Positions 1 through 64,000 of a stretch of 64,000 nt of DNA are shown in pieces. The notes under the pieces are model-generated. The model was not told where the DNA came from. It ran no database searches and saw only the letters and a program-made list of their open reading frames with translations. The stretch comes from Candidatus Binatia bacterium. Lineage in GTDB: Bacteria > Desulfobacterota > Binatia > HRBIN30 > BPIQ01. The stretch is from contig BPIQ01000001.1 in NCBI GenBank assembly GCA_026004195.1, positions 903,871 to 967,870 on the forward strand, given 5' to 3'. Each line of letters opens with the position of its first letter. Within the stretch, counting starts at the first letter, position 1. The position numbers and the translations under genes are program-made.

Positions 1-183
1 GAGCTTTCTCCAACCCGACGGCGCGAGCCTCGCCCCGAAGCCGTCCTGCTCGCAAAAATCCGCGGCCACTCGCTCCGGAAAACGTGACTCGGCGACACCG
101 GCCACGCTGCCGAAGACCAGCGCGAGTGCGCAGAAAAGCAGCGCCCTTTCCGCTCGGTACGAGGGCACCCTTTTTCTTGCCAT
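1..183 (-). CDS. N-terminus of exported protein (partial)
   Basis: An open frame reads leftward from ATG at 183 and runs off the window edge after 61 codons. The first residues are basic (MARKRVPSYRAER), followed by a hydrophobic run (ALLFCALALVFGSVAGVA), which is a typical Sec signal peptide. Nothing in the short mature part identifies the family. It is divergent from pyrE with a 60-base gap, so both promoters should lie there. The export prediction is reasonable; the function is unknown. Confidence 0.55.
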   Translation of the reverse strand, partial: MARKRVPSYRAERALLFCALALVFGSVAGVAESRFPERVAADFCEQDGFGARLAPSGWRKL

Positions 184-243
184 GCCGACCCCTGCCTTGC
201 CAGAATCCCCGCGGGTAAGGTACCTGAGGCTCGGAACCTCCGC

Positions 244-831
244 ATGCAAGAGCTCGCCCGAGAACTTTTCCAGGCCGGCGCCGTGCGGTTCGGCGACTTC
301 CAGCTCAAGGACGGCCGAGTCTCTCCGTTCTACCTGGACCTCCGGCTCCTCGTGTCCTACCCGGACGTGCTCCGTCGCGTGGGCAGGATGCTGGTCGAAA
401 AAAGTCGCGGGATCACCTTCGACCGGATCGCAGGCATCCCCTACGCAGGACTGCCCATCGCCGTGGCCATGGCCCTCGAGGGCAATCTCCCGGCCATCTA
501 CCCGCGCAAGGAAACCAAGCAGTACGGGGCGGGACGGGCGGTCGAAGGGGTCCACGCACCGGGAGAACGCGTCCTTCTCGTCGACGACGTGCTGACCACC
601 GGCGGAGCCAAACTCGAAGCTCTCGCCGCCCTCCGCTCCGCCGAGCTCGTCGTCGAAGATCTCCTGGTCGTGGTGGACCGATCCCGGGACCGCGGAGAGG
701 CCCTCGCCCGGGAGGGCATCCGTGTCCACAGGCTCTTTCGCGTCGAGGAGCTCCTCCGAGGTCTCCGCGACGAGGGTCTGATCGGGGAAGGAGAACACGA
801 CCGCGCGCTCTCCTTCGTCCGGGCGGGCTGA
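244..831 (+). CDS. pyrE: orotate phosphoribosyltransferase
   Basis: A 195-residue protein predicted to join orotate and PRPP to give orotidine 5'-phosphate in cytosolic pyrimidine synthesis. The PRPP-binding signature VLLVDDVLTTGGAK lies near residues 112-125, and the N-terminal segment (GAVRFGDFQLKDGRVSPFYLD) is typical of PyrE. Length fits the family. A longer overlapping frame at 182 is a shadow, because the PRPP loop is only in this frame. Other phosphoribosyltransferases share the loop, but the N-terminus favours PyrE. The M16 peptidase gene follows after 33 bases in the same direction. Confidence 0.87.
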   Translation: MQELARELFQAGAVRFGDFQLKDGRVSPFYLDLRLLVSYPDVLRRVGRMLVEKSRGITFDRIAGIPYAGLPIAVAMALEGNLPAIYPRKETKQYGAGRAVEGVHAPGERVLLVDDVLTTGGAKLEALAALRSAELVVEDLLVVVDRSRDRGEALAREGIRVHRLFRVEELLRGLRDEGLIGEGEHDRALSFVRAG

Positions 832-864
832 ATTTCCCGGAAGCCAAGGAAGGGACGAGACACC

Positions 865-2073
865 ATGGCGACCCGAAAACTTTTCCGCGCCCGTCACATG
901 GGCCTTCGGATCGTGTACGAGCACATCCCGGGACCGCTCACGGCCATCGCCCTCGGCGTGCGCGCGGGCTCCCGGTTCGACGGCCGGCACCCGGGCGTCG
1001 CCCACGTCGCCGAACACATGCTGTTCCAGGGAACGCGCTCGATCGACCAGCTCGCCCTCAACCGGCGGGCCGCCGAGCTCGGTGGCGAGCACAACGCCGA
1101 CACGGGCCACGAAGACATCGCCATCACGTTCGAGGTGTTCAACTCCGACGTGGGCGAGGCACTCGAGCTGCTCGCCGAGCAGTTCTACCGGACGACCGTG
1201 GACCCGGCCCGCCTGCGCAAGGAGCTGCGCGTCGTGCTCGACGAGATCCGGGGGCGACTCGACAGCCCGGTGGAATACGCGTACCTCCAGGCCTGGAAGC
1301 AGTTCTTCCGGGGCCCGCTTTCCCACCCGGTCTGCGGCACCGTCCGGAGTGTCCGGGCGCTGCGACCCCGGCACGTCACGGCTTTTCTGCGGAAGCACTT
1401 CGTCCACCGCAACGCCGTACTCGCGGTCGTGGGCGGGGCTTCCCGATCCACCGTGATCGCGCAGGTTCGCAGGATCTTCCGGCACGACGACCACGCCCCG
1501 CCCCCCCTGCCCCCTCCGGTGCGCCCCGGGCGGTCGGGTTTCTGCCGGATCCGCCGCTCGGGAGCCTCCCACTCCTACATCGTGAAGATGATCGAACTCC
1601 CCCTCGTCCCGCGCAAACTCGTGGCCACGGCCGTGGCCCTCGACCTGATCGGGAGCGACCCGGACGGCGAGCTCTTCCAGGCCGTACGGGAGCGCCACGG
1701 TCTCGGGTACGACGTCTCGAGCCATTTCGAGTGGGGTCCCGACTGGGCCGTCGCCATCCTCGGCGCCAGCGCCGGCCGCGGCCAGGGAAACCGGCTCCAT
1801 CGCGTGGTCTCGGAGGTCCTCGAACATTCGGTGACCGAGGGCTTCTCCCCCGACGCGCTGCAGCGCGCCCGCAAGAAGCTCCGCTACCGCTACGCTTCGC
1901 TCGCCGAGAACCGTCTCGAACGAGCCCTCGCCCACGCCGAGGGAACTCTCACGGGGCTTCCTTCGCCCGAATCCATCGAACGCACGGTGCGAAGCCTCGA
2001 GCGCGAAGACATCGAGGCGGCATGGAAAGAAGCGCTGAAAAAGCGCACGCTCACCGTGCTGCTCGACACCTAG
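865..2073 (+). CDS. M16 family zinc peptidase
   Basis: A 402-residue member of the insulinase/processing-peptidase family. The inverted zinc motif HVAEH (His47, Glu50, His51) is intact, and a downstream KELRVVLDEI segment supplies the usual third ligand region. The length matches the single-chain, two-domain bacterial M16B type (about 400-430). No signal peptide is visible, so it is probably cytosolic or works with a partner. A purine-rich AAGGAAGGGA stretch precedes the ATG. Its stop overlaps the stop of the convergent PPOX gene by a few bases. The substrate cannot be told from sequence. Confidence 0.85.
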   Translation: MATRKLFRARHMGLRIVYEHIPGPLTAIALGVRAGSRFDGRHPGVAHVAEHMLFQGTRSIDQLALNRRAAELGGEHNADTGHEDIAITFEVFNSDVGEALELLAEQFYRTTVDPARLRKELRVVLDEIRGRLDSPVEYAYLQAWKQFFRGPLSHPVCGTVRSVRALRPRHVTAFLRKHFVHRNAVLAVVGGASRSTVIAQVRRIFRHDDHAPPPLPPPVRPGRSGFCRIRRSGASHSYIVKMIELPLVPRKLVATAVALDLIGSDPDGELFQAVRERHGLGYDVSSHFEWGPDWAVAILGASAGRGQGNRLHRVVSEVLEHSVTEGFSPDALQRARKKLRYRYASLAENRLERALAHAEGTLTGLPSPESIERTVRSLEREDIEAAWKEALKKRTLTVLLDT

Positions 2074-2630
2074 GGCGGTTTCGGCTCCACGGTCTTGGCC
2101 GTCCTCCTGCGGCGAGAACGCGGAAGCGACTCCTTCTCCCCTCGCCTCGCCCGCGCGCGTGCGCGAGGAGCCTCGCCCGTCTTCGGGCCTCCGGCGCTCC
2201 AGGTGTGGACCTTTTCCACTTCGATCCGAACGACCGGGTTGCGGGAGAACTCGAGCGGCATGCGCCGATACTGCGGGTAGCGCCGTCGGAGAAGAGCCAC
2301 GGCCCGCCGCCACTCGCGCGCTTCGCGGACCGGAGCGGCCCGCCCCCGAACGAGCACGTACGCCAACCGATCCCAGTCCTCGTCGTAGAAATCCACGAGG
2401 AAGGCGACGCGGGGGTTCTCCGCGATGTTCCGCAGCCGGCGCAGGCCGGTGCGGGTCCGCTTGGGTTTTTCGTCCACGACGAAGTAGATGCGCCGGCCCG
2501 ATCGCGCGAAGCACAGGGGAACCACGTGCGGCTCGCCCCGGCGGGAGCTCGTCGCGAGACGGGCCACGCGTGCGCCGTCGATCCGCTTACGCGCGTCCTC
2601 GGACAGGGACGTCTTCGGGGAGCGTGCCAT
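2070..2630 (-). CDS. PPOX-class FMN/F420-binding split-barrel protein
   Basis: A 186-residue protein resembling pyridoxamine-5'-phosphate-oxidase-like proteins that use FMN or F420. Supporting segments are RVARLATSSRRGEPHVVPL, the strand YFVVDEKPKRTR, and NPRVAFLVDFYDEDWDRLAY, characteristic of the small F420-dependent PPOX subfamily. The C-terminal third is rich in Arg and Lys and looks disordered. The gene starts inside the 3' end of the upstream metallo-beta-lactamase gene (44-base overlap), so the two are probably co-transcribed. Cofactor choice is inferred. Confidence 0.7.
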   Translation of the reverse strand: MARSPKTSLSEDARKRIDGARVARLATSSRRGEPHVVPLCFARSGRRIYFVVDEKPKRTRTGLRRLRNIAENPRVAFLVDFYDEDWDRLAYVLVRGRAAPVREAREWRRAVALLRRRYPQYRRMPLEFSRNPVVRIEVEKVHTWSAGGPKTGEAPRARARARRGEKESLPRSRRRRTAKTVEPKPP

Positions 2631-3618
2631 CGAAGGCCGCCTGCGCCTCGTTCCTCAGCCGCTCGGGCTCTCCGTCGTACCGCGGGGAGAAGTGGAACAC
2701 TTCGAGCCGCCGGACTCCGGCGAGCCGCGCGAGCGTGCCGGCTTGCCGGGCCGTCATGTGGTAGCGACGAGTGGCCTGCTCCCGGTCCGCGTCGACGAAG
2801 AGCGATTCGCAGAAAAAGAGGTCCGCCCCGCGCACGAGCTCGACGACCCGCGCCACGTTTTCTTCCGAGAAGAGCGCGTCCGTCACGTAGGCGATTTTCT
2901 GGCCCGGCGTCTCCCGCAAGAGCCGATCCCGCAACTCTCCGAGGCGGAACGTCCTCTTTTCTTTCCTCCCTTCCTTCGTCCATTCGGCGACGATTTCGGT
3001 CTCGGGGGCTTCCCCCTTGCGCACCGCGTCCTTCAGGCGGTTGAGCCAGGGACCGGGAGGCACGCCGAGCCGCGCGAGCTCGTCGGTGCGCACGTTGAGG
3101 TGCGTGTCCTCCTCGAGCGCGAAAGCCAGGCAGTCGATCCGGTGGTCGAGGTGCGTGGCTCGCACGCGGTATCCGGGTTCCCGCAGCAGCGTGCCCTCGA
3201 AGGGGACGACGTCCAGTTCTTCCGCCGCGAACGCTTTCCGGGCCGCGAAGCGGACCCGCCGCACGCGGTCGCGTCCCACGTCGTGGACGTCGAGGACGAG
3301 GGGATAGCTCTCCACGAGGTTCCACGTATAGCCCCGGAGCTTGCCGGCGACGTTCTCGACGATCCCCCAGGGGCCGTAGAGGTCGACCCGTTTTTCCCGC
3401 GCGAGAAACAGGCGCAGGAAGTGGTCGAATCCGATGAAATGGTCCATGTGCGTGTGGGAAACGAAAACGGCGCGGACCTTGAGTAGCTCGGCGGCCGGGA
3501 AACGATCGAGACGGCCGAGGTCGAAAAGAAGCGCTTTTCCCGTCCAGCGGAGAGCCACGAAAAGCCCCGGGTCTCCGAAGGGACCGTTGACCAGCCGTGC
3601 TTGGAAGGCGGATTTCAC
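2587..3618 (-). CDS. metallo-beta-lactamase fold (RNase Z-like) hydrolase
   Basis: About 343 residues with the zinc motif SHTHMDHFIGFDHF near residue 60 and later conserved His and Asp residues (THLDHRI, YVTDALF, FHFSPRYDG), an arrangement close to RNase Z/ElaC-type proteins. The frame stays open far upstream to 4440, but that part opposes the porin gene and has no homology. The GTG at 3618 (VKSAFQARLVNGPFGDPG) sits just before the first conserved strand. The region between motifs is longer than in true tRNase Z, so another phosphodiesterase activity is possible. It overlaps the PPOX gene downstream. Confidence 0.72.
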   Translation of the reverse strand: MKSAFQARLVNGPFGDPGLFVALRWTGKALLFDLGRLDRFPAAELLKVRAVFVSHTHMDHFIGFDHFLRLFLAREKRVDLYGPWGIVENVAGKLRGYTWNLVESYPLVLDVHDVGRDRVRRVRFAARKAFAAEELDVVPFEGTLLREPGYRVRATHLDHRIDCLAFALEEDTHLNVRTDELARLGVPPGPWLNRLKDAVRKGEAPETEIVAEWTKEGRKEKRTFRLGELRDRLLRETPGQKIAYVTDALFSEENVARVVELVRGADLFFCESLFVDADREQATRRYHMTARQAGTLARLAGVRRLEVFHFSPRYDGEPERLRNEAQAAFDGTLPEDVPVRGRA

Positions 3619-3792
3619 GCGGGCGATTTTGGCGGAATCCCGGAGACCCCGCAAAGCTCGTGGCGTCGGGGTGCCGCCGCCCTTTCGGCCGGACGACGGA
3701 AGCGGGGGTGGGACACGTTCCGCGAGCTGCGGTTGACAGCCGCGGATGGCCTCGGTAAGCGAGCGCGGTCCACCCGAGAGAAGACGAAGACG

Positions 3793-3987
3793 ATGCGTGG
3801 GGCAGCGATCCGGTGGGTCCGTGCAGGCCTTGCAGGCCTGCGGGTGGCCGCTTTCGTGGGCTTTCTGGGAGGAGGAGTGGCGGGGTGCGGCGAAGAGGAC
3901 ATCGAGGTAGGCGGGGAAATTCCCCCTCCCGTCGCGATCCCGACCGAGACTCCCGACACGGGGAACGATGGGGAGGAAGAATTCTAG
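3793..3987 (+). CDS. small putative lipoprotein
   Basis: A 64-residue product starting MRGAAIRWVRAG, with a hydrophobic stretch (AAFVGFLGGGVAGC) ending in a lipobox-like VAGC. The mature part is a short acidic, Pro-rich tail (GEEDIEVGGEIPPP) that could tether to the outer membrane. Its end overlaps the start of the porin gene by 20 bases, suggesting coupling. The frame stays open to 3601, but the lipoprotein-like signal favours ATG 3793. No family is recognised. Confidence 0.45.
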   Translation: MRGAAIRWVRAGLAGLRVAAFVGFLGGGVAGCGEEDIEVGGEIPPPVAIPTETPDTGNDGEEEF

Positions 3988-5542
3988 AGTCGCGTTCCCT
4001 GCGGTCTCGTCCCGATCCGCATCCGCCGCCTGGCTCGCCGTCTTTCTCTTCTTGCCCTTTCTCGGCGCGAGCGAAAGCCTGGCCTTCCGGGCGACCGTGG
4101 GCGGGAAAACCGTAGACCTGGACGGGACGCTCGAGTTCCGCGAGGTTTTCGAGGTCGACGAGGCGACGCCCGAAGACCGCACACTCGAGCGGCTGCGCCT
4201 CCGTGTGGGCGTCGACTGGGCCGAGTGGCTCTCGTTCGACTCGACGACGGTCGTCTCCCACGGCGGTCCCGTCGGTGGTGCCACGGGCGGGGGAATCTTC
4301 GACCTGGACGATGCCTTCCAGGACCTCGACCCGAGCGTGGACATCGACGAGGCGTTTTTGGATTTCCGGTTCGGCGCCCTGCTGGTACGCGCCGGAAAGC
4401 AGAAGTTTTTCTGGGGGAAGCTCGACCGCGAGCAGCCCAACGACCTCCTGAATCCCCGCCGCTTCGACGACCCCGTCCTGCGCGAAGCCGAGGAGCGGAA
4501 GATCGGCGTGCCCGCGTTGAGCTTCGACTACGCCTTCCCCACCCGCTCCTGGCTTCCCGAAGAAACGCGTGTCGTCCTCGCCTGGGTACCGGCCTACGTG
4601 CCCTTCCGCCTCCCGAGGCCCGGAAGCCGCTGGTTCCCCCCGGCCGCCGAACCGCGGCAGGCCTTTTCCCTGCCCCCGGGCTTTTTTTCCCTGCCCGACG
4701 GCTCGCCCTCCCCGGCGCTCGAGATACCGCTCGAACTCCAGGTGCGGAACGTTTCCCCTCCCGCGCGAACGTTGGAGAACGGGAGCTTCGGTCTCCGACT
4801 TTCCGGTTTCACCCGCGGGGTGGACTTCGCGCTCTACTTCTTCCGCGGCTTCGACAACCGCCCTGCCGTTGCGCTGCGCTCCGAAGCGTCCCTGCCCGAG
4901 GGTCTCCCGTCCTTCGACCCCTCGCTCGTGACCGCGCGAAACGTCATCGAGCCCGTCTTCCGCCGTGTGGAGGCGTGGGGGGGCGACGCGGCCTACACGC
5001 TCGGCGACGTCACGCTGCGGGCCGAAGCCGCGTACGTGCGGGGGCGTCCCTTCGTTCGCGACCTTCGCTTTCTTTTGCGCGACCCGGCGGTACTCCGAAG
5101 CGAAATCGAACGAGTCTTCGGGCTTTTCGCGAGCGGTGCCACGCGCGTCGAGGTACGCCTCCCTCCCTCGTTCGTCGAGAAGGACAGCGTCGAGTGGGGC
5201 GTGGGCGGTGACTACCTCTACGAAGGCTGGTTTTTTCTCCTCCAGTTCAACCAGACCGACATCCTGCGAAACGAGGTCGACCTGCTGCTCGAAGACGTCG
5301 AAACCCGGGTCACCGCGGAAGTGCGAAAAAACTTCTGGCGGGATCGCGTCCGGATCCGTCTGGTGGGCTTCCACGGAATCGAGGGCGACTACACGGCGTG
5401 GCTGCCACGAATCTCGTACTTCCCCCGGGACTGGATCGAGATCCAGGGAGGCTACGTCGCGCTCTTCGGCCGCACGAGCTCGGTTCTCGGCCAGTTCAAG
5501 GATCACGACCAGGGCTACGTGCTCGTGCGGGTCGAATTCTGA
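3968..5542 (+). CDS. outer-membrane porin-like beta-barrel (DUF1302-like)
   Basis: A 524-residue protein with a signal peptide (hydrophobic WLAVFLFLPFLGASESLA) followed by alternating amphipathic strands and a terminal aromatic (VLVRVEF), typical of outer-membrane barrels. Segments such as IDEAFLDFRFGALLVRAGKQ and WGKLDREQPNDLLNPRRF resemble the DUF1302/alginate-export-type barrels found in lipid- and hydrocarbon-using Proteobacteria. Substrate is unknown. A bulged hairpin followed by T-rich sequence lies directly after the stop. Confidence 0.65.
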   Translation: MGRKNSRVAFPAVSSRSASAAWLAVFLFLPFLGASESLAFRATVGGKTVDLDGTLEFREVFEVDEATPEDRTLERLRLRVGVDWAEWLSFDSTTVVSHGGPVGGATGGGIFDLDDAFQDLDPSVDIDEAFLDFRFGALLVRAGKQKFFWGKLDREQPNDLLNPRRFDDPVLREAEERKIGVPALSFDYAFPTRSWLPEETRVVLAWVPAYVPFRLPRPGSRWFPPAAEPRQAFSLPPGFFSLPDGSPSPALEIPLELQVRNVSPPARTLENGSFGLRLSGFTRGVDFALYFFRGFDNRPAVALRSEASLPEGLPSFDPSLVTARNVIEPVFRRVEAWGGDAAYTLGDVTLRAEAAYVRGRPFVRDLRFLLRDPAVLRSEIERVFGLFASGATRVEVRLPPSFVEKDSVEWGVGGDYLYEGWFFLLQFNQTDILRNEVDLLLEDVETRVTAEVRKNFWRDRVRIRLVGFHGIEGDYTAWLPRISYFPRDWIEIQGGYVALFGRTSSVLGQFKDHDQGYVLVRVEF

Positions 5543-5550
5543 GGACTTTT

Positions 5551-5590
5551 CTCGGGCGCGCATTCGGACAAGAATGCGCCCGAGTTGTTT
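5551..5590 (+). terminator. probable intrinsic terminator after porin gene
   Basis: CTCGGGC...GCATTC pairs with GAATGC GCCCGAG (about 13 pairs with a 2-base bulge, 6-base loop), followed by TTGTTT. It lies nine bases after the porin stop and just before the aldehyde dehydrogenase start. The T-run is imperfect, so termination may be partial. Confidence 0.5.
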
Positions 5591-5605
5591 CGCGAGGCAG
5601 GTCCG

Positions 5606-7075
5606 ATGAACGAGAAAAAGGCGTACCGAATCTTCGTCGACGGCGAGTGGCGCGAAGCGAGCGGCGGCCGGACCTATCCCGTGGTGAACCCCGCCACCGA
5701 AGAGGTCCTGGCGCACGTGCCCGACGCTTCCCCGGAGGACATGGATCGCGCGATCCGTGCGGCGCGGCGTGCTTTCGACGAAGGCCCGTGGCGCAAGACC
5801 ACGCCGGAGGACCGTGCGCGGATCCTCCGCCGCATCGTCGACGGACTCGAGCGGCGCAAAGAAGAGTTCCGGCACCTGCTCGTCGCGAACGCGGGGGCGA
5901 CGTACGTGACCCACTACATCCAGCTCGACGTCGCCATCCGCATCCTCGCCCACTACGCCGAGCTCGCGGTCAAGTTTCCGTTCGAGGAGCCGCTACCTCC
6001 CGCCACCTTCGACAACCCGATGTATCCCGGAGTCACGAGCGCGCTCCTCGTCCGCCAGCCCGTGGGCGTGTGCGGGCTCGTGCCGGCGTGGAACTTCCCC
6101 CTCTTCCTCACCCTGCAGAAGCTCGGGCCGGCTCTCGGCGCCGGATGCACGGTCGTCGTCAAGCCCTCGCCTTTCGTGCCGCTCGTCGACCTCACGCTCG
6201 CCGAAATCGTCGCGGAGTGCGATCTCCCGAAGGGAGTCTACAACCTCGTCGTGGGGGAAAGCCCCGAACTCGGGGCTCGGCTGGTCGAAAGCCCGCTCGT
6301 CGACAAGATCAGCTTCACGGGCAGCGCGGCCACGGGAAAGAAAATCATGGCCGCGGCCGCGCCGACCTTGAAGCGCGTCCACCTCGAACTCGGCGGGAAG
6401 TCGGCGGCGATCGTTCTGGACGACTCCCAGCTCGACGCCTGGGTGATGGCGACGTCGAGCCCGAGCTTTTTCCACGCGGGACAGGGTTGCGCCATGTGCA
6501 CGCGCGTGCTCGTCCCGAAGCGCCTCCACGACACCTTCACTTCCAAGGTCGTCGACTTCCTCCGGTCCACGGTCCGACCGGGAGACCCTGCCGATCCCTC
6601 GACGCTGCTCGGTCCCGTCATCCGGGAGGAACGCCGGCGGAAGATCGAGGAGTACATCCGTAGCGGCGAGCGAGAGGGCGCGAGACTCGCCACCGGGGGG
6701 AAAAGACCCGAGGACCGGCCGAAGGGATATTTTCTCGAGCCGACCGTCTTTTGCGACGTGAGAAACACCATGACGATCGCCCGCGAGGAAATCTTCGGGC
6801 CCGTGCTCGCCATCCTGCCTTTCGAAGACGAAGAAGAGGCGATCCGGATCGCCAACGACTCGCCGTACGGACTCGGGGGGGCGATCTATGCGAGCGACAC
6901 CGCCAAGGCCATCGAGCTCGCCAAGCGGATCCGAACCGGCACGGTGAACATCAACGGCGGGGTGACCCTCCTCGACGCTCCGTTCGGCGGTTTCAAGGAA
7001 AGCGGGATCGGGCGAGAGGGCGGGATCTGGAGCTTCTACGAATACACGGAGATGCAGACCATCGCCTGGAAGTAG
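5606..7075 (+). CDS. NAD(P)-dependent aldehyde dehydrogenase
   Basis: A 489-residue ALDH-superfamily enzyme that would oxidise an aldehyde to its acid. Visible landmarks are the cofactor-binding segment GLVPAWNFPLFLTLQKLGPA, the GSAATG loop (FTGSAATGKK), the catalytic Glu in LELGGKSA, the nucleophilic Cys in GQGCAMC, and a late EEIFGPVL motif. The ATG at 5606 gives the normal N-terminus (MNEKKAYRIFVDGEW); an in-frame upstream ATG would add seven residues. The substrate cannot be assigned. Confidence 0.9.
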   Translation: MNEKKAYRIFVDGEWREASGGRTYPVVNPATEEVLAHVPDASPEDMDRAIRAARRAFDEGPWRKTTPEDRARILRRIVDGLERRKEEFRHLLVANAGATYVTHYIQLDVAIRILAHYAELAVKFPFEEPLPPATFDNPMYPGVTSALLVRQPVGVCGLVPAWNFPLFLTLQKLGPALGAGCTVVVKPSPFVPLVDLTLAEIVAECDLPKGVYNLVVGESPELGARLVESPLVDKISFTGSAATGKKIMAAAAPTLKRVHLELGGKSAAIVLDDSQLDAWVMATSSPSFFHAGQGCAMCTRVLVPKRLHDTFTSKVVDFLRSTVRPGDPADPSTLLGPVIREERRRKIEEYIRSGEREGARLATGGKRPEDRPKGYFLEPTVFCDVRNTMTIAREEIFGPVLAILPFEDEEEAIRIANDSPYGLGGAIYASDTAKAIELAKRIRTGTVNINGGVTLLDAPFGGFKESGIGREGGIWSFYEYTEMQTIAWK

Positions 7076-7081
7076 GTCGCT

Positions 7082-7294
7082 TCACTCCCTGGCGACCAGG
7101 GCTTCGAGGAGTTCGGCGAGAACCCGTACCCGCCGTGCGTGGAACGGGCGCTCGTGGGGCGGGCACTCGTCGTAGAGGGCGAGCGCGGCCCGCAGGTTGA
7201 GCTCCACGATTTCCCGGCAACGACGCGTGAGCTCGCGCGCTCTGCGTTCCCTCCGCAGCCGCAGGATGTCGGCAAACGAGACGATTTCGGCCAT
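7082..7294 (-). CDS. small conserved-looking hypothetical protein
   Basis: A 70-residue, largely helical, charge-rich protein (MAEIVSFADILRLRRERRA...). No motif or family is recognised. It begins 12 bases after the stop of the TrmJ-like gene on the same strand and ends just past the convergent aldehyde dehydrogenase stop, which fits a real downstream gene of a two-gene operon. Two Cys residues (RRCREI, YDECPP) are present but form no known site. Confidence 0.45.
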   Translation of the reverse strand: MAEIVSFADILRLRRERRARELTRRCREIVELNLRAALALYDECPPHERPFHARRVRVLAELLEALVARE

Positions 7295-7306
7295 CGATCC
7301 CCCGTC

Positions 7307-8071
7307 TCACTTCAGCCGCAGCCCGGCCGCCCGCTTGCGCTCGGCCACCTCCCTGCCCCCTCGGGCGAACCAGAGGATCTGCCTTGCCAGGCCGAGAAAA
7401 ATCCTCACCTCGCGCTCCTCGAGCGTCGTTCTACCAAAAAGCTGCCGGAGCGCCAGCACGATGTGGTCGGGGTTTTCCTCGTGGAGAAAGCCGATCTCGA
7501 GCAACGCCTGCCGGAGCTCGCCGTACATCCGCTCGAGCAGTTCGCTCGGCACGGGACGGGTCTCGGCCGGACGAAAGGCTCCTTCCCGAGAAGCCAGGAA
7601 GAGCTCGTAGGCACAGATGGCGACGGCGTGTGCGAGATTGAGAGAGGAGTATTCCGGCGAGGCCGGGATCGTCAGCAGCTCCGAGCAGTACGGGATGTCC
7701 TCGTTCGTGAGCCCCCGGTCCTCGGGCCCGAAAACCAGCGCGACGGGGCCCCCCGCCGCGTACGAGAGAATACGTGGCGCGAGCTCCCGCGGGCTCCGGG
7801 CCCCTCGCCGATACCGCCCCGCACGTGCCGTCGTGCCCACGACGAAACGGCAATCGGCAACCGCCTCGCCGAGGCTCCGGACCCGCCGCGCCGCATCGAG
7901 GACGTCCCGTGCGTGCACGGCCCGAAAGCGAGCACGGGGAGAGAAAAGGGGCGCCGGCTCGACCAGAACGAGCTCGCGGAGCCCCATGTTCTTCATGATG
8001 CGCGCGACCGCCCCCACGTTCCCCGCCTCGATGGGGCGGACGAGGACGATCCGGACGTTTTCGAGCGGCAT
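7307..8071 (-). CDS. trmJ: SpoU/TrmJ-type tRNA 2'-O-methyltransferase
   Basis: A 254-residue SPOUT-fold RNA methyltransferase. The N-terminus VRIVLVRPIEAGNVGAVAR is motif 1, VALVFGPEDRGL is motif 2, and IPASPEYSSLNLAHAVAI is motif 3, which together form the knotted SAM site. The domain order and helical C-terminal extension match TrmJ, which methylates position 32 of some tRNAs. ATG 8071 was chosen because motif 1 follows directly; the open frame upstream has no similarity. TrmL or another SpoU member cannot be fully excluded. Confidence 0.82.
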   Translation of the reverse strand: MPLENVRIVLVRPIEAGNVGAVARIMKNMGLRELVLVEPAPLFSPRARFRAVHARDVLDAARRVRSLGEAVADCRFVVGTTARAGRYRRGARSPRELAPRILSYAAGGPVALVFGPEDRGLTNEDIPYCSELLTIPASPEYSSLNLAHAVAICAYELFLASREGAFRPAETRPVPSELLERMYGELRQALLEIGFLHEENPDHIVLALRQLFGRTTLEEREVRIFLGLARQILWFARGGREVAERKRAAGLRLK

Positions 8072-8162
8072 GCCTCCGGAGACTACCACGAAACGGGCGG
8101 CTCCTCGAAAGAACCCCGCGCTCGTTGCCCCCGGTTCGCCCTTCTGGTTCGATGGAAGGCCG

Positions 8163-9056
8163 ATGCCGACGAAACCGCTCGACATTCCGCCCATGCGCGT
8201 CGACCACGTGTCGATCGCCGTGCCGGATCTCGAAGAAGCCCTCGGATTTTTCCGCCGCCACTTCCCCGTCGTGATGCGGACGGAAAAACGCCCGGGCTAC
8301 ACTCCGGATTTCTTCTGGTGCGACTTCTACGTCGGGAACTTCGTTTTCGAGTTGATCGAGCCTCGTGGCTCCGGGAGCTTCGTCGAGCGCTTTCTCGCCC
8401 GACGCGGCCCGGGACTCCACCACTGGTCGCTCGAAGTCGAGCGGCTCGACCCCTACCTGGAAAGCCTCGAACGCGAAGGCCTCCGGATCGTCGACCGTTT
8501 CGAAGCCGGCCCGGAAATCCGGACGGCGTTTCTCTCCCCCCGCAGCGCCTTCGGCGTCCTCGTACAGTTCTGGCAGGTTCCGAAGCCGGCCCTGCCCGAG
8601 CGACCCGAGATCGCCGAATTCCGACTCCGAAGCGGCGAGACGGTCCGAATGCGCGTGGACCACGTCTCCCTTGCCGTCCGCGACATCGAGCGGGCACTCG
8701 GGTTCTTTTCCCGCTACTTCCCCTTTCGGCTCCGCCGCGAACCCCACCTCTCCTGGGACCGGACTTTCTCGATCGCGAGTTTCTACGTCAACGGTTACAA
8801 GGTCGAACTCGTCTCCCCCCTGCCCGGCCGACGGAGCTTTCTCGACCGTTTCCTCGAACGGCGAGGCGAAGGCTTCCACCACGTCTCCATCGACATCGAC
8901 CGGCTCGACCCTTACGTGGCCGAGCTCGAAGCCGCCGGCGTTCGGGTGGTGGACCGGGCGGAGCTTCCGGGCGGCGTGAAAACCGCCTTCCTCTCGCCGC
9001 GGAGCGCTTTCGGCGTGCTCGTCCAGCTCTGGCAGGGACCGGAGTTCCGGAGCTGA
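8163..9056 (+). CDS. tandem VOC-fold (glyoxalase/epimerase-like) protein
   Basis: A 297-residue protein made of two similar halves. Each half opens with MRVDHVS(I/L)AV, contains HHWSLEVERLDPY or HHVSIDIDRLDPY, and ends with the near-identical RTAFLSPRSAFGVLVQFWQ / KTAFLSPRSAFGVLVQLWQ. Each half is a full vicinal-oxygen-chelate module with candidate metal His residues, like methylmalonyl-CoA epimerase or 4-hydroxyphenylpyruvate dioxygenase. The repeat indicates an internal duplication. Start ATG 8163 gives a short lead before the first domain. Chemistry is unknown. Confidence 0.75.
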   Translation: MPTKPLDIPPMRVDHVSIAVPDLEEALGFFRRHFPVVMRTEKRPGYTPDFFWCDFYVGNFVFELIEPRGSGSFVERFLARRGPGLHHWSLEVERLDPYLESLEREGLRIVDRFEAGPEIRTAFLSPRSAFGVLVQFWQVPKPALPERPEIAEFRLRSGETVRMRVDHVSLAVRDIERALGFFSRYFPFRLRREPHLSWDRTFSIASFYVNGYKVELVSPLPGRRSFLDRFLERRGEGFHHVSIDIDRLDPYVAELEAAGVRVVDRAELPGGVKTAFLSPRSAFGVLVQLWQGPEFRS

Positions 9057-9061
9057 CGCGG

Positions 9062-9745
9062 GTGGACGTGCGGGCCGTTTTCTTCGACGCCGTCGGCACG
9101 CTTTTCGACCTCGCGCAGCCCGTCGGGACCGTTTACGCCCGGGAAGCCTCCCGGTTCGGGGTGGTCGCCGATCCCGAGGACCTGGAGCGAAAATTCCGAA
9201 AGTCCTTTCGAGAAGCCCCACCCCTGGCGTTCCCCGGCGCCTCCGAAAGGGAACTCGATCGACTCGAACGAGACTGGTGGAAAAACCTCGTCCGGCGGGT
9301 CTTCCGGGATCACGAGTTCCCGCGTTTCGAGAAGTTTTTCGCGGAACTCTACGAGGGCTTCGCGACTCCTCGCTGGTGGAAAGTCCACCCCCGGACGAAC
9401 CCTACCCTACGAACCCTGCGCTCCCACGGGCTCGTTCTGGGAATCGTCTCGAACTTCGACCATCGACTCGAACGTCTCCTCGAGGCTCTCGACCTCCGGC
9501 GTTACTTCGACTCGGTCGTGGTGTCGAGCCGTGCGGGCTTCGCGAAGCCGGACCCCCGGATTTTCCGGCTCGCGTTGCGCTCCCACGGCATCCGGCCCGC
9601 GCAGGCGCTGCACGTCGGTGACTCGCCCGAAGAAGACCTGGCGGGAGCCCGGGCGGCGGGCCTCCACGGCCTGCTCGTGGACCCGCTCGAGGGCCCTGCC
9701 GGAGCGGTCGCTTTTCTCGGCCTTCTTCTCCCTCGGCTCAGCTGA
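9062..9745 (+). CDS. HAD-superfamily hydrolase (HDHD3-like)
   Basis: A 227-residue phosphatase-type HAD protein. Motif I is FFDAVGTLFD (nucleophilic Asp, with Val replacing the usual second Asp, as in some subfamilies), motif II is the Ser in LGIVSNFD, motif III the Lys in GFAKPDP, and motif IV the acidic pair in HVGDSPEEDLAGA. The start is GTG at 9062, six bases after the VOC stop, so the two genes are probably one unit. The substrate is not predictable. It ends inside the convergent response-regulator gene (8-base overlap). Confidence 0.82.
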   Translation: MDVRAVFFDAVGTLFDLAQPVGTVYAREASRFGVVADPEDLERKFRKSFREAPPLAFPGASERELDRLERDWWKNLVRRVFRDHEFPRFEKFFAELYEGFATPRWWKVHPRTNPTLRTLRSHGLVLGIVSNFDHRLERLLEALDLRRYFDSVVVSSRAGFAKPDPRIFRLALRSHGIRPAQALHVGDSPEEDLAGARAAGLHGLLVDPLEGPAGAVAFLGLLLPRLS

Positions 9746-10193
9746 GCGGCTCTTTTCCCAGCTTTTCGTCCGCTTCTTCGAGCTGCTTCACCAGGGAGCG
9801 GGAGTGCAACTGGGAGCGAACCCGGGTGAAGAGCTCCTGCTTGTTGATGGGCTTGGTGAGGAATTCGCTCACCCCGAGCTCCATCCCGCGCTTCCGCGTG
9901 TCCAGGTCGTCCTTGGCCGTGAGAAGGATCACCGGGATCTTCCGGAGCTCGGAGTCGGCGTAGAGCCTCGCGCAAACCTCGAGACCATCCATGCCGGGCA
10001 TCATGACGTCGAGCACGATCACGTCGATCGCCTCTCGCCGGGCTAGGTCGAGGCAGGCTGGGCCGTCTTCCGCGAGCACGCAGGTGTAGCCCTGACTTTC
10101 GAGCATCCGCGCGATGATCTCCCGCGCGTCCCGGTCGTCGTCGACCACGAGAATCGTTCCGGCCACTGGGTCGCCCATCGTCGCCTCCGCCAT
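9738..10193 (-). CDS. single-domain response regulator
   Basis: A 151-residue CheY-like receiver: the acidic pocket is ILVVDDDRD, the phospho-acceptor Asp is in VIVLDVMMPG, the Thr in VILLTAKDD and the Lys in FLTKPIN are all present. A short coiled helix (LVKQLEEADEKL) follows and there is no output domain. The ATG is part of a TGATG junction with the stop of the sigma-54 activator, so the two are translationally coupled. No histidine kinase gene is in the window. Confidence 0.85.
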   Translation of the reverse strand: MAEATMGDPVAGTILVVDDDRDAREIIARMLESQGYTCVLAEDGPACLDLARREAIDVIVLDVMMPGMDGLEVCARLYADSELRKIPVILLTAKDDLDTRKRGMELGVSEFLTKPINKQELFTRVRSQLHSRSLVKQLEEADEKLGKEPLS

Positions 10194-11170
10194 CAACGGG
10201 CCTCGAGGTCCTTCCCGCTTTTCCGCCGGAGCTTCGCGACGAGCGTCGTGCGCTTGAGACCCAGAAGGCGCGCGGCGGCCTGTTTGTTGCCTTTCGTTCG
10301 TCGCAGTGCTTCGTCGATCAGCCGGTACTCGAACTCCTCGACGGCCTGGTTCAGGTCGATCCCTTCGGCCCCGAGCTGGGGCTTGGGAATTTTCTTGTCG
10401 GAGAGAAACGTCCGGATGTTCAGGGGGAGGTTCTCGACCCGGATGAGCCCGTCCTCGCTCAGCACGACGAGGCGCTCGATCAGGTTCTCGAGCTCCCGGA
10501 CGTTGCCGGGCCAGTCGTACTCCCAGAGGTAGACCATCGCCTCCTCGGAAATCCGGGCCTGCATGTTCGGGTGGCGCTGGTTGTACTTGTCGAGAAAGTA
10601 TTGCACCAGGATGGGAATGTCCGACCTCCGCTCGCGGAGCGGCGGGACGGTGATCGGGATCACCTGGAGCCGGTAGTAGAGGTCCTCGCGAAAGCGCCCC
10701 TTTTCGACCTCGACGGCGAGGTCTTTGTTGGTCGCGGCGATCACCCGGACGTCCACACGGATCGTCCGGTCGGAACCCACCGGGCGGATCTCCTTGTCCT
10801 GAAGCACGCGGAGAAGCTTCACCTGCAGCGGCGGGCTCATCTCGGCGATCTCGTCGAGGAAGATCGTCCCTCCGTTCGCGAGCTGGAACATGCCCATGCG
10901 AGAGCCGACCGCTCCGGTGAAAGCGCCCTTTTCGTGGCCGAACATCTCGGACTCGAGAAGCTCGGAAGGGATGGCGCCGCAGTTGACGGGTATAAAAGGA
11001 TGGGCGGCGCGCCGGCTCATCGAGTGGATGTATCGGGCGATGAGTTCCTTCCCGGTCCCACTCTCTCCCATGATGAGGACCGTCGAATCCGTAGCGGCCA
11101 CCTTCCTCGAGATGGCCAGGATCCTCTCCATCAGCGGGTGGGACCCTTTGATCGTCGGTGCTACCTCCAT
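10193..11170 (-). CDS. sigma-54-dependent Fis-family activator
   Basis: A 325-residue activator with almost no N-terminal sensor. The AAA+ domain shows Walker A GESGTGKE, the sigma-54 contact loop GAFTGA, Walker B IFLDEI and arginine-finger segment REDLYYRLQV. A Fis-type helix-turn-helix closes the protein (NKQAAARLLGLKRTTLVAKL). ATG 11170 is used, with AAGGAG about 15 bases upstream; the open frame beyond is not homologous. Lacking its own receiver, it probably acts with the coupled response regulator or an unlinked partner. Target genes are unknown. Confidence 0.88.
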   Translation of the reverse strand: MEVAPTIKGSHPLMERILAISRKVAATDSTVLIMGESGTGKELIARYIHSMSRRAAHPFIPVNCGAIPSELLESEMFGHEKGAFTGAVGSRMGMFQLANGGTIFLDEIAEMSPPLQVKLLRVLQDKEIRPVGSDRTIRVDVRVIAATNKDLAVEVEKGRFREDLYYRLQVIPITVPPLRERRSDIPILVQYFLDKYNQRHPNMQARISEEAMVYLWEYDWPGNVRELENLIERLVVLSEDGLIRVENLPLNIRTFLSDKKIPKPQLGAEGIDLNQAVEEFEYRLIDEALRRTKGNKQAAARLLGLKRTTLVAKLRRKSGKDLEAR

Positions 11171-11252
11171 GAGGTCAACCTCAATCTCCTTTCGGTGGCG
11201 AAAATGTAACACGGTGAACCCGGGTGCACAACCCGAAGCCGCGCACTGCGGC

Positions 11253-11299
11253 GTGGAAAAAAAGACTTTTTTGCCGCCTCCTCCAGGTTTTTTTTCCAC
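11253..11299. repeat. inverted repeat with A/T tracts in divergent promoter region
   Basis: GTGG followed by seven A pairs with eight T followed by CCAC, with 24 bases between the arms. It sits midway in the 210-base gap between the sigma-54 activator (leftward) and rph (rightward). The A-tracts stand out in such GC-rich DNA and could bend DNA or bind a regulator. No known operator is recognised. Confidence 0.35.
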
Positions 11300-11380
11300 T
11301 CGCATGCGCTCCTCCGTGCGAGATGCCGTTTTTTCGCCGGGGACTGTTTTCCGGGGCTGGCTCGGGATAGAAGGTGGACG

Positions 11381-12103
11381 ATGCGTCCCGACGGCCGACA
11401 ACCTCACGAGCTTCGTCCCGTGAAGATCGAGCCGGGTTTTCTCCGCTATGCGCTCGGGTCGGTGCTCATCGAAATGGGGGAGACCAAGGTCGTGTGCACG
11501 GTGTCGCTCGAAGACGGGGTTCCGCAGTTCCTGCGCAACACCGGCCGCGGATGGCTCACGGCCGAGTACGGGATGCTTCCGGGTTGCTCGCAGCAAAGGA
11601 TCCAGAGGGAAGCCAGCCGGGGGCGCGTCGGTGGGAGAACCCACGAGATCCAGCGGCTGATCGGGAGGAGCTTGCGGGCCGTGACCGACCTCGCACTGCT
11701 CGGCGAGCGGACCCTCTGGGTCGACTGCGACGTGATCCAGGCCGACGGCGGCACGCGGACGGCAGCGATCACGGGTGCGTACGTGGCGCTCGCCCACGCG
11801 TGCCTCAAGCTACAGCGGGAAGGGATGCTCCTCGCGAACCCGCTGCGCGATTCGGTGGCAGCGGTGAGCGTGGGGATCGTCCAGGGAACACCGCTTCTCG
11901 ATCTCTGCTACGCGGAGGACAGCGCCGCGGAAGTGGACATGAACGTCGTCATGACCGGAAGCGGAAAGTTCGTCGAAATCCAGGGTACGGCCGAGACGAA
12001 CCCCTTCGGCCGAGAAGACCTCGAGCGGCTCACCGACCTCGCGGCTCTCGGGATACGGCAGCTCACCGCCATCCAGGCCGACACCGTAGCCCGGCTTTCG
12101 TGA
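11381..12103 (+). CDS. rph: ribonuclease PH
   Basis: A 240-residue 3'-to-5' phosphorolytic exoribonuclease that trims tRNA 3' ends. The N-terminus [25 protein letters not shown] and the segment [11 protein letters not shown] are hallmark RNase PH features. [18 protein letters not shown] and [19 protein letters not shown] carry the active-site acidic residues and the phosphate site. AAGGTGG precedes the ATG. The stop overlaps the GTG start of rdgB in a GTGA junction, a common pairing of these two genes. Confidence 0.95.
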
Positions 12104-12732
12104 AAGCTCCTCCCTTTCTCGTCCTCGCTACCCGCAACCGGGGGAAGATCCGGGAGTTCCAGAGACTTCTCGGGAAGCTCGGAATTCGGTTGCGAAGTCT
12201 CGAGGAGTTTCCCGGCGTCCCCGAGCCGCTCGAGGGCGGACGAAGCTACGAGGAAAACGCGCGGGAGAAGGCGCTGCTCGCGGCCCGTGCGACGGGCTTG
12301 CCGGCCCTCGCCGACGACTCGGGACTCGAGGTAGACGCTCTCGGCGGGGAGCCGGGCCTGCGTTCGGCCCGCTACAGCGGCGGAAGTTCGAGGGAGAACA
12401 TCGAGCTTCTCCTCGCGCGGCTGCGTTCCGTGCCACGGGAAAAGCGAACGGCCCGCTTCCGCTGCGTCGTGGTCGTGGCGAAGCCCGACGGGTCGGCACT
12501 CGTGGCGGAGGGGTCCTGCGAGGGCATCGTCCTCGATGCTCCGCGCGGCGAAGGAGGATTCGGGTACGACCCCGTTTTTCTCGATCCGGAGTCGGGAAAG
12601 ACCTTCGCCGAAATGAGCCCCGAAGAAAAGGACCGGAAAAGCCACCGCGGTCGCGCGCTCCGAGAGCTGCGGGAGAAGCTCCCGGGGTTTCTCCGTGACG
12701 ATGCCCCCATCGGGGGCCCGGACGGGGGATAG
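12100..12732 (+). CDS. rdgB: XTP/dITP diphosphatase (RdgB/HAM1)
   Basis: A 210-residue house-cleaning pyrophosphatase for non-canonical purine triphosphates. The N-terminal substrate loop [12 protein letters not shown], the metal-binding [18 protein letters not shown], the ARYSGG loop and [12 protein letters not shown] are all intact. GTG 12100 is in a GTGA overlap with rph and places LATRN at the expected position. The C-terminal dozen residues are Gly/Pro-rich and variable. Confidence 0.94.
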
Positions 12733-12736
12733 CTCC

Positions 12737-14009
12737 TCAGCAGGGCCCAGGCACCGACCAGCGCGGCCCGAGTTTTCCGAGCAGCGATTCGAATCGCGCA
12801 GCGTGACGGTCCCACGTGTGTCGTCGCGCCACGCGACGCGCCCTGCGGGCGAGCCGTACCGCGAGCTCGGGGTTCTTTCGCAGAAGCTCGACGTGCTCGA
12901 CGATCTTCTTCACGCTCCCCGGCGGATGGAGCAACGCGGCCTGCTTGTGGGGAAACTGAGAGGGCAAATCCCCGCTGGCGGTGGCCACGATCGGAACGCC
13001 CGCGGCCGCGTATTCCCACACCTTCAAGGGGGAGAAATAAAAGCTCGGAAGCGGTGGGTACGGCGCCAAGCCGACGTCCATTTTCGCGAGATAAGAAAGG
13101 ACACGGAAGTGCGGAACGGGCCCCACGATTCGCACCTTGTCTCGCAGCGGGGCCAAAGAACGGAGCTTCTCGACTTCCGCCCGCAGGGGTCCGTCTCCCA
13201 CCACGAGCAAGCGGTACCGTCCGTCGAGGGAGACCAGTCGCCGAAACGCCCGCACCAGAAGATCCACGCCGTGCCACGGCTTCAAACTTCCGAGAAAGCC
13301 CACGACGAACTCCTCCCCCCTCCGACGCGGGCGCACCTTGCCGGCCGAGAGCATCCGGGCCGGCGCACCGCACGGGAGGAGGCGAATTTTCCGCCTCGAC
13401 GCGCCGCGAGCATGAGCGTACTCGGCAAGCGCGGTCGTCGTCACCAGGACGAGGTCGGCCCCGGCGAGCAGCGACGACTCGATCGCTTCCGCTACCGGGA
13501 CCAGCTCGATCCGGCGGTAGAGCCGCTGTTGCTCCACCAGAGGAGCGTTGAGTTCGAGAACGTAGGGCACTCCTCGGCGACGCGCGAACTGGAGGCCGGC
13601 CAGAGACCAGAGCGACGCCCTCTCGTACACGCAGTCGATCCTGCCACGTCGTCTCTCGAGCCCCGCCGCGAGGGCCGCGTTCCAGAGAAGACCCTGCGCC
13701 TCGGCGGCAAGCGTCCGGGAGCGCTCGTCGCCGTGCCCGTGCTTGCCGAGACTCCGGTGCAGCGCTCGGAGCACGGGGTCGGCGTCGAGGGGCACGACCG
13801 AACGGTTCGCATTGCTTCCGGCGGCCCCCGAGCGGCGCGAAAAGCGTCACGCGGAACCCCCTGCGCCGCAGCGCCGCCACGAACTCCCGCACGTGAACCG
13901 CCGAGCCGCTCGTGCCCTGGAGCTCGATGCCCCGGTCCGCGCAAACGTAAGCGAGGCGCAGTCCCCGCCCGCCGCCCGGCCCGGTTCTCTCCCGGTGCTC
14001 AGAACTCAT
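12737..14009 (-). CDS. glycosyltransferase family 4-like, one frameshift
   Basis: A GT4-type enzyme of about 423 residues once a +1 shift is corrected. The N-terminal half starts at ATG 14009 and reads LAYVCADRGIELQGTSGSAV, VHVREFVAALRRRGFRVTLF. The rest lies in another frame with GFLGSLKPWHG, LLVVGDGPL and FSPLKVWEYAAAGVPIVA (nucleotide-sugar site). The switch falls at five C (plus strand) at 13825-13829; removing one joins the frames and matches its paralogue at 17427-18665 along its whole length. It is either a sequencing error or a recent mutation. The sugar and acceptor are unknown. Confidence 0.75.
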
Positions 14010-14997
14010 AACCGAAGCCTACTCCCACCTCGTGGCTCGCGAACTCCCTACGTACGCCGAGTTCTCCCTCCGGATTACGTTGGCTCGGCTGGTCCAGAAC
14101 CCCCGTCCTGAGTCGATACCGCAGAGCAAGGGAAACACCCCGAAGCGGGACGACGGGAGCGACGAGCCGGAACTCGAACTGCTCGATGTCGTCCTCGCGG
14201 CGGAAGTTGCCGTTACGCCGCCCTTCGGAGCGCAAGGTGTCCACGAGGTAATCCCGCAACGATCGCTCGTAGCGAAAAAAAAAAGCGGAGGTCGCGCGCG
14301 AACCCGGCTTCGAAGCCCGCCGCCACGTCGAAGCTCTGGCGATCGAAATTCTCCCGCTCGGCCTCGCGGCGCGCGTACTCGAAGCTCCCCCTCGGAATCC
14401 AGACACGAAGCCACGGCAAGTCGGGCACGAAGTGGTACCGAAGTGCCAGTTCCAGACCGGGAGCGAACGAGTCCCGCTGGTTCTCTTCCGTTCGGTAATC
14501 GTCCCACTCGGCGAGGAAAGAAAACCCTCGCGCGGAGCCGTTTTCTCTCGCCGAATTTTCGCCTGAGGGTGGCCTCCATCTCGTGCTCGGCGTAGAAAAC
14601 GCGCCGCGCTGCCTCTTCCTCCTCGAACAGGAGGCGCCGCGGCGAATAGAGGTAGCCGAGCGCGAGCTCCGTCCGTTTCCCGACGGAGTAGCGAGCCTCC
14701 GAGGAAACAAGGACGTGGTCGAAGTTGGAAAGCTCGTGGTACACGGAACCTTGCACCTCCAACCCCCAGCGGTCGGGGAAGAAGGCCCCGGTCCGGCAGT
14801 TCTGCATCGACTTTCGCTCCGGCTTTCGTGATGAAATCGCTCCGTCGGAGCGGCCCTTCCTGCTGCTCCACGTTGTCGTTGTACGCCTGCTCGACGAGCA
14901 GCCGGACTCGCCAGCGAGCACCGGGGAGCAGCGAACGACCATCGCAACGGGGCGGCACCGAGACCAGCACGAGACACGCCGCGAGTCCGAGGCTCAC
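13999..14997 (-). CDS. outer-membrane beta-barrel (BBP2-like), three frameshifts
   Basis: Reassembled across three frames this gives about 331 residues: signal peptide (MSLGLAACLVLVSVPP), the YNDNV motif typical of exopolysaccharide-associated barrels, then alternating strands to a terminal VGFGYEF. The frame changes fall near 14786-14789 (CCCC), 14525-14527 (CCC) and 14275-14284 (ten A). Deleting one base at each restores a single barrel. All are insertions in homopolymers, so error is likelier than decay. Start GTG 14997; the end overlaps the glycosyltransferase start by 11 bases. Probably the outer-membrane part of the glycan cluster. Confidence 0.6.
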   Translation of the reverse strand: MSLGLAACLVLVSVPPRCDGRSLLPGARWRVRLLVEQAYNDNVEQQEGPLRRSDFITKAGAKVDAELPDRGLLPRPLGVGGARFRVPRAFQLRPRPCFLGGSLLRRETDGARARLPLFAAAPPVRGGRGSAARFLRRARDGGHPQAKIRREKTAPREGFLSSPSGTITERKRTSGTRSLPVWNWHFGTTSCPTCRGFVSGFRGGASSTRAARPSGRISIARASTWRRASKPGSRATSAFFFRYERSLRDYLVDTLRSEGRRNGNFRREDDIEQFEFRLVAPVVPLRGVSLALRYRLRTGVLDQPSQRNPEGELGVRREFASHEVGVGFGYEF

Positions 14998-15015
14998 CCA
15001 CCCTGCCCGGAGGCT

Positions 15016-16212
15016 TCACTCCCCCTCCTCTCGACCCAGCATCCGGCGTGCTCTCCGTGCGATGCGTGCCAGCCCGGCAAAATCGAGACCCGGAGGCAGC
15101 TCCTGCGGTACGCGACGGGCAGCGAGGAGGCTTTCGACGGCCCCGAGCAGGACATCGGGCCGGAGCTCTCCGGGCAGGACGACGCTGACGAGCCCGAAGC
15201 TTTCGAGCGCCCGCGCTCGTAAGAGCTGTTCTCGCCGCGGCTCGATCCGGGGCACCAGGACGGCAGGCTTCCGCTGCGAGAGTACCTCGCACGTCGTGTT
15301 GTAGCCCGCCATCGAGACGCTGACCCGTGCCAGCGCGAGAAAGGACACGAAGTCGGGGCGGAAGTCGTAAACGAACACTCCGTCGCCGATGCCGAGAAAC
15401 AGCCGCTTGAGCTCGTGGCGATTCGTGGCCGGCATGTCGGGCCCGAGAAAGACGGCCGAAGAGACCCCTCGGCCTGCAAGAGCGCGGGCTGCCTCGACGT
15501 AAGCCCGCAGCAAGGGAAACCCGTCCCCTCCGCCTCCGCAGCTTACCACGACGAGAGGTCGGCTCCCGAGGCGAAGCTCCTGCCGAAGACTCTCTACGTC
15601 CTGCCGAACGGGTGCACGCGCCACGTAGCCGCAAAACCTGACCTTTCGGGAGACGGCGCTCGGGAACTCGTAAAGGAGAGCCGGATCGAACACCGAAGGA
15701 GAGCCGGCGACCCAGATCTCGTCGTAAAACCTCCCGAGAGCGTCGTACACGCCGCTTTCTCTCCATCGCGGGACGATTCTCTCGGGCGCGTCCAGGATGT
15801 CGCGGAGAGTCAGGGCGACCCGCACCGAAGGCCGACGTTTGCGGAGATAACGCAAGGTGGGCAGAAGCTCTCCCTCGGCTCCGAGCGGGACGTTGTCGAC
15901 GACCACCAGATGCGGCTCGAACGCACGGGCGACGGTCTCGACGAGACGTTCCCGGATCCTTCGCACCCTCGTGAAACTTACCCGAAGGTGGCGAGAAACG
16001 TACCGGTCCGGCCCGGATTTCCAGATGGAAGGCAGCTTGACGAAATCGACCCCGGCCACGGCCTCGAACGAGGCCGCCGACTCGAGACCCGTGAGCATGA
16101 GCCCGGAAAGTCCGGGCAGGTGCCGTACGAGGTAAGAGGCGATCGTGAGACTTCTCCGAAAATGACCGAGGCCGTAGGTGTCGTGGCTGTAGAAGAGAAT
16201 TCGCTGCCTCAC
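15016..16212 (-). CDS. MurG-like (GT28-type) glycosyltransferase
   Basis: A 398-residue protein with the N-terminal glycine loop YSHDTYGLGHFRRS, the mid-protein GGGGDGFPLL stretch, and the C-terminal donor-site signature SMAGYNTTCEVL followed by PRIEPRREQLLRA. These match predicted glycosyltransferases related to MurG. The GTG start at 16212 overlaps the kinase-like gene stop as GTGA. A 1,444-codon open frame runs through this gene and several others, but only this part of that frame and part of the kinase are real. Confidence 0.78.
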   Translation of the reverse strand: MRQRILFYSHDTYGLGHFRRSLTIASYLVRHLPGLSGLMLTGLESAASFEAVAGVDFVKLPSIWKSGPDRYVSRHLRVSFTRVRRIRERLVETVARAFEPHLVVVDNVPLGAEGELLPTLRYLRKRRPSVRVALTLRDILDAPERIVPRWRESGVYDALGRFYDEIWVAGSPSVFDPALLYEFPSAVSRKVRFCGYVARAPVRQDVESLRQELRLGSRPLVVVSCGGGGDGFPLLRAYVEAARALAGRGVSSAVFLGPDMPATNRHELKRLFLGIGDGVFVYDFRPDFVSFLALARVSVSMAGYNTTCEVLSQRKPAVLVPRIEPRREQLLRARALESFGLVSVVLPGELRPDVLLGAVESLLAARRVPQELPPGLDFAGLARIARRARRMLGREEGE

Positions 16213-17430
16213 GACCGAAGACTCTCCTCGACCAGCGCCGTACAGAGGGCTTCCGACCCCGGCCTCACCCGGTACGAACAGGCGAGGCGCAAGAGCGAGG
16301 TCCGGCGGTACCACAGGAATCGTTCGTCGGAGAACCCGCCCGGGTAGCCACGCAAGAACGACCCTTCCCATTCCGAGGCCGCGCCCGGCAGAAATCCCTG
16401 CAACCCCCGCAGACGCAGGTGGGCACAGAAGTTCCCGAGGTCGAGCTCGCGTTCTCCCCAAGCCGCCGTATCGGGGTCCAGAATGGAGACCGTCCGGGCA
16501 TCCAGATGGACCTGCTTGTCGTAGAAGTCTCGGTGGACGAAGACCGGCCGCGCGATCTCTCGGGGGTAACGCCCTCTCGACTTCCCTCAAGGCTCGCCGC
16601 AGCTTCGTTCCGAGGACGGGATCGAGTCTCCCGGTAAAGGCAACCCAGGAGCGAAGGAGTGCGATCTCGTCCTCCCGGACGAAGGACCGCGCGAGGCTCG
16701 GGGGCCGGAGGGCGTGCAGCCGGGCGAGCGCCGCGGCAGCTCGCTCGAGGTCGGAGCCCAGCCGGGAAGTGTCGCGAAGCCGAGAGCGCAGACTCGTCCC
16801 GGGAACCTCCTCGAACAGCGCGAGAACGAGAGACCCGACGTAAGCGATCGGTTTCGGCAGACGGACCCACGTCGGCCCTTTCCCGGAAAGTTCCTCGTAC
16901 GCTTCGCGGTGAATCGCGAAGGACGCGCCCGGCCGTTCTTCCCGCGATACCTTTCCGAATACCGTGCCTCGCTCCGTCGCGTACCGTAGAAGACACCGGC
17001 GACCGGGCCGGTACGACACCAGGGCCGGGGAGAAAAAGGGCCATCCCACCGCTCGGGATACCCGGGCGGTGTCCATACAGGCGCGAAGGGTCGGAAGACG
17101 ATGATCGAAGGGGAAAAGTTGCAAGAGAATTCCGCCATCCGCCACCGACGAAGAGCAGTGCGCACACTCGCTCTCTCGTGCACAGGTTCTGGCCATCCGA
17201 CCGACGAGTTTCCGGGCCCGTTCCAGCCCCACGACGAAGGCGGAACCGTACAGCTCCGCAATCCCCTCTCCCCGAAGCCGGTAGAGCGCGTGGAAGTGTC
17301 GCCCCGGCTTGACCCAGGTCGAGACGAGCTCCGCTCTTCGAAGGCGACCCGCCCTGAGCCGGGGCACGGCCGAGAAAAACCGTACGACGGACTCGGGCCG
17401 CAAAAGGAGCTCGACGGTCGCTGCCTTCAC
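16209..17430 (-). CDS. aminoglycoside-phosphotransferase-like kinase, one frameshift
   Basis: About 406 residues after correction, with an APH/choline-kinase fold. The N-terminal lobe has LLRYATERGTVFGKVS and the nucleotide-lobe segment LALFEEVPGTSL. After a +1 shift at five G (16562-16566, plus strand) the catalytic loop FVHRDFYDKQVHLD and the metal motif SILDPDTAAWGE follow. Such kinases in glycan clusters often phosphorylate a sugar or lipid rather than a drug. GTG 17430 overlaps the upstream glycosyltransferase stop as GTGA, and its own stop overlaps the next start the same way. Confidence 0.68.
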
Positions 17431-18665
17431 CGTCTTCCGGCCCTCCGTCTTCGAGCCGGCAGATGCCGCTCGAACATCGCCAGGACGCGCTCGGCGTTCC
17501 GGCGCCACGTGAACCGCCGGACCAGGGTCGAGCGGGCGTTGCGTGCGAGACGGTGCGCGAGCTGCGGAGAGCTGCGCAAACGCTCGATCGCGCGGACCAT
17601 CCCGTCGATCGAGCCCGGGCGGTGCAAGAGGGCCGTCCGCCCGTGCGCGAGAACCTCCGCGAGCTGCCCTACCCGGCTCGCTACCACGGGTACGCCGGCA
17701 CCCATGTATTCGAAGACCTTGAGCGGCGAAAAATAGAACCCCGGGATTTTCGGGTAGGGAGCGAGTCCCGCGTCCATCCCCGCCAGGTATTTCGGAACCT
17801 CGTGGTGAGGCACTTCTCCGGCGAAGGTAGCTTTCCCGATCAAGCCTTCGGTGGCCAGACCTTTCCGAAGTTCGCCCTTCATCGGGCCGTCCCCGACCAC
17901 CAGGAGCCGGTAGCCGCCGAAGAGCCGGGACAGCTTCGCGAACGCCGGAACGAGCGTCTCGAGACCGTGCCAGGGTTTCAGGGACCCCAGGAAGCCGACG
18001 ACGAACTCGTCCCCTTCTTTTCTCGATCGCAGCGTCGGGACGAACCGGTCGGGATCGGCTGCATTCGGCAACACCCGAACGGCACCGCGACGGGCCCCGC
18101 GCCGAACGACGTAGGGCCGAAGAGCCCTCGACGGCACGACGACGAAATCGGCCGCCCGGAAGAGGAAGGACTCGAGACCCGCGGCCGCGGCAGGGTTCTC
18201 CAGAGCCCGGTAGCGCTCCTGCTCCTGGCGAAGCGGAGCGTTCACCTCGAGAGCGTAGGGGATGTCGTGCGTCTCGGCGAAAGCGGCGGCCGCGTAACTC
18301 CAGAGGGAGTATCGCTCGTAGACGGCGTCGATCCCCCACTTGCGGTGCATCCGTTCGAGCTCCCGCCCGAGAATCTGGTTCGTGAGGAGCCCCTGGACTT
18401 CCGTCGCCGCCGCCCGTTCGCGGACGGTGCGAGCCCTCTCGAAGAGCGCCTTGCGGATCTCGCGCCCGAACCTCGTCCCACCGAGGTCGACCACGGGAAC
18501 CTCGGCGAAGTTTCCGGTAGTGCGGGCCGCCAGAATCCGGACATCCGCGCCCGAACTCCGGAGCGCGCGGGCGAACTCCGCGACGTGGACGGAAGCGCCC
18601 TTCGTGCCCCCGACCGGTACTCCGCGGTCCGCGCACACGTAGGCCACGTGGAGTTGCCGCTTCAC
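17427..18665 (-). CDS. glycosyltransferase family 4-like
   Basis: A 412-residue intact paralogue of the broken enzyme at 12737-14009, with matching landmarks in order: VAYVCADRG near the start, VHVAEFARALR, GFLGSLKPWHGLETL, LLVVGDGPMKGEL, FSPLKVFEYMGAGVPVVAS and a C-terminal helix. The GTG start at 18665 is four-base overlapped with the upstream glycosyltransferase stop. Two such close relatives in one operon suggest successive additions of similar sugars. Donor and linkage cannot be inferred. Confidence 0.8.
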   Translation of the reverse strand: MKRQLHVAYVCADRGVPVGGTKGASVHVAEFARALRSSGADVRILAARTTGNFAEVPVVDLGGTRFGREIRKALFERARTVRERAAATEVQGLLTNQILGRELERMHRKWGIDAVYERYSLWSYAAAAFAETHDIPYALEVNAPLRQEQERYRALENPAAAAGLESFLFRAADFVVVPSRALRPYVVRRGARRGAVRVLPNAADPDRFVPTLRSRKEGDEFVVGFLGSLKPWHGLETLVPAFAKLSRLFGGYRLLVVGDGPMKGELRKGLATEGLIGKATFAGEVPHHEVPKYLAGMDAGLAPYPKIPGFYFSPLKVFEYMGAGVPVVASRVGQLAEVLAHGRTALLHRPGSIDGMVRAIERLRSSPQLAHRLARNARSTLVRRFTWRRNAERVLAMFERHLPARRRRAGRR

Positions 18666-19894
18666 GAATCCTCCCCGGAGGCGCCGAACACGGTGTCTCG
18701 AAGAAAACGCACGTTCCCGAAGAGGTCGAAAAGCCCCTCCGCGCGGCGTCTCCCCGCACACCCCATCGCGGCGGCCTTTCCGGGGTCGCGCAGGAGGAGC
18801 GAGAGGCAACCCGCGAGCGCCTCGGGATCCCCGGGCGGCACGAGAAAGCCCGTTTCTCCCTCGGCCACGATTTCCGGAATCCCCGAAAGCCGGCTCGCCA
18901 CCACCGGACGCCCCACGGCCATCGCCTCGAGAAGAACGGTCGGGAGCGCGTCCACGTTGCGATCGCGAGCGACGACGGCCGGCAACACGACCACACGAGC
19001 CCCTCGCATCGCCTCGACCACCCTCTCGTACGGAAGAGCGCCCCGGAGGTGGACCTTTCCGTCGAGGCCGCCGGTTTCGATCTGCCGGCGCAATCTGTCC
19101 TCTTCGGGGCCGGACCCGACGATTTCGCACCGAAACGTCTCCGCCCCCTCCCGCAGGAGACGGCACGCGTCCACCAGAACCGAAAAGCCCTTCTTTTCCA
19201 CGAGACGCCCAACCCCGAGGACGAGAGGCGGAGCCTCCGATGCAGGGATTTCGGAGCGAAAACGTCCGAGGTCCACGCCGTTGTAGATCCGACGGATCTT
19301 CGCGCGTGCCGGGTGGCCCGGGGGGAGAAGCCCGCGGAGGTAGGCCGCATTGTACTCGCTCACCGTCACGACTTTCTCGGCTTCCGCGATCTTCCACCGG
19401 AGGAGCTCCGGATCGACTTCCTCGTGGTAGATGTCCTTCGCGTGCGCCGTGAACGTGAACCGATAACCGGCGAGCCGTGCGGCAAGAAGGGCCACGTGAG
19501 CCGCCCGAGATGCGAAATGGGCGTGCAGTCGGCTCACCTTCTCCCGCGCCGCCAGCTTGGCAACACCGAGCGCGAGCCGGACGTATTTCCGCGGCAAGTA
19601 CCTGCCGCGATCGGCTCGCGGAATGCCCAGACGCCGGCAGAGTTCCCGCTGGGCAGCCCCGACGGACGCCTCGCTGCAAGGGAGGTCGTCCACGTAGCAC
19701 ACCGGAGCTCGCAGCTCTCGCAGCAAGCCATGGGGAACCTGCTCCGTCGGGTGGTGGAGGGAAAAGACGACCACGTCTTCTCCCAGACTTTCCAGGGCTC
19801 GAATCTCGTTCATCACGAAAGTTTCCGAAAGTCTCGGGAAGACCTTCAACACGTAACCGATTCGGCCACACCGACCCGACGTGCCGGAGCGCAT
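18662..19894 (-). CDS. glycosyltransferase family 4 (colanic-acid/WcaL-like)
   Basis: A 410-residue GT4 enzyme. Landmarks are YVLKVFPRLSETFVMNEI, HAHFASRAAHVALLAARLAG, TAHAKDIYHEEV, YNGVDLGRF, LGVGRLVEKKGF and the donor-binding PTVLLEAMAVGRPVVASRLS. The opening segment is characteristic of exopolysaccharide transferases. ATG 19894 was chosen since it lies five bases after the methyltransferase stop; a longer frame to 20167 overlaps that gene. The GTG of the next gene overlaps its stop. Confidence 0.82.
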   Translation of the reverse strand: MRSGTSGRCGRIGYVLKVFPRLSETFVMNEIRALESLGEDVVVFSLHHPTEQVPHGLLRELRAPVCYVDDLPCSEASVGAAQRELCRRLGIPRADRGRYLPRKYVRLALGVAKLAAREKVSRLHAHFASRAAHVALLAARLAGYRFTFTAHAKDIYHEEVDPELLRWKIAEAEKVVTVSEYNAAYLRGLLPPGHPARAKIRRIYNGVDLGRFRSEIPASEAPPLVLGVGRLVEKKGFSVLVDACRLLREGAETFRCEIVGSGPEEDRLRRQIETGGLDGKVHLRGALPYERVVEAMRGARVVVLPAVVARDRNVDALPTVLLEAMAVGRPVVASRLSGIPEIVAEGETGFLVPPGDPEALAGCLSLLLRDPGKAAAMGCAGRRRAEGLFDLFGNVRFLRDTVFGASGEDS

Positions 19895-19898
19895 GGCC

Positions 19899-20717
19899 TC
19901 AGGCCGCCTTGAGCAGGAGAAACTCGAAGTGGTTCGCATGGAGCGAGAACGGGCGCAAGAGCCGCGAGCGCACCCAGCGCAGCCAGCTCCGGGTGCTTTC
20001 TCGCCGGTACCGCTCCAGGGACTCCGCGGCCAGGTCGCGCACCCGGAAACCGAAGGACGACGCCCAGCGGACGAACTCGCGATAAGAAAAAGAGTGGAGC
20101 TCGGAAAGTCGCTGCCGGTCCCTCGCGGTCCCTTTGTCGCGGCCGCGGAGGCGAACGTACCGATCACGCAAAGGTCCCGGCAGAAACGACGAGGCGAAAA
20201 GGTGGTAGTGGGGATCGACCCAGGCCCACCGGTTGATCACCGTGACGAAGCAAGAGCCCCCGGGTCGGAGCACCCTGTGAATCTCCGCCAGCAAGAGCCC
20301 TGGGCACTCGCAGTGCTCGAGAACGTCCCGGCAGACGACACCCGTGAAAGACTCACCCCGAAAGGGGAGCTCCTCGCCGCGCGCGCAGACGGCCGGCAGG
20401 TCGAGCCCGTACCGATACGCCCGAAGCTTCGCCAGCCGGCAGCAGTTCCGCCGCAGGTCCAGGGCCACGACCGGGTACCCCTCGCGCGCCAATGCCACGG
20501 CCAGACCTCCTCTTCCCGTACCGAGATCGAGGATCGTCCCACGGGCGGCCTTTCCCCATTCCCGGCTCAGGATCCGAACGCGGCGGCGGTGGTAATTCTC
20601 GTTCCAGAGACGCCGCTCCCGGAACGCCTCGAAATCTCTCCGCCACGAGTTCTTCTCGAGGCCGGGTCCGAGGAGCCTCTCGATTTCCGCCTCGAGGTCT
20701 GCCGTCACGATTTTCAT
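19899..20717 (-). CDS. class I SAM-dependent methyltransferase
   Basis: A 272-residue methyltransferase with motif I ILDLGTGRGGLAVALA, the acidic strand-2 end VVALDLRR and the post-motif GVVCRDVLEHCECPG and HRVLRPGGSCFVTV. In this setting it probably methylates a sugar or lipid of the glycan. ATG 20717 gives a normal N-terminus (MKIVTADLEAEIERLL) and overlaps the upstream stop as ATGA. A longer frame reaching 21113 is shadow sequence of the upstream gene. Confidence 0.82.
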   Translation of the reverse strand: MKIVTADLEAEIERLLGPGLEKNSWRRDFEAFRERRLWNENYHRRRVRILSREWGKAARGTILDLGTGRGGLAVALAREGYPVVALDLRRNCCRLAKLRAYRYGLDLPAVCARGEELPFRGESFTGVVCRDVLEHCECPGLLLAEIHRVLRPGGSCFVTVINRWAWVDPHYHLFASSFLPGPLRDRYVRLRGRDKGTARDRQRLSELHSFSYREFVRWASSFGFRVRDLAAESLERYRRESTRSWLRWVRSRLLRPFSLHANHFEFLLLKAA

Positions 20718-21151
20718 TCCCCCCGTCCGGACGCCACGGGGCTCGAGTCCGCGTCCTCGGCCGGCAGGACCAGCTGGCATCGCCGGTCGACGCACCTGGG
20801 CAGCCAATCGTTCCGGCAGACGTTCACCTGCACGCAAACCTGGGGGTCCTGCCGGCAGGCCTTTTTCAGGAAGCGGCGTAACTCGTCGCGGTGCCAGCGC
20901 GTGATGGCCGCCTGACCGCCCCCCTGGGTGCACGGACAGCAGCCGATGCGGTCCAGCACGACACAGTCTTCGTCCTTCGAGCACCAGAAGAGATCGAACG
21001 GGACGACGACCGGCCTGATGCGTGCCGTGTGCCGGTAGAAAGAACGAGTTCCCAGAAGAACGAGCGTGGCCGAGGCCAGGAGGACGAGCAGGACGGCGGC
21101 ACGACCGACCCACGCAGGACGCTCAGTTCCGGTTCGTCGGACCCGTCCCAT
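20714..21151 (-). CDS. membrane-anchored Cys-rich periplasmic protein
   Basis: A 145-residue protein with one N-terminal membrane segment (AAVLLVLLASATLVLLG) and a short extracytoplasmic domain containing nine Cys: FWCSKDEDCVVLD, IGCCPCTQGGG, KACRQDPQVCVQVNVC, RCVDRRCQ. The even spacing suggests disulphides or a metal site. The region resembles small secreted Cys-rich domains found in deltaproteobacterial MAGs, but no family can be named. It overlaps the ABC exporter gene by 29 bases and the methyltransferase by four. Confidence 0.55.
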   Translation of the reverse strand: MGRVRRTGTERPAWVGRAAVLLVLLASATLVLLGTRSFYRHTARIRPVVVPFDLFWCSKDEDCVVLDRIGCCPCTQGGGQAAITRWHRDELRRFLKKACRQDPQVCVQVNVCRNDWLPRCVDRRCQLVLPAEDADSSPVASGRGE

Positions 21152-23046
21152 GGCGAAGTTCGAGTGGCGCACGAGCCGGCACGGCGCCCGCGTCATCGCG
21201 CTGGAGCTCGAAAACCTGGCGATACCACCCCTCTTCCTTCATCAAGCTCTCGTGGGTCCCCGCCTGCACCACACGTCCCTCGTGCAGCACGAGGATCCAG
21301 TCCGCATCACGCACCTCCGCGAGACGGTGCGCGGTGCGAAGCGTGGTCTTTCCGGAGGAAAGGCGTGCGAGAGTCCCGTTGACCTGCGCCGCCGAGGTCG
21401 CGTCCAGGTACGTGGTGGGTTCGTCCAGGACGAGAATGGCGGGATCTTTCAGGATCGCCCGCGCAATCGCGATTTTCTGACGCTGGCCCCCGGAGAGCGT
21501 CGCGCCTCGCTCGCCCACCGGCGTATCGTACCCCCCGGGCAGGTTCACGATGAAGTCGTGGGCGTCGGCGGCTCGGGCGGCTGCTTCGATTTCTTCGACC
21601 GAAGCCTCGGGCTTTCCGTAGGCGATGTTCTCTCGCACGGTTCCGGCGAAAAGCAGCGGCTCTTGCAAAACCACGCCGATCTGTTCCCGGACCGTGTCGA
21701 GACGGAAGTGCGTGATTTTTTTCCCCGTCGATCGTGATCACTCCCTCGGTGGGATCGTACAGTCGGGGCAGGAGCGCGCAAAGCGTGGACTTCCCCGACC
21801 CGTTCGGCCCCACGATCGCCAGGGTCTGACCCGGCTGAACGGTGAAGGAAACCCTGTCGAGAACGAGACGGCCGGGCTCGTAGGCGAAGGAGACGTCCTT
21901 GAAGCTCACGCGTCCCCGAAACCGAGGCGCCGGCCGGGCGTCGCGGCGGACGCGAACCCGGTCGTCCGCGTGGAGCACCGCGAAGACCCGCTCGGCACAG
22001 CTCAAGGCCTTGGACACTCGGGTCGCGACGAAGGCGATCCGGCGAAGCGGCCGGTAGGTCCCTCCCAGGTACGAGACGAAGACGAGCAGGTCCCCGGGAG
22101 TGAGGATTCCCTGGAGCACCCGGCGCACCCCGAACCAGAGGACCGCACCGGTGCCGGTCGCTATGAGAATCTCGGCCGTCCGTTCCAGGGCCGCTTCGAG
22201 GCGAACCGTCCTGCGAGCCTGGCGCAGGCTCTGGCGGTTGGGCCCCTCGAAGCGCTCGTTTTCGTAGCGTTCGCGCCCGAAGGCCTGGATGACGGGAACG
22301 GACTGCAACATCTCGCCGAAGCGGCTCGCCATCCGGCCCTCCTTGCGCCGCTGGGATCGCACGGCACCCCGGAGCTCGGTCGAGATGTGGAAGACGGACA
22401 GCGCCAACATGGGGAGGACGGAAAGGCTCACGAGAGTGAGCTGCCAATCCATCCAGAACATCACCGCGACCATCGCGAAAAGGACGAGAAACTCGGTGGC
22501 CACGACCAGCGTGGCGTCCACGAGCATTTCTCGCATCATGTTCGTGTCGCCGGTCGCCCGCAGCAAGAGGTCTCCCACGTGATGCCGGCGATGGTAAGAG
22601 AGCGAGAGGCGCTGCAGGTGCGCGAAAAGCCTCCGGCGCAAGGCGAAGACGACCTCCTGGCCCGCCGTCGCCACCAGGTAACGCTGGTTGTACACGAACA
22701 GTCCCCAGAGCAGCGTGACCAGGAACAGAAGGCCGCAGGAAATGCTCACGATGCCCATCGCCCCGTAGCCCTTCAGGAGGTAGAAGGGGAAGACCCACTT
22801 GATCTTGCCTGCCGGGGTGAGTGCGTAATCGAAGACCATCTTGATCGGCCACGGACGGGCGATTTGCGTGAGCACGACCCCGAGACTGCAGAGAAAAGCC
22901 AGGACGAGCTCGTGTCGAACGGGTCGCAAATAGGGGAGCAGCTCCGCTCCCGTCCCGACCAGTCGCCTCCACTGGAGACGCTGGAAGAGTGGGTTCCACC
23001 GGATCCGAACCGTGCGCTTCGAGACCTCGCCGGAGGAGGCATCCAT
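21123..23046 (-). CDS. ABC exporter, fused membrane and ATPase domains, one frameshift
   Basis: About 640 residues, MsbA-type half transporter. The membrane domain has six hydrophobic segments, beginning LVLAFLCSLGVVLTQIARP. The ATPase shows Walker A VGPNGSGKST, Q-loop VVLQEPLLF, signature LSGGQRQKIAIARA and Walker B ILVLDEPTTYLD. A +1 shift in seven T (21716-21722, plus strand) separates Walker A from the Q-loop; dropping one base reconnects them. It probably exports the glycan, its lipid carrier or a lipid. It is the first gene of the leftward cluster. Confidence 0.78.
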
Positions 23047-23053
23047 GGGCGCG

Positions 23054-24049
23054 TCAGCGAAACATCCGGCGTACCAGAGCCACCAGGTCCGCCACGTCGA
23101 GCTTGCCGTCCGCGTTCAGATCGCCGGGGTCCCTGCCCTCGACCCCGAAGGTCAGCCCGGTCATCGCCACGGGCGGAGTCAAGGCGGAATCGAGGACGAA
23201 CGCGTCGCAGAGCAGGTCCGGTGAAGTGGCGACCACGCGGGCGAAGCCCTGCGCCACGCCACGCAGGACGACGACCGTCGTCTCGAGAAAGCCAGCCGTT
23301 CCCGTGGTGCCGAACGTCACCGTGCTTCCGGCCCGTACCCCCAGCACCGCTCCGTTGCCCTGCGAGACGTCGTTCTCCAGCGTGCCGTCGGGGCCGAAGA
23401 CTTCCACGCCCACGTCGATCTCCCCCCGGGCCAGGGACGTACAGACGACCACGCTCTGCATGCGGTCCCTCTTCGTGATTCCCGGAATCACGAGCGAGTG
23501 CGTCGCACTTTTTCCGTCTGCGAAGCGCGGTAGCGGCACGGAAGGCAAAGCGTTTCCCGGAGACGGGCGAACCCCGGGACCCAGGGTGGCAAGGGACACG
23601 GGAGGGCTCACAGCGTCGTCGACGATCAGGGCGGCACACCGAACGCCGGGCGACGTCGCCACGACACGAGCCGACCCCTGCGAGACCGTGGGTAGAGGAA
23701 TGACCGCCGTCTCGAGAAAAGCCACCGTGCCGCTCGTCCCGAAGGTCACCGTCTGGCCCGGCCCTACCCCGAGCACCGCTCCCGTGCCAGCGGAAACGTC
23801 GTTCAGCAACGTTCCGTCCTGGTCGAAGACCTCCACCCCTATGTGCGTCGCCCCTCCCGCGAACGACGTGCAGAGAAAATCGGTCTGGAGACGCCCTCTT
23901 TTCGTGACACCCGTGAAGGTCCCCACCAGTACACTAGGACTTCCGTCGGAAAAACGGGGCAGAGGCGTGTCGGCGACGCCCGCACGAGCCGCTCGGAAAG
24001 GTAACGCTAGGACGAAAAAGAGCAGGACGGGGCGAACCGCAGTGCCCAC
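23054..24049 (-). CDS. secreted repeat protein with C-terminal dockerin-like motif
   Basis: A 331-residue exported protein: signal peptide (VRPVLLFFVLALPFRAARA), then two copies of a roughly 140-residue module. Each copy contains TPLPRF or VPLPRF, a VxNDVS(A/Q)G block, GAVLGV and VTFGT(S/T)GT, plus ARVVATSP. It ends in a calcium-loop-like DLNADGKLDVADLVALVRRMF, similar to half a type I dockerin repeat. The module is shared with the neighbour at 24054-24563. It probably works at the cell surface; function is unknown. Confidence 0.6.
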   Translation of the reverse strand: MGTAVRPVLLFFVLALPFRAARAGVADTPLPRFSDGSPSVLVGTFTGVTKRGRLQTDFLCTSFAGGATHIGVEVFDQDGTLLNDVSAGTGAVLGVGPGQTVTFGTSGTVAFLETAVIPLPTVSQGSARVVATSPGVRCAALIVDDAVSPPVSLATLGPGVRPSPGNALPSVPLPRFADGKSATHSLVIPGITKRDRMQSVVVCTSLARGEIDVGVEVFGPDGTLENDVSQGNGAVLGVRAGSTVTFGTTGTAGFLETTVVVLRGVAQGFARVVATSPDLLCDAFVLDSALTPPVAMTGLTFGVEGRDPGDLNADGKLDVADLVALVRRMFR

Positions 24050-24053
24050 TCCG

Positions 24054-24563
24054 TCAGTCCCCCTTCTGCCTTCTGGAGATCATCTTCAGCGGAACCATGA
24101 CCACGGGCGGGTCGCCGAGCTGGTCGACGGCGAAAGCCTCGCACGCAATCCGCTTTGACGTCGAGAGAATCCGCGCAGACCCGTTTTTCACGCTCGCCGG
24201 TCCGAGGCTCCCGATGACTTCCGTCTCGTGAAGCCCCGCCGTCGAGCCCGTGGCGATCGTCACCGTGGCGCCCACCGGAACGTCTTCCGCTCCGTCTCCC
24301 ACCCCCGTGCTCACGTCGTTCAGCGGTGGTCCACCGCCGATCGGAAACACTTCGACCGCGACACGCACGGTTTTGGTGCGCTCGAGATTCGTGCAAATGA
24401 AAACAGTCTCCAGGTTGTTGTTCTTCACGACTCCCGGCACCGTGTACACGTGCTGGGTCGACGAGCCGGGCACCAGTTCCGGGAGCGGGCTGTCCATCAC
24501 ACCGCCCCACGAAGGCACGGCCAGAGCTCCGAAGAAAATCAAAACACCGAGCGTTCGTTTCAT
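24054..24563 (-). CDS. secreted single-module protein, paralogue of neighbour
   Basis: A 169-residue exported protein with signal peptide MKRTLGVLIFFGALAVPSWG and one copy of the module seen twice in the next gene (SPLPEL, LNDVSTGVG, VTIATGSTAGLHE, ARILSTSKRIAC). The dockerin-like tail is absent. ATG 24563 has a strong GGGGGGGAG ribosome site. The two genes are four bases apart and co-directional, so they likely arose by duplication and are co-expressed. No known family. Confidence 0.6.
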   Translation of the reverse strand: MKRTLGVLIFFGALAVPSWGGVMDSPLPELVPGSSTQHVYTVPGVVKNNNLETVFICTNLERTKTVRVAVEVFPIGGGPPLNDVSTGVGDGAEDVPVGATVTIATGSTAGLHETEVIGSLGPASVKNGSARILSTSKRIACEAFAVDQLGDPPVVMVPLKMISRRQKGD

Positions 24564-24644
24564 TTCTCCCCCCCCCGTACGAAACCAGAAAGCCGACAAT
24601 TTTCATGCTAGTGGCGAGGCTGGTAAAAGCCAAGGAAACAAACG

Positions 24645-26552
24645 TTGGCGGCGCGGGCGGAACAAACGCATGTTCTTCGAGGTCGACGGAGCCCCCGTCC
24701 ACGGGCATTCCTCGCCCTCGTTTTCCTGCTGGCCTTCCCCCCGGGACAGGGAAGAGGTGCCTCTCCCCTTTCGCCCAACGTGCTTCTCGTCTGCCTCGAC
24801 GCCGTTCGAGCCGACGAGCTCGGGAGCTACGGTGCGGGGCCGAGTCCGACCCCCCACCTCGACGCGCTCGCCCGGGAATCTCTCGTCTTTTCGACGGCAC
24901 TCAGTACCGCCTCGTGGACGAAGCCCGCGGTGGCGTCGCTGCTCACGGGACTCCAGCCCTGGGAGCACGGAGTGTTCGACGGCCGCAAAAAGCGAGCGGA
25001 CGTTCTTCCCTCGGACGTACCGACACTCGCGCAGAAGCTCTCCGCCGAAGGTTACGGGACGGCTGCGTTCGTGGAAAACGACCACCTGCGGCGCGTTCAG
25101 AGCGGTTTCGGAAGAGGTTTCGAAACGTACGTCGAAGATGCCGGCGTGGCCCCGGTCCTCGTCGACCGCTTCCTCGGCTGGCTCGAAGCGCAGCCTCCGG
25201 GCAAGCCTTTTTTTGCCTACCTTCACTTCCTCGATGCCCACTGGCCTTACACGCCCGATCGTCCTCCCCCGGGGCAGGAGTTCACGACCGAGGACAGGCT
25301 CCGCCGCGCTCACTGGGCCCTGGACGCGGAACACTGGTGGGTGCTGCGGGAAGCCGTCAACTCCGGACTCCTCTCGCTCTCGGCGGATGAACTCGCCACG
25401 CTGCGCAAGCTCTACCGGGGGGAAATTGCGGCACTCGACGCGGTTCTCGGCCGCCTGTTCCGACTCCTCGAGCACCGGGGAGTCTTCGCGAACACCGTGG
25501 TCGTCGTGACTGCGGACCATGGAGACGGTTTTCTCGAGCACGGCCGCGTCGATCACGGTTACGGACCTTACGAGGAACTGCTGCGAGTACCCCTTCTCGT
25601 ACGCCTTCGAGGGAAGAAGAAGGCTTCGGGGGTCGTCGAGACCCCGGTGCAAATCACCGCCGTCGCCCCGTCGGTCCTCGAGGCGGCGGGAGCTCCGGCG
25701 GACGGCCCCTCCCTGCTGGAGCTGGCAGCTAGCGGCCGGGAGAAGACGGTTTTCGGTTTCGAGCCCCACGGAAGAACCGAGCAGAGCTGGCTGAGATCCC
25801 CGACTCACAAGTACATCCGCACGAGCAGGCGCGATCCGAATCGCGCGGCGCCTTCCTCCACCATGCCAGGGGAGTTCCGCCACGGCATCCGCGTTCGGGT
25901 GGAAGGAATCCTCGCGGCGGGGAGGTTCGTTGCCGGACAGGTCAAAAAGCTTGCGCCTGGCGACACGGACTGCGAAGTCACGGGGCCGGTCGGCCGCGTC
26001 GCGCAAAAGGAGCGAACGCTCGAACTCCTCGGTTCCACGGTTCTCTGGACTGGAAAGACGCGATTCCGCTCCCCCGACTCGTCGGCCCTGGAACCTCTCC
26101 GCTGGGTCAAGGTCGAAGGCCGCTGGCGACAAGGGAGGTTCGAGGCGCGGGAAGTTCGGGTACTGGAAGAGAACCCGCAAAACGAGATCGAGCTCGAAGG
26201 CATGGTCGGAACCGTCGACGACGAAGGGCAAGCCTTCCAGCTCTGCGGGCGACGTGTCGAACTCCCCGACAAGGTGAGGTGGGAAGGCTTCGGCGAAGAG
26301 CAATCCGGCTCGAAGAGCCCGGTTCGAGCCAAGCCGAAAAAGCTTCGGGTCTCCGAAGAGCTTTACGACCTGGCCAGCGATCCCCGGGAGCAAACCAACC
26401 TTGCCGCGACCGATACCGAGCGCCTGGCAGAGCTTCGCAAGAGGCTCGAAGAGTGGGAACGAGACCGGCAGAATCGGGCCAGGAAGGCGCCGGAGGTCGA
26501 GCTCGACCCCGCCACGGAACGGCGCTTGCGGCTTCTCGGGTACGTCGACTGA
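24645..26552 (+). CDS. alkaline-phosphatase-superfamily (sulfatase-like) hydrolase with inserted domain
   Basis: A 635-residue exported protein. Metal-site motifs are present: VCLDAVRADELGSYG near residue 50 and VVVTADHGDGFLEHGRVDHG. Where a sulfatase has C/S-x-P-x-R, this has STASWTKPAVASLLTG (Thr92), as in phosphotransferase members that use Thr. A region of about 135 residues (roughly 408-545), with segments like VRVEGILAAGRFVAGQV and WVKVEGRWRQGRFEAREV, resembles DUF5666/OB-fold repeats and interrupts the fold. Start TTG 24645 has AAGGA upstream and gives a signal peptide. Confidence 0.72.
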   Translation: MAARAEQTHVLRGRRSPRPRAFLALVFLLAFPPGQGRGASPLSPNVLLVCLDAVRADELGSYGAGPSPTPHLDALARESLVFSTALSTASWTKPAVASLLTGLQPWEHGVFDGRKKRADVLPSDVPTLAQKLSAEGYGTAAFVENDHLRRVQSGFGRGFETYVEDAGVAPVLVDRFLGWLEAQPPGKPFFAYLHFLDAHWPYTPDRPPPGQEFTTEDRLRRAHWALDAEHWWVLREAVNSGLLSLSADELATLRKLYRGEIAALDAVLGRLFRLLEHRGVFANTVVVVTADHGDGFLEHGRVDHGYGPYEELLRVPLLVRLRGKKKASGVVETPVQITAVAPSVLEAAGAPADGPSLLELAASGREKTVFGFEPHGRTEQSWLRSPTHKYIRTSRRDPNRAAPSSTMPGEFRHGIRVRVEGILAAGRFVAGQVKKLAPGDTDCEVTGPVGRVAQKERTLELLGSTVLWTGKTRFRSPDSSALEPLRWVKVEGRWRQGRFEAREVRVLEENPQNEIELEGMVGTVDDEGQAFQLCGRRVELPDKVRWEGFGEEQSGSKSPVRAKPKKLRVSEELYDLASDPREQTNLAATDTERLAELRKRLEEWERDRQNRARKAPEVELDPATERRLRLLGYVD

Positions 26553-26660
26553 GCGACATCGGACGTTCCAGAAGACGGGCGGAAAACCGAGCGAGCGGCC
26601 TGGTCGCGAGTCCGTACAAGGTCGCGGGACGCGCGGAGCAGCCCTAGCCCGAAATCCAGG

Positions 26661-26732
26661 CTACGTTTGCAGACCGAGCAGGTGTCGTCTCATGGCCTGC
26701 TCCACGGCAGTCGGCCCGTAGAAGACCTCCAT
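26661..26732 (-). CDS. 23-residue micro-ORF, possible transposase stub
   Basis: ATG 26732 is preceded by AAAGGAGG at ideal spacing and encodes 23 residues (MEVFYGPTAVEQAMRRHLLG...) before TAG. The sequence resembles the first residues of some ISNCY-type transposases (PTVEQAM...), so it may be a relic. The strong ribosome site also leaves room for a real peptide. It lies in the 337-base gap between the phosphatase-like gene and the tRNA genes; nothing else is seen there. Confidence 0.3.
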   Translation of the reverse strand: MEVFYGPTAVEQAMRRHLLGLQT

Positions 26733-26889
26733 CGCCGAATCCTCCTTTCGAGAACCCGTGCTCCACGCCCGACCACCAGAAAAGCGGACACTTCATTTGC
26801 TCTCCCGACCGGTCCATTCACGTATTCGTAACAAAGTCCGAGGCACCAAATTGCCTTGTTCTGCCCGCTGTGTTAGGCGAGGGAAATCC

Positions 26890-26963
26890 CGGGGTGTGGC
26901 GCAGACTGGTAGCGCACCTGCCTTGGGCGCAGGGGGTCGGAGGTTCGAATCCTCTCACCCCGA
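26890..26963 (+). tRNA. tRNA-Pro (TGG)
   Basis: A full cloverleaf of 74 bases: acceptor CGGGGTG/CACCCCG with A discriminator, D-arm GCGC...GCGC, anticodon stem CCTGC/GCAGG around loop CTTGGGC (anticodon TGG), and T-arm GGAGGTTCGAATCCTC. CCA is not encoded. It is followed one base later by tRNA-Arg. Confidence 0.95.
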
Positions 26964-26964
26964 C

Positions 26965-27037
26965 GCGCCAGTAGCTCAGTGGACAGAGCAGCGGCCTTCT
27001 AAGCCGCGGGTCAGGGGTTCGAATCCCTTCTGGCGCG
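26965..27037 (+). tRNA. tRNA-Arg (TCT)
   Basis: A 73-base cloverleaf: acceptor GCGCCAG/CTGGCGC with G discriminator, D-arm GCTC...GAGC, anticodon stem GCGGC/GCCGC with loop CTTCTAA (anticodon TCT, reads AGA), T-arm AGGGGTTCGAATCCCT. CCA is not encoded. It is in tandem with tRNA-Pro, and the hairpin-repeat array begins directly downstream. Confidence 0.95.
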
Positions 27038-28020
27038 CCTCTGCCCGCAGGGCGAGACCGGGTGCACGGGCCGACGTCGACGCTCGGTGGGGACGTGGTA
27101 CGTCCCGTCCGGCGGCCGGGGTTCGTCGCAAAACGCGGGGATGGCAAGCCGGAGGGACGCGCTCCGTCGCGTCCGGGGTGGGATCGCCGTGGCCCCTTCG
27201 CGTCCGAGGATCGAACGTTCACGGCATGGGCGAACACGGCCACGGCCGGAGGGACGCGCTCCGTCGCGTCCGGGGTGGGGGGGACCCGCCGGTCGGACGT
27301 CCTCGATGGGCGCCGGTGTCATCCGCGAACATGGTCACGACAGAGGGTGGCACTCCGCAACGTGCCATTCCCGAACATGGCCACGACGGAGCGTGGCCCT
27401 CCGATACGTCCGAAGAGACGGGTACGAACGTGTGCGTCGCGTTTGCAATGATGCGCGGCGTCCGATGAGCGGCCACAGCCGGAGGGAGGCGCTCCGTCGC
27501 GTCCAGGGGGGATGGGGGACGCGACGGTCGGACGTCCTCCATGACCGCCGGTGTCATTCCCGACCACCACGGCCGGAGGGACGCGCTCCGTCCCGTCCAG
27601 GGGGATGGGGCACGCGACGGTCGGACGTCTTCGATGACCGCCGGTGTCATTTCCGAACACGGCCACGACAGAGCGTGGCCCTCCGATTTGTTCGGAAGGG
27701 CGGCGATGGTACGAACGCGTCCGTCCCGTTTGTAACCACGCGCGGCGTTCCATCGCGACACCCCACCCGGACGGACGCGCTGCGTCGCCTCCGGGGGGGT
27801 GGGGGCATCGACGTGGCCCCTTCGCGTCCGAGGATCGACGTTCACGGCATGGGCGGCCCCGGCCGGAGGGACGCGCTCCGTCGCGTCCGGGGCTGGGGGC
27901 GCAGCCGAGCGGGCATGGTTGCAACGGTCTTCGCTGTGATTTCCGGGCACGCCCGCGAGGAGGAGGATGGACGCCTCCGTCGGGTCCGGGGGTCTGCTTC
28001 ACGCACGGCCGTCGCTCGTG
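27038..28020. repeat. hairpin-repeat array, cluster 1
   Basis: About 1 kb with no credible gene, filling the space between tRNA-Arg and tRNA-His. It mixes type A hairpins (GGACGCG-CTCCGT-CGCGTCC, for example 27155-27174 and 27252-27271) with type B hairpins (GGCCACG-loop-CGTGGCC, for example 27379-27398), joined by linkers that recur between clusters, such as GATGACCGCCGGTGTCATT and CCTCCGATACGTCCGAAG. Several copies carry stem mismatches. Open frames here arise only because the repeats lack stops. Confidence 0.85.
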
Positions 28021-28041
28021 CTATCTAGGAAGGCTGCGAGC

Positions 28042-28115
28042 GGTGAGTGTAGCTCAATTGGCAGAGCACTGGACTGTGGCTCCAGGGGCTGAGGGTTCGA
28101 GGCCCTTCACTCACC
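28042..28115 (+). tRNA. tRNA-His (GTG)
   Basis: A cloverleaf with acceptor GTGAGTG/CACTCAC plus the extra G at -1 paired with C73, a histidine tRNA trait. Anticodon stem CTGGA/TCCAG surrounds CTGTGGC (anticodon GTG), and the T-arm is GAGGGTTCGAGGCCCTT. CCA is not encoded. A strong terminator-like hairpin follows. Confidence 0.95.
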
Positions 28116-28121
28116 CTCCTC

Positions 28122-28175
28122 GGCCGGGGCACGGCGTGCGGCCCGGAGGTCGTGCCCCGGCCCGTTCTTCTTGCT
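28122..28175 (+). terminator. terminator-like hairpin after tRNA-His
   Basis: GGCCGGGGCACG at 28122-28133 pairs perfectly with CGTGCCCCGGCC at 28151-28162 (12 pairs, 17-base loop), followed by CGTTCTTCTTG. The T-run is broken but the stem is very stable. Position just after the tRNA supports a terminator. Confidence 0.55.
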
Positions 28176-28300
28176 GGTCGCACACGAGCGCGCCCCCCGG
28201 TAACCCGGGACTCTCCGTAAGAAACCGGGGAACCGGGACCCTTCGAACAATCCGGCCGTCCTTGGAATCCTCGACGGGCGGGTGTAAACGAGGCGGTGCC

Positions 28301-28933
28301 ATGCCGCGGCCCCGCGAGCTTACGGTCGCCGTTCTCGTTTTCCCTTCGTTCGAACTCCTCGATGTCTTCGGGCCGCTCGAGGTCCTGGGAAATCGCAACC
28401 TGAACCCGCAGCCCTTCCGGATCCGTCTGGTAGCCGAGCGGCGCGAGCCGGTTCGGAGCGCTCAAGGACCGGCGGTGTACCCCGACGACACTCTGGACAC
28501 GGTTTCGGCCATCGGCGTGCTTCTCGTTCCGGGAGGCATCGGGACGCGGGCCGAAGTGGAAAACGGCCACCTCCTGGAATGGATCGCCCGCCGGTCCGAG
28601 CAGGCCGAGTTCGTCTGCTCGGTCTGTACCGGTGCGGCCCTCCTTGCGCGTTCGGGCGTTCTCGACGGCCGCCGTGCCACGACGAACAAAAGGGCCTTTC
28701 CGTGGGTCGAACAACTGGGGCCGCGGGTCCGCTGGGTACGGGAGGCCCGCTGGGTCGAGGACGGGAAGTTCGTGACCTCGTCGGGAGTGTCCGCCGGGAT
28801 CGACATGGCTCTCGCCCTCACCGCACGCCTGGTCGGCCTCGAGGCCGCCGAAACCGTGGCACGGTGCATGGAGTACGAATGGCGCAACGACCCTCACCAC
28901 GACCCGTTCGCCAAGGTCTGGGGCCTCGTTTGA
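28301..28933 (+). CDS. DJ-1/PfpI family protein
   Basis: A 210-residue protein of the ThiJ/PfpI (glutamine-amidotransferase-like) fold. The N-terminus VAVLVFPSFELLDVFGPLEVL is typical of the isonitrile-hydratase/AraC-associated branch, and the nucleophile elbow is VCSVCTGAALLA with the central Cys. The late segment TSSGVSAGIDMALALTARL also fits. There is no DNA-binding domain. Start ATG 28301. Members include hydratases, chaperones and peptidases, so activity is open. Repeat clusters lie on both sides. Confidence 0.83.
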   Translation: MPRPRELTVAVLVFPSFELLDVFGPLEVLGNRNLNPQPFRIRLVAERREPVRSAQGPAVYPDDTLDTVSAIGVLLVPGGIGTRAEVENGHLLEWIARRSEQAEFVCSVCTGAALLARSGVLDGRRATTNKRAFPWVEQLGPRVRWVREARWVEDGKFVTSSGVSAGIDMALALTARLVGLEAAETVARCMEYEWRNDPHHDPFAKVWGLV

Positions 28934-28959
28934 ATCGGGAAGGCACGCACTCCGTCGCG

Positions 28960-29545
28960 GCCGAGATGAACGATGTTGCCACACGCGAACCCCGCTCGGA
29001 CGGACGCGCTCCGTCGCGTCCGGGCGTGGGGCGGATCGACGTTCACGGCACGCGCGAACACGGCCCCCGGAGGGACGCGCTCCGTCGCGTCCAGGGGCGT
29101 GGGGAGAACCGTCGGTCGGGCATCGTCGATGACCGCCGGTACCATTCCCGAACACGGCCACGACAGAGCGTGGCCCTCCGATACGTCCGAAGGGGCGGGG
29201 GTACGAACGTGTGCGCCGCGTTTGCAATGACGCGTGGCGTACGACGGACGAAACCCGCCGGAGGGACGCGCTCCGTCGCGGCCGAGATGAACGATGTTGC
29301 CACACGCGAACCCGTTCGGAGGGACGCGCTCCGTCGCGTCCGTCGGGGGGACGCGGCGGTCGCACGTTTTCGATGACCGCCGGTACCATTCCCGAACACG
29401 GCCACGACAGAGCGTGGCCCTCCGATACGTCCGAAGGGGCGGGGGTACGAACGTGTGCGTCGCGTTTGCAATGACGCGCGGCGTACGATGGACGAACACC
29501 GCCGGAGGGACGCGCTCCGTCGCGTCCGGGGAGGAGGGATGAAAA
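28960..29545. repeat. hairpin-repeat array, cluster 2
   Basis: About 0.6 kb of alternating type A and type B hairpins between the PfpI gene and the dockerin gene. Copies of a longer composite unit (A, linker with GATGACCGCCGGTACCATTC, B, linker with GTTTGCAATGACGCG, A) are nearly identical at 29070-29270 and 29323-29525. The last A hairpin ends about 45 bases before the next gene start. No gene is seen. Confidence 0.85.
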
Positions 29546-29577
29546 TGTCACGGCCAAACCTTGGAGGGGAAAATGCC

Positions 29578-30333
29578 ATGAAAAAGGCAACCAACATCCT
29601 TCTCGCCGCGGCAAGCTTCTTCGTCCTCTTTCCGGTGCGGGCCCAGGCACTCTTTCACCTCGCGGTCATCGACGAAATCCTCGCGAGCTACGAAGGCAAC
29701 CCGCAGGTCCAGTTCGTCGAGGTCCGAATGGAACTCGCCCTGCAGCGGTTCGTCCGGAACAGCGTCCTCGGGGTCTTCGACGCCGACGGAAACTACCTCG
29801 GCGACCTCCTGGTCTTGCCGAACGACGTGCCCCGCGACGGGGCCGACGTGCGCTGGATTCTGGGGACCGAAGCCTTCGTCGAACGGAGCGGGCTCACCGT
29901 GGACTTCACGATCCCGCCCGGCCTTCCGGTCGAAGGCGGGATGGTCTGCTGGGGCGCACCGGGAATCGTCGTCCCCTCGCCCGATACCTGGGACCACACC
30001 GATCCCGAGAACTACGTCGACTGCGTGGCTTACGGAAACTACCGGGGACCGACGAACCGGCTCGTCGGCAGGCCGACACCTCTCGACCCCTCGGGACACA
30101 GCCTGGTCCGCATCTCCGAGACGAACGACAACGCGACGGACTTCGCCTGTTCCGCCATGGCGACACCCGAGAACAACGCGGGAGACACCGTGCTCCTGCC
30201 CGCTTCTTCGCCCTGCCCGGTCGACCTCGCCACGCTTCTTTCGGCCCTCTTCTCGCCGGAACCTCCCGGGGAAGCCGACCTCAACGCCGACGGCCGCGTG
30301 AGCGCCGCCGACATCGTGGCCCTGTTTCTGTAA
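29578..30333 (+). CDS. secreted lamin-tail-like protein with dockerin-like motif
   Basis: A 251-residue exported protein: signal peptide MKKATNILLAAASFFVLFPV ending at AQA, then a beta-rich domain with NPQVQFVEVRMEL and GVFDADGNYLGDLL, like lamin-tail domains. The C-terminus DLNADGRVSAADIVALFL is a calcium-loop-like half dockerin. ATG 29578 is preceded by GGAGGGG at good spacing. Gene is flanked on both sides by repeat arrays. Related tails occur in two other genes of the window. Function unknown; probably surface-attached. Confidence 0.65.
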   Translation: MKKATNILLAAASFFVLFPVRAQALFHLAVIDEILASYEGNPQVQFVEVRMELALQRFVRNSVLGVFDADGNYLGDLLVLPNDVPRDGADVRWILGTEAFVERSGLTVDFTIPPGLPVEGGMVCWGAPGIVVPSPDTWDHTDPENYVDCVAYGNYRGPTNRLVGRPTPLDPSGHSLVRISETNDNATDFACSAMATPENNAGDTVLLPASSPCPVDLATLLSALFSPEPPGEADLNADGRVSAADIVALFL

Positions 30334-31266
30334 CCGGGATCCGTGCCCTCGCGTCCGGCGGGGACGGGGATTCGCGCCCGTCCGTCGCGTGAGCGGTGGC
30401 AGATTCGACTATCTTTGCAAACGCCCCGCCGGAGGAACGCGCTCCGTCGCGTCCGGGGGCGTGGGGAGAACCGTCGGTCGGGCATCGTCGATGACCGCCG
30501 GTACCATTCGCGAACACGGCCACGACGGAGCGTGGCCCTCCGATACGTGCCATTCCTGGACCCGCCGGAGGGATGCGCTCCGTCGCGTCCGGGGACGTGG
30601 GGATCCACGTGGCGCGCTTCGCGTCCGAGGATCGACGTTCACGGCACCCGAACAGGCCACGACAAGCGTGGCCCTCCGATACGTCCGAAGGGGGCGGTAC
30701 GAACTGTGCGCGCGTTTGAATGACGCGGGCTACATACGAACACCCGGGCGGGAACATGGCCACGACAAAGCGTGGCCCTCCGATACGTCCGAAGGGGCGC
30801 CGGTACGAACGTGTGCGCCGCGTTTGCAATGACGCGTGGCGTACCATGGACGAACACCACGGGCGCGACCGGGCCCGTCGATTCCATTGAATTTTCTGGT
30901 CGAAATTCGGGTGACCGGGGATTTTTTCACGGTCCCCGCGCTCCGTCGCGTCCGGGGGCGCGGGGAGAACCGTCGGTCCGGCATCGTCGATGACCGCCGG
31001 TACCATTCGCGAACACGGCCACGACAGAGCGTGGCCCTCCGAGGAACATGGCCACGACAAAGCGTGGCCCTCCGATACGTCCGAAGGGGCGCCGGTACGA
31101 ACGTGTGCGCCGCGTTTGCAATGACGCGCGGCATACGATGGACGAACCCCGCCGGAGGAACGCGCTCCGTCGCGTCCAGGGGCGTGGAAAGAACCGTCGG
31201 TCCGGCATCGTCGATGACCGCCGGTACCATTCGCGAACACGGCCACGACGGAGCGTGGCCCTCCGA
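30334..31266. repeat. hairpin-repeat array, cluster 3
   Basis: About 0.93 kb between the dockerin gene and the cytochrome gene. It contains at least six type B hairpins (for example 30518-30537, 31019-31038, 31245-31264) with loops ACAGAG, ACGGAG, ACAAAG or ACAAG, and several type A copies. A non-repeat patch near 30860-30930 (CCATTGAATTTTCTGGTCG) interrupts it. The last hairpin ends just downstream of the stop of the leftward cytochrome gene. Confidence 0.85.
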
Positions 31267-31271
31267 CGACG

Positions 31272-32618
31272 TCAGGGGGCGGGTTCGACGCCGGCCCGGT
31301 CTTTTCCCTGCCACAAAAACGCCCGGACCGCCTTGGCGTCGGCTTCCCGCAGGCCGGGGTGGTCCGCCCAGCGCCAGGGAAACGCGCGCCAGGTGCGCGC
31401 CGCACCCTCGAGAAAAAGCATCGGAAGAAACTCGTAGTCGAGCCTTTCCCGAGCGCGCGAGAGGTCGGGGCCCTCGAGCTCTCGGACGGACGGTTCGAGG
31501 CTCCCGTAGCGGTGGCAGCTCGAACACGTGATGCGAAAGATCGCACCACCGGCGACCAGTTCGGCCTTCGTTGCCCGAGGTGTCTCGCCGCGACGGCTCC
31601 CCGAGCCGACGCGCCGGGCGAGAAACGTGAGCAGCGCCTCGGCTTCTTTCCGCGTCAAGGACAACCTCGGCATCCGGAAAGGCACGGCCGGGTAGAGCTT
31701 TCCAGCGGCCAGCGGGTCGGTGAGAAACTCCACGGCCCATTCGCGGCGAAGCTTGCGAATCGCCACGTCGAGAGACGGTCCCACCCGGCCGCCTCGGTCA
31801 CGAAGCCTGTGACAGGCGATACAGTGCTCCCGCTCGAACACGCGGGCTCCGAGCTCTACCGGATCTCTGGCGGGCGGCCTTTCCCTTTGCCGAATCGAAG
31901 CCAGGTAGGCCACCAGTGCCCAGAGATCCTCCGGACTCGCCACGTCCCCGTAGCCGGGCATCGGCGTGCCCGGCATCCCGATCGCGAGGCGCAGGTAGAC
32001 CTCGCGCGGCTCCTCGCCGCCGCGGAAGGGGCCGCTTACGAGATCGCGAGCCGGCGTAGGGTTTCCCCACACGTCTTTCAGGTCCGGACTCGCCAAGCCG
32101 TCGCCCCGGCCTCCGTCACCGTGACAGACGGGACAGCCGAGCTCGCGGTACACGAGCTTTCCCTTCTCGAGAAGTTCGGGCGTCGTCTCGGGCGGCTCCG
32201 GAACCGGAACTTCCTCGACGGTTTCCTTCTCGGGCAAGCCTGCCAAGCGCGAGATTTCTCCGACGATCGCCGCCCGCTCCTCCGGCGCAAGAAAGGAGAA
32301 GCTCGGCATGGCCGTACCGGGCATTCCCCGCTCGACGGTCCGGAGCAGCTCCGCCCTCGAGATCGGGTTCCGGGGAGAGGTCGAACGAATTTTGAACTTC
32401 CCCGACGTGAAATCGCGGGGGGGCGGCACGAGTTCCGGATCGGCGAGACCCTTGCCGTCTCCCTTCTCGCCGTGGCAGCCGGAGCACCAGGCGACGTAGA
32501 GCTCTCGGCCGTCCGGAGCGGCTCTACCCTCCGAACGAACGGAGGCAGCCACGAGCAGAAAACCCACGACGAAACCCCGAAAGAGCCAGGCGCTCGCGCC
32601 TCTCCGGCCTTCCGTCAT
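31272..32618 (-). CDS. exported tetrahaem c-type cytochrome
   Basis: A 448-residue periplasmic or membrane-anchored cytochrome with an N-terminal hydrophobic segment (WLFRGFVVGFLLVAASV) and four haem sites in order: CSGCH, CPVCH, CIACH and CSSCH. The first two modules each carry distal Met candidates (GMPGTAMPSF, GMPGTPMPGY). The domain layout suggests tandem cytochrome c fusions used as an electron carrier. ATG 32618 overlaps the AddA stop as ATGA. One long frame seems to fuse it to AddA; that is due to the AddA frameshift. Confidence 0.85.
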   Translation of the reverse strand: MTEGRRGASAWLFRGFVVGFLLVAASVRSEGRAAPDGRELYVAWCSGCHGEKGDGKGLADPELVPPPRDFTSGKFKIRSTSPRNPISRAELLRTVERGMPGTAMPSFSFLAPEERAAIVGEISRLAGLPEKETVEEVPVPEPPETTPELLEKGKLVYRELGCPVCHGDGGRGDGLASPDLKDVWGNPTPARDLVSGPFRGGEEPREVYLRLAIGMPGTPMPGYGDVASPEDLWALVAYLASIRQRERPPARDPVELGARVFEREHCIACHRLRDRGGRVGPSLDVAIRKLRREWAVEFLTDPLAAGKLYPAVPFRMPRLSLTRKEAEALLTFLARRVGSGSRRGETPRATKAELVAGGAIFRITCSSCHRYGSLEPSVRELEGPDLSRARERLDYEFLPMLFLEGAARTWRAFPWRWADHPGLREADAKAVRAFLWQGKDRAGVEPAP

Positions 32619-35600
32619 AGTTGCAGAATCACCCCCCTCGCCTTCTTCCCCGTCGCCCGTTCCACGCCGAGAGCATAGAGCGCCACCTGCCTCCGGTAGT
32701 GCTCGAGATTCCGCCCGAGTTCTGCGTCCGTCTTGAAGTCCACGACGACCCAACCGCCGTCTTCCTCGAAGGCAAGGTCGACGACGCCGTCGACGAGGTT
32801 TCCTTCCGTCTCTTCGAAGACGACCGGGCTTTCCCGACGGCACCGCCCCTTCTCTTCCGCCTCCCGAGCCCGCGCAAGGAGAGAATGCCTCAATGCCGCG
32901 GCGACCAGGCGGCAGGCGGCTTCCCGCTCTTCTTCGGTGGCCCCGAGGATCCTCTGTTGCAGCTTCGCGCAGGACTCGATCGCCCGGGCTCCCGCACCGA
33001 GGTCGACCGAAGCGAGAATCGCGTGCACGAGCGCCCCGAACCGTGGTCCTTCGGGACACTTGCCGTCCCGGGGTAGCTCGAGAACCTCGACTTCCCCTTC
33101 GCCGGTCGGTTTTCTCCCGTGCCCTTTCCGTGACGATGCGAACGCGTACGCTCGGTCTCGAACCCTCCTCGATCGCGGCCGTCTTCCGCTCGAGCCACTC
33201 GCGGTAGCGCGCGACATCTTCGCGCACGATGTTCGCCTGGACATCCTTGGCCAGAAGTTCTTCCTGCCGAATCCCGAAACGCGGCTCCACGTCGAGAACG
33301 AGCTTCTTGGGATCCCACCATACGACCTCGACCCCGCCCGCGGTCCGGTGGAGTCCGGGACGCACGCACGGTCTCTCTACCTGCTCCGGGGGTGCTTCGA
33401 GGACGGTAAAGGAGCCGAATCTCGGACACCCGGGCGCGGGCTTCGACTTCTCCCACGCCCGGAACTCCGGGTAGAGGACCCGATCGAGGGGACTCGCCCA
33501 GCCCTTCTCGTACGGCCCTACCCCGACGGCCGGCACCACCAGAAGGTCGCGGGCTCGCGTGGCGGCGACGTATGCGACGCGCACTCCCTCCGCCTCGTCA
33601 CGGCTCACTTCGACCTCCTGCGCCTCGAGAAGCTCGAGCGGAGACCAGCCGGCGAGCTTCTGCGCGCAGACCCTCCTCTCCGCGTCCACGACCCGAGACG
33701 CGGTGGGTCGCGCCAGCTTCGTCGTGATGTCCGCGAGCACGACGACCGGGAACTCGAGCCCCTTTGCCTTGTGCACGGTCATGAGCCGCACGCCTTCGCT
33801 GCCCTCCTCGAGGATCGGCGCTTCTCCGGCCTCGCCACGCTCGGCTTCGCGCTCGAGAAAGTCGACGAAGCCCCGGAAAGAAAGCCCCCCGCTCGCCTCG
33901 TACGACCGGGCGAGCTCCACCAGATGGAGCACGTTGGCGAGCACTTGCTCCCCCGAGGGACGCAGGACGAAGGCCGCGTGCGCCCGCGTGGCCTCGAGCA
34001 GAACCTCGATCGTCTCGGCGACGGGCCTCCGGTTCCGCCTGCGATGGCATTCGGCGAGAAAGCGGAGCGCCTCCCCCACGGCCCCGAGCGACTCGGGGAG
34101 CTCTTCCGGCACGCGGAAGGGGTGAAGCCGCCCGTAGAGCGAGCGGTACTCGAAAAGCTCCGCGTCTTCGATCGCGAAGAGAGACCCGTGGAGCGTGGCG
34201 AAGACGGAAAGCTCGTCGTCCGGCCACTCGACGGCAGCGAGCGCCGTACGCATCGTGAGAATCTCCTCGCGCTCGTGGAACGACTTTCCGCCGACGAGCA
34301 AATGCGGGACCCCGCGCGACTCGAGAGCCTGCACGTACGGGCGAGCCATGTCCCCGGTGGGCCACGCCGCAATGCGCCGAAAAAGGAGACAGACATGGTC
34401 GGGGCGCACCGGGACCCGACGCCCGTCCTCTTCGACCCGCCAACCGCTCTTCTCCACGAGCCAGTGAACGAAGGCTCCTACGGCGTCGGGCAAGGAAGCT
34501 TCGATCGCCTCCTTCGAAATTTTCCACTTCCCGTACGGGCGCGGGACGGGCAAGGCCACGAGCGTGGGCTGCCCCCGGTGTTCTTTCCGGAAAGGGGCGA
34601 GGGGCACGTAGCCCGGTTGCAGGGCTTCCGCGCTCTCCTGCATGACCGGCTCGAAAGCTGCGTTGACGGCCTTTTGCAGCGACGGAACGGAGCGAAAGCT
34701 CGTGCGAAGTTGGACGACCGCGTCCTCCCCGCATCGTTCGACCAGAAGCTTTTTCGCCTCGAGGTACGTCGACACGTCCGCCCTGCGAAAGCGGTAGATC
34801 GCCTGCTTCGGGTCGCCGACGAGAAAGAGCTTTCCCGGGGCCGGCACGACCCGGCGCCAGTCGGAAATCCGCGGGTCGGAGGAAGACAGAAGGAAAAGGA
34901 TTTCCGTCTGCAGCGGGTCCGTGTCCTGGAACTCGTCGACGAAAATGTGCGTGAACCGGCTCTGGTAGTGCCGGCGGACCTCCTCGTTGTAGCGCAGCAG
35001 ATCCCGGGCACGGAGCAGGAGATCGACGAAGTCGAGGGCGCCTTCTCTGCGTTTCATTTCTTCGTAAGCCTCGACGGCACCCCGCAGGTCGCGCTCGAGG
35101 CACGCGGCGAGATCCGCATCCGCCGTCCTCGCGAAAGCCTGCAGTTTTCCGAGGAGCCCCTCGACGCTCTCGAGAAGCTCGGCCCGGAGCACACCGGGGC
35201 CGTACTGCTCCCCCCGGCCCCTCCAGCGGTTTCGCAGCGGAGAGTCGGTCGCCAGGCTCACGAGGTCGGCCTCGAGCCGATCGTAATCTCGGGGTCGCAC
35301 CTCCTCCGAGCGGGAGAGATTTTCCGCGAAGCGCCGTAACGGTTCCGTCCGCGCGTAAAGAGGGTCGCCTCGCGGAGAAAAACAGTTCCGCCCGAGCTCC
35401 GCCACACGTCGAATTTCTGCGACGAGGTCGTCGATGGATTTTTTCCGGTCGAAATCGGGCCTCTTCCAGCCTGCCGGGAAATCGCGCCACTCCGCGAGGC
35501 TCCAGGCCGCGCGGCGAAGCCGTTCGCTCGGAGGTGCTTCTCTGTTCTCGTCCGTGCGCGAGGGACGGCGCCGCAGCGCCCGGCGGACGCCCTCGGGCGG

Positions 35601-36056
35601 GTTCTCGAGGGCGCGCTCGAGGAAGACTCCGAACGCCTCCTCGAAAAGCCTGTTGGCCTCGCCTTCGGTGAGCACGGTGAACTCGGGGTCGACGCCGGCC
35701 TCGACGGGCCGCTCCCGCAGAAGGTCCGCGCAGAACGCGTGGATCGTGCTCACCCGCGCCTCTTCGAGGCGCTCGAGCGCATCCTCGAGTCTCTTCCGTT
35801 CGGGGCTTCCGGACCCGTGCCGCCCGCGGGCCTCTTCGAGAAACGCCCGGAGCCTGAGCTTGAGTTCTCCCGCGGCTTTCTCGGTGAACGTCACGGCCAC
35901 GATCGACTCGACGCTTCCGAGCGCGTTCTCGAGAACGGCCACGATACGCCGTACGAGCTCCGTCGTCTTTCCCGTTCCGGCCGCGGCTTCCACGAGAAGC
36001 GTGCGCCCGAGCTCCTCGCGAACGATCCGGCGCTCTTTTTCGTCGACGAGAGACAC
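32615..36056 (-). CDS. addA: AddA-like UvrD helicase/nuclease, one frameshift
   Basis: About 1,146 residues after correction. Helicase motifs in order: Walker A EAAAGTGKTTELVRR, motif Ia AVTFTEKAAGELK, motif II IFVDEFQDTDPLQ, motif III FLVGDPKQAIYRFR, motif V VRLMTVHKAKGLEFPVVVL and motif VI RVAYVAATRARD. After a +1 shift at about 33105-33120 (CCC or TTTT) the C-terminus contains the PD-(D/E)XK nuclease strand WVVVDFKTDAE. It acts with AddB in double-strand-break resection. The start is GTG 36056, 70 bases after the addB stop. Confidence 0.82.
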
Positions 36057-36126
36057 GGTGCTTCGCCCCGGCGGCAGTGTGCCTCTCCTCTAGCGGGCGA
36101 AGGGACAAAAGCCAACGGGCATGCCT

Positions 36127-39100
36127 TCAAGGCAAAGCCCGCACAGCGTCGACGAGCTTCGTCGTTTCCACGGGAGCTTTTTTTCGGGAGCGGATCTCTT
36201 CGTAGGGCCCGCAAACAGGCCGGAACTCGCAGAAGTCGCACGCCCCTTCGCGCGGGTAGGGAAAGAGCTGTCCCTTTTCCAGCACGTCTTCGACCGTCCG
36301 AAGAACGCGCAGGCCCGTCCTCCTCGCGTCCTCGTCGAGCGGGACGACGACCTCGGAGAACCCGCCTGCCGTCGTGCAGAAAAAGAGTCTCCCGGCCCTC
36401 ACCTTCTTCCCGGTGAGCGCCTCGACGGCAAGCCCGTAGAGCACCGGCTGCAGGATTTCTCCCCCGCCCACCACCACACCGTTCGCGAGGCGGTTTTTTC
36501 CGGTCTTGTGGTCCGTGACGCGGAGGTAGCCCTTCTCCAGATGCTCTTCGACGAGGTCGACCGAGCCGCGGAGCCGAAACCGCCGCCCGATCACCACGGG
36601 GTCGGAAATGCTCCCGCGGTCGCGCCCGTCGAGCCGGGAAAGCCCGAAGCCGAGTTCGAAGTATCGAGGGACCCACTCGGCGCCGCTTTCCGCCAGGTGT
36701 CGCAGCCAGAGGCGGAGCTCCCCTCGCAAAAGGTCCATCTCGTCTTCCCACACGCGGGAGATCCGGGGCACGAGCTCCTCGCGGTATTCCTTCGATCTTT
36801 GCTCGAAAACCCGGAGCAGAAGTTCTTCGGCTCGCCGGAGTCGGTCCGGTCGCAGGGGCAGGAGCTTCCCCCGTCGCAACTCCTCGAGCGTCCGTGCCTG
36901 CACGTCGTGGAAAAGACGGCCACGCGTGAGGGGATCCAGCCACTCGAGCGGCTCGGGCTCCTCGCGAGGTTCGAGGCCGAGAATGGCTCCCAGATAGAAC
37001 TGGTAGGGACAGACCGAAAACCGCTGGAGGGCCGAGACCGAGTAAGGCCGCCGACTCGGCCGGTGGGTGGCAAGGGCTTCGGCGGCAGGTCCTTCCCGCA
37101 CCCAGAGGCCGTCCTGCTGCCGCCATCGCTCCGACCACCGCTTCCACCGGGCGCGGAGCGAGCGCCCGAGATGCTCGTTCAGCTCGAAAAGATACCGGGC
37201 GCGGCCCCGCGTCTTTTTCACGTCTCGGCTGCGGAGCAGGACGGCAAGAACCGCGAGGTCGTGCTCGAGGGCGTCGATGGCTTTTTCGGGGTCCTTCGGA
37301 GCCGGCCAACCGAGCCGCGTCTCGCCCCGGGACGCGGCTTCCTTTTCGAGTGTGTGGGGTTCGGGCACGCGACCCGTGGCGGCGCGCACGACGTCGAGGC
37401 CGTAGAAGGAAGTCACCCGGGGGCGCGCTTCGACGACATCCGTACGCGGGTAAGACAGAACGACTCGCTCTTCCGCGGCTCCCACCGCCAGCCGCAGCCG
37501 CAGCCGTTCCTCGTGCGCCCGGTCGTCCTGCACGCGAAGGTCGCGCGAGAGACCCTTCCGGTACCCGTCCAGAAGAAGCGGGTCTTCGCGCGGCCTCTCC
37601 GGAAACATACGCTCGGCGAGTCCCGGAACGAAGACGACGGTAAAACTTCGTGCCCGAGCTTCTTCGATGGGTGCCACGAAGACCCGGCCGTACCGGGTCG
37701 CGGGTGGTTCCTCCCCGATCGAGCGCAGGAAAGGCGCGAGCACCGACGCGACTTCGTCCAGCGTAACGGGCCCGACCTCGGCCATGGGGCGGAGGTCCGC
37801 GAGGGTCGCGAGGATGCGCTCGGGCGATCGCAGGACCCGCGGTGCCAGGCCGGAAAGGAATTCGATCCAGAAACCCCAGGATGCCGCCGGGGGAAGCTTT
37901 TCGAGCTCGTCGAGCAAAGGGAAGAGAAAACGGCGCAGACGACCCAGGCTTTTCGCCCTGCGCGCGAGAGAAGAACGCCTCGGCGAATCCGCCTCCTCTT
38001 TTTCGAGCTCGGTTTTCTTCTTCTCGATTTCCGCGGCAAGGCCGTCGAGTCTTTCGCGCCACCGTCGCGTCCCGGCCACCACGGCGGCCTCGGTCACGAA
38101 TTGCTCCCACCGCCACCAGGAAACCCCCTCCTCGCGGTCGGTCGTGCCCTCCTCGCGCAGCGCCGCGGGGGGCGACACGGCGGCAGACGGCGAAAGCTCT
38201 TCGTCACGAGGAGGCTGCCAGAGGTCGGCCGCGTCCGGGATGTCGGACGGTACCTGCGCGAAAGAAAGGTACTCGGCAAAGCGAGCGGCGGAGAAGTTCT
38301 CGGTCACGAAAGAGAGGAAGGCAAGGAAAGCCCGGCCCGCGGGGTCGGGGCGCGTCGTGCCACGGGCGAAGTAAGCCGGAATCCCCGCCCGCGCGAGTGC
38401 CGTGGAAAGAAGGGGGACGTACGTCGCTGGCGAGCGCAAGAGAACGGCCATGCGATCGAGGGGGACTCCCCTTCGCGTCTCTTCGAGAATCCTGCGCGCG
38501 ATTTCCGTGCACTCCCGCCCCTCCCCGGGTGCGGAGAAAAAGGAAACCGTTTCGTCCGGTTCCGCTTCCGGCGGCGAGGAGGCCGAAAAAAGGAAGACGC
38601 GAAGCCGGTCGAGGGAGCTTCGGGGCGGGATTGTCGTGCGCTCGGGAGGAGGCCAGGCCGGTGCGAGGCGTGCAAGCGTCGCGGTATCGGCCTCGGCGAG
38701 AGCGAAAAACGCGCGCGACGCACGCTCGCAGAGTCGCTCGACGAACTCGGCCTCTCGGGCACTCCGAATCGGGACGTCGAGGAAGAGTTTCGCCGCGCGT
38801 GCCACGCCATCGAACTCGGGCCGGTCGAGGGCATGCGAGGCCGAGACGAAAAGCTCGGCACGGTCGGCGAGCCTTCCGTCACGAAGGCAGCGTTCGTACG
38901 TGCCCAGGAGCCGCAGGAGGTCCCGGAGGGGCGGCCGATCGTGTTTTCCGGGGCTCCGTGCGATGCCGGCCAGGCGGAGCTCCTCGAGGGTTCGCGCCAG
39001 CGCGCGGGGAAAACCGGGGAGGTCGACGACCGGCTCGAAGTAGGCGAGCCCGCGACTCTTCCGGGCTTCGAACGCCGCCCGTGCGGCCACGGCTGCAAGC

Positions 39101-39366
39101 CCGACCGAGCCGATCGGCGCGAGTGCCTCTTCGGCGAACTCGTGCGCTGCAAGACGAGCAGCGAGCTGCAGGACCGTGGTGCGGTGCACGGAAAAGACGG
39201 CCCCATGCTTTGCCGCGAAAGAGCGCACGAAATCGTCGGCCGCTTCGCGCGCCGGGGCCAGCACGAAAACCTCCTCCGCGGGGCTGCATTCCCGGAGGAA
39301 CGCCGCGGCCGCTTCGAGGCGCTCGCGCGCGGACGTGGAAAGGAAGACCCTCCGTCCCGACTCCAT
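36127..39366 (-). CDS. addB: AddB-like PD-(D/E)XK nuclease with iron-sulphur site
   Basis: A 1,079-residue protein with a degenerate helicase N-terminus (VFVLAPAREAADDF, no Walker A Lys) and VVFVPGLAERMFPERPREDP in the middle. The C-terminal nuclease domain has RVTDHKTGKNRLANG and the four Cys of an AddB-type cluster: one in FSVCPYQFYLG and three in CDFCEFRPVCG. Its length fits the family. ATG 39366 precedes conserved sequence directly; a longer frame continues into the repeat array and is not coding. It is co-transcribed with addA. Confidence 0.85.
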   Translation of the reverse strand: MESGRRVFLSTSARERLEAAAAFLRECSPAEEVFVLAPAREAADDFVRSFAAKHGAVFSVHRTTVLQLAARLAAHEFAEEALAPIGSVGLAAVAARAAFEARKSRGLAYFEPVVDLPGFPRALARTLEELRLAGIARSPGKHDRPPLRDLLRLLGTYERCLRDGRLADRAELFVSASHALDRPEFDGVARAAKLFLDVPIRSAREAEFVERLCERASRAFFALAEADTATLARLAPAWPPPERTTIPPRSSLDRLRVFLFSASSPPEAEPDETVSFFSAPGEGRECTEIARRILEETRRGVPLDRMAVLLRSPATYVPLLSTALARAGIPAYFARGTTRPDPAGRAFLAFLSFVTENFSAARFAEYLSFAQVPSDIPDAADLWQPPRDEELSPSAAVSPPAALREEGTTDREEGVSWWRWEQFVTEAAVVAGTRRWRERLDGLAAEIEKKKTELEKEEADSPRRSSLARRAKSLGRLRRFLFPLLDELEKLPPAASWGFWIEFLSGLAPRVLRSPERILATLADLRPMAEVGPVTLDEVASVLAPFLRSIGEEPPATRYGRVFVAPIEEARARSFTVVFVPGLAERMFPERPREDPLLLDGYRKGLSRDLRVQDDRAHEERLRLRLAVGAAEERVVLSYPRTDVVEARPRVTSFYGLDVVRAATGRVPEPHTLEKEAASRGETRLGWPAPKDPEKAIDALEHDLAVLAVLLRSRDVKKTRGRARYLFELNEHLGRSLRARWKRWSERWRQQDGLWVREGPAAEALATHRPSRRPYSVSALQRFSVCPYQFYLGAILGLEPREEPEPLEWLDPLTRGRLFHDVQARTLEELRRGKLLPLRPDRLRRAEELLLRVFEQRSKEYREELVPRISRVWEDEMDLLRGELRLWLRHLAESGAEWVPRYFELGFGLSRLDGRDRGSISDPVVIGRRFRLRGSVDLVEEHLEKGYLRVTDHKTGKNRLANGVVVGGGEILQPVLYGLAVEALTGKKVRAGRLFFCTTAGGFSEVVVPLDEDARRTGLRVLRTVEDVLEKGQLFPYPREGACDFCEFRPVCGPYEEIRSRKKAPVETTKLVDAVRALP

Positions 39367-39404
39367 GCCTTCTCGGCGGAGTTGGTTATCAAAAAACGCC
39401 GGCT

Positions 39405-39950
39405 CGTTCACGGCGCGCCCGTGGCCACGCGCCGAGGGACGCGCTCCGTCGCGTCCGGCGGAGGGGCGCGCTCCGTCGCGTCCGGGGGGGGGTGGATCGA
39501 CGCGGCCGTTCCGCGTCCCAGGATCGGCGTGCCCGACATCGACGACCGCGGCCACGCGGAGGGACGCGCTCCGTCGCGTCCGGGGCGGGGCGAGGCGAAT
39601 GTGCGCACGCGCTGCATCCGAGGATGGCCGGCGGCATTTCCGACCACGGCCACGACAGAGCGTGGCCCTCCGAATCCACGCCCGACGCATCGTATTCGTG
39701 CCGGAGGGACGCGCTCCGTCGCGTCCGGGGGCGGGGGCGAACGTGTCCGTCTCGTTTGCAACGACGCGCGGTGTGCGATGCGCGGACGCGAACCCTGCCG
39801 GAGGGACGCGCTCCGTCGCGTCCGGGGTGGGGCGGTGGACGTGCTCGTCGCCTTCGCAATGCCGCGCGGCGTCCGGTGACCCGACCCGCACGCGGAGGGA
39901 CGCGCTCCGTCGCGTCCGGGGCGGGGGGATCGACGCGGACGCTCGCATTC
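39405..39950. repeat. hairpin-repeat array, cluster 4
   Basis: About 0.55 kb upstream of addB with six or more type A hairpins (two in tandem near 39436-39484, others near 39559, 39704, 39801 and 39897) and one type B near 39648. Linkers again include GTCTCGTTTGCAACGACGCG-like sequence. The nearest hairpin lies some 70 bases from the addB start, so it would be transcribed only if the promoter is upstream of the array. No gene is seen from here to tRNA-Lys. Confidence 0.85.
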
Positions 39951-40135
39951 TTTGAGCATCGACTTCCTTGCCATGGGTGAACGTGGCGACCCGGAGGAAC
40001 GGCAACCCGCGCCGAGGCTGCAACCGTCGGCGGCGGGCACGGGACGATTCCACCGGAGAAACGCCGACGAGCGTAGACGCCCGCGGACCTGGCATCGCTT
40101 CCGGCAATTCGCTAATACTTGGCGGGGAAAGCTTT

Positions 40136-40209
40136 GGGCCGCTAGCTCAGTTGGCTAGAGCAGCTGACTCTTAATCAGCGGGTCCGGGGTTCGAATCCCT
40201 GGCGGCCCA
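40136..40209 (+). tRNA. tRNA-Lys (CTT)
   Basis: A 74-base cloverleaf: acceptor GGGCCGC/GCGGCCC with A discriminator, D-arm GCTC...GAGC, anticodon stem GCTGA/TCAGC around CTCTTAA (anticodon CTT), T-arm CGGGGTTCGAATCCCTG. CCA is not encoded. It marks the left edge of a stretch of atypical and broken genes. Confidence 0.95.
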
Positions 40210-40215
40210 CTTCCT

Positions 40216-40246
40216 CTCGCTCGAAACCGAGCGAGTTACCGTTTTT
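40216..40246 (+). terminator. intrinsic terminator of tRNA-Lys
   Basis: CTCGCTCG pairs with CGAGCGAG (8 pairs) around an AAAC loop at 40216-40235, followed by TTACCGTTTTT. It is placed seven bases after the tRNA end. Confidence 0.7.
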
Positions 40247-40573
40247 CGATCGCGCTGAATCACGCACCGGGCGAAAGGCACGCCGGCTCGGCCTTTCTGA
40301 CGCCGACCGTGGGCGGAAAGTACCGAACCCGCGTGCTCATGCCCGCGTTGCCGGGCGTGTGCGACTCCTGGGAGTAACATGCCTCAAGATGGATGGGCGG
40401 TTTATCCGCACCACGATCGACCTTGTGGCAATGTCGTTCGCTACGTCCCGGATCGAGCTTGCGCTCCGGCGCGAGCGACACCATGATCTCGGATCGGGGC
40501 GCGATGCTCCTCGAGGGTCGGTGGCGCGCTTGCGCTGCCGATATGGGCTGCCGAGATTGCGTCACGGTTTTAT

Positions 40574-40603
40574 TTGACTTCACCGGACCGCTCGGACTAA
40601 AGG
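40574..40603 (+). promoter_or_regulatory. possible sigma-70 promoter of esterase gene
   Basis: TTGACT at 40574-40579 and TAAAGG at 40598-40603 are separated by 18 bases, about 23 bases before the ATG at 40626. The -10 match is poor. The rest of the 380-base stretch from 40247 to 40625 contains no ORF or motif I can support. Confidence 0.3.
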
Positions 40604-40625
40604 GCGCCGCTGAAGTGCCCAAGGA

Positions 40626-42584
40626 ATGACGGAGCCTAGGGCCGCCTGCCGCCAGCGCTCGACAGGGCTGTGCATCGCATTCGCGCTTCTCCTGCCGATC
40701 GAGGGTGTGATTCTGAGTTCGCTCACCGCGTCTTCGAGCGCGGAGGAGCCTCTATGCCCCGTCGCATCCTCCTGCTTGGCGGGAGTAGAGTTCACGACGC
40801 CTGGCGACGTCGACTGCGACGGGGAGGTGTCGAGCCTCGATCTCGAGCTGCTGATCGGTACGCTCTTCTGCGACGCTTGCCCCGACTGCCGGGGAAAGGA
40901 CGCGAACGAGGATGGCAGGGTGTCGGCGGCGGATCTCACGGCCCTGGCGCAACCGGGGCCGCCCAACGACTGCGCCCACCCTTACTGGAACGACACGTTG
41001 CGGTGCCGGGATCTCCTCCTGACCGGGTCGGCTGATCCCCCCCAGCCGAACCTCACGGATCGCCCCGCCAGGATGGCGGACCTCAAGGAGTACACGCGCG
41101 TCTTCCTCCCTCACCGGACCCTGCGTTGCCTGGACGGCACGCGTCCACTCCTCTATGTCGCCAAGGCCGTCTGCACGAATCCGATGGGGTGTCCGGGGCC
41201 GGGCGGCGGCCCGTATGGCGCCCCGATCGAATCGGATGACTGGCTCATCTCGTTCCAGGGCGGCGGCGCCTGCCACGCCTTCGATTCCGACGGCGACGGC
41301 AACGTGGACGACGGCCGCCTCTGCACCACGTTCTATCCCGGTGAAAAGAGGGAGATGAGTTCGGCGTTTGACGCTCCGATGGAGAACCTCGGGACGGTCG
41401 TGGCAGGAACATCGGGTGGCATCCTGAGCCGCGACCCCGGCTTCAACCCGGTGTTCGCCGCCTACAACAGCGTGCGTGTCGAGAAGTGCAGCTACGACCG
41501 GTACAACGGACGTTCCACGCACCCCAACGTCAAAGGCGAGCTCGGTGGCACTGGATTCAACTACACGCTGTTCAACCACGGCCAGCGGATCGCCGAGGCC
41601 GCGATCCGGGAGCTGATGAACGGTATCACCTACACTACCTGGGGCGACCCCAACGGAGATGGCGTGATCGACGACGTGCAACAAAGCCTGCCGCGTCTTT
41701 CCAATGCCCGGCGAGTCCTGTTTACGGGGCACTCCGGGGCAGCGCATGGGCTGCGGCATAACATCGACCGCCTGGCGGGGATGGTGCGGAGAGGCCGCGA
41801 GGTCGACGTGCGCGTACTGTTTGACGAGAACTTCCTGCCGTCGATCGAAGGCGAGGCCGCCCACAACGGGCTCGGCGGGGATGCGTACACGGACCAGTGG
41901 AATGGCTTCTCCACGGCAGCCGTGCCCGCCGGCGTCGTGTTCGCCTACAACGGCGAGCTCTACCATCGCGACAGCCTGAACGCTGCCCAACTGACGAGCT
42001 GGAACACCGCCTTGGACGACTCCTGCTGGGCCACCCACCCGCCCGCCACGCGCTGGAAGTGCCGCGATCGCCAGCACGTGCTCTTCAACCACATCTCCAC
42101 GCCGATGTTCATCCGCGAGGACTTCGCGGACCCCAATTCCGAGCACAACGACGCTCCCAACGGCCACCCCATCCCCTGGGCGCTACTGCCGGGGTGCACC
42201 TACCCGCAGGTCGGGCATCCAGCGTTCCTGTTTTGCCAGGCGCGCTTTGACCTGGCGCAGTTCAGCGATCGGCTGACGAGCCTGGCCACGACGCTGCTCG
42301 ACGACATCAGGTCGCGGTCGGAAATCGCCCAGTTCGTGGATACCAGCCTCGGTATGCCGGGCCACGCGGCCTCGGTTTTCCTGTGGATGCCGAGATGCGG
42401 GGTTCATGAAGGAGCCTATTCGCACAAACAGTTCTTCGCCACCCTCATCGACTACTTGGGCAGCTCCACCTCGATGCACGACGCACTCGTGACTTTTCTC
42501 AGCGCGCCAAGGCTCGACAGCGCCGACTGGCGCATTGACGGGACGGTGTTCGGCAGGACGATGGCCAGCCACTGCCCGCCCTAG
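40626..42584 (+). CDS. secreted pectinacetylesterase-like protein with dockerin-like repeats
   Basis: A 652-residue exported protein. A signal segment (GLCIAFALLLPIEGVILSS) is followed by two calcium-loop-like dockerin halves (DVDCDGEVSSLDLELLIG and DANEDGRVSAADLTAL). The catalytic domain resembles pectinacetylesterase/Notum: WLISFQGGGACHAFDSD near the start, nucleophile elbow FTGHSGAAHGLRHN and a late WMPRCGVHEGAYSH. Many Cys suggest disulphides. Codon choice looks more mixed than in neighbours, which fits transfer. Deacetylation of a polysaccharide is the best guess. Confidence 0.7.
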   Translation: MTEPRAACRQRSTGLCIAFALLLPIEGVILSSLTASSSAEEPLCPVASSCLAGVEFTTPGDVDCDGEVSSLDLELLIGTLFCDACPDCRGKDANEDGRVSAADLTALAQPGPPNDCAHPYWNDTLRCRDLLLTGSADPPQPNLTDRPARMADLKEYTRVFLPHRTLRCLDGTRPLLYVAKAVCTNPMGCPGPGGGPYGAPIESDDWLISFQGGGACHAFDSDGDGNVDDGRLCTTFYPGEKREMSSAFDAPMENLGTVVAGTSGGILSRDPGFNPVFAAYNSVRVEKCSYDRYNGRSTHPNVKGELGGTGFNYTLFNHGQRIAEAAIRELMNGITYTTWGDPNGDGVIDDVQQSLPRLSNARRVLFTGHSGAAHGLRHNIDRLAGMVRRGREVDVRVLFDENFLPSIEGEAAHNGLGGDAYTDQWNGFSTAAVPAGVVFAYNGELYHRDSLNAAQLTSWNTALDDSCWATHPPATRWKCRDRQHVLFNHISTPMFIREDFADPNSEHNDAPNGHPIPWALLPGCTYPQVGHPAFLFCQARFDLAQFSDRLTSLATTLLDDIRSRSEIAQFVDTSLGMPGHAASVFLWMPRCGVHEGAYSHKQFFATLIDYLGSSTSMHDALVTFLSAPRLDSADWRIDGTVFGRTMASHCPP

Positions 42585-42746
42585 ACGCTGACCCCGAGAG
42601 AGGAGCAAGTCCTCCGAATGAGGTTCGGGATCGGCGAAGAGAAATGTTACACGTTGGCCGAGGTCGGTGAGCGCTTTTCGATCACCGGGGAGCGAGTCCG
42701 CCAGATCCAAGTAAAGGCCTTGCGCAAGCTACGCCACCACCCGTAG
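42585..42746 (+). pseudogene. sigma-70 (RpoD) region 4 fragment
   Basis: Directly after the esterase TAG, in the same frame, the sequence encodes [20 protein letters not shown], then [20 protein letters not shown] and [11 protein letters not shown] before TAG. This is region 4.1-4.2 of a primary sigma factor, including the -35-recognition helix-turn-helix. Regions 1-3 are missing. An ATG at 42618 could start a 42-residue peptide. It is most simply a relic left by recombination; readthrough of the esterase stop would fuse the two. Confidence 0.8.
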
Positions 42747-42884
42747 CACCGGAGCAGGCCGATGATCCCGCACGGCAGAAAAGCGGGTGATCGTGATTCC
42801 CGTAAGAATTCCCGCTGAGCAAGTGTAGGAGGACGGTATCGGGTCGGCCCGGGATCGATGCCGCTCGGAGCCGGCACGTGCGTT

Positions 42885-43022
42885 GCCCCACCCCCGGGCG
42901 CGACGGAGCGCGCCCCTCCGGCACCTGCGCGTGTAACGCGTGCGCGTCTGCGTCACGCTTGGAATCCGCAATCGGAGGGCCACGCTCTGTCGTGGCCGCG
43001 CTCGTCGATGGTAGGGACGTCG
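42885..43022. repeat. hairpin repeats inside a broken HEPN gene, cluster 5
   Basis: Two hairpins: 42896-42915 has stem GGGCGCG/CGCGCCC with loop ACGGAG (a compensated variant of type A), and 42978-42997 is type B in inverted orientation (GGCCACG-CTCTGT-CGTGGCC). They are followed by linker GATGGTAGGGACGTC, also found near other copies. The repeat abuts the point where HEPN similarity stops. Confidence 0.8.
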
Positions 43023-43133
43023 GAAGCAGGCGATGTGGTACCCACCGCGCGCCGCGAGGTCCTGGGCCCAACGCAAGTCCTCCCCAGCCTGCTCGAGCCA
43101 GCGTCGACCTTCCTCAGACGGGGCCTTTCTCAT
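43023..43133 (-). pseudogene. truncated HEPN-domain protein
   Basis: Starting at ATG 43133 the frame encodes 37 residues of a HEPN N-terminus, including RRWLEQAGEDLRWAQDLA and GGYHIACF, the classic first helix. It overlaps the nucleotidyltransferase end by 20 bases, the normal arrangement of a HEPN-MNT pair. At 43022 it runs into repeat DNA (RRPYHRRARPRQSVAL), losing the R-x4-6-H active site region. The frame stays open to 42729 but is not HEPN-like there. Confidence 0.68.
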
Positions 43134-43467
43134 ACAGCACCACTTCGTCGCGCAACATCGTGCGGAAAAAGGGCCTTTCCGCGAGCGAACGGAGCTCCTC
43201 CGGCGTATAAGAGAAAATGTCGGCGTCGACGGGGAGTGCGAGCCGGCCGTAGAGAAAGCCAAGCCGCTCGAGAAAGGGCATTTCCGTCCGCATGACGACG
43301 AGAAGGTCCAAATCGGTGAGAAGATCCCGCTTCCCCCGCGCGTAGGAACCGAAGACCGAAACTCTCTCCACCTCTTCGATCGAAGAGAGAATGCGGATCG
43401 ATTCCGCGAGGGCCGCCTCGAGCTCGCGAACGTAAGCAGCCCTCTTTTCGGCCAGGTCCTGCGGCAC
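43114..43467 (-). CDS. minimal nucleotidyltransferase (MNT-type antitoxin)
   Basis: A 117-residue protein with the nucleotidyltransferase signature VFGSYARGKRDLLTDLDLLVV (GSxxRG...DxD) near residues 38-58. In HEPN-MNT systems this partner modifies and silences the HEPN ribonuclease. Its gene is intact while the overlapping HEPN gene is broken, consistent with loss of the toxin. ATG 43467. It could also act on another target. Confidence 0.78.
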   Translation of the reverse strand: MPQDLAEKRAAYVRELEAALAESIRILSSIEEVERVSVFGSYARGKRDLLTDLDLLVVMRTEMPFLERLGFLYGRLALPVDADIFSYTPEELRSLAERPFFRTMLRDEVVLYEKGPV

Positions 43468-43772
43468 GGCCGGAGTTTACAGCCAGCGGTTTTCTTCCAC
43501 AAACCCGAGCCTTCGCGGCCGTTGGAGGGTTCCAGACCCGGGATGGTCCTCGAAACTCTCGTGACCGTCTACAGCGGGAAATTCTCCCTTTCGAACCCGT
43601 CGCTCTTGATCGGAGGCTTGGCCTCGGGATCGACGACGCGACCGAGCGTGCCGCTCCGCGTCGCCAGCGCCAACCGCCTTGCCTTGAGGGCTCGATGAGA
43701 TCGACTCGGAGGGCGACCGGTGGTATCTCCCTCGTCCGCTGGAATCCGGAAGGCAGGGTGCGGAAACACCCG
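43468..43772. other. 305 bases without recognisable gene
   Basis: Nothing with a credible start, ribosome site or family resemblance is seen on either strand. A few short open frames exist but look incidental. This lies inside the run of broken genes and may be decayed coding DNA. Confidence 0.4.
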
Positions 43773-44015
43773 ATGGGACGACGAACCGTTCGAATAGGCA
43801 CGCTGGCTTCCGTGGACCCCCGTCGCCTCTGGCGCAACGAAGCCACCGATTTCACACCTTGGCTGGCGCAGGCGAAAAATCTTTCGCTGCTATCGCGAGC
43901 GCTCGGCCTCGATCTCCGCTTGCAGGACACGGAAAAACCGGTGAGGCGATACCGTCCCTGGATCCTCGAAAAGCTCAACGCAGCAGCGGAGCTGGTGCGC
44001 AAACTTCTGCGCTAG
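43773..44015 (+). pseudogene. N-terminal remnant of DUF4268-type protein
   Basis: An 80-codon frame whose first 55 residues (RIGTLASVDPRRLWRNEA, TDFTPWLAQ, LSRALGLDLRLQDTEKPV) match the start of large DUF4268/restriction-like proteins, which normally run for 300 or more residues. Here it ends in unrelated RRYRPWILEKLNAAAELV and a stop. The family often occurs in defence islands. It is probably truncated and non-functional. Confidence 0.5.
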
Positions 44016-44171
44016 GAAAACGACTTCCGAAGCCGCGACTGCTCGTGCCGGCGGCGCAAGGAATGTAGGTCGCTTTCCTTTTCCCCTCGAGCGCACTACA
44101 CACTCTTGCGGCAGAACCGGTAAAATGAATCTAAGAGAAGCGCACGACGAACATCCTGGGGAGGTCTCGCT

Positions 44172-44378
44172 ATGAGACAAGTGATGTTGTACCGTGGGGA
44201 AGACGGCTACTGGGTCGCGGAGTGCCCTAGCCTGCCTGGCTGCGTGAGCCAGGGAAAGACTAAAGAAGAAGCCATCGCCAACATCAAGGAGGCGATCGCG
44301 GCGTATGTCGCCGCGCTGGAGGAGGACCACCTGCCGGTGCCCCCGGAGCGGTTCGAGGCCATCGTGGTGGCAGTGTGA
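44172..44378 (+). CDS. hicB: HicB-family antitoxin
   Basis: A 68-residue protein with the partial RNase H-like HicB fold: YWVAECPSLPGCVSQGKTKE and EAIANIKEAIAAYVAALEE. It lacks a C-terminal DNA-binding domain, like the short HicB type. The order is hicB then hicA, with a GTGA overlap. The ribosome site is weak (GGGGAGG at a distance of about 13). It would neutralise the HicA mRNA interferase. Confidence 0.85.
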   Translation: MRQVMLYRGEDGYWVAECPSLPGCVSQGKTKEEAIANIKEAIAAYVAALEEDHLPVPPERFEAIVVAV

Positions 44379-44596
44379 CCAAGCTGCCGCGAGTCGCCGG
44401 CAAGGAGTGTGTTCGGGCGCCGGAGCGAGCGGGTTTCTACCGCAAGCGGCAGGCCGGCAGCCACATCGTGATGCGGCGCGACGATCCGTTCGCCCAGGTC
44501 GTCGTTCCTGATCATGACGAGTTGGATCGCGGCACCTTGCGCGCAATCATTCGGCAGGCTGGAATGAGCGTCGAGGAGTTCCTCCGCTTCTTGTGA
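44375..44596 (+). CDS. hicA: HicA-family mRNA interferase toxin
   Basis: A 73-residue double-stranded-RNA-binding-fold toxin. The catalytic His lies in RQAGSHIVMRR, followed by VVVPDHDELDRGTLRAIIRQ and GMSVEEFLRFL, all typical of HicA. It starts at GTG 44375 within the hicB stop, and its own stop overlaps the GTG of the next stub. Both genes of the pair appear intact, so this may be the one working module in this decayed patch. Confidence 0.85.
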   Translation: MTKLPRVAGKECVRAPERAGFYRKRQAGSHIVMRRDDPFAQVVVPDHDELDRGTLRAIIRQAGMSVEEFLRFL

Positions 44597-44694
44597 AGGG
44601 CGAGAGCGCGAGGGCCATTTCCGAGCGCACCTTCGAAGAGACCGTCGAACGCGCGCTTCCGACCTACGGGGCCGGACACTCAGCCACGCGGTGA
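44593..44694 (+). pseudogene. HsdR-like N-terminal stub
   Basis: A 33-codon frame (VKGESARAISERTFEETVER, then ALPTYGAGHSATR) starting at a GTGA overlap with hicA. The segment ISERTFEETVERAL resembles the beginning of type I restriction endonuclease R subunits. It stops after 33 codons with no continuation. It suggests that hicBA once sat upstream of a restriction gene. The match is short. Confidence 0.4.
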
Positions 44695-44761
44695 GGACGG
44701 GGCTGGAGGTCATGTCCCGACCCTACGCGCACGCCCCTCTCCGTGATAAGAGCCCTCGCCG

Positions 44762-46380
44762 GTGACAAGGTTCGCGCAGGCCTCCCTCGCGCTTCTCCCC
44801 TTGGCAGCGCTGGTCGTGCTTGCGGCTTCGATCGCGCAGTCACCGCTTCGGCTCTGCCCGGACTGCGGGGTCAATCTGGAGGCGGGCGAGCTCTTTTCGG
44901 AAGGCAAGCGCCCCTACGTCGACTTCGTTCCCCTGAACCCGCCGCTCGTCGTCTATCTCAACGCTCTCCCTGCCTACGTGGCCGAGAGGTTCGGAGCCCA
45001 TCCGGTCGTGGTACTCAACGTCTTTTTCTTCTTCCTCGTTGCCTGGTCGACCTTGACCAGTCGCAGCCTGGCCCGGGAGGAAAAAACCCGGACGTTCTCG
45101 CCCTTCGGGATCGTTGCTCGCAGCGTCGTGGGCCGGTTTTTCGCTCTGGCTCTGGCTCGGCCGCCCCTTTCCGGTCAACGACTACGGCCAACGTGAACAC
45201 CTGTTCGTCCTTCTCTGGCTGCCTTACGCGCTCCTTCGCTGCCGGGACGACTCCTCCCGGCCGCGAGCGTTACCTCGCGTGGTCCTCGGGGTCCTCGCTG
45301 CGCTCGGCGCCTCCCTGAAACCGTATTTCGTCGCTGCCGTAATCGCCGCGGAAGCATCGCTCCTGCTCGCGCGTCGGTCGGCGCGCGGACTCATCGCGCC
45401 GGAAGCCCTGGCGGCGGTGGCAACGGGTCTCTTCTACGGAGCTCACTTCGCCTTCCTCTCCGAACCCGCCCGGCAGGCATTTTTCGGAACCTGGCTTCCA
45501 CTTCTCGCCCGGTACTACCGGGAGTATGCGCTTGCGGGTGCGCTTTCGGTGGATCCCTGGATGGTGTCCGCCTTCGTGGTGGGAGCCCTTTCTGTCGTGC
45601 TGGGACACTCGCGGGCTCGTGGGCCGAATTTTCGCCGTCCCCCCGACTCCGCAGGCCGTTTCCCGGCGACGATCCGGGAGTCCCGAGCAGGGCGCGCCCT
45701 CGCTTACTTCGGGGCGTTCACCTGCGTCGCCACCGGCATGGTGTACTGGCAGGCGAAGGGATTTTTCTACCACAGAATCCCGGCGCTGGCGGGCCTTCTG
45801 CGTGCTCGTCGTTTTCCTCGCCGAAACCGTTTCCCGAACGCTACCGGAGACCCGAGGCGTCGGCCGGCACCGCTTTTTCCCGGCTCTTCTCGCCGTCGCA
45901 GGATGGTTGGTTCTCCTGTGGTTCGCCCCGCGCGCTCTCTCGGGAAACGACCCCACGAACCCGCTCCTCCCGCAGTTCCGGACGCTTTTCGAAAACTACA
46001 CGAGGGAAACCGAACCTGTGGCCGTGTTCTCCACGAGCGTCTGGCCCGCCTACCCGACGCTGCCGCAACTACGGCGCCGGCAGGGACATCGTTTCCTCTC
46101 GGCGCCTTACCTCTACATCGCCATCGCCGCGCGCCGAGAAGACGGCGGAGCGGCCGAAAAACTCGTCTTCGGGATGGTTCGCGAAGACATCGAGCGCGAG
46201 CGGCCTCCTTTGATTCTCGTCGCCGACGGCCCGTGCGCGCCGTGCGAGGGCAGGAGCTTCGCTGGGCACGTCCTCGGCCAGCTCCGTCCGGTGATGGGAG
46301 CGTACACCCGAATCCTTCCGCCCGGTTTGCCCCCGCGGTTTCTTGTCTTCGCGCGAACGGCGGAAAGCTCGGGCGGGTAG
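44762..46380 (+). CDS. GT-C-type membrane glycosyltransferase, two frameshifts
   Basis: About 538 residues after correcting two +1 shifts (GGG at 45107-45109 and GGG at 45791-45793). It has about ten hydrophobic segments, beginning with SLALLPLAALVVLAASIAQS. The first loop contains GELFSEGKRPYVDFVPLNPP, which resembles the acidic first loop of PMT/GT39-like enzymes. These use lipid-linked sugars at the membrane's outer face. The C-terminal part is soluble. The frames join cleanly, so error is likely. Confidence 0.6.
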
Positions 46381-46435
46381 GCCGGAGCGAGACCTTCCTC
46401 GACCCTGCAGCGAACGGATCGCGCGTATGAATCCG

Positions 46436-47180
46436 GCCCCCCGCCCCGGACGTATCGGAGGGCGCCCTCGCGTGGGTGCAGGCACCCGCTCGTGCCGCGC
46501 GGGCACGTCATCCCCGCCCCTCGGACGATCGGAGGGCCACGCTCTGTCGTGGCCGTGTTCGCGATGGCGGGGACGTCGATCTTTCCGACGTGAACGGACA
46601 CGTACGATGCGCCGCCCCCCGGACGCGACGGAGCGCGTCCCTCCGGCGTGGGTCTTACCCATGGAACGCCGCGCATCGTTGCAAACGGCGGGCAGGTTCA
46701 TACCCCCCGGCCCCTCGGACGTATCGGAGGGCCACGCTCTGTCGTGGCCGTGTTCGCCGGAGGGACCCGCTCTGTCGCGTCCGTGTCGCGCGCCCGAACG
46801 TCGATCCGCCGCCCCCGGACGCGACGGAGCGCGTCCCTCCGGGTGCCCGTGTTCGCGGATGGCAGGGACGTCGATCCTTCCGATGCGAAGGGACGACGTA
46901 CGATGCCCCACCCCTGGACGCGACGGAGCGCGTCCCTCCGGACGTGTTCGTGTCCGCCCATCGGAACGCCGCGCATCGTTGCAAACGCGGCGGGCACGTT
47001 CGTACCCCGCGCCCCTCGGACGTATCGGAGGGCCACGCTCTGTCGTGGCCGTGTTCATCGGAGGGACCCGCTCTGTCGGGTCCGTGTTCGCGCTTGCCCT
47101 GAACGTCGATCCGCCCCCCGCCCGGACGCGACGGAGCGCGTCCCTCCGCGCGGCCACCGTCGCGGATAGCAACGTCGTAC
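46436..47180. repeat. hairpin-repeat array, cluster 6 (inverted)
   Basis: About 0.75 kb with the same elements as clusters 1-4 but in the opposite orientation. It includes inverted type B (GGCCACG-CTCTGT-CGTGGCC) near 46733 and 47030, inverted type A near 46621, 46816 and 46918, and a third stem type GGACCCG-CTCTGT-CGGGTCC at 47064-47083. The copy at 46763-46782 has one arm of each type (GGACCCG against CGCGTCC), leaving one mismatch. No gene is seen between 46381 and 47295. Confidence 0.85.
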
Positions 47181-47295
47181 ATCGGGTACGCGGCGGAACG
47201 TCCCCGGCCGACGCATGCGGCGTTTCGCGTCCCGCACGACAAGCGGCTCTTTCCACGATTCTGCGCCGTGCTAGAAACCGCCCGGGGGGAGTCGA

Positions 47296-49185
47296 ATGAC
47301 CGCGGGTTCGGGAGAACGGAGGACCTCGAAACACCTTCTCGCCCTTTCTTTTGCGACGCTCGGTGTGGTCTACGGTGACATCGGCACGAGCCCTCTCTAC
47401 GCCCTCCGCGAGTGCTTTTTCGGCGACTACGCCGTCCCTGCCACTCCCGAGAACGTCCTCGGAGTGCTTTCGCTCATCTTCTGGTCGCTCGCGCTCGTGG
47501 TGTCCGTCAAATACCTCGTCTTCATCCTCCGGGCCGACAACCGTGGCGAGGGAGGCGTTCTCGCGCTCATGGCCCTTCTGGGATCCGACCGCGGGTCCAT
47601 GCGGCGCGGGCGGAACACCCTGGTTCTGCTCGGCCTTTTCGGTGCGGCGCTCCTCTACGGCGACGGGATGATCACTCCCGCGATTTCGGTCCTGAGCGCC
47701 GTGGAGGGATTGCACCTGGCCACACCCATTTTCGATCCCTACGTCGTCCCGCTCACGGTGGCCATCCTTTCCGCGCTCTTTCTCCTTCAGAGCCGCGGCA
47801 CGGCGGGGGTTGCCGTGCTGTTCGCCCCCCTGAACCTCCTCTGGTTCACCGTCCTCGCCACGCTCGGCGCGGCCTCCGTCGCCGAGGAGCCGCACGTTTT
47901 GCTGGCTCTCTCGCCTACCTACGCGCTGCGTTTTTTCTCCGACAACGGTCCGACCGGGTTTCTCGTCCTCGGAGCCGTGTTCCTCGTCGTGACCGGCAGC
48001 GAGGCCATCTACGCCGACATGGGACACTTCGGAAAGCGGCCCATCCGGCTTGCCTGGTTCGGGGTGGTTTTCCCGTCGCTCCTCCTGAACTACTTCGGCC
48101 AGGGGGCCCTTCTCTTGCGGCACCCGGAAGCCGCTCGCAATCCGTTCTACCGGCTGGCGCCGGAATGGGCGCTCCTTCCCATGGTGTTCCTCGCCACGCT
48201 GGCGACGATCATCGCCTCGCAAGCCGTCATCTCCGGAGCTTTCTCGCTCACCCGGCAGGCCGTGCAACTCGGCTTCGCCCCCCGCCTGCGAATCGAACAC
48301 ACCTCGTCGAGTACGATCGGTCAGATCTACGTCCCCTTCGTCAACTGGATTCTCCTTCTCGCGACGACGTTGCTGGTCTTCGCGTTTCGTTCTTCGAGTC
48401 GCCTCGCCGCCGCCTACGGTGTCGCCGTGACCACGACCATGGGCATCACGACCGTCCTCTTCTTCTACGTCTTGCGCAGGCTCTGGAAGTGGCGGCTCTG
48501 GTCGGCTTTCCTGCTCGCCTCGGCCTTTCTCGCCGTGGACGGGGCGTTTTTCGGGGCCAACATCGTGAAGGTGGAACACGGAGGATGGTTTCCGCTCGCG
48601 ATCGCGGCGGCTGTCTTCGTCCTGATGACGACCTGGAAGCGGGGCCGGGAGATTCTCTACGACCGACTCCGCGACGCCGAGCTTCCGGTGGACCTCTTCC
48701 TGGTCGACCTCTCGACGCGGCCGCCGCTACGCGTTCCGGGCACGGCCGTTTTCCTGAGCGCGAAACCTACGGGCGTGCCGCGCCCGGTCCTGCACAACCT
48801 CAAGCACAACAAGGTGCTGCACGAAAGGGTCGTCTTCCTCACTGTGCTGGTCGAAGACGAGCCGTACGTAAGCCCGGCCGACCGCCTTGCCGTAGAGGAC
48901 CTGGGTCTCGGACTCTACCGCATCGTCGCGCGCTACGGCTTCATGGAAAGCCCCCACATACGGGAGATCGCGGACCTCGCCCGGCAGAAGGGGCTCGAGT
49001 TCGAACTCATGGAGACGAGTTTCTTTCTCGGGAGGGAAAACCTGATTCCGACCGACCGGCCCGGCATGGCGCTCTGGCGCGAGAGGCTCTTCGCCCTCAT
49101 GTCGAGGAACGCCCTGAGTCCGACGAGCTTTTTCGGACTCCCGCCGAACCGCGTCATCGAGCTCGGCCAGCAGGTGGAACTCTAG
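47296..49185 (+). CDS. kup: Kup-type potassium uptake protein
   Basis: A 629-residue KUP/HAK/KT transporter. The N-terminus LSFATLGVVYGDIGTSPLYA is the family's signature first helix, YGDGMITPAISVLSAVEG follows, and about twelve membrane segments lead to a 150-residue cytosolic tail (HNLKHNKVLHERVVFLTV). It takes up potassium with protons. Length is normal (about 620-680). Start ATG 47296 lies after the inverted repeat array with no obvious regulatory motif. Confidence 0.94.
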   Translation: MTAGSGERRTSKHLLALSFATLGVVYGDIGTSPLYALRECFFGDYAVPATPENVLGVLSLIFWSLALVVSVKYLVFILRADNRGEGGVLALMALLGSDRGSMRRGRNTLVLLGLFGAALLYGDGMITPAISVLSAVEGLHLATPIFDPYVVPLTVAILSALFLLQSRGTAGVAVLFAPLNLLWFTVLATLGAASVAEEPHVLLALSPTYALRFFSDNGPTGFLVLGAVFLVVTGSEAIYADMGHFGKRPIRLAWFGVVFPSLLLNYFGQGALLLRHPEAARNPFYRLAPEWALLPMVFLATLATIIASQAVISGAFSLTRQAVQLGFAPRLRIEHTSSSTIGQIYVPFVNWILLLATTLLVFAFRSSSRLAAAYGVAVTTTMGITTVLFFYVLRRLWKWRLWSAFLLASAFLAVDGAFFGANIVKVEHGGWFPLAIAAAVFVLMTTWKRGREILYDRLRDAELPVDLFLVDLSTRPPLRVPGTAVFLSAKPTGVPRPVLHNLKHNKVLHERVVFLTVLVEDEPYVSPADRLAVEDLGLGLYRIVARYGFMESPHIREIADLARQKGLEFELMETSFFLGRENLIPTDRPGMALWRERLFALMSRNALSPTSFFGLPPNRVIELGQQVEL

Positions 49186-49242
49186 CGGGCACCTCCGGCA
49201 GCATCCGGGCCCGGACGCCCGGCAGTGCAAGTCGTGCCTCGG

Positions 49243-49584
49243 TCAGGACGTCCTGTTGTGGCGGTACGCGAAAATTCGCACGTTTTCGAGCGTGACGAGT
49301 CCTTCCGTGATCCACCGGTCGAGCTCCGGCAGGAAAGCCTCGATTTTCTTCGCTTCGTCCACGATCTCGACGACGACGGGAAGGTCTTCCGAAAGTCGCA
49401 GGACCTTGGACGTGTGGATGCGGCTGTTCGCCCCGTAGCCCAGAAAACCGCGCAAGACCGTCGCTCCGGCAAGGCCGCGCCGCCTGGCGTGCTCGACGAT
49501 CACTTCGTAAAGAGGCCTGCCTTCGGCCTTGTCGGCTTCCCCGATAAAGATCCTCAACAGGACGGCTTCGGCCGGAAGCTTCAT
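49243..49584 (-). CDS. DUF190 family protein
   Basis: A 113-residue protein of the PII-like DUF190 family, with LLRIFIGEADKAEGRPLYE, ARRRGLAGATVLRGFLGYG and LPVVVEIVDEAKKIEAFLP all present. Members are often found next to crcB. It lies ten bases after crcB and should share its riboswitch-controlled transcript. Its role is not established; a fluoride-related regulatory function is inferred from position. Confidence 0.86.
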   Translation of the reverse strand: MKLPAEAVLLRIFIGEADKAEGRPLYEVIVEHARRRGLAGATVLRGFLGYGANSRIHTSKVLRLSEDLPVVVEIVDEAKKIEAFLPELDRWITEGLVTLENVRIFAYRHNRTS

Positions 49585-49594
49585 CCCCCGTCCC

Positions 49595-49978
49595 TCACGG
49601 CACCGCCAACCGTGCCACGGCACTGCCGAGAACGAAAGCCGCGAACCCGAGCCCGTTCGACAGAAGCACGTTGGCGGCAGCAGCGGCCCACTCTGCCGCT
49701 CGCAGGAGCTGCCCGGTCTCCAGCACGAACCCCGAGAACGTCGTGAAAGCTCCGAGAAAGCCGATGAAGATGGCCGTGCGTACTTCCGAGGCAATCGCCC
49801 CGCGGCTTTCGAAAAGTGCCCAGAGAAAGCCCGCCACGAAGCAGCCGCTCGCATTGACCGCGAGCGTCCCCCACGGGAACGACCCGTGATCGGTTCGGTG
49901 AACGAGACCCGCGAGGGCGTAACGTGCCAGGGTACCGAGAGCCCCGGCGATCCCGAGCGCAGCGAGTTTGAAAACCAT
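49595..49978 (-). CDS. crcB: fluoride channel Fluc/CrcB
   Basis: A 127-residue four-helix membrane protein that exports fluoride. Signatures are GALGTLARYALAG in helix 1, FPWGTLAVNASGCFVAGFL with the pore Asn in helix 2, and GFLGAFTTFSGFVLE with the TTFS segment in helix 3. It works as an inverted homodimer in the inner membrane. ATG 49978 follows GGAGG, which is itself part of a small hairpin (CGGAG/CTCCG). A fluoride riboswitch lies upstream. Confidence 0.94.
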   Translation of the reverse strand: MVFKLAALGIAGALGTLARYALAGLVHRTDHGSFPWGTLAVNASGCFVAGFLWALFESRGAIASEVRTAIFIGFLGAFTTFSGFVLETGQLLRAAEWAAAAANVLLSNGLGFAAFVLGSAVARLAVP

Positions 49979-50021
49979 GGCGGAGTCCCTCCGAAACATT
50001 CGAACTCGGGGCCTCGCCTCG

Positions 50022-50083
50022 CCAGGAGTCATCAGCCCGGCCCCGGGGGGCGGTTTGCAGACGGGGGGACTCCATCCCCGCTG
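50022..50083 (-). promoter_or_regulatory. fluoride (crcB) riboswitch
   Basis: Reading leftward, CAGCGGGGATGGAGTCCCCC forms the first stem with the conserved GATGG, then AAACCGCC, a second GC-rich stem (CCCCGGGGCCGGG), and CTGATGACTCCTGG. Order and spacing match the crcB RNA motif. About 40 bases later CGGAG-GGA-CTCCG hides the crcB ribosome site, which suggests control of translation initiation. It lies directly upstream of crcB-DUF190. Confidence 0.82.
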
Positions 50084-50089
50084 CGGTCG

Positions 50090-50118
50090 TTCGTAGCAGA
50101 GGGCACGAGACGTGACAA
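50090..50118 (-). promoter_or_regulatory. probable sigma-70 promoter of crcB operon
   Basis: On the minus strand TTGTCA (50118-50113) and TACGAA (50095-50090) are 17 bases apart. The predicted start is near 50083, the first base of the riboswitch. The -35 is good and the -10 weak. Confidence 0.5.
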
Positions 50119-50321
50119 GCTCGCCCCTTCGACCCACACCCGCCTCGTCGAAAAATCCCGCGTCGCGGGAATTCCGCCGAAAAAACATCGACTCCATAGG
50201 GCCCGGTGACGCAGGCGCAAATTTTTTTCACGGCTTCCCGGCCGTGCCACCTGCGCGGCACGCCTTCCCCTGCTGACTTCGCTTTCTTCGCAGGGGGCCG
50301 GCTGTTAGAGTTTCGAGCGAG

Positions 50322-51844
50322 ATGCCGCGGCATCCCTCGAGGGCGGGAGAGCGCAGGGTTGCCGGTCGAAAACCTCTTCGCCCGCCGGGCCCTTCGGAAT
50401 CGCTCTGGCCGGCTTCTGCACTTACCGGCCGGCCGGTACCGTCACGCTGGCGGCGTGCCTCGCGGCTCTTCTCTGCGCCTGCCGCCCATCCCCGCCTCCC
50501 CCGAACATCTTTCTCCTCGTCGCCGACGCGCTGCGCGCGGACCGGCTCGGAGTCTACGGGAACCGGGACGGCCTTACGCCCTTTCTCGACGAGCTCGCTC
50601 GCCGAGGCGTCGTCTTCCGGCGCGCCTACGCCCAGTCGAGCTGGACGGAGCCCTCGGTGGCGTCGCTTTTCACCGGACTCTATCCCTCGCAGCACGGCGT
50701 GACGCGGATCGGAAAGGCGCTGCGGGAAGAGCTTCCGACTCTGGCGGAAAGTCTTTCGGGGCGCGGTTACCTCTCCTCTGCCTTCGTGGCGAACAGCCTC
50801 GTCAACCGATTCTATACTTTCGACCAGGGATTCCACCATTTCGAGCTCGTGGTGCGAAGAGGAAGGGACGGATCCGTCCGCCGTCCCCAGTGCCGCCGGA
50901 AGTGCAGTGCCGCCAGGGTCCACGACGCCTTTTTTCGCTGGCTCGAGGGACTCGGGACGGAGGAGAGAAAAAAACCTCTCTTCGTCTACCTCCATTACAT
51001 GGATACGCACGTCCCGTACTTGCCGCCCCCGGACGTCCTCGAGGAAGTTCTCGCCCGTTCCGACCTTTCGGCCGAGGAGAAGGAGCGGACAAAACTCCTT
51101 CACGACCTCGGCGACCTGAAGGGCTTGCCCGACAACAAGAGAGACCCGTTGCGACTCCTCGAAAAGGTCTACGACGCGGAGGTGAAAAACCTGGACCGGG
51201 AGTTGCGGCGGTTTTTCGCGGAGCTCGAAAGACGCGGGCTCCTCGAGAACTCGCTCGTCGTCTTTACCTCGGACCACGGGGAGGAGTTTCGCGACCACGG
51301 ATGGATGGGGCACGGACACTCGCTCTACGAGGAGCTCGTCCGGATCCCGCTCGTGGTTGTGCCGCCCGGACGCACCGAACCGGCGGCCGTGGACGTACCG
51401 GTCTCCCACGTGGATATCGCGGCCACGATCCTCGACTACGCACGGGTGGATTCGGGCCGCGGCCTCGAAGGAAAGTCTTTTCGCCGCCTTCTCGAAGGTC
51501 GGGACAGGGGCGAGGGCCGGCGACATGCGTGGGTCTACATCGAGCGGGCTTCCGCCCCCTCGAAGCGATCCTGGCAAGGTCCCGACCCGCACCGCTCGGC
51601 GGTCGTCGCGGGGACTCACAAAGCCATCCGGACGAAAAGCGGCAAGGTCGAATTCTACGACCTCTCCCGGGATCCGAAAGAGCAACGACCCGGCCGCCTC
51701 CCACCCGAGGAGGCCCGCGCTCTCTCCGCCCGCCTCGACGAAATGCACCGCAAGGTGACTGCCGAGCCGAGAAGCGCTCCGACGGTAGCCCTCGACGAGG
51801 AAACGAAAGCGCAGCTCAGAGAGCTCGGTTACGCGGTGGAATGA
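50322..51844 (+). CDS. sulfatase-like phosphatase-superfamily hydrolase, 5' frame problem
   Basis: About 500 residues. Coding similarity begins by 50399 (a hydrophobic stretch ending in the lipobox-like LAALLCAC). It continues with LLVADALRADRLGVYG, SSWTEPSVASLFTGLYPSQH (Thr where sulfatases have Cys or Ser) and VVFTSDHGEEFRDHGWMGHG. No ATG, GTG or TTG exists in that frame before GTG 50657, which is inside the domain. ATG 50322 is in another frame, so a missing base between 50322 and 50400 is likely. It is related to the enzyme at 24645 but lacks the inserted domain. Confidence 0.62.
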
Positions 51845-51902
51845 AAGGCGGCCCCCGCAAGTTCCTTTCCCCGGCCTCCCCGAACGGCTATAGACGCCGG
51901 CC

Positions 51903-53048
51903 GTGAAGATCACGCGCCGAAAGCTCCTGGCACTCGCCCTGGTCGCGGCCGGGGGGCTCGGAGTCTGGTGGTTCCTGCGCCGCCGACGGCGACTCGGCTT
52001 CACGCCCACCCAAGGCGAAGTACACGCCGCCCGGGCGTGGTTGGGGCGACATCGGGCGCTCGATGCCCACGCGCATCCGGGCCGCACGTTCGTGCGTGAC
52101 GCACGGGGGCTTTCCCTTCCGCTCCGAGCTTACGCCGCACTCGGCACCTTCGAGGAGGAGACGGTCCGCGACATGCTCCTCGGCGGCGTGGGCGCCGCGG
52201 TCTTCGCGGCCGTCGCCGATTTTCCGGTCCTCGGGATTTCCCGCTCCGGGCTGCGCGCCGTCCGCGAGTTCGAGCCTGGGGAGGCCTTTTCCTCCTACCG
52301 GCGTCAGGTCGCCAACCTGCGACGGCTCGCCGAACGCGGACTCGTGCGTATCGTCGAGAAGCCCGAAGAGGCAGGGCAAAGCGACGTGCAGCGTCCCGGC
52401 ATGATCCTCGGGGTCGAAGGCGGCGACTTCCTCGAAGGCAGGGCGGAACGGCTCGAAGAAGCCTACCGGGACGGCATCCGGGTTCTCACGCTCGTCCACT
52501 ACCGCACGAACGAACTCGGAGACATCCAGACCGAAGAGCCCCGGCACGGCGGCCTCACAGCCGTGGGCCGAGAAGTGGTCCGGGAGATGAACCGACTCGG
52601 TATCGTCATCGACGTGGCACACGGTTCGGAGGCGACCGTCCGCGGCGTTCTCGACATTTCGAGCAAACCCGTCCTTGCGTCCCACACGCACATCCACCGG
52701 GAAAGCACCCCTCCCCGTTCCTTTCCGAAAAACCGGTTCGTATCGCTCGATCTTGCGCGTGCGGTCGCCGAGGCGGGTGGCGTCGTCGGAGCCTGGCCTG
52801 CGGGAATCGGGATTTCGACGCTCGCCGAGTTCGCGGACCGAATCGCCGAGCTCGTCGACGCGGTCGGTGCGGAGCACGTCTGCCTCGGTACGGACATGGA
52901 CGCGAACTACCGGGCGGTCCTCTCGAGCTACGCCGATCTTCCGTTTCTCGTCGTGGCGCTCGGGCGCCGCGGCTTCGGCGAAACGGAGCTCGAGAAGATC
53001 TTGCGCGGCAATCTGCTCCGCCTGCTCGAGGCGGTGTGGCGCCCGTGA
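51903..53048 (+). CDS. M19 membrane-dipeptidase-like protein
   Basis: A 381-residue protein with a membrane anchor (LLALALVAAGGLGVWWFL) preceded by KITRRK. Metal-site motifs of the renal-dipeptidase family are present: HRALDAHAHPG, the bridging Glu in LGVEGGDFLEG, VIDVAHGSE, VLASHTH and CLGTDMDANY. It would cleave dipeptides or related amides in the periplasm. The GTG start is used since the anchor begins there. Its stop overlaps the next GTG start as GTGA. Confidence 0.84.
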   Translation: MKITRRKLLALALVAAGGLGVWWFLRRRRRLGFTPTQGEVHAARAWLGRHRALDAHAHPGRTFVRDARGLSLPLRAYAALGTFEEETVRDMLLGGVGAAVFAAVADFPVLGISRSGLRAVREFEPGEAFSSYRRQVANLRRLAERGLVRIVEKPEEAGQSDVQRPGMILGVEGGDFLEGRAERLEEAYRDGIRVLTLVHYRTNELGDIQTEEPRHGGLTAVGREVVREMNRLGIVIDVAHGSEATVRGVLDISSKPVLASHTHIHRESTPPRSFPKNRFVSLDLARAVAEAGGVVGAWPAGIGISTLAEFADRIAELVDAVGAEHVCLGTDMDANYRAVLSSYADLPFLVVALGRRGFGETELEKILRGNLLRLLEAVWRP

Positions 53049-54079
53049 AAACTCCGAAAGAAAGCACCGCAGGGCCCCGTCAAGCGTTCGGGCCCGCCGG
53101 CCACCCGCCCGGCCGACATCCGCGCCTCGTCACACTCGAAGAAATCCGGGCGGCTCGCGAGAGAATCCGCGGAGTGGCCATTCGCACGCCCCTGCTGCCG
53201 GTCAAGTCTTCCGAGAGAGCGGAGGTTTACGTCAAGTGCGAAAACCTCCAGAAGACCGGGAGCTTCAAGATCCGTGGCGCGTACAACAAGATCGCGTCCC
53301 TCGAAGGCCCGAGAGGCGTCGTGGCCCACTCTTCGGGCAACCACGCCCAGGCCGTGGCGCTCGCGGCGAAGCTTCTCGGCGTACGGGCGACCGTCGTGAT
53401 GCTCGATTCTTCCGTGCCCCACAAGGTCGAGGGAACCCGCGCCTACGGCGCGGAAGTGGTCTTCGGAGGACCCACGTCCGAAGCCATTCGGAAGCGCGCC
53501 GAGGACATCGCGCGGGAACGAGGCTGGGAGCTCGTGCGCCCCTTCGACGACCCCCGGATCGTCGAGGGTACGGGGACGATCGGTCTCGAAATCCTCGAGG
53601 AGATGCCGGGGGTCCGTGCCGTCCTGGTGCCCGTCGGGGGAGGCGGCCTGGTCTCGGGTATCGCCACGGCGCTGAAAGAAACGGACCCGAGTATCCTGGT
53701 CGTCGGCGTCGAGCCCGAGGGGGCACCGAAAATGTACCGGAGCCGCAAGAGAGGCAGGCTCGTCAGGCTGCGCGAGGCGAGAACGGTGGCCGACGGCCTC
53801 AAGCCGGTGCGGGGCGGCGAGCTCACCTTCGCGCATATCCAGCGCTACGTCGACGACCTCGTCCTCGTCTCGGACGAGGAAATCATGGAGACGGCCTGCT
53901 TCCTCCTCGAGAAAGAAAAGCTCGTCGTGGAGCCCTCGGGCGCGGCGGCGCTCGCCGCCGTCCGACACAGGAAAGTCGAGCTTCCGGCCGGCCCCGCGGT
54001 CGCGGTGCTCTCGGGCGGGAATGCGGACATCCGGCGCATTCTCGACTGGGCGGCCGGGCACGAAGCGGGAAAACCGTGA
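53045..54079 (+). CDS. threonine/serine dehydratase-like PLP enzyme
   Basis: A 344-residue fold-type II PLP enzyme. The PLP-lysine sits in CENLQKTGSFKIRGAYNK, the phosphate and carboxylate loops are SSGNHAQAVALAA and VGGGGLVSGIA, and the late VLSGGNAD fits. No C-terminal ACT domain is present, so it is the short catabolic or serine-racemase-like type. GTG 53045 overlaps the dipeptidase stop and GTG 54076 overlaps its own stop, giving three coupled genes. It may use amino acids released by the dipeptidase. Confidence 0.85.
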   Translation: MKTPKESTAGPRQAFGPAGHPPGRHPRLVTLEEIRAARERIRGVAIRTPLLPVKSSERAEVYVKCENLQKTGSFKIRGAYNKIASLEGPRGVVAHSSGNHAQAVALAAKLLGVRATVVMLDSSVPHKVEGTRAYGAEVVFGGPTSEAIRKRAEDIARERGWELVRPFDDPRIVEGTGTIGLEILEEMPGVRAVLVPVGGGGLVSGIATALKETDPSILVVGVEPEGAPKMYRSRKRGRLVRLREARTVADGLKPVRGGELTFAHIQRYVDDLVLVSDEEIMETACFLLEKEKLVVEPSGAAALAAVRHRKVELPAGPAVAVLSGGNADIRRILDWAAGHEAGKP

Positions 54080-55632
54080 AAAGATCGGGCTACGAGCCCA
54101 CGCCCTCCTCGGCGGCGGGCGCCGACATTCCCCCGAGAGCGACCCTTCTCCTTCTGGGTCTCGCGGCCGTCAAGGTCTTTCTCCACGTCGTCGCGAATCT
54201 CGGCGACGGCTACTTCCGCGACGAGTTCTACTACGTCGCTTGCAGCGAGCGGCTTGCTTGGGGCTACGTGGACCATCCTCCCCTCTCGATTGCCGTGCTG
54301 GCGCTTACGCGGCGCCTTTTCGGCGACTCGGTCCTCGCGATTCGGCTGCCCGCCGTCCTGGCCGGCGGCTTCCTCGTTTTCCTGGCCGGATGCCTGGCGA
54401 GACGGATGGGTGGGGCTGCGTTCGCGCAGGGACTCGCCGCACTCACCGTCCTCGCGATGCCGCTCGTCCTCGCTGTCGACAGCTTCTATTCGATGAACGC
54501 CTTCGACCTCGTTTTCTGGACCGCGGGTGCCTATCTCTTCGTCCTCCGGGTCGATCGACAGGACACGAGGCTCTGGATCCCGTTCGGCCTCGTCGCGGGA
54601 CTGGGCCTCCTCGACAAATACAGCATGGGCTTTTTCCTTTTCGGTCTCGCGGCCGGGATGTGCCTCTCTCGCGAGAGAAGGGATTTTTTCCGCGCACCCT
54701 TCTGGGTGGGCGCTGCTCTCGCGGCCTTGCTGTTTGCGCCTCACGTTTTCTGGCAACTGCGGCACGGATTTCCGACGCTCGAGTTCATGCGGAACGCGAC
54801 GACGCTGAAGGTCTCCGAGTTCTCTCCGCTCGAGTATCTCGGCGCTCAGATTCTCGAGACGAACCCCGGGACTCTCGTGGTGTGGCTTCCGGGGCTTCTT
54901 TTTCTTTTTTTCTCCGCTCGCGGGCGAAGGTTCGTAGCCCTCGGGGTCCTCTACCTGGTCGTTCTAGGACTGTTTCTCGTCCAGGGCGGCAAGCCCTACT
55001 ACCTGGGCCCCGCGTACCCGATTCTCGCAGCGGCGGGAGGCGTGTTCCTCGAGCGCGTGTCGGGTAGCCCGCTGCTGCGAGTCGGACTCGTAGCCCTCGT
55101 GTCGGTCAGCGGAGCCCTTCTGGCTCCATTCGGTATCCCTCTTCTTTCCGCGGAAGGGCTCGTGCGATACTCGGAGTGGCTGGGCCTTCGCGCCCCGGCC
55201 GAAGAGCGGCACTACAGCGGTGCCGTTCCCCAACACCTGGCAGATCGCCTCGGTTGGGAGGAGCTCGTGGAGACCGTTGCCCGCACCTACCGTGCGCTCC
55301 CCGAAGCGGACCGGGAAAGGGCGAGGATCGTCGGTCTTTCTTACGGGGAAGCCGGCGCGGTCGATCTTCTCGGGCGGCACTACGGCCTTCCGCCGGCCAG
55401 AAGTCCGCACAACAGCTACTGGCTCTGGGGACCCGGCGACCTGGATGGAGGCGTCGTGCTGGTCGTCGGCAAGATTTCCGCGGAGCGGCTCGAGGCACTC
55501 TTCGAGAACGTGGAGCCGGGGCCGACTGTCCGCGTGCCCTACGCCGTCGTCGACGGGACTCGGATTTTCGTCTGCAGGGGACTCCGCGAGTCGCTCCCGG
55601 CCCTGTGGGCCAAGCTCAAGCGCTTCGTGTGA
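54076..55632 (+). CDS. GT39/ArnT-like membrane glycosyltransferase
   Basis: A 518-residue GT-C enzyme with about ten hydrophobic helices. The first loop has the acidic DEFYYVACSERLAWGY and VDHPPLS motif, followed by LGLLDKYSMGF, all typical of ArnT/PMT-like proteins that move sugars from lipid carriers. A 130-residue soluble C-terminal domain follows. The GTG start is in a GTGA overlap with the dehydratase gene. It ends six bases from the convergent MerP-like stop. The acceptor is unknown. Confidence 0.82.
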   Translation: MKRSGYEPTPSSAAGADIPPRATLLLLGLAAVKVFLHVVANLGDGYFRDEFYYVACSERLAWGYVDHPPLSIAVLALTRRLFGDSVLAIRLPAVLAGGFLVFLAGCLARRMGGAAFAQGLAALTVLAMPLVLAVDSFYSMNAFDLVFWTAGAYLFVLRVDRQDTRLWIPFGLVAGLGLLDKYSMGFFLFGLAAGMCLSRERRDFFRAPFWVGAALAALLFAPHVFWQLRHGFPTLEFMRNATTLKVSEFSPLEYLGAQILETNPGTLVVWLPGLLFLFFSARGRRFVALGVLYLVVLGLFLVQGGKPYYLGPAYPILAAAGGVFLERVSGSPLLRVGLVALVSVSGALLAPFGIPLLSAEGLVRYSEWLGLRAPAEERHYSGAVPQHLADRLGWEELVETVARTYRALPEADRERARIVGLSYGEAGAVDLLGRHYGLPPARSPHNSYWLWGPGDLDGGVVLVVGKISAERLEALFENVEPGPTVRVPYAVVDGTRIFVCRGLRESLPALWAKLKRFV

Positions 55633-55638
55633 CGGGGT

Positions 55639-55953
55639 TCACCCGCCACCATCGACCCTCGCGCCGTAACCCAGTTTCTCGACCGCCTCGACGAGGGCTT
55701 CCGGGGTCGTCTTCGCCGGGTCGTAGACGACGGTTGCCGCCTTTTCCTCGAAGCTGACCTCGACCTTGCGGACGCCGTCGACCCGACCGAGGGCAACCCG
55801 GACAGCCGCGGCACAGCCACCGCAGGTCATCCCCTCCACGTGGAGGCGAACCGTCTCGACCTTGCCTCGCGGCGGTTCTGCGCCGACGGGATGCACGGCA
55901 CACACCAGAGCGCCGAATGCCAGAGACGCCAACAACGACCGAAGTACTTTCAT
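55639..55953 (-). CDS. merP: periplasmic MerP-like heavy-metal-binding protein
   Basis: A 104-residue exported protein: signal peptide MKVLRSLLASLAFGALVCA and one HMA domain with the metal loop VEGMTCGGCAAAVRVAL, then VSFEEKAATVVYDP. In mercury operons MerP passes Hg(II) to MerT. It lies 105 bases after merA on the same strand, so it is probably the last gene of the operon. The longer frame to 56037 lacks a signal peptide at its start. Confidence 0.82.
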   Translation of the reverse strand: MKVLRSLLASLAFGALVCAVHPVGAEPPRGKVETVRLHVEGMTCGGCAAAVRVALGRVDGVRKVEVSFEEKAATVVYDPAKTTPEALVEAVEKLGYGARVDGGG

Positions 55954-56058
55954 GAACCCTCCCGAAGACGAAGCGTCCGTTTCTCGCTCGTGCAGCCTGC
56001 CCTCCGTCACTCCGGGCAACCTCCGTTCCTTTCGCAATCTCCCTTACTTCCAGCCGAA

Positions 56059-57957
56059 TCAAGCGGCGCAGCACGAAAGTTTCGAGACGTCCTTCTCGAA
56101 CCCCTGCGCGGCGAGCTTCCAGGCTTCGGCGTTCGTGAGGTAGGGGTGAAGAAGAGAAGCCAGGTCGCCCGTGGTCATCCCGAACCGGATCGCCAGCGCA
56201 GCTTCCTGGATCATCTCCCCCGCCTCGGGTGCGAGCGCATGGGCTCCCAGAATCTCTCCCGTCTCGGCGTGTGCGACGAGCTTCACGAGCCCCCGCGTAT
56301 CGCGCGCAGCGAGCGCACGCGGAACCGCCGCCATCGGTAACCGGGAGACGGCTACGGGAACTCCGCGGCCCCGCGCCTCCTCTTCCGTGAGTCCCACGGA
56401 AGCCACGGCCGGATCCGTGAACGTGACGCGCGGCAGGACGCGAACGTCGTACCGCCTCCGGTTTCCGAGAAGGGCGTTTTCCGCCGCGAGAGCTCCCGCG
56501 TGGGCCGCGACGTAGACGAACATCGGATCGCCGAGAACGTCGCCCGCGGCGTAGACGCCGGTCCGCGACGTCTCGAGGTACTCGTCGACCAGGACTTCCC
56601 CCTTCTTGCCCGTTCGAATTCCCGCGGACTCGAGCCCGAGGCCGGCCGTGTTCGGCCGGCGGCCGGTCGCGACGAGGAGTTCCTCGGCTTCGAGGACGAG
56701 TCCTTCGAGCTGTACGCGAACGCCCCGTGCCCCTCTCTCGACGCCGCGAACGGCCGCTCCTCTACGGATCTCGATGCCTTCGGCTTCGAGGTACTCTCCC
56801 AGGGCGGAGGCAATCTCGGCGTCTTCGGCGGGCAAGATCCGGGGGAGCGCCTCGACGACCGTGACCTTGCTCCCGAAGCGAGCGAAAGCCTGAGCAAGCT
56901 CGAGTCCCACGGCACCACCCCCGAGAACGATCAGCGTGCTCGGAAGTCGGCGCAGCTCCATCGCTTCCGTGCTCGTCCGATAGGACACGCCTTCGAGCCC
57001 GGGAATCGGCGGTACCCAGGGACTGGCGCCGGTTGCAACGAGAATCCGACGCGCCTCCACCAGTGCGCCGTCGACGTGGAGTTTCCCGTCGTCGCCGAAC
57101 CTGGCTCGTCCCCTCACGAGCTCGACCGAAGGATACGCGGCCAGAACGTCCCAGTATTTTTCCTGCTGCAGGCGGGAAACGAGCTCGTCTTTCTGCTCGA
57201 CGACCCGCCCGAAGTCGATCCCCGCCGCGTCCGTGCGAACCCCCGCGAAATCGTGGTGGCCGGCACGCCAGAAAACCTCGGCAGCCCGGATAAGCGTTTT
57301 CGAGGGCACGCAACCCACGTTGACGCAGGTGCCGCCGAGCCTTCCCTTCTCCACGAGGAGGACCGAAGCGCCGAGGTCGGCCGCCCGAATGGCCGCCGCG
57401 AAGGCGGCGGAGCCGCCGCCCACGATGGCGAGGTCGACTTCGTCCTTCCGGGGACCGCAACACGACGAGGTTTGCGTCATTTTCTTCTCCTCTTTCGAGC
57501 CCGTTCTCACAGGAGGCCCTTTTGCTCGAAGCTCTTTCGCCTCGCGGACCGCTTTTGCGATCTCACCGAGGCAACATCGCCCCCTGGGGTTCGTCTCCTC
57601 GCAGCGACACTCGCCGGCACGCACCCGCGCGGTGATCACTGCCTGGACATCGGTGTAACCCTGCCGACGGACTTCCTCGCGGACCCATCGACGGTCGTAA
57701 CCGAAGCAGTAACAGAGAAGGATCGGGTCCTCTTTCTTTTTGAAGCCCACCCGGACGGTAAGGTCGGATTTGGGTATTCGATGCCGCCGCGACGCCGAGA
57801 CGTACACGGTGGGGCAGTCGGGCGATTGGCAGAGAAAGTGGGGCTCCGGCAAGAGTTCTCCGGCCTCTTCTCGCACGAGTGACGACACGGTTCGGGAAGA
57901 GACCGGGCGTGTGGGAGAGCCGTCTTCGAAACAGCGAGGTTTTGCGAGCGAGGGCAT
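56059..57957 (-). CDS. merA: mercuric reductase with CopZ-like N-terminal extension
   Basis: About 632 residues if read as one protein. The first 155 contain a Cys-rich CopZ/BFD-like domain: HFLCQSPDCPTVY, LLCYCFGYDR and ECRCEETNPRGRCC, likely zinc and [2Fe-2S] ligands. MerA follows: AIVGGGSAAFAAAIRAA, redox pair GGTCVNVGCVPSK, LVLEAEELLVATGRRPN and the C-terminal Hg-delivery pair KLSCCAA. The usual NmerA HMA domain is absent. ATG 57480 with GAGGAG upstream could start MerA alone, yielding two products. It reduces Hg(II) to Hg(0) with NADPH. Confidence 0.82.
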   Translation of the reverse strand: MPSLAKPRCFEDGSPTRPVSSRTVSSLVREEAGELLPEPHFLCQSPDCPTVYVSASRRHRIPKSDLTVRVGFKKKEDPILLCYCFGYDRRWVREEVRRQGYTDVQAVITARVRAGECRCEETNPRGRCCLGEIAKAVREAKELRAKGPPVRTGSKEEKKMTQTSSCCGPRKDEVDLAIVGGGSAAFAAAIRAADLGASVLLVEKGRLGGTCVNVGCVPSKTLIRAAEVFWRAGHHDFAGVRTDAAGIDFGRVVEQKDELVSRLQQEKYWDVLAAYPSVELVRGRARFGDDGKLHVDGALVEARRILVATGASPWVPPIPGLEGVSYRTSTEAMELRRLPSTLIVLGGGAVGLELAQAFARFGSKVTVVEALPRILPAEDAEIASALGEYLEAEGIEIRRGAAVRGVERGARGVRVQLEGLVLEAEELLVATGRRPNTAGLGLESAGIRTGKKGEVLVDEYLETSRTGVYAAGDVLGDPMFVYVAAHAGALAAENALLGNRRRYDVRVLPRVTFTDPAVASVGLTEEEARGRGVPVAVSRLPMAAVPRALAARDTRGLVKLVAHAETGEILGAHALAPEAGEMIQEAALAIRFGMTTGDLASLLHPYLTNAEAWKLAAQGFEKDVSKLSCCAA

Positions 57958-58000
57958 CGGGGTGTCGGCTCGACGCGAGCGGTCCACGGCCGTCGCTTTC

Positions 58001-58381
58001 TCAGAACAATAGGTAGGGCGCCACGTACGGGAAGGCGAGGAAGATCGCGACGAGACCCGTCGCGAACCAGAGCAGAACCTTCCCGGCACGGTTCGTTCGC
58101 GGTGCCGGACACTCGCAGCTTTCCGCCGACGTGCGAGCCCGGGGTCTCCCGTACACGAGGTAAAAGCCCGCCGCGAGAAAAAGAAGCGTCACGGTCAGCA
58201 GGTAGGGGCGGTAAGGCTCGAAACGAAGGAGAAGCCCTGCACCTCCGAGACCGAGTACTGCGAGGACGAAAGGACCTACGCAGCACGCCGAGGCAAGAAA
58301 GGCCGCGACGACGGACCCGAGCGTTGCCGCGTAGGCGACTTTTTCCCTCTGCGTATCGTTCGAGGCTGTGAACGTGCTCAT
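58001..58381 (-). CDS. merT: MerT-like mercuric ion transporter
   Basis: A 126-residue inner-membrane protein with three hydrophobic helices. The first carries the adjacent Cys pair in ASACCVGPFVLAVLG, and the loop between helices 2 and 3 carries a second pair (AESCECPAP), as in MerT. GGAGG lies eight bases before ATG 58381. It is the first gene of the leftward mercury operon, and a possible -24/-12 promoter lies about 80 bases upstream. Confidence 0.88.
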   Translation of the reverse strand: MSTFTASNDTQREKVAYAATLGSVVAAFLASACCVGPFVLAVLGLGGAGLLLRFEPYRPYLLTVTLLFLAAGFYLVYGRPRARTSAESCECPAPRTNRAGKVLLWFATGLVAIFLAFPYVAPYLLF

Positions 58382-58459
58382 CTTTTTCCCTCCGGTTCGG
58401 TGAATCCCTCGCGGGGACCCGCCCCTGCTTGCAGTTCCACGGCCCTGTCACCGGCGTGG

Positions 58460-58475
58460 AGCGAAGGGCATGCCA
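58460..58475 (-). promoter_or_regulatory. candidate sigma-54 promoter for merT
   Basis: The minus strand reads TGGCATGCCCTTCGCT, with GG and GC at the invariant -24 and -12 positions, ten bases between. The -12 half (TCGCT) departs from TTGC(A/T). Its predicted start near 58449 gives a leader of about 68 bases to merT. It lies upstream of the divergent activator gene if that starts at 58507. Confidence 0.42.
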
Positions 58476-58506
58476 GCTCCGGGCCGGTCGAGAAGACACG
58501 TGCGGG

Positions 58507-59592
58507 ATGGCCCGGCGGGAGGGAGACACCTTGCCGGCCAGGCTCCTGACTGCCATCATGGAAGTCCGAAGAGCTACCGATATGGAAGTTTTGCGGCAAC
58601 GATTCGCGGGCGACGTCCTGAGGCTTCGGGACGGGAGCGAGTTCGTGGCCAAAAGCCCTTCGATGCGGCGGGTCGTCGAGCTCGCCCTGCGGGTCGCACC
58701 CACGGACGCCACGGTGCTGCTCACGGGAGAGAGCGGCACGGGCAAAGAACGCCTCGCCCGTCTCGTTCACGAGCATTCGCGGCGCCGGAACGGCCCCTTC
58801 CTCGCCGTCGACTGCGGGGCCCTTCCGGAGCCACTTCTCGAAAGCGAGCTCTTCGGCCACAAGCGGGGAGCCTTCACGGGTGCCGTCGAGGATCGTGCGG
58901 GACTTTTCGAAGCGGCGTCCGGGGGCACGCTTTTTCTCGACGAGATCGGCGAAACCTCCCCTGCCCTTCAGGTAAAACTGCTGCGCGTCCTCCAGGAGCG
59001 GACGGTTCGCCCCGTGGGGGTGAACCGCGACCGTCGTGTCGACGTCCGCATCGTGGCAGCTACGAACCGGAATCTCGCGGACCTCGTCGCCGAGCGGAAG
59101 TTCCGGAAAGACCTCTACTACCGCCTGCGGGTCGTCGAACTCGAAATCCCTCCACTTCGGAACCGAAAAGAGGATCTCCTCCCCCTCGCCCGCTCCTTTA
59201 TCCAGAAAACTTGCGCGGCGTACTCGTGCGGACCCTGTTCCCTTTCCTCGGAAGTCCTCGACCTTCTGCTCGCCTACGACTGGCCCGGGAACGTGCGCGA
59301 GCTCGAGCACGCGATCGAACGCGCCGTGGTTCTCGCCGAAAACCAGCCGACCATCCGCGTCGAGGACCTGCCCCCGGAAATCCGGGCCCTGCGGGCCTCG
59401 CCGGAAGTCCGAGAGGCACCGGAGCGAATCCAGACGCTGGCCGAGGTCGAAAAGAGGCACATCCTCGAGACGCTCGCACGCCTCGGCGGAAACCGAAAGG
59501 AGACGGCCAGGGCACTCGGCATCGGAGAGAACACCCTGCACCGGAAACTGCGGGCCTACGGAATCCCCCGTCGGAAGGCGCGCCGGAAGTGA
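58507..59592 (+). CDS. sigma-54-dependent activator beside mer genes
   Basis: About 361 residues from ATG 58507; an upstream ATG at 58429 would overlap the possible merT promoter. Short N-terminus without a known sensor, then Walker A GESGTGKE, GAFTGA loop, FLDEIGE, RKDLYYRLRV, and a Fis-like end (GNRKETARALGIGENTLHRK). Just before the LSSEVLDLLLAYDWPGNV segment it has TCAAYSCGPC: three Cys spaced C-x4-C-x2-C (codons 59212, 59227, 59236) that the other activator lacks. That could be a metal site. No MerR is nearby. Confidence 0.82.
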   Translation: MARREGDTLPARLLTAIMEVRRATDMEVLRQRFAGDVLRLRDGSEFVAKSPSMRRVVELALRVAPTDATVLLTGESGTGKERLARLVHEHSRRRNGPFLAVDCGALPEPLLESELFGHKRGAFTGAVEDRAGLFEAASGGTLFLDEIGETSPALQVKLLRVLQERTVRPVGVNRDRRVDVRIVAATNRNLADLVAERKFRKDLYYRLRVVELEIPPLRNRKEDLLPLARSFIQKTCAAYSCGPCSLSSEVLDLLLAYDWPGNVRELEHAIERAVVLAENQPTIRVEDLPPEIRALRASPEVREAPERIQTLAEVEKRHILETLARLGGNRKETARALGIGENTLHRKLRAYGIPRRKARRK

Positions 59593-59617
59593 CCAGGGCC
59601 TCGCCATCGACGGCCAC

Positions 59618-59712
59618 GCGGCCATCCGGAGGAACGCGCTCCGTCGCGCCCCGATTCGTTGGGCGAAACGTCACATCCGGAGGGACGCGCTCCGTCGCGT
59701 CCGGGGGGCGGC
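59618..59712. repeat. hairpin repeats, cluster 7
   Basis: Two type A hairpins in tandem after the activator gene: a degenerate one at about 59632-59653 (GGAACGCG...CGCGCCCC) and a perfect one near 59683-59702 (GGACGCG-CTCCGT-CGCGTCC). They separate the activator from the GDT1-like gene. No gene is seen here. Confidence 0.8.
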
Positions 59713-59751
59713 ATGTTGTTTCCGCCGGTTTCTTCCGGAAAACATCGCCCC

Positions 59752-60029
59752 ATGGACTGGAAGCTTTTTCTTTCCACGTTCGCGGCGGTCTTCCTCGCGG
59801 AACTCGGCGACAAAACGCAGCTCGCGACGCTGTCCCTCGCGGCGAGCGGCTCCTCGGCCACACGGTTTTCGTAGGCGCTGCCCTCGCTCTGGTGACCACG
59901 ACCGCCATTGCCGTGCTCGCCGGAGAAGCACTCGCCCGCGCCGTTCCGCCTCTCTGGATCCAGCGCGCGGCAGGCGTGCTCTTTCTGGTTCTCGGCGCCT
60001 TTCTTCTCGCAAGAGGAGGACAGGGCTGA
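59752..60029 (+). CDS. TMEM165/GDT1-family membrane protein, one frameshift
   Basis: A 92-residue product of the half-size GDT1 type if one missing base is allowed near 59845-59860. The first half in one frame reads [20 protein letters not shown], containing the signature ELGDKTQ. The second half in another frame reads [20 protein letters not shown], then [13 protein letters not shown]. These transport Mn or Ca with protons. Unlike the other breaks here, this one is a deletion rather than an insertion. Confidence 0.65.
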
Positions 60030-60050
60030 CCGAAAGCGTGCTTCTCGGGC

Positions 60051-62505
60051 TTAACGGATGCCGCGCACGAACGGCCGGAAGGCGAGGATACCGAGAGCGT
60101 AGACCCCGAGGGCGGCCCACCGGACCTTCGAGAACCCGAAACCCATGGCGAGGATCGTCGCGACGACCGAGCCCACGACGGAAGCAAAGGCGTTCACGGC
60201 CCAGGCCCACGCGACATAAGCTTCCGGATGTGGATCGACCTCCGCGATTCGCCGGAGACCGAAAGGCAAAAAACCGCCCATCACGAGCCCCAGCGGCAGC
60301 ACGGCGAGAACGACGGTCGGAACCCGCACCCACATCGGAAGCGAAAGCAAGCTCCCCGTCGTGGCGGGCAGACCGTAGGCCAGAAGGGCGACCCAGAAGG
60401 CGAGCAAGCACCAGGACACCACGAGAAAGCGAAACTTCGTCCCCCAGAACCCACTCGAAAGGCTTCCGAGACCCGCCGAGACGAGCAGCGTGGCCAGCGT
60501 CACGGTCAGGGAATAGGTCGGAAACCCGAGGAGAAGCGTGAACTGCTGGATCAGGCATACCTCGACGAACATAAAACCGAGCCCGAGTCCCCCGAAGTAG
60601 ACCGCCACGGCGAGCTTCCGAGGGCGCCGCTTCCACTCGCTTCGCACGGCCAGAACGGGGACCGAAAGCACGAGCACCGCAAAAACCGCCGACACTCCGG
60701 CGAGCACGACGAGGACCCGCTCGCCCAGGCCGTCTTCCCAGTCGAGCTGGGCACGGCGAAGCGGGGTATCCTCGAACGCGTCGAGAAAGCGGGCAAAATG
60801 CCAGAAAAACGGCGCGTCGTCGTAGACGGGATCGAGGCGGTAGGGGTGCCTGCGCAAAAAGCTCTCGAGCTCCTCCCGCGAAAGGGAAGCCACGAGCCGC
60901 ACCGGCCCCGAATCGAGATCGTGGCCCGGCGCAAGCCGCGCCCGGTTACCGGGAAGCTTGCTTGCGTGCTCGAGAAAGGCCTCTACCTCGGCGCGAGTGA
61001 AGGGACGTCGCTTGAGAAGGATCGTCGAAAGACCCCAGAAATCGGGGGACGTCGCGACCAGGACGTGCTTCTCGAAGTCTTCCACGCCGAGCCGGCGGAA
61101 CGCCTCCCGCGCCGTCGAGACATAGCGGGCCGTCCGGTTGGGCTTCTTGTCGTACATGGCGTCCCCGAACTGGGCACAGACGATGCCCCGGTCCGTGAGG
61201 TGGCGGAGGCTCTCCTCGATCATCTCGACGGTGTAGAGGTAGCTTTCCGTCAGAACGAACGCGCTCGACGTGGCGGCGTTGACGGCCGTGTAGGAATCGG
61301 GGGCGACGAACCAGACGAGATCCCACTTCTCCCGCGACGCGCTCACGAACGCCCTTCCCTCCGCATTCACCAGCCGCACCCGGGGATGCTCGGCCAGGTG
61401 TCCCGTGTAGTCCGCAAAATGGTCGGTCAAGAGAGAAACCGTGACGGGATTCACTTCGACGGCCGTGACCTCGCTCGCGCCGAAGTAAAGAGAAGCCAGG
61501 ATCTCCTGGCCTCCGGCAGCTCCCACGACGAGCACTTTCGCGCCCGGGCCCAGAATCGCGAACGGGTAAGAACGGGAGTCCGTCTCGAAACGGCGCAGCT
61601 CCGAGAGATCCCCCGAGAACGGGTAGAGAGCCGACGCCATGGCACCGTCGTGGTTGATGAAGTAGCGGTCCTCGAACACACGCACGACGTCGACCCGATA
61701 GATGGGATGCCAGCGCGTGAAGACCGCCGGTACCCGCCGTGCGTCGTAGAAGCCCAGTGTCTTGGGCCATTCGGTGACGGCGTCCGGCAGAAAATCGGGT
61801 TTCACGACCCAGGGTGAGAGGCCGAGGAATGCCGCCAAGGCCGTCCACCGAAGGCCGCGGACACTCCTGCCCAGGCGCAAGCTCGCGAGCACCAGCAGGA
61901 GCCCCGCGAACTCGATCGCCCCGGGAGGCGTGAGCACGAGGAGAAGCGGCACGCCTGGCCCCGGCTCCGAGCGCGGCCCCGAGAAGATCGGCTCCGTAGA
62001 GCAGGTGCGCGGCCCGGGGGGCACCGGAAAAAATCTTCGCGACGGCGATGCCGGCCGCGAAAAAGGGCAGGAAGACGAGGCCCGCGAGCGCGAAGAAGGC
62101 GAGCAACTCGCGCGGACTCTCCGTGAGAAAAAATGCGTTGAGCTGAATCCGGGCGACCGCCGGATAGCCCGCACCCGCGGCGAGGCCCGCAAGAAGACAG
62201 GCCCACGGTACGACGCGGCCCGGCTCCGCGCCGCGAAGCCTCGGCCAGGCGGCAACGGTCGCCGCCGAGGCACCGAGCCCGAGAAGACACACGCCCAGGA
62301 CGAAATACGTGAAAAAATAGGGCAGCTTGTAAGCGAAAACACGGGTGTAACTCACCTCGAAGAGCAGTAGCGCGAAGGAAACCGCGAAGATTTCGGGAAC
62401 GAGACCGGGACGGGTCGTGCGGGTTTCCGCACCTCCTCGGGTGCCTTCGAAGGCAAATGGCGTCCGTTCCGCTCGGAGCGCGGAGGCGAGTTTCCTCGGC
62501 GGCAT
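60051..62505 (-). CDS. membrane-fused spermidine-synthase-like protein, one frameshift
   Basis: About 817 residues after correcting a +1 shift in CCCC at 61959-61962. N-terminal membrane helices (FAVSFALLLFEVSYTRVFAY) are followed by an aminopropyltransferase-like SAM domain with VLVVGAAGGQEILASLYFG and VTAVEVNPVTVSLL. A second group of helices (VEVCLIQQFTLLLGFPTYSL) follows. This resembles the large SpeE-like membrane proteins of unknown activity in many environmental bacteria. ATG 62505 precedes the first helix group. A polyamine product is not assured. Confidence 0.65.
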
Positions 62506-62850
62506 ACCGAGCCGGATTAGCCGCCGGGACCCGAGCTAGCAAGCGGCCGTTCCCCCACGTTCCGAGCGCGTGCAGCCACCCCTCGGGAGAGCGAACACCG
62601 TGTGTCGTTTTCCGGGAGTACGAAGTCGCGCCCCGGCATCCGCTGCCAGCACGCAGGCGTAGGCCAGGGCACCGACGCGCCGGCGAAGGATCGTCGAGCT
62701 CGTCGCTTTCTCGCACCGACGATTCGGCAACGGAGGTGTTTCCGCAGAGCTGTTTCCCCGCGTCCGCCGCTGTCCGGGGCCGGTGAAGACCCCGCTCGGT
62801 TGACTCGCTGCGGGCAAGCAAGAATATTGCGCCGCACGCGGGGTCACGCG
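62506..62850. other. 345 bases without recognisable gene
   Basis: Divergent intergenic region between the SpeE-like gene and the carboxylase gene. Open frames on the minus strand have no family resemblance or ribosome site. No hairpin-repeat or riboswitch is seen. It should contain both promoters. Confidence 0.4.
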
Positions 62851-64000
62851 ATGAAAGAAACGGCTGCGTCCAACGAGATCCTCGCGCGGTTGGAAGAGCT
62901 GCGCCGTGCCGCCCTCGAAGGCGGAGGCCGGGACCGCATCGAGGCGCAGCACGCACGGGGCAAGCTCACGGCCCGCGAGCGGATCGAACTCCTCCTCGAC
63001 GAGGGCTCGTTCGAGGAGATGGGGATGCTCGAGACGAGCCGCGGCGAGCGGCCCTGGCCGGGCGACGGGGTCGTGACGGGCCACGGCACCATCGACGGAA
63101 GGGAGGTCTTCGTCTTCAGCCAGGACTTCACCGTGATGGGAGGATCTCTCGGGGAGATGCACTCGCACAAGATCTGCGCCGCGATGGACATGGCGGTGCG
63201 CGTCGGGGCACCGATCATCGGGCTCAACGATTCCGGCGGCGCGCGTATCCAGGAGGGCGTCGACTCGCTCGCGGCCTACGGCGAGATCTTCTACCGCAAC
63301 GTCCACGCGAGCGGCATCGTGCCCCAGATCTCGTGCATCATGGGCCCTTGCGCCGGCGGCGCCGTCTACAGCCCCGCCATGACCGATTTCATTTTCATGG
63401 TCGCGGGCACCTCCTACATGTTCGTGACGGGGCCCGAGGTGGTCAAAACCGTCACGCACCAGGAAATCACCTTCGAAGAGCTCGGCGGTGCCGCGGTCCA
63501 CGCGAGCAAAAGTGGTGTCGCCCACTTCGTCCTGCCGAACGACATCCTGTGCTTGCGCGAGGTCCGGAGACTCGTGAGCTACCTCCCCTCCAACAACAAG
63601 CAGAAGGCTCCCATCATCGACCTCCGCGACCCCGACGACCGGGTGGACCCGGCGCTCGACAACCTCGTCCCGCTCGACCCCGGCCAGACCTACGACATGG
63701 GCATCGTCATCCGGAGCATCCTCGACGGGGGCGAGTTCCTGGAAGTCCACTCGGGGTACGCGCGGAACATCATCTGCGGGTTCGGCCGCCTGGGCGGAGA
63801 GACCGTCGGGCTCATCGCGAACCAGCCGGCCGTGCTCGCCGGTGTCCTCGACACGGAAGCTTCGATGAAGGCCGCGCGTTTCGTGCGCTTTTGCGACGAC
63901 TTCAACATCCCGCTCGTCTGTCTCGTGGACGTACCGGGATTCATGCCCGGCCCCGAGCAGGAACACGGAGGAATCATCCGGCACGGAGCGAAGCTCCTCT
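62851..64000 (+). CDS. acyl-CoA carboxylase beta (carboxyltransferase) subunit, partial
   Basis: Reads from ATG 62851 to the window edge (383 codons). The N-terminus has [20 protein letters not shown], then [56 protein letters not shown] and [17 protein letters not shown]. These are landmarks of the propionyl/acetyl-CoA carboxylase beta family. Probably the first gene of a propionyl-CoA carboxylase or related unit that continues beyond the window. Confidence 0.9.

Follow-up and report, generated by a model that had tools for sequence, protein, structure and literature searches.

GGAG-footed REP-like hairpins in a Candidatus Binatia genome: probably an amplified population left without its transposase

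The window, which is the whole 64,000-nucleotide stretch of Candidatus Binatia DNA analysed here, carries short hairpins in seven clear clusters plus one degenerate single (Table 1). It was scanned for a 7-bp stem with at most one mismatch and the loop CT[CG][CT]G[TC], and the foot was left unconstrained. The scan returned 40 hairpins made of a foot, a 7-bp stem and a 6-base loop, 27 on the plus strand and 13 on the minus strand, and 21 of the 40 lie within positions 27038-31266. The stem was perfect in 31 hairpins, and the foot was GGAG in 37 although the scan placed no condition on it. The initial annotation had described at least seven clusters of such hairpins sharing the frame GGAGG, stem, CTC(C/T)GT and stem, and the scan bears out the observation. 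One example of each of four stems folded as a hairpin in DNA folding.

Table 1. Hairpin clusters and individual hairpins in the window (stems: A, GGACGCG; B, GGCCACG; C, GGACCCG).
Feature	Positions	Strand	Setting or remark	Evidence
Cluster 1	27150..27888	A on +, B on -	between tRNA-Arg(tct) and tRNA-His(gtg)	
Cluster 2	28939..29527	A on +, B on -	intergenic	
Cluster 3	30430..31265	A on +, B on -	between convergent genes	
Cluster 4	39432..39917	A on +, one B on -		
Cluster 5	42896..42997	lone GGGCGCG copy on -, B on +		
Degenerate A-like lone hairpin	43634..43657	-	<=5 mismatches of 24; doubtful	
Cluster 6	46530..47148	B and C on +, A on -		
Cluster 7	59628..59702	two A-type on +	first degenerate	
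A	27150..27174	+	perfect	frame scan
A	27247..27271	+	perfect	frame scan; DNA fold -8.5 kcal/mol
B	27379..27403	-	perfect	frame scan
A	27480..27504	+	1 mismatch	frame scan
A	27574..27598	+	1 mismatch	frame scan
B	27661..27685	-	perfect	frame scan
A	27768..27792	+	1 mismatch, foot CGGAC, loop CTGCGT	frame scan
A	27864..27888	+	perfect	frame scan
A	28997..29021	+	perfect stem, foot CGGAC	frame scan
A	29068..29092	+	perfect	frame scan
B	29156..29180	-	perfect	frame scan
A	29259..29283	+	1 mismatch	frame scan
A	29317..29341	+	perfect	frame scan
B	29400..29424	-	perfect	frame scan
A	29503..29527	+	perfect	frame scan
A	30430..30454	+	1 mismatch	frame scan
B	30518..30542	-	perfect	frame scan
A	30566..30590	+	1 mismatch	frame scan
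B	31017..31041	-	perfect	frame scan
A	31153..31177	+	1 mismatch	frame scan
B	31241..31265	-	perfect	frame scan; DNA fold -8.3 kcal/mol (31240-31265)
A	39432..39456	+	perfect stem, foot CCGAG	frame scan
GGGCGCG/CGCGTCC	39459..39483	+	uncompensated	frame scan
A	39557..39581	+	perfect	frame scan
B	39648..39672	-	perfect	frame scan
A	39702..39726	+	perfect	frame scan
A	39799..39823	+	perfect	frame scan
A	39893..39917	+	perfect	frame scan
GGGCGCG/CGCGCCC	42896..42920	-	perfect; no second copy among the 616,801 bases sampled	frame scan, folding
B	42973..42997	+	perfect	frame scan
B	46530..46554	+	perfect	frame scan
A	46621..46645	-	perfect	frame scan
B	46725..46749	+	perfect	frame scan
GGACCCG/CGCGTCC	46758..46782	+	C-like, one mismatch	frame scan
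A	46817..46841	-	perfect	frame scan
A	46916..46940	-	perfect	frame scan
B	47026..47050	+	perfect	frame scan
C	47059..47083	+	perfect	frame scan, folding
A	47124..47148	-	perfect	frame scan
A	59678..59702	+	perfect	frame scan

The pattern search of the whole genome gave 587 frame matches (296 + 291), compared with 0 + 2 in the reversed control, and further copies were found in other genomes; thus, the repeats are not confined to one contig. Three stem masters dominate, with 186 (A), 109 (B) and 36 (C) perfect copies in 616,801 sampled bases. A fourth stem type had been proposed, but it amounts to one copy because GGGCGCG/CGCGCCC was found once. The loop tracks the stem type: it was CTCCGT in 185/186 A copies and CTCTGT in 105/109 B and 35/36 C copies. 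Since 331 of the 471 detected copies were identical to a master, the hairpin amplification in the Binatia genome looks recent.

Between the masters, differences on one arm are compensated on the other, as had been claimed, but single copies do not follow this rule. In the sampled bases, 39/40 off-master copies were mismatched, that is, uncompensated, and the single-mismatch copies (12 G.T, 10 A.C and 12 transversions) showed no RNA-type bias. Because the masters covary and single copies do not, we believe that selection for compensation acted during copying rather than on individual copies. The other genomes carried 39 different stems, perfectly paired, and 52 of their 163 unique frame matches had perfect pairing; when the 3' arms were re-dealt 1000 times, the mean number of such matches was 1.5 and the maximum 6. 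Covariation thus exists between a few amplified masters and between genomes; it is no proof of selection in place on each copy, and the earlier argument that covariation means selection of the folded form does not extend to each copy, as copies decay uncompensated.

The arrays obey an orientation rule, with A on one strand and B and C on the other, in 379/382 neighbouring pairs. The first copy was A in 77/88 clusters, and conservation stopped one base past the A foot. The proposed composite unit, in which A faces B (or C), is seen, but its linkers vary in length: of the gaps listed as commonest, those from A to B cluster at 58-67, with others at 29-30 and 86, and those from B to A range from 12 to 86. 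Its repetition, described as almost unchanged, corresponds to a 184-base repeat with copies at 29101 and 29345 that are 92% identical. Match positions also revealed tandem arrays with periods of approximately 141-155. Neighbouring clusters had the same orientation in 41/58 cases, when approximately 51% was expected, with a weak link to GC skew; replication-driven orientation was considered and rejected, because local duplication accounts equally well for the shared orientation.

Gene calls for the hairpin setting came from our own script, which is crude. With this caller, 8/471 hairpin copies lay within called genes, and convergent gaps were somewhat enriched (24/85 clusters versus 49/269 gaps). 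Both the intergenic location and this enrichment would fit hairpins maintained for a host RNA role, for example in terminating transcription or protecting mRNA. However, orientation was independent of transcription (23 co-directional and 22 opposite with the same crude caller), the consensus flanks had no U-tract after the stem, and an Rfam search of the hairpins gave no family at the gathering score. The uncompensated off-master copies and the lack of a G.U-type bias among single-copy mutations also speak against an RNA role, which we consider very improbable.

REP hairpins occupy many bacterial genomes, and the textbook REP foot is GTAG. In the broad sense, REP/BIME elements are extragenic, high-copy palindromes of 20-40 bp that can form a stem-loop, carry a conserved unpaired foot tetranucleotide and occur as inverted pairs in mosaic arrays, and the hairpins described here have all of these properties. 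The foot was GGAG in 143/157 hairpins of other genomes' loci selected by loop and perfect stem only, and CGGAG or TGGAG in 134/157. The REP/BIME-like identity first proposed therefore holds broadly but not strictly: the foot GGAG and loop CTCYGT match neither the GTAG or GTGG foot of the GTAG superfamily nor the CGTC-type tag of the CGTC superfamily.

In the genomes examined here, GGAG hairpins occurred mainly in Verrucomicrobia and relatives and extended into other phyla, and the MAGs G301, G302 and G313 were rich in frame matches (363, 246 and 125, respectively). Spread by viruses was rejected: 9 of 11 viral-contig pattern matches had 2-4 stem mismatches and were chance-like, but the two on putative viral contigs L065 and L071 had perfect stems, with a lone paired copy in each locus.

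GGAG hairpins flank RAYT genes of the NF047646 group in Pelagicoccus mobilis, Kiritimatiellae, Phycisphaerae, Latescibacterota, Desulfobacterales and others. Among 18 RAYT matches with E < 1e-50, nine adjoin a 7/6-type hairpin (one with a stem mismatch), five have other GGAG-footed hairpins, two (L352 and L300) have GTAG hairpins and two have none. The window's A and B stems adjoin RAYTs L333 (Verrucomicrobia) and L335 (Desulfobacterales). The curated NF047646 cut-off (80 bits) was reached by 8/10 hairpin-flanked proteins tested, and the remaining two scored 78.8 and 77.4. The closest solved structure is E. coli TnpAREP (4er8). Most of these RAYTs contain the HUH motif PDH[VIL]H and the motif Y...NP with its single catalytic tyrosine, the exceptions to the latter being L335 (C for Y), L328 (NL), L341 (NS) and L340 (NA). 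The RAYT tree was poorly resolved, and the genes with 7/6-type hairpins did not form one clade in it. Of the Y1 genes first checked in host genomes, 64/70 had no GGAG hairpin nearby. The six loci with such hairpins were L293, L295 and L317, which had them on both sides; L306, of the same family, with 7/6-type hairpins approximately 1.1 kb off; L304, a further Y1 gene of 256 aa whose hairpins lie approximately 400 bases away; and L196, an IS200 gene of a different Y1 family, whose hairpin pair approximately 150-230 bases upstream was taken as coincidence.

The absence of a visible RAYT, noted at first for the window, extends to the whole Binatia assembly, in which searches detected no RAYT gene and no fragment even at E up to 10. 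A REPtron has its RAYT in the same genome; many other GGAG-hairpin genomes have one, as do 14/14 other genomes searched of the same order, but this assembly does not. A clear RAYT was also absent from G301, G302 and G313, with sub-threshold fragments in the latter two. Missing or misbinned contigs are possible because most host genomes are MAGs. An active RAYT could thus sit in an assembly gap: NF047646 RAYTs lie within or beside hairpin arrays, one Binatia array stops 32 bases short of where contig C6 ends, a second begins approximately 1 kb into contig C5, and the many copies exact to a master agree with this. Nevertheless, the assembly comprises 6 contigs at 98.94% completeness and yielded no fragment, and we regard a hidden active gene as unlikely. 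Alternatively, another enzyme or process (an unrelated transposase, reverse transcription, or slippage plus gene conversion) may have spread the hairpins, the RAYT link elsewhere being secondary. The four frame-rich genomes lacking a clear RAYT fit this, as do the tandem arrays, which suggest additional local duplication. In opposition, one RAYT group has adjoining GGAG hairpins across many phyla, and a GGAG-footed perfect hairpin arose in 5/443 base-shuffled 700-base flanks; we find such a route improbable.

We believe that the Binatia repeats are very probably an amplified population, now orphaned, within a REP (REPIN/BIME) class that combines the foot GGAG with a 7-bp stem and the loop CTCYGT. 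E. coli TnpAREP serves as the model for the proposed mechanism, in which one group of RAYTs (HUH Y1 transposases) would recognise the hairpin and foot on single-stranded DNA, and would cut and rejoin the DNA beside the hairpin. Copying would be restricted to sequences able to fold, and because only these would be copied, a few masters would remain perfectly paired and inserted copies would drift. The Binatia genome presumably once had such a RAYT, or has one in an assembly gap, and this RAYT would have performed the copying. GGAG is a further REP foot class with its own RAYT group, and the Binatia genome offers a natural example in which the assembly contains a large REP population but lacks its transposase.

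At the residue aligned to H101 of E. coli TnpAREP, 12/12 genes with flanking GTAG/GTGG hairpins had H and 14/14 GGAG-flanked genes had T, S or R, the genes within these sets being related; genes examined afterwards agree. Judging from these alignments, one RAYT amino acid, position 101, appears to track the foot used, and it may help to read foot base 2. We tentatively hold it a serious possibility that GGAG REPs and T/S/R-101 RAYTs form a further REPtron class moving between phyla, and that residue 101 sets foot base 2, with H reading the T of GT[AG]G and T/S/R reading the G of GGAG; the foot would then be predictable from the protein and switchable by one substitution. This correlate offers a direct mutational test for the proposed guide-sequence model. 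A foot-loop pseudoknot, a possible second helix in that CGGAG is complementary to loop CTCCG, seems improbable as a general rule, owing to the foot AGGAG (Pelagicoccus, L330), the GTGG foot combined with a CTCCGT loop in L307, and the TCCC/CCCT loops combined with a TGGAG foot in L338 and L336. Foot and loop are both nearly invariant, which leaves no covariation to judge the pairing by.

GTAG/GTGG REPtrons comprise E. coli group 2 and Stenotrophomonas/Pseudomonas group 3. Their REPs share with GGAG hairpins a short palindrome, a conserved 5' tetranucleotide, intergenic location, high copy number and inverted pairs, and both systems have a RAYT adjoining the hairpins in some hosts and the NF047646 protein family. 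In contrast, the GGAG class has GGAG instead of GT[AG]G, a 6-base CTCYGT loop and T/S/R instead of H at position 101, lies mostly outside Proteobacteria in the genomes examined, and includes a Binatia assembly without a RAYT. CGTC REPs (Di Nocera et al. 2013, PMC3733652) carry a CGTC tag and CCA tails; their stems are 8-9 bp long and begin with two A/T pairs, and their loops have 4-5 bases. They resemble the Binatia hairpins as short tagged palindromes in a host without a known transposase, whereas the latter have a GGAG foot, a 7-bp stem starting with GG and a 6-base loop. Class 3 TnpA_Y1 genes (PMC6006769) are associated with CnGA-footed structures and have a Y----Q motif. Like GGAG hairpins, these structures have a non-GTAG foot and can reach high copy numbers, in their case in some Planctomycetes and Acidobacteria; the GGAG class differs in its foot and in its mostly class 2 Y---NP motif.

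In the window, which comes from an assembly of six contigs (3.63 Mb, 98.94% complete), we found 40 hairpins that combine a 7-bp stem with a 6-base CTCYGT-like loop. The stem was perfect in 31 and the foot, the unpaired bases at the 5' side, was GGAG in 37; positions 27038-31266, where the initial annotation had placed the family, held 21. With the inner stem unconstrained, this frame of foot, stem and loop matched 587 times genome-wide, compared with 2 times in a reversed control. Stems were counted in 616,801 bases, consisting of the window and 29 stretches picked around known matches, and 332 of the 371 frame matches there were perfect: 186 of master A (GGACGCG), 109 of B (GGCCACG), 36 of C (GGACCCG) and one of GGGCGCG. 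Because GGGCGCG was seen only once, there are three masters rather than the four stem types first proposed. The hairpin shape originally drawn agreed with DNA folding of one example per stem (n = 4). A 217-base A-B-A unit reached -65.2 kcal/mol, compared with -56.9 (SD 3.2) for shuffles, and pairing of B with the following A formed part of this stability. No Rfam family matched the window hairpins at gathering score. The window also carries a fluoride riboswitch (50016-50088, minus strand; Rfam RF01734, 44.5 bits), and within 26890-28116 its first array separates tRNA-Arg(tct) from tRNA-His(gtg), closely preceded by tRNA-Pro(tgg).

Among the 471 hairpins with at most 5 of 24 mismatches from a master, 331 were exact. 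Of 382 neighbouring pairs, 379 kept A to one strand and B or C to the opposite strand. Clusters started with an A copy in 77 of 88 cases, and conservation stopped one base past the foot of this A, that base being C in 91% of the 77. According to a crude home-made gene caller, 8 of the 471 hairpins were inside genes, and the settings of 85 clusters were unidirectional (45), convergent (24) or divergent (16), with A along transcription in 23 unidirectional clusters and against it in 22. The window repeats are a real, genome-wide REP population of a GGAG-footed class, apparently recently amplified. One array starts roughly 1 kb into contig C5 and another stops 32 bases short of the end of contig C6 (sites covered by loci L247 and L249), so hairpin arrays may break this assembly.

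The compensated stem changes of the initial annotation held between masters and across genomes, but not among single copies. A, B and C differ from each other by paired changes. In loci from other genomes, 52 of 163 unique frame matches were perfectly paired, whereas re-dealing the 3' arms 1000 times gave 1.5 on average and at most 6; the remaining 111 include opposite-strand shadow matches, decayed copies and chance matches. These loci contained 39 distinct perfectly paired stems, and all four Watson-Crick pairs occurred at inner pairs 7/22, 8/21, 9/20 and 10/19. The scan of named genome contigs that supplied most of them, with outer stem bases fixed and the four inner pairs free, matched at least 119 stretches, where the best match was perfectly paired in 73, carried a single mismatch in 13 and at least two in 33. 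In contrast, 39 of 40 off-master copies in the 616,801 sampled bases were mismatched. Single-mismatch copies comprised 12 G.T, 10 A.C and 12 transversions, which gives no sign of a transcript-folding requirement. Therefore, folding matters at the time of copying, not for every resident copy.

The frame was counted in 33 genomes, chosen because prior pattern scans had matched them, and gave 1 to 363 matches against 0-6 in controls, a few genomes (e.g., G308, G310 and G319) not being clearly above their own control.

Examples of genomes with high numbers of frame matches
Genome	Frame matches
SKYG40	363
Desulfobacterales MAG	308
SKYG83	246
Phycisphaerae	245
Lentisphaerae GWF2_57_35	197
Pelagicoccus mobilis (isolate)	128

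In a sample of the window's phylum that was not preselected, the family was rare (2 of 297 genomes, one being the window's own). A looser frame had some match in 69 of 145 genomes of the class; by eye, the matches listed were unpaired and due to chance, apart from those in the window's genome and in two members of its order, G353 and G327. Among these listed matches, G353 had a GGCGCCG stem (4 copies, 2 perfect), and G327 had 12 identical GGAG-GGCGAGG-CTCCGT-CCGAGCC repeats (L253, L254, L337), whose stem would contain two adjacent G/A mismatches. On IMG/VR contigs classed as viral, 2 of 11 matches had a perfect stem (L065 and L071, one paired GGAG hairpin each). A Chthoniobacter MAG locus (L130) had nine pattern matches in 8 kb and no paired hairpin.

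No candidate REP-associated tyrosine transposase (RAYT) was found in the window's genome even at E up to 10, which extends to the whole assembly the earlier remark that none was visible. Relatives of NCBIfam NF047646 (REP-associated tyrosine transposase) occurred in 14 of 14 other genomes searched in the window's order (E up to 1e-5). Pfam Y1_Tnp was detected in 20 of 23 host genomes, and not in the window's genome or in G301, G302 and G313, three other MAGs rich in frame matches. This GGAG-footed population is without its transposase in the window's assembly.

Of the first 70 Y1 neighbourhoods inspected, 6 contained a GGAG hairpin and most had none. Genes of one group had hairpins on both sides in Pelagicoccus mobilis, Phycisphaerae and Kiritimatiellae, and two more members and one partial were in loci fetched by the hairpin scan itself (Latescibacterota; Dehalococcoidia, where the gene is broken; and the edge of a Verrucomicrobia contig). 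The A1 profile, built from nine proteins, had relatives in 25 of 30 genomes (E up to 0.01) and matched E. coli TnpAREP 4er8 (E 1.9e-13); 8 of 10 tested proteins exceeded the NF047646 cut-off. In the window's phylum, the group was rare (2 of 297 genomes, E up to 1e-25). Among 18 strong matches (E below 1e-50), the 7-bp/6-base hairpin adjoined the gene in nine (L327-L333, L335, and L337 of the window's order), with one stem mismatch in L337 and a hairpin on one side only in L331 and L332. Five had other GGAG-footed hairpins (L336, L338, L339, L354, L355), two had GTAG hairpins (L352, L300), and L334 and L353 had no such hairpin near the gene. Beside L333 (Verrucomicrobia) and L335 (Desulfobacterales) stood the same A and B stems as in the window. 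The L335 gene (1483-1965), from the genome with 308 frame matches, has cysteine at the catalytic tyrosine position and is possibly a dead transposase. In L341 and L356 (G318, Kiritimatiellae), GGAG hairpins lie within the RAYT reading frame, which stays open between the HUH and tyrosine halves.

For 39 Y1 genes whose motif could be read, the foot was compared with the residue that aligns with H101 of E. coli (numbering of PMC6006769). The 19 H genes had GTAG/GTGG-footed hairpins in 12 cases, GGAG in 0 and none in 7, and the 20 T, S, R or M genes had GGAG hairpins in 14 and none in 6; neither these nor the gene counts that follow are independent, because the genes share ancestry and some come from one genome, and some foot calls depend on one hairpin. 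With at least two different footed hairpins, 7 H genes had GTAG/GTGG and 12 non-H genes GGAG, with no crossing. L332, a non-H gene with GGAG hairpins, also had a weak 6-bp GTAG hairpin. In a later set of nine readable loci, the H genes had GTAG (3), GTAG shifted by one base (2) or none (1), and the three non-H rows were genes already within the 39. Further loci added a T gene in which CGGAG stood three times and an H gene with TGTAG. When flanks of 700 bases were base-shuffled (n = 443), GGAG, GTAG and GTGG feet appeared 5, 5 and 7 times. The Y1 gene L307 (Lentisphaerae GWF2), with H at 101, has a CTCCGT loop in its GTGG-footed hairpins, so the combination of loop and foot can vary.

Word-initial "GGAG" occurred 0 times in the available text of PMC3733652, PMC8266576, PMC6006769 and PMC2817692 and in the other REPIN/RAYT papers covered, where tags in figures or within longer sequences would escape, and we found no report of GGAG REPs in the accessible parts of the REPIN/RAYT literature, although an earlier mention elsewhere is possible. 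PMC6006769 counts H101 with the residues that contact GTAG and notes that R sometimes takes its place in subclasses 2.5 and 2.7, so that R alone is not diagnostic. The GGAG-footed class offers a sharp, cheap test of how RAYTs read the foot.
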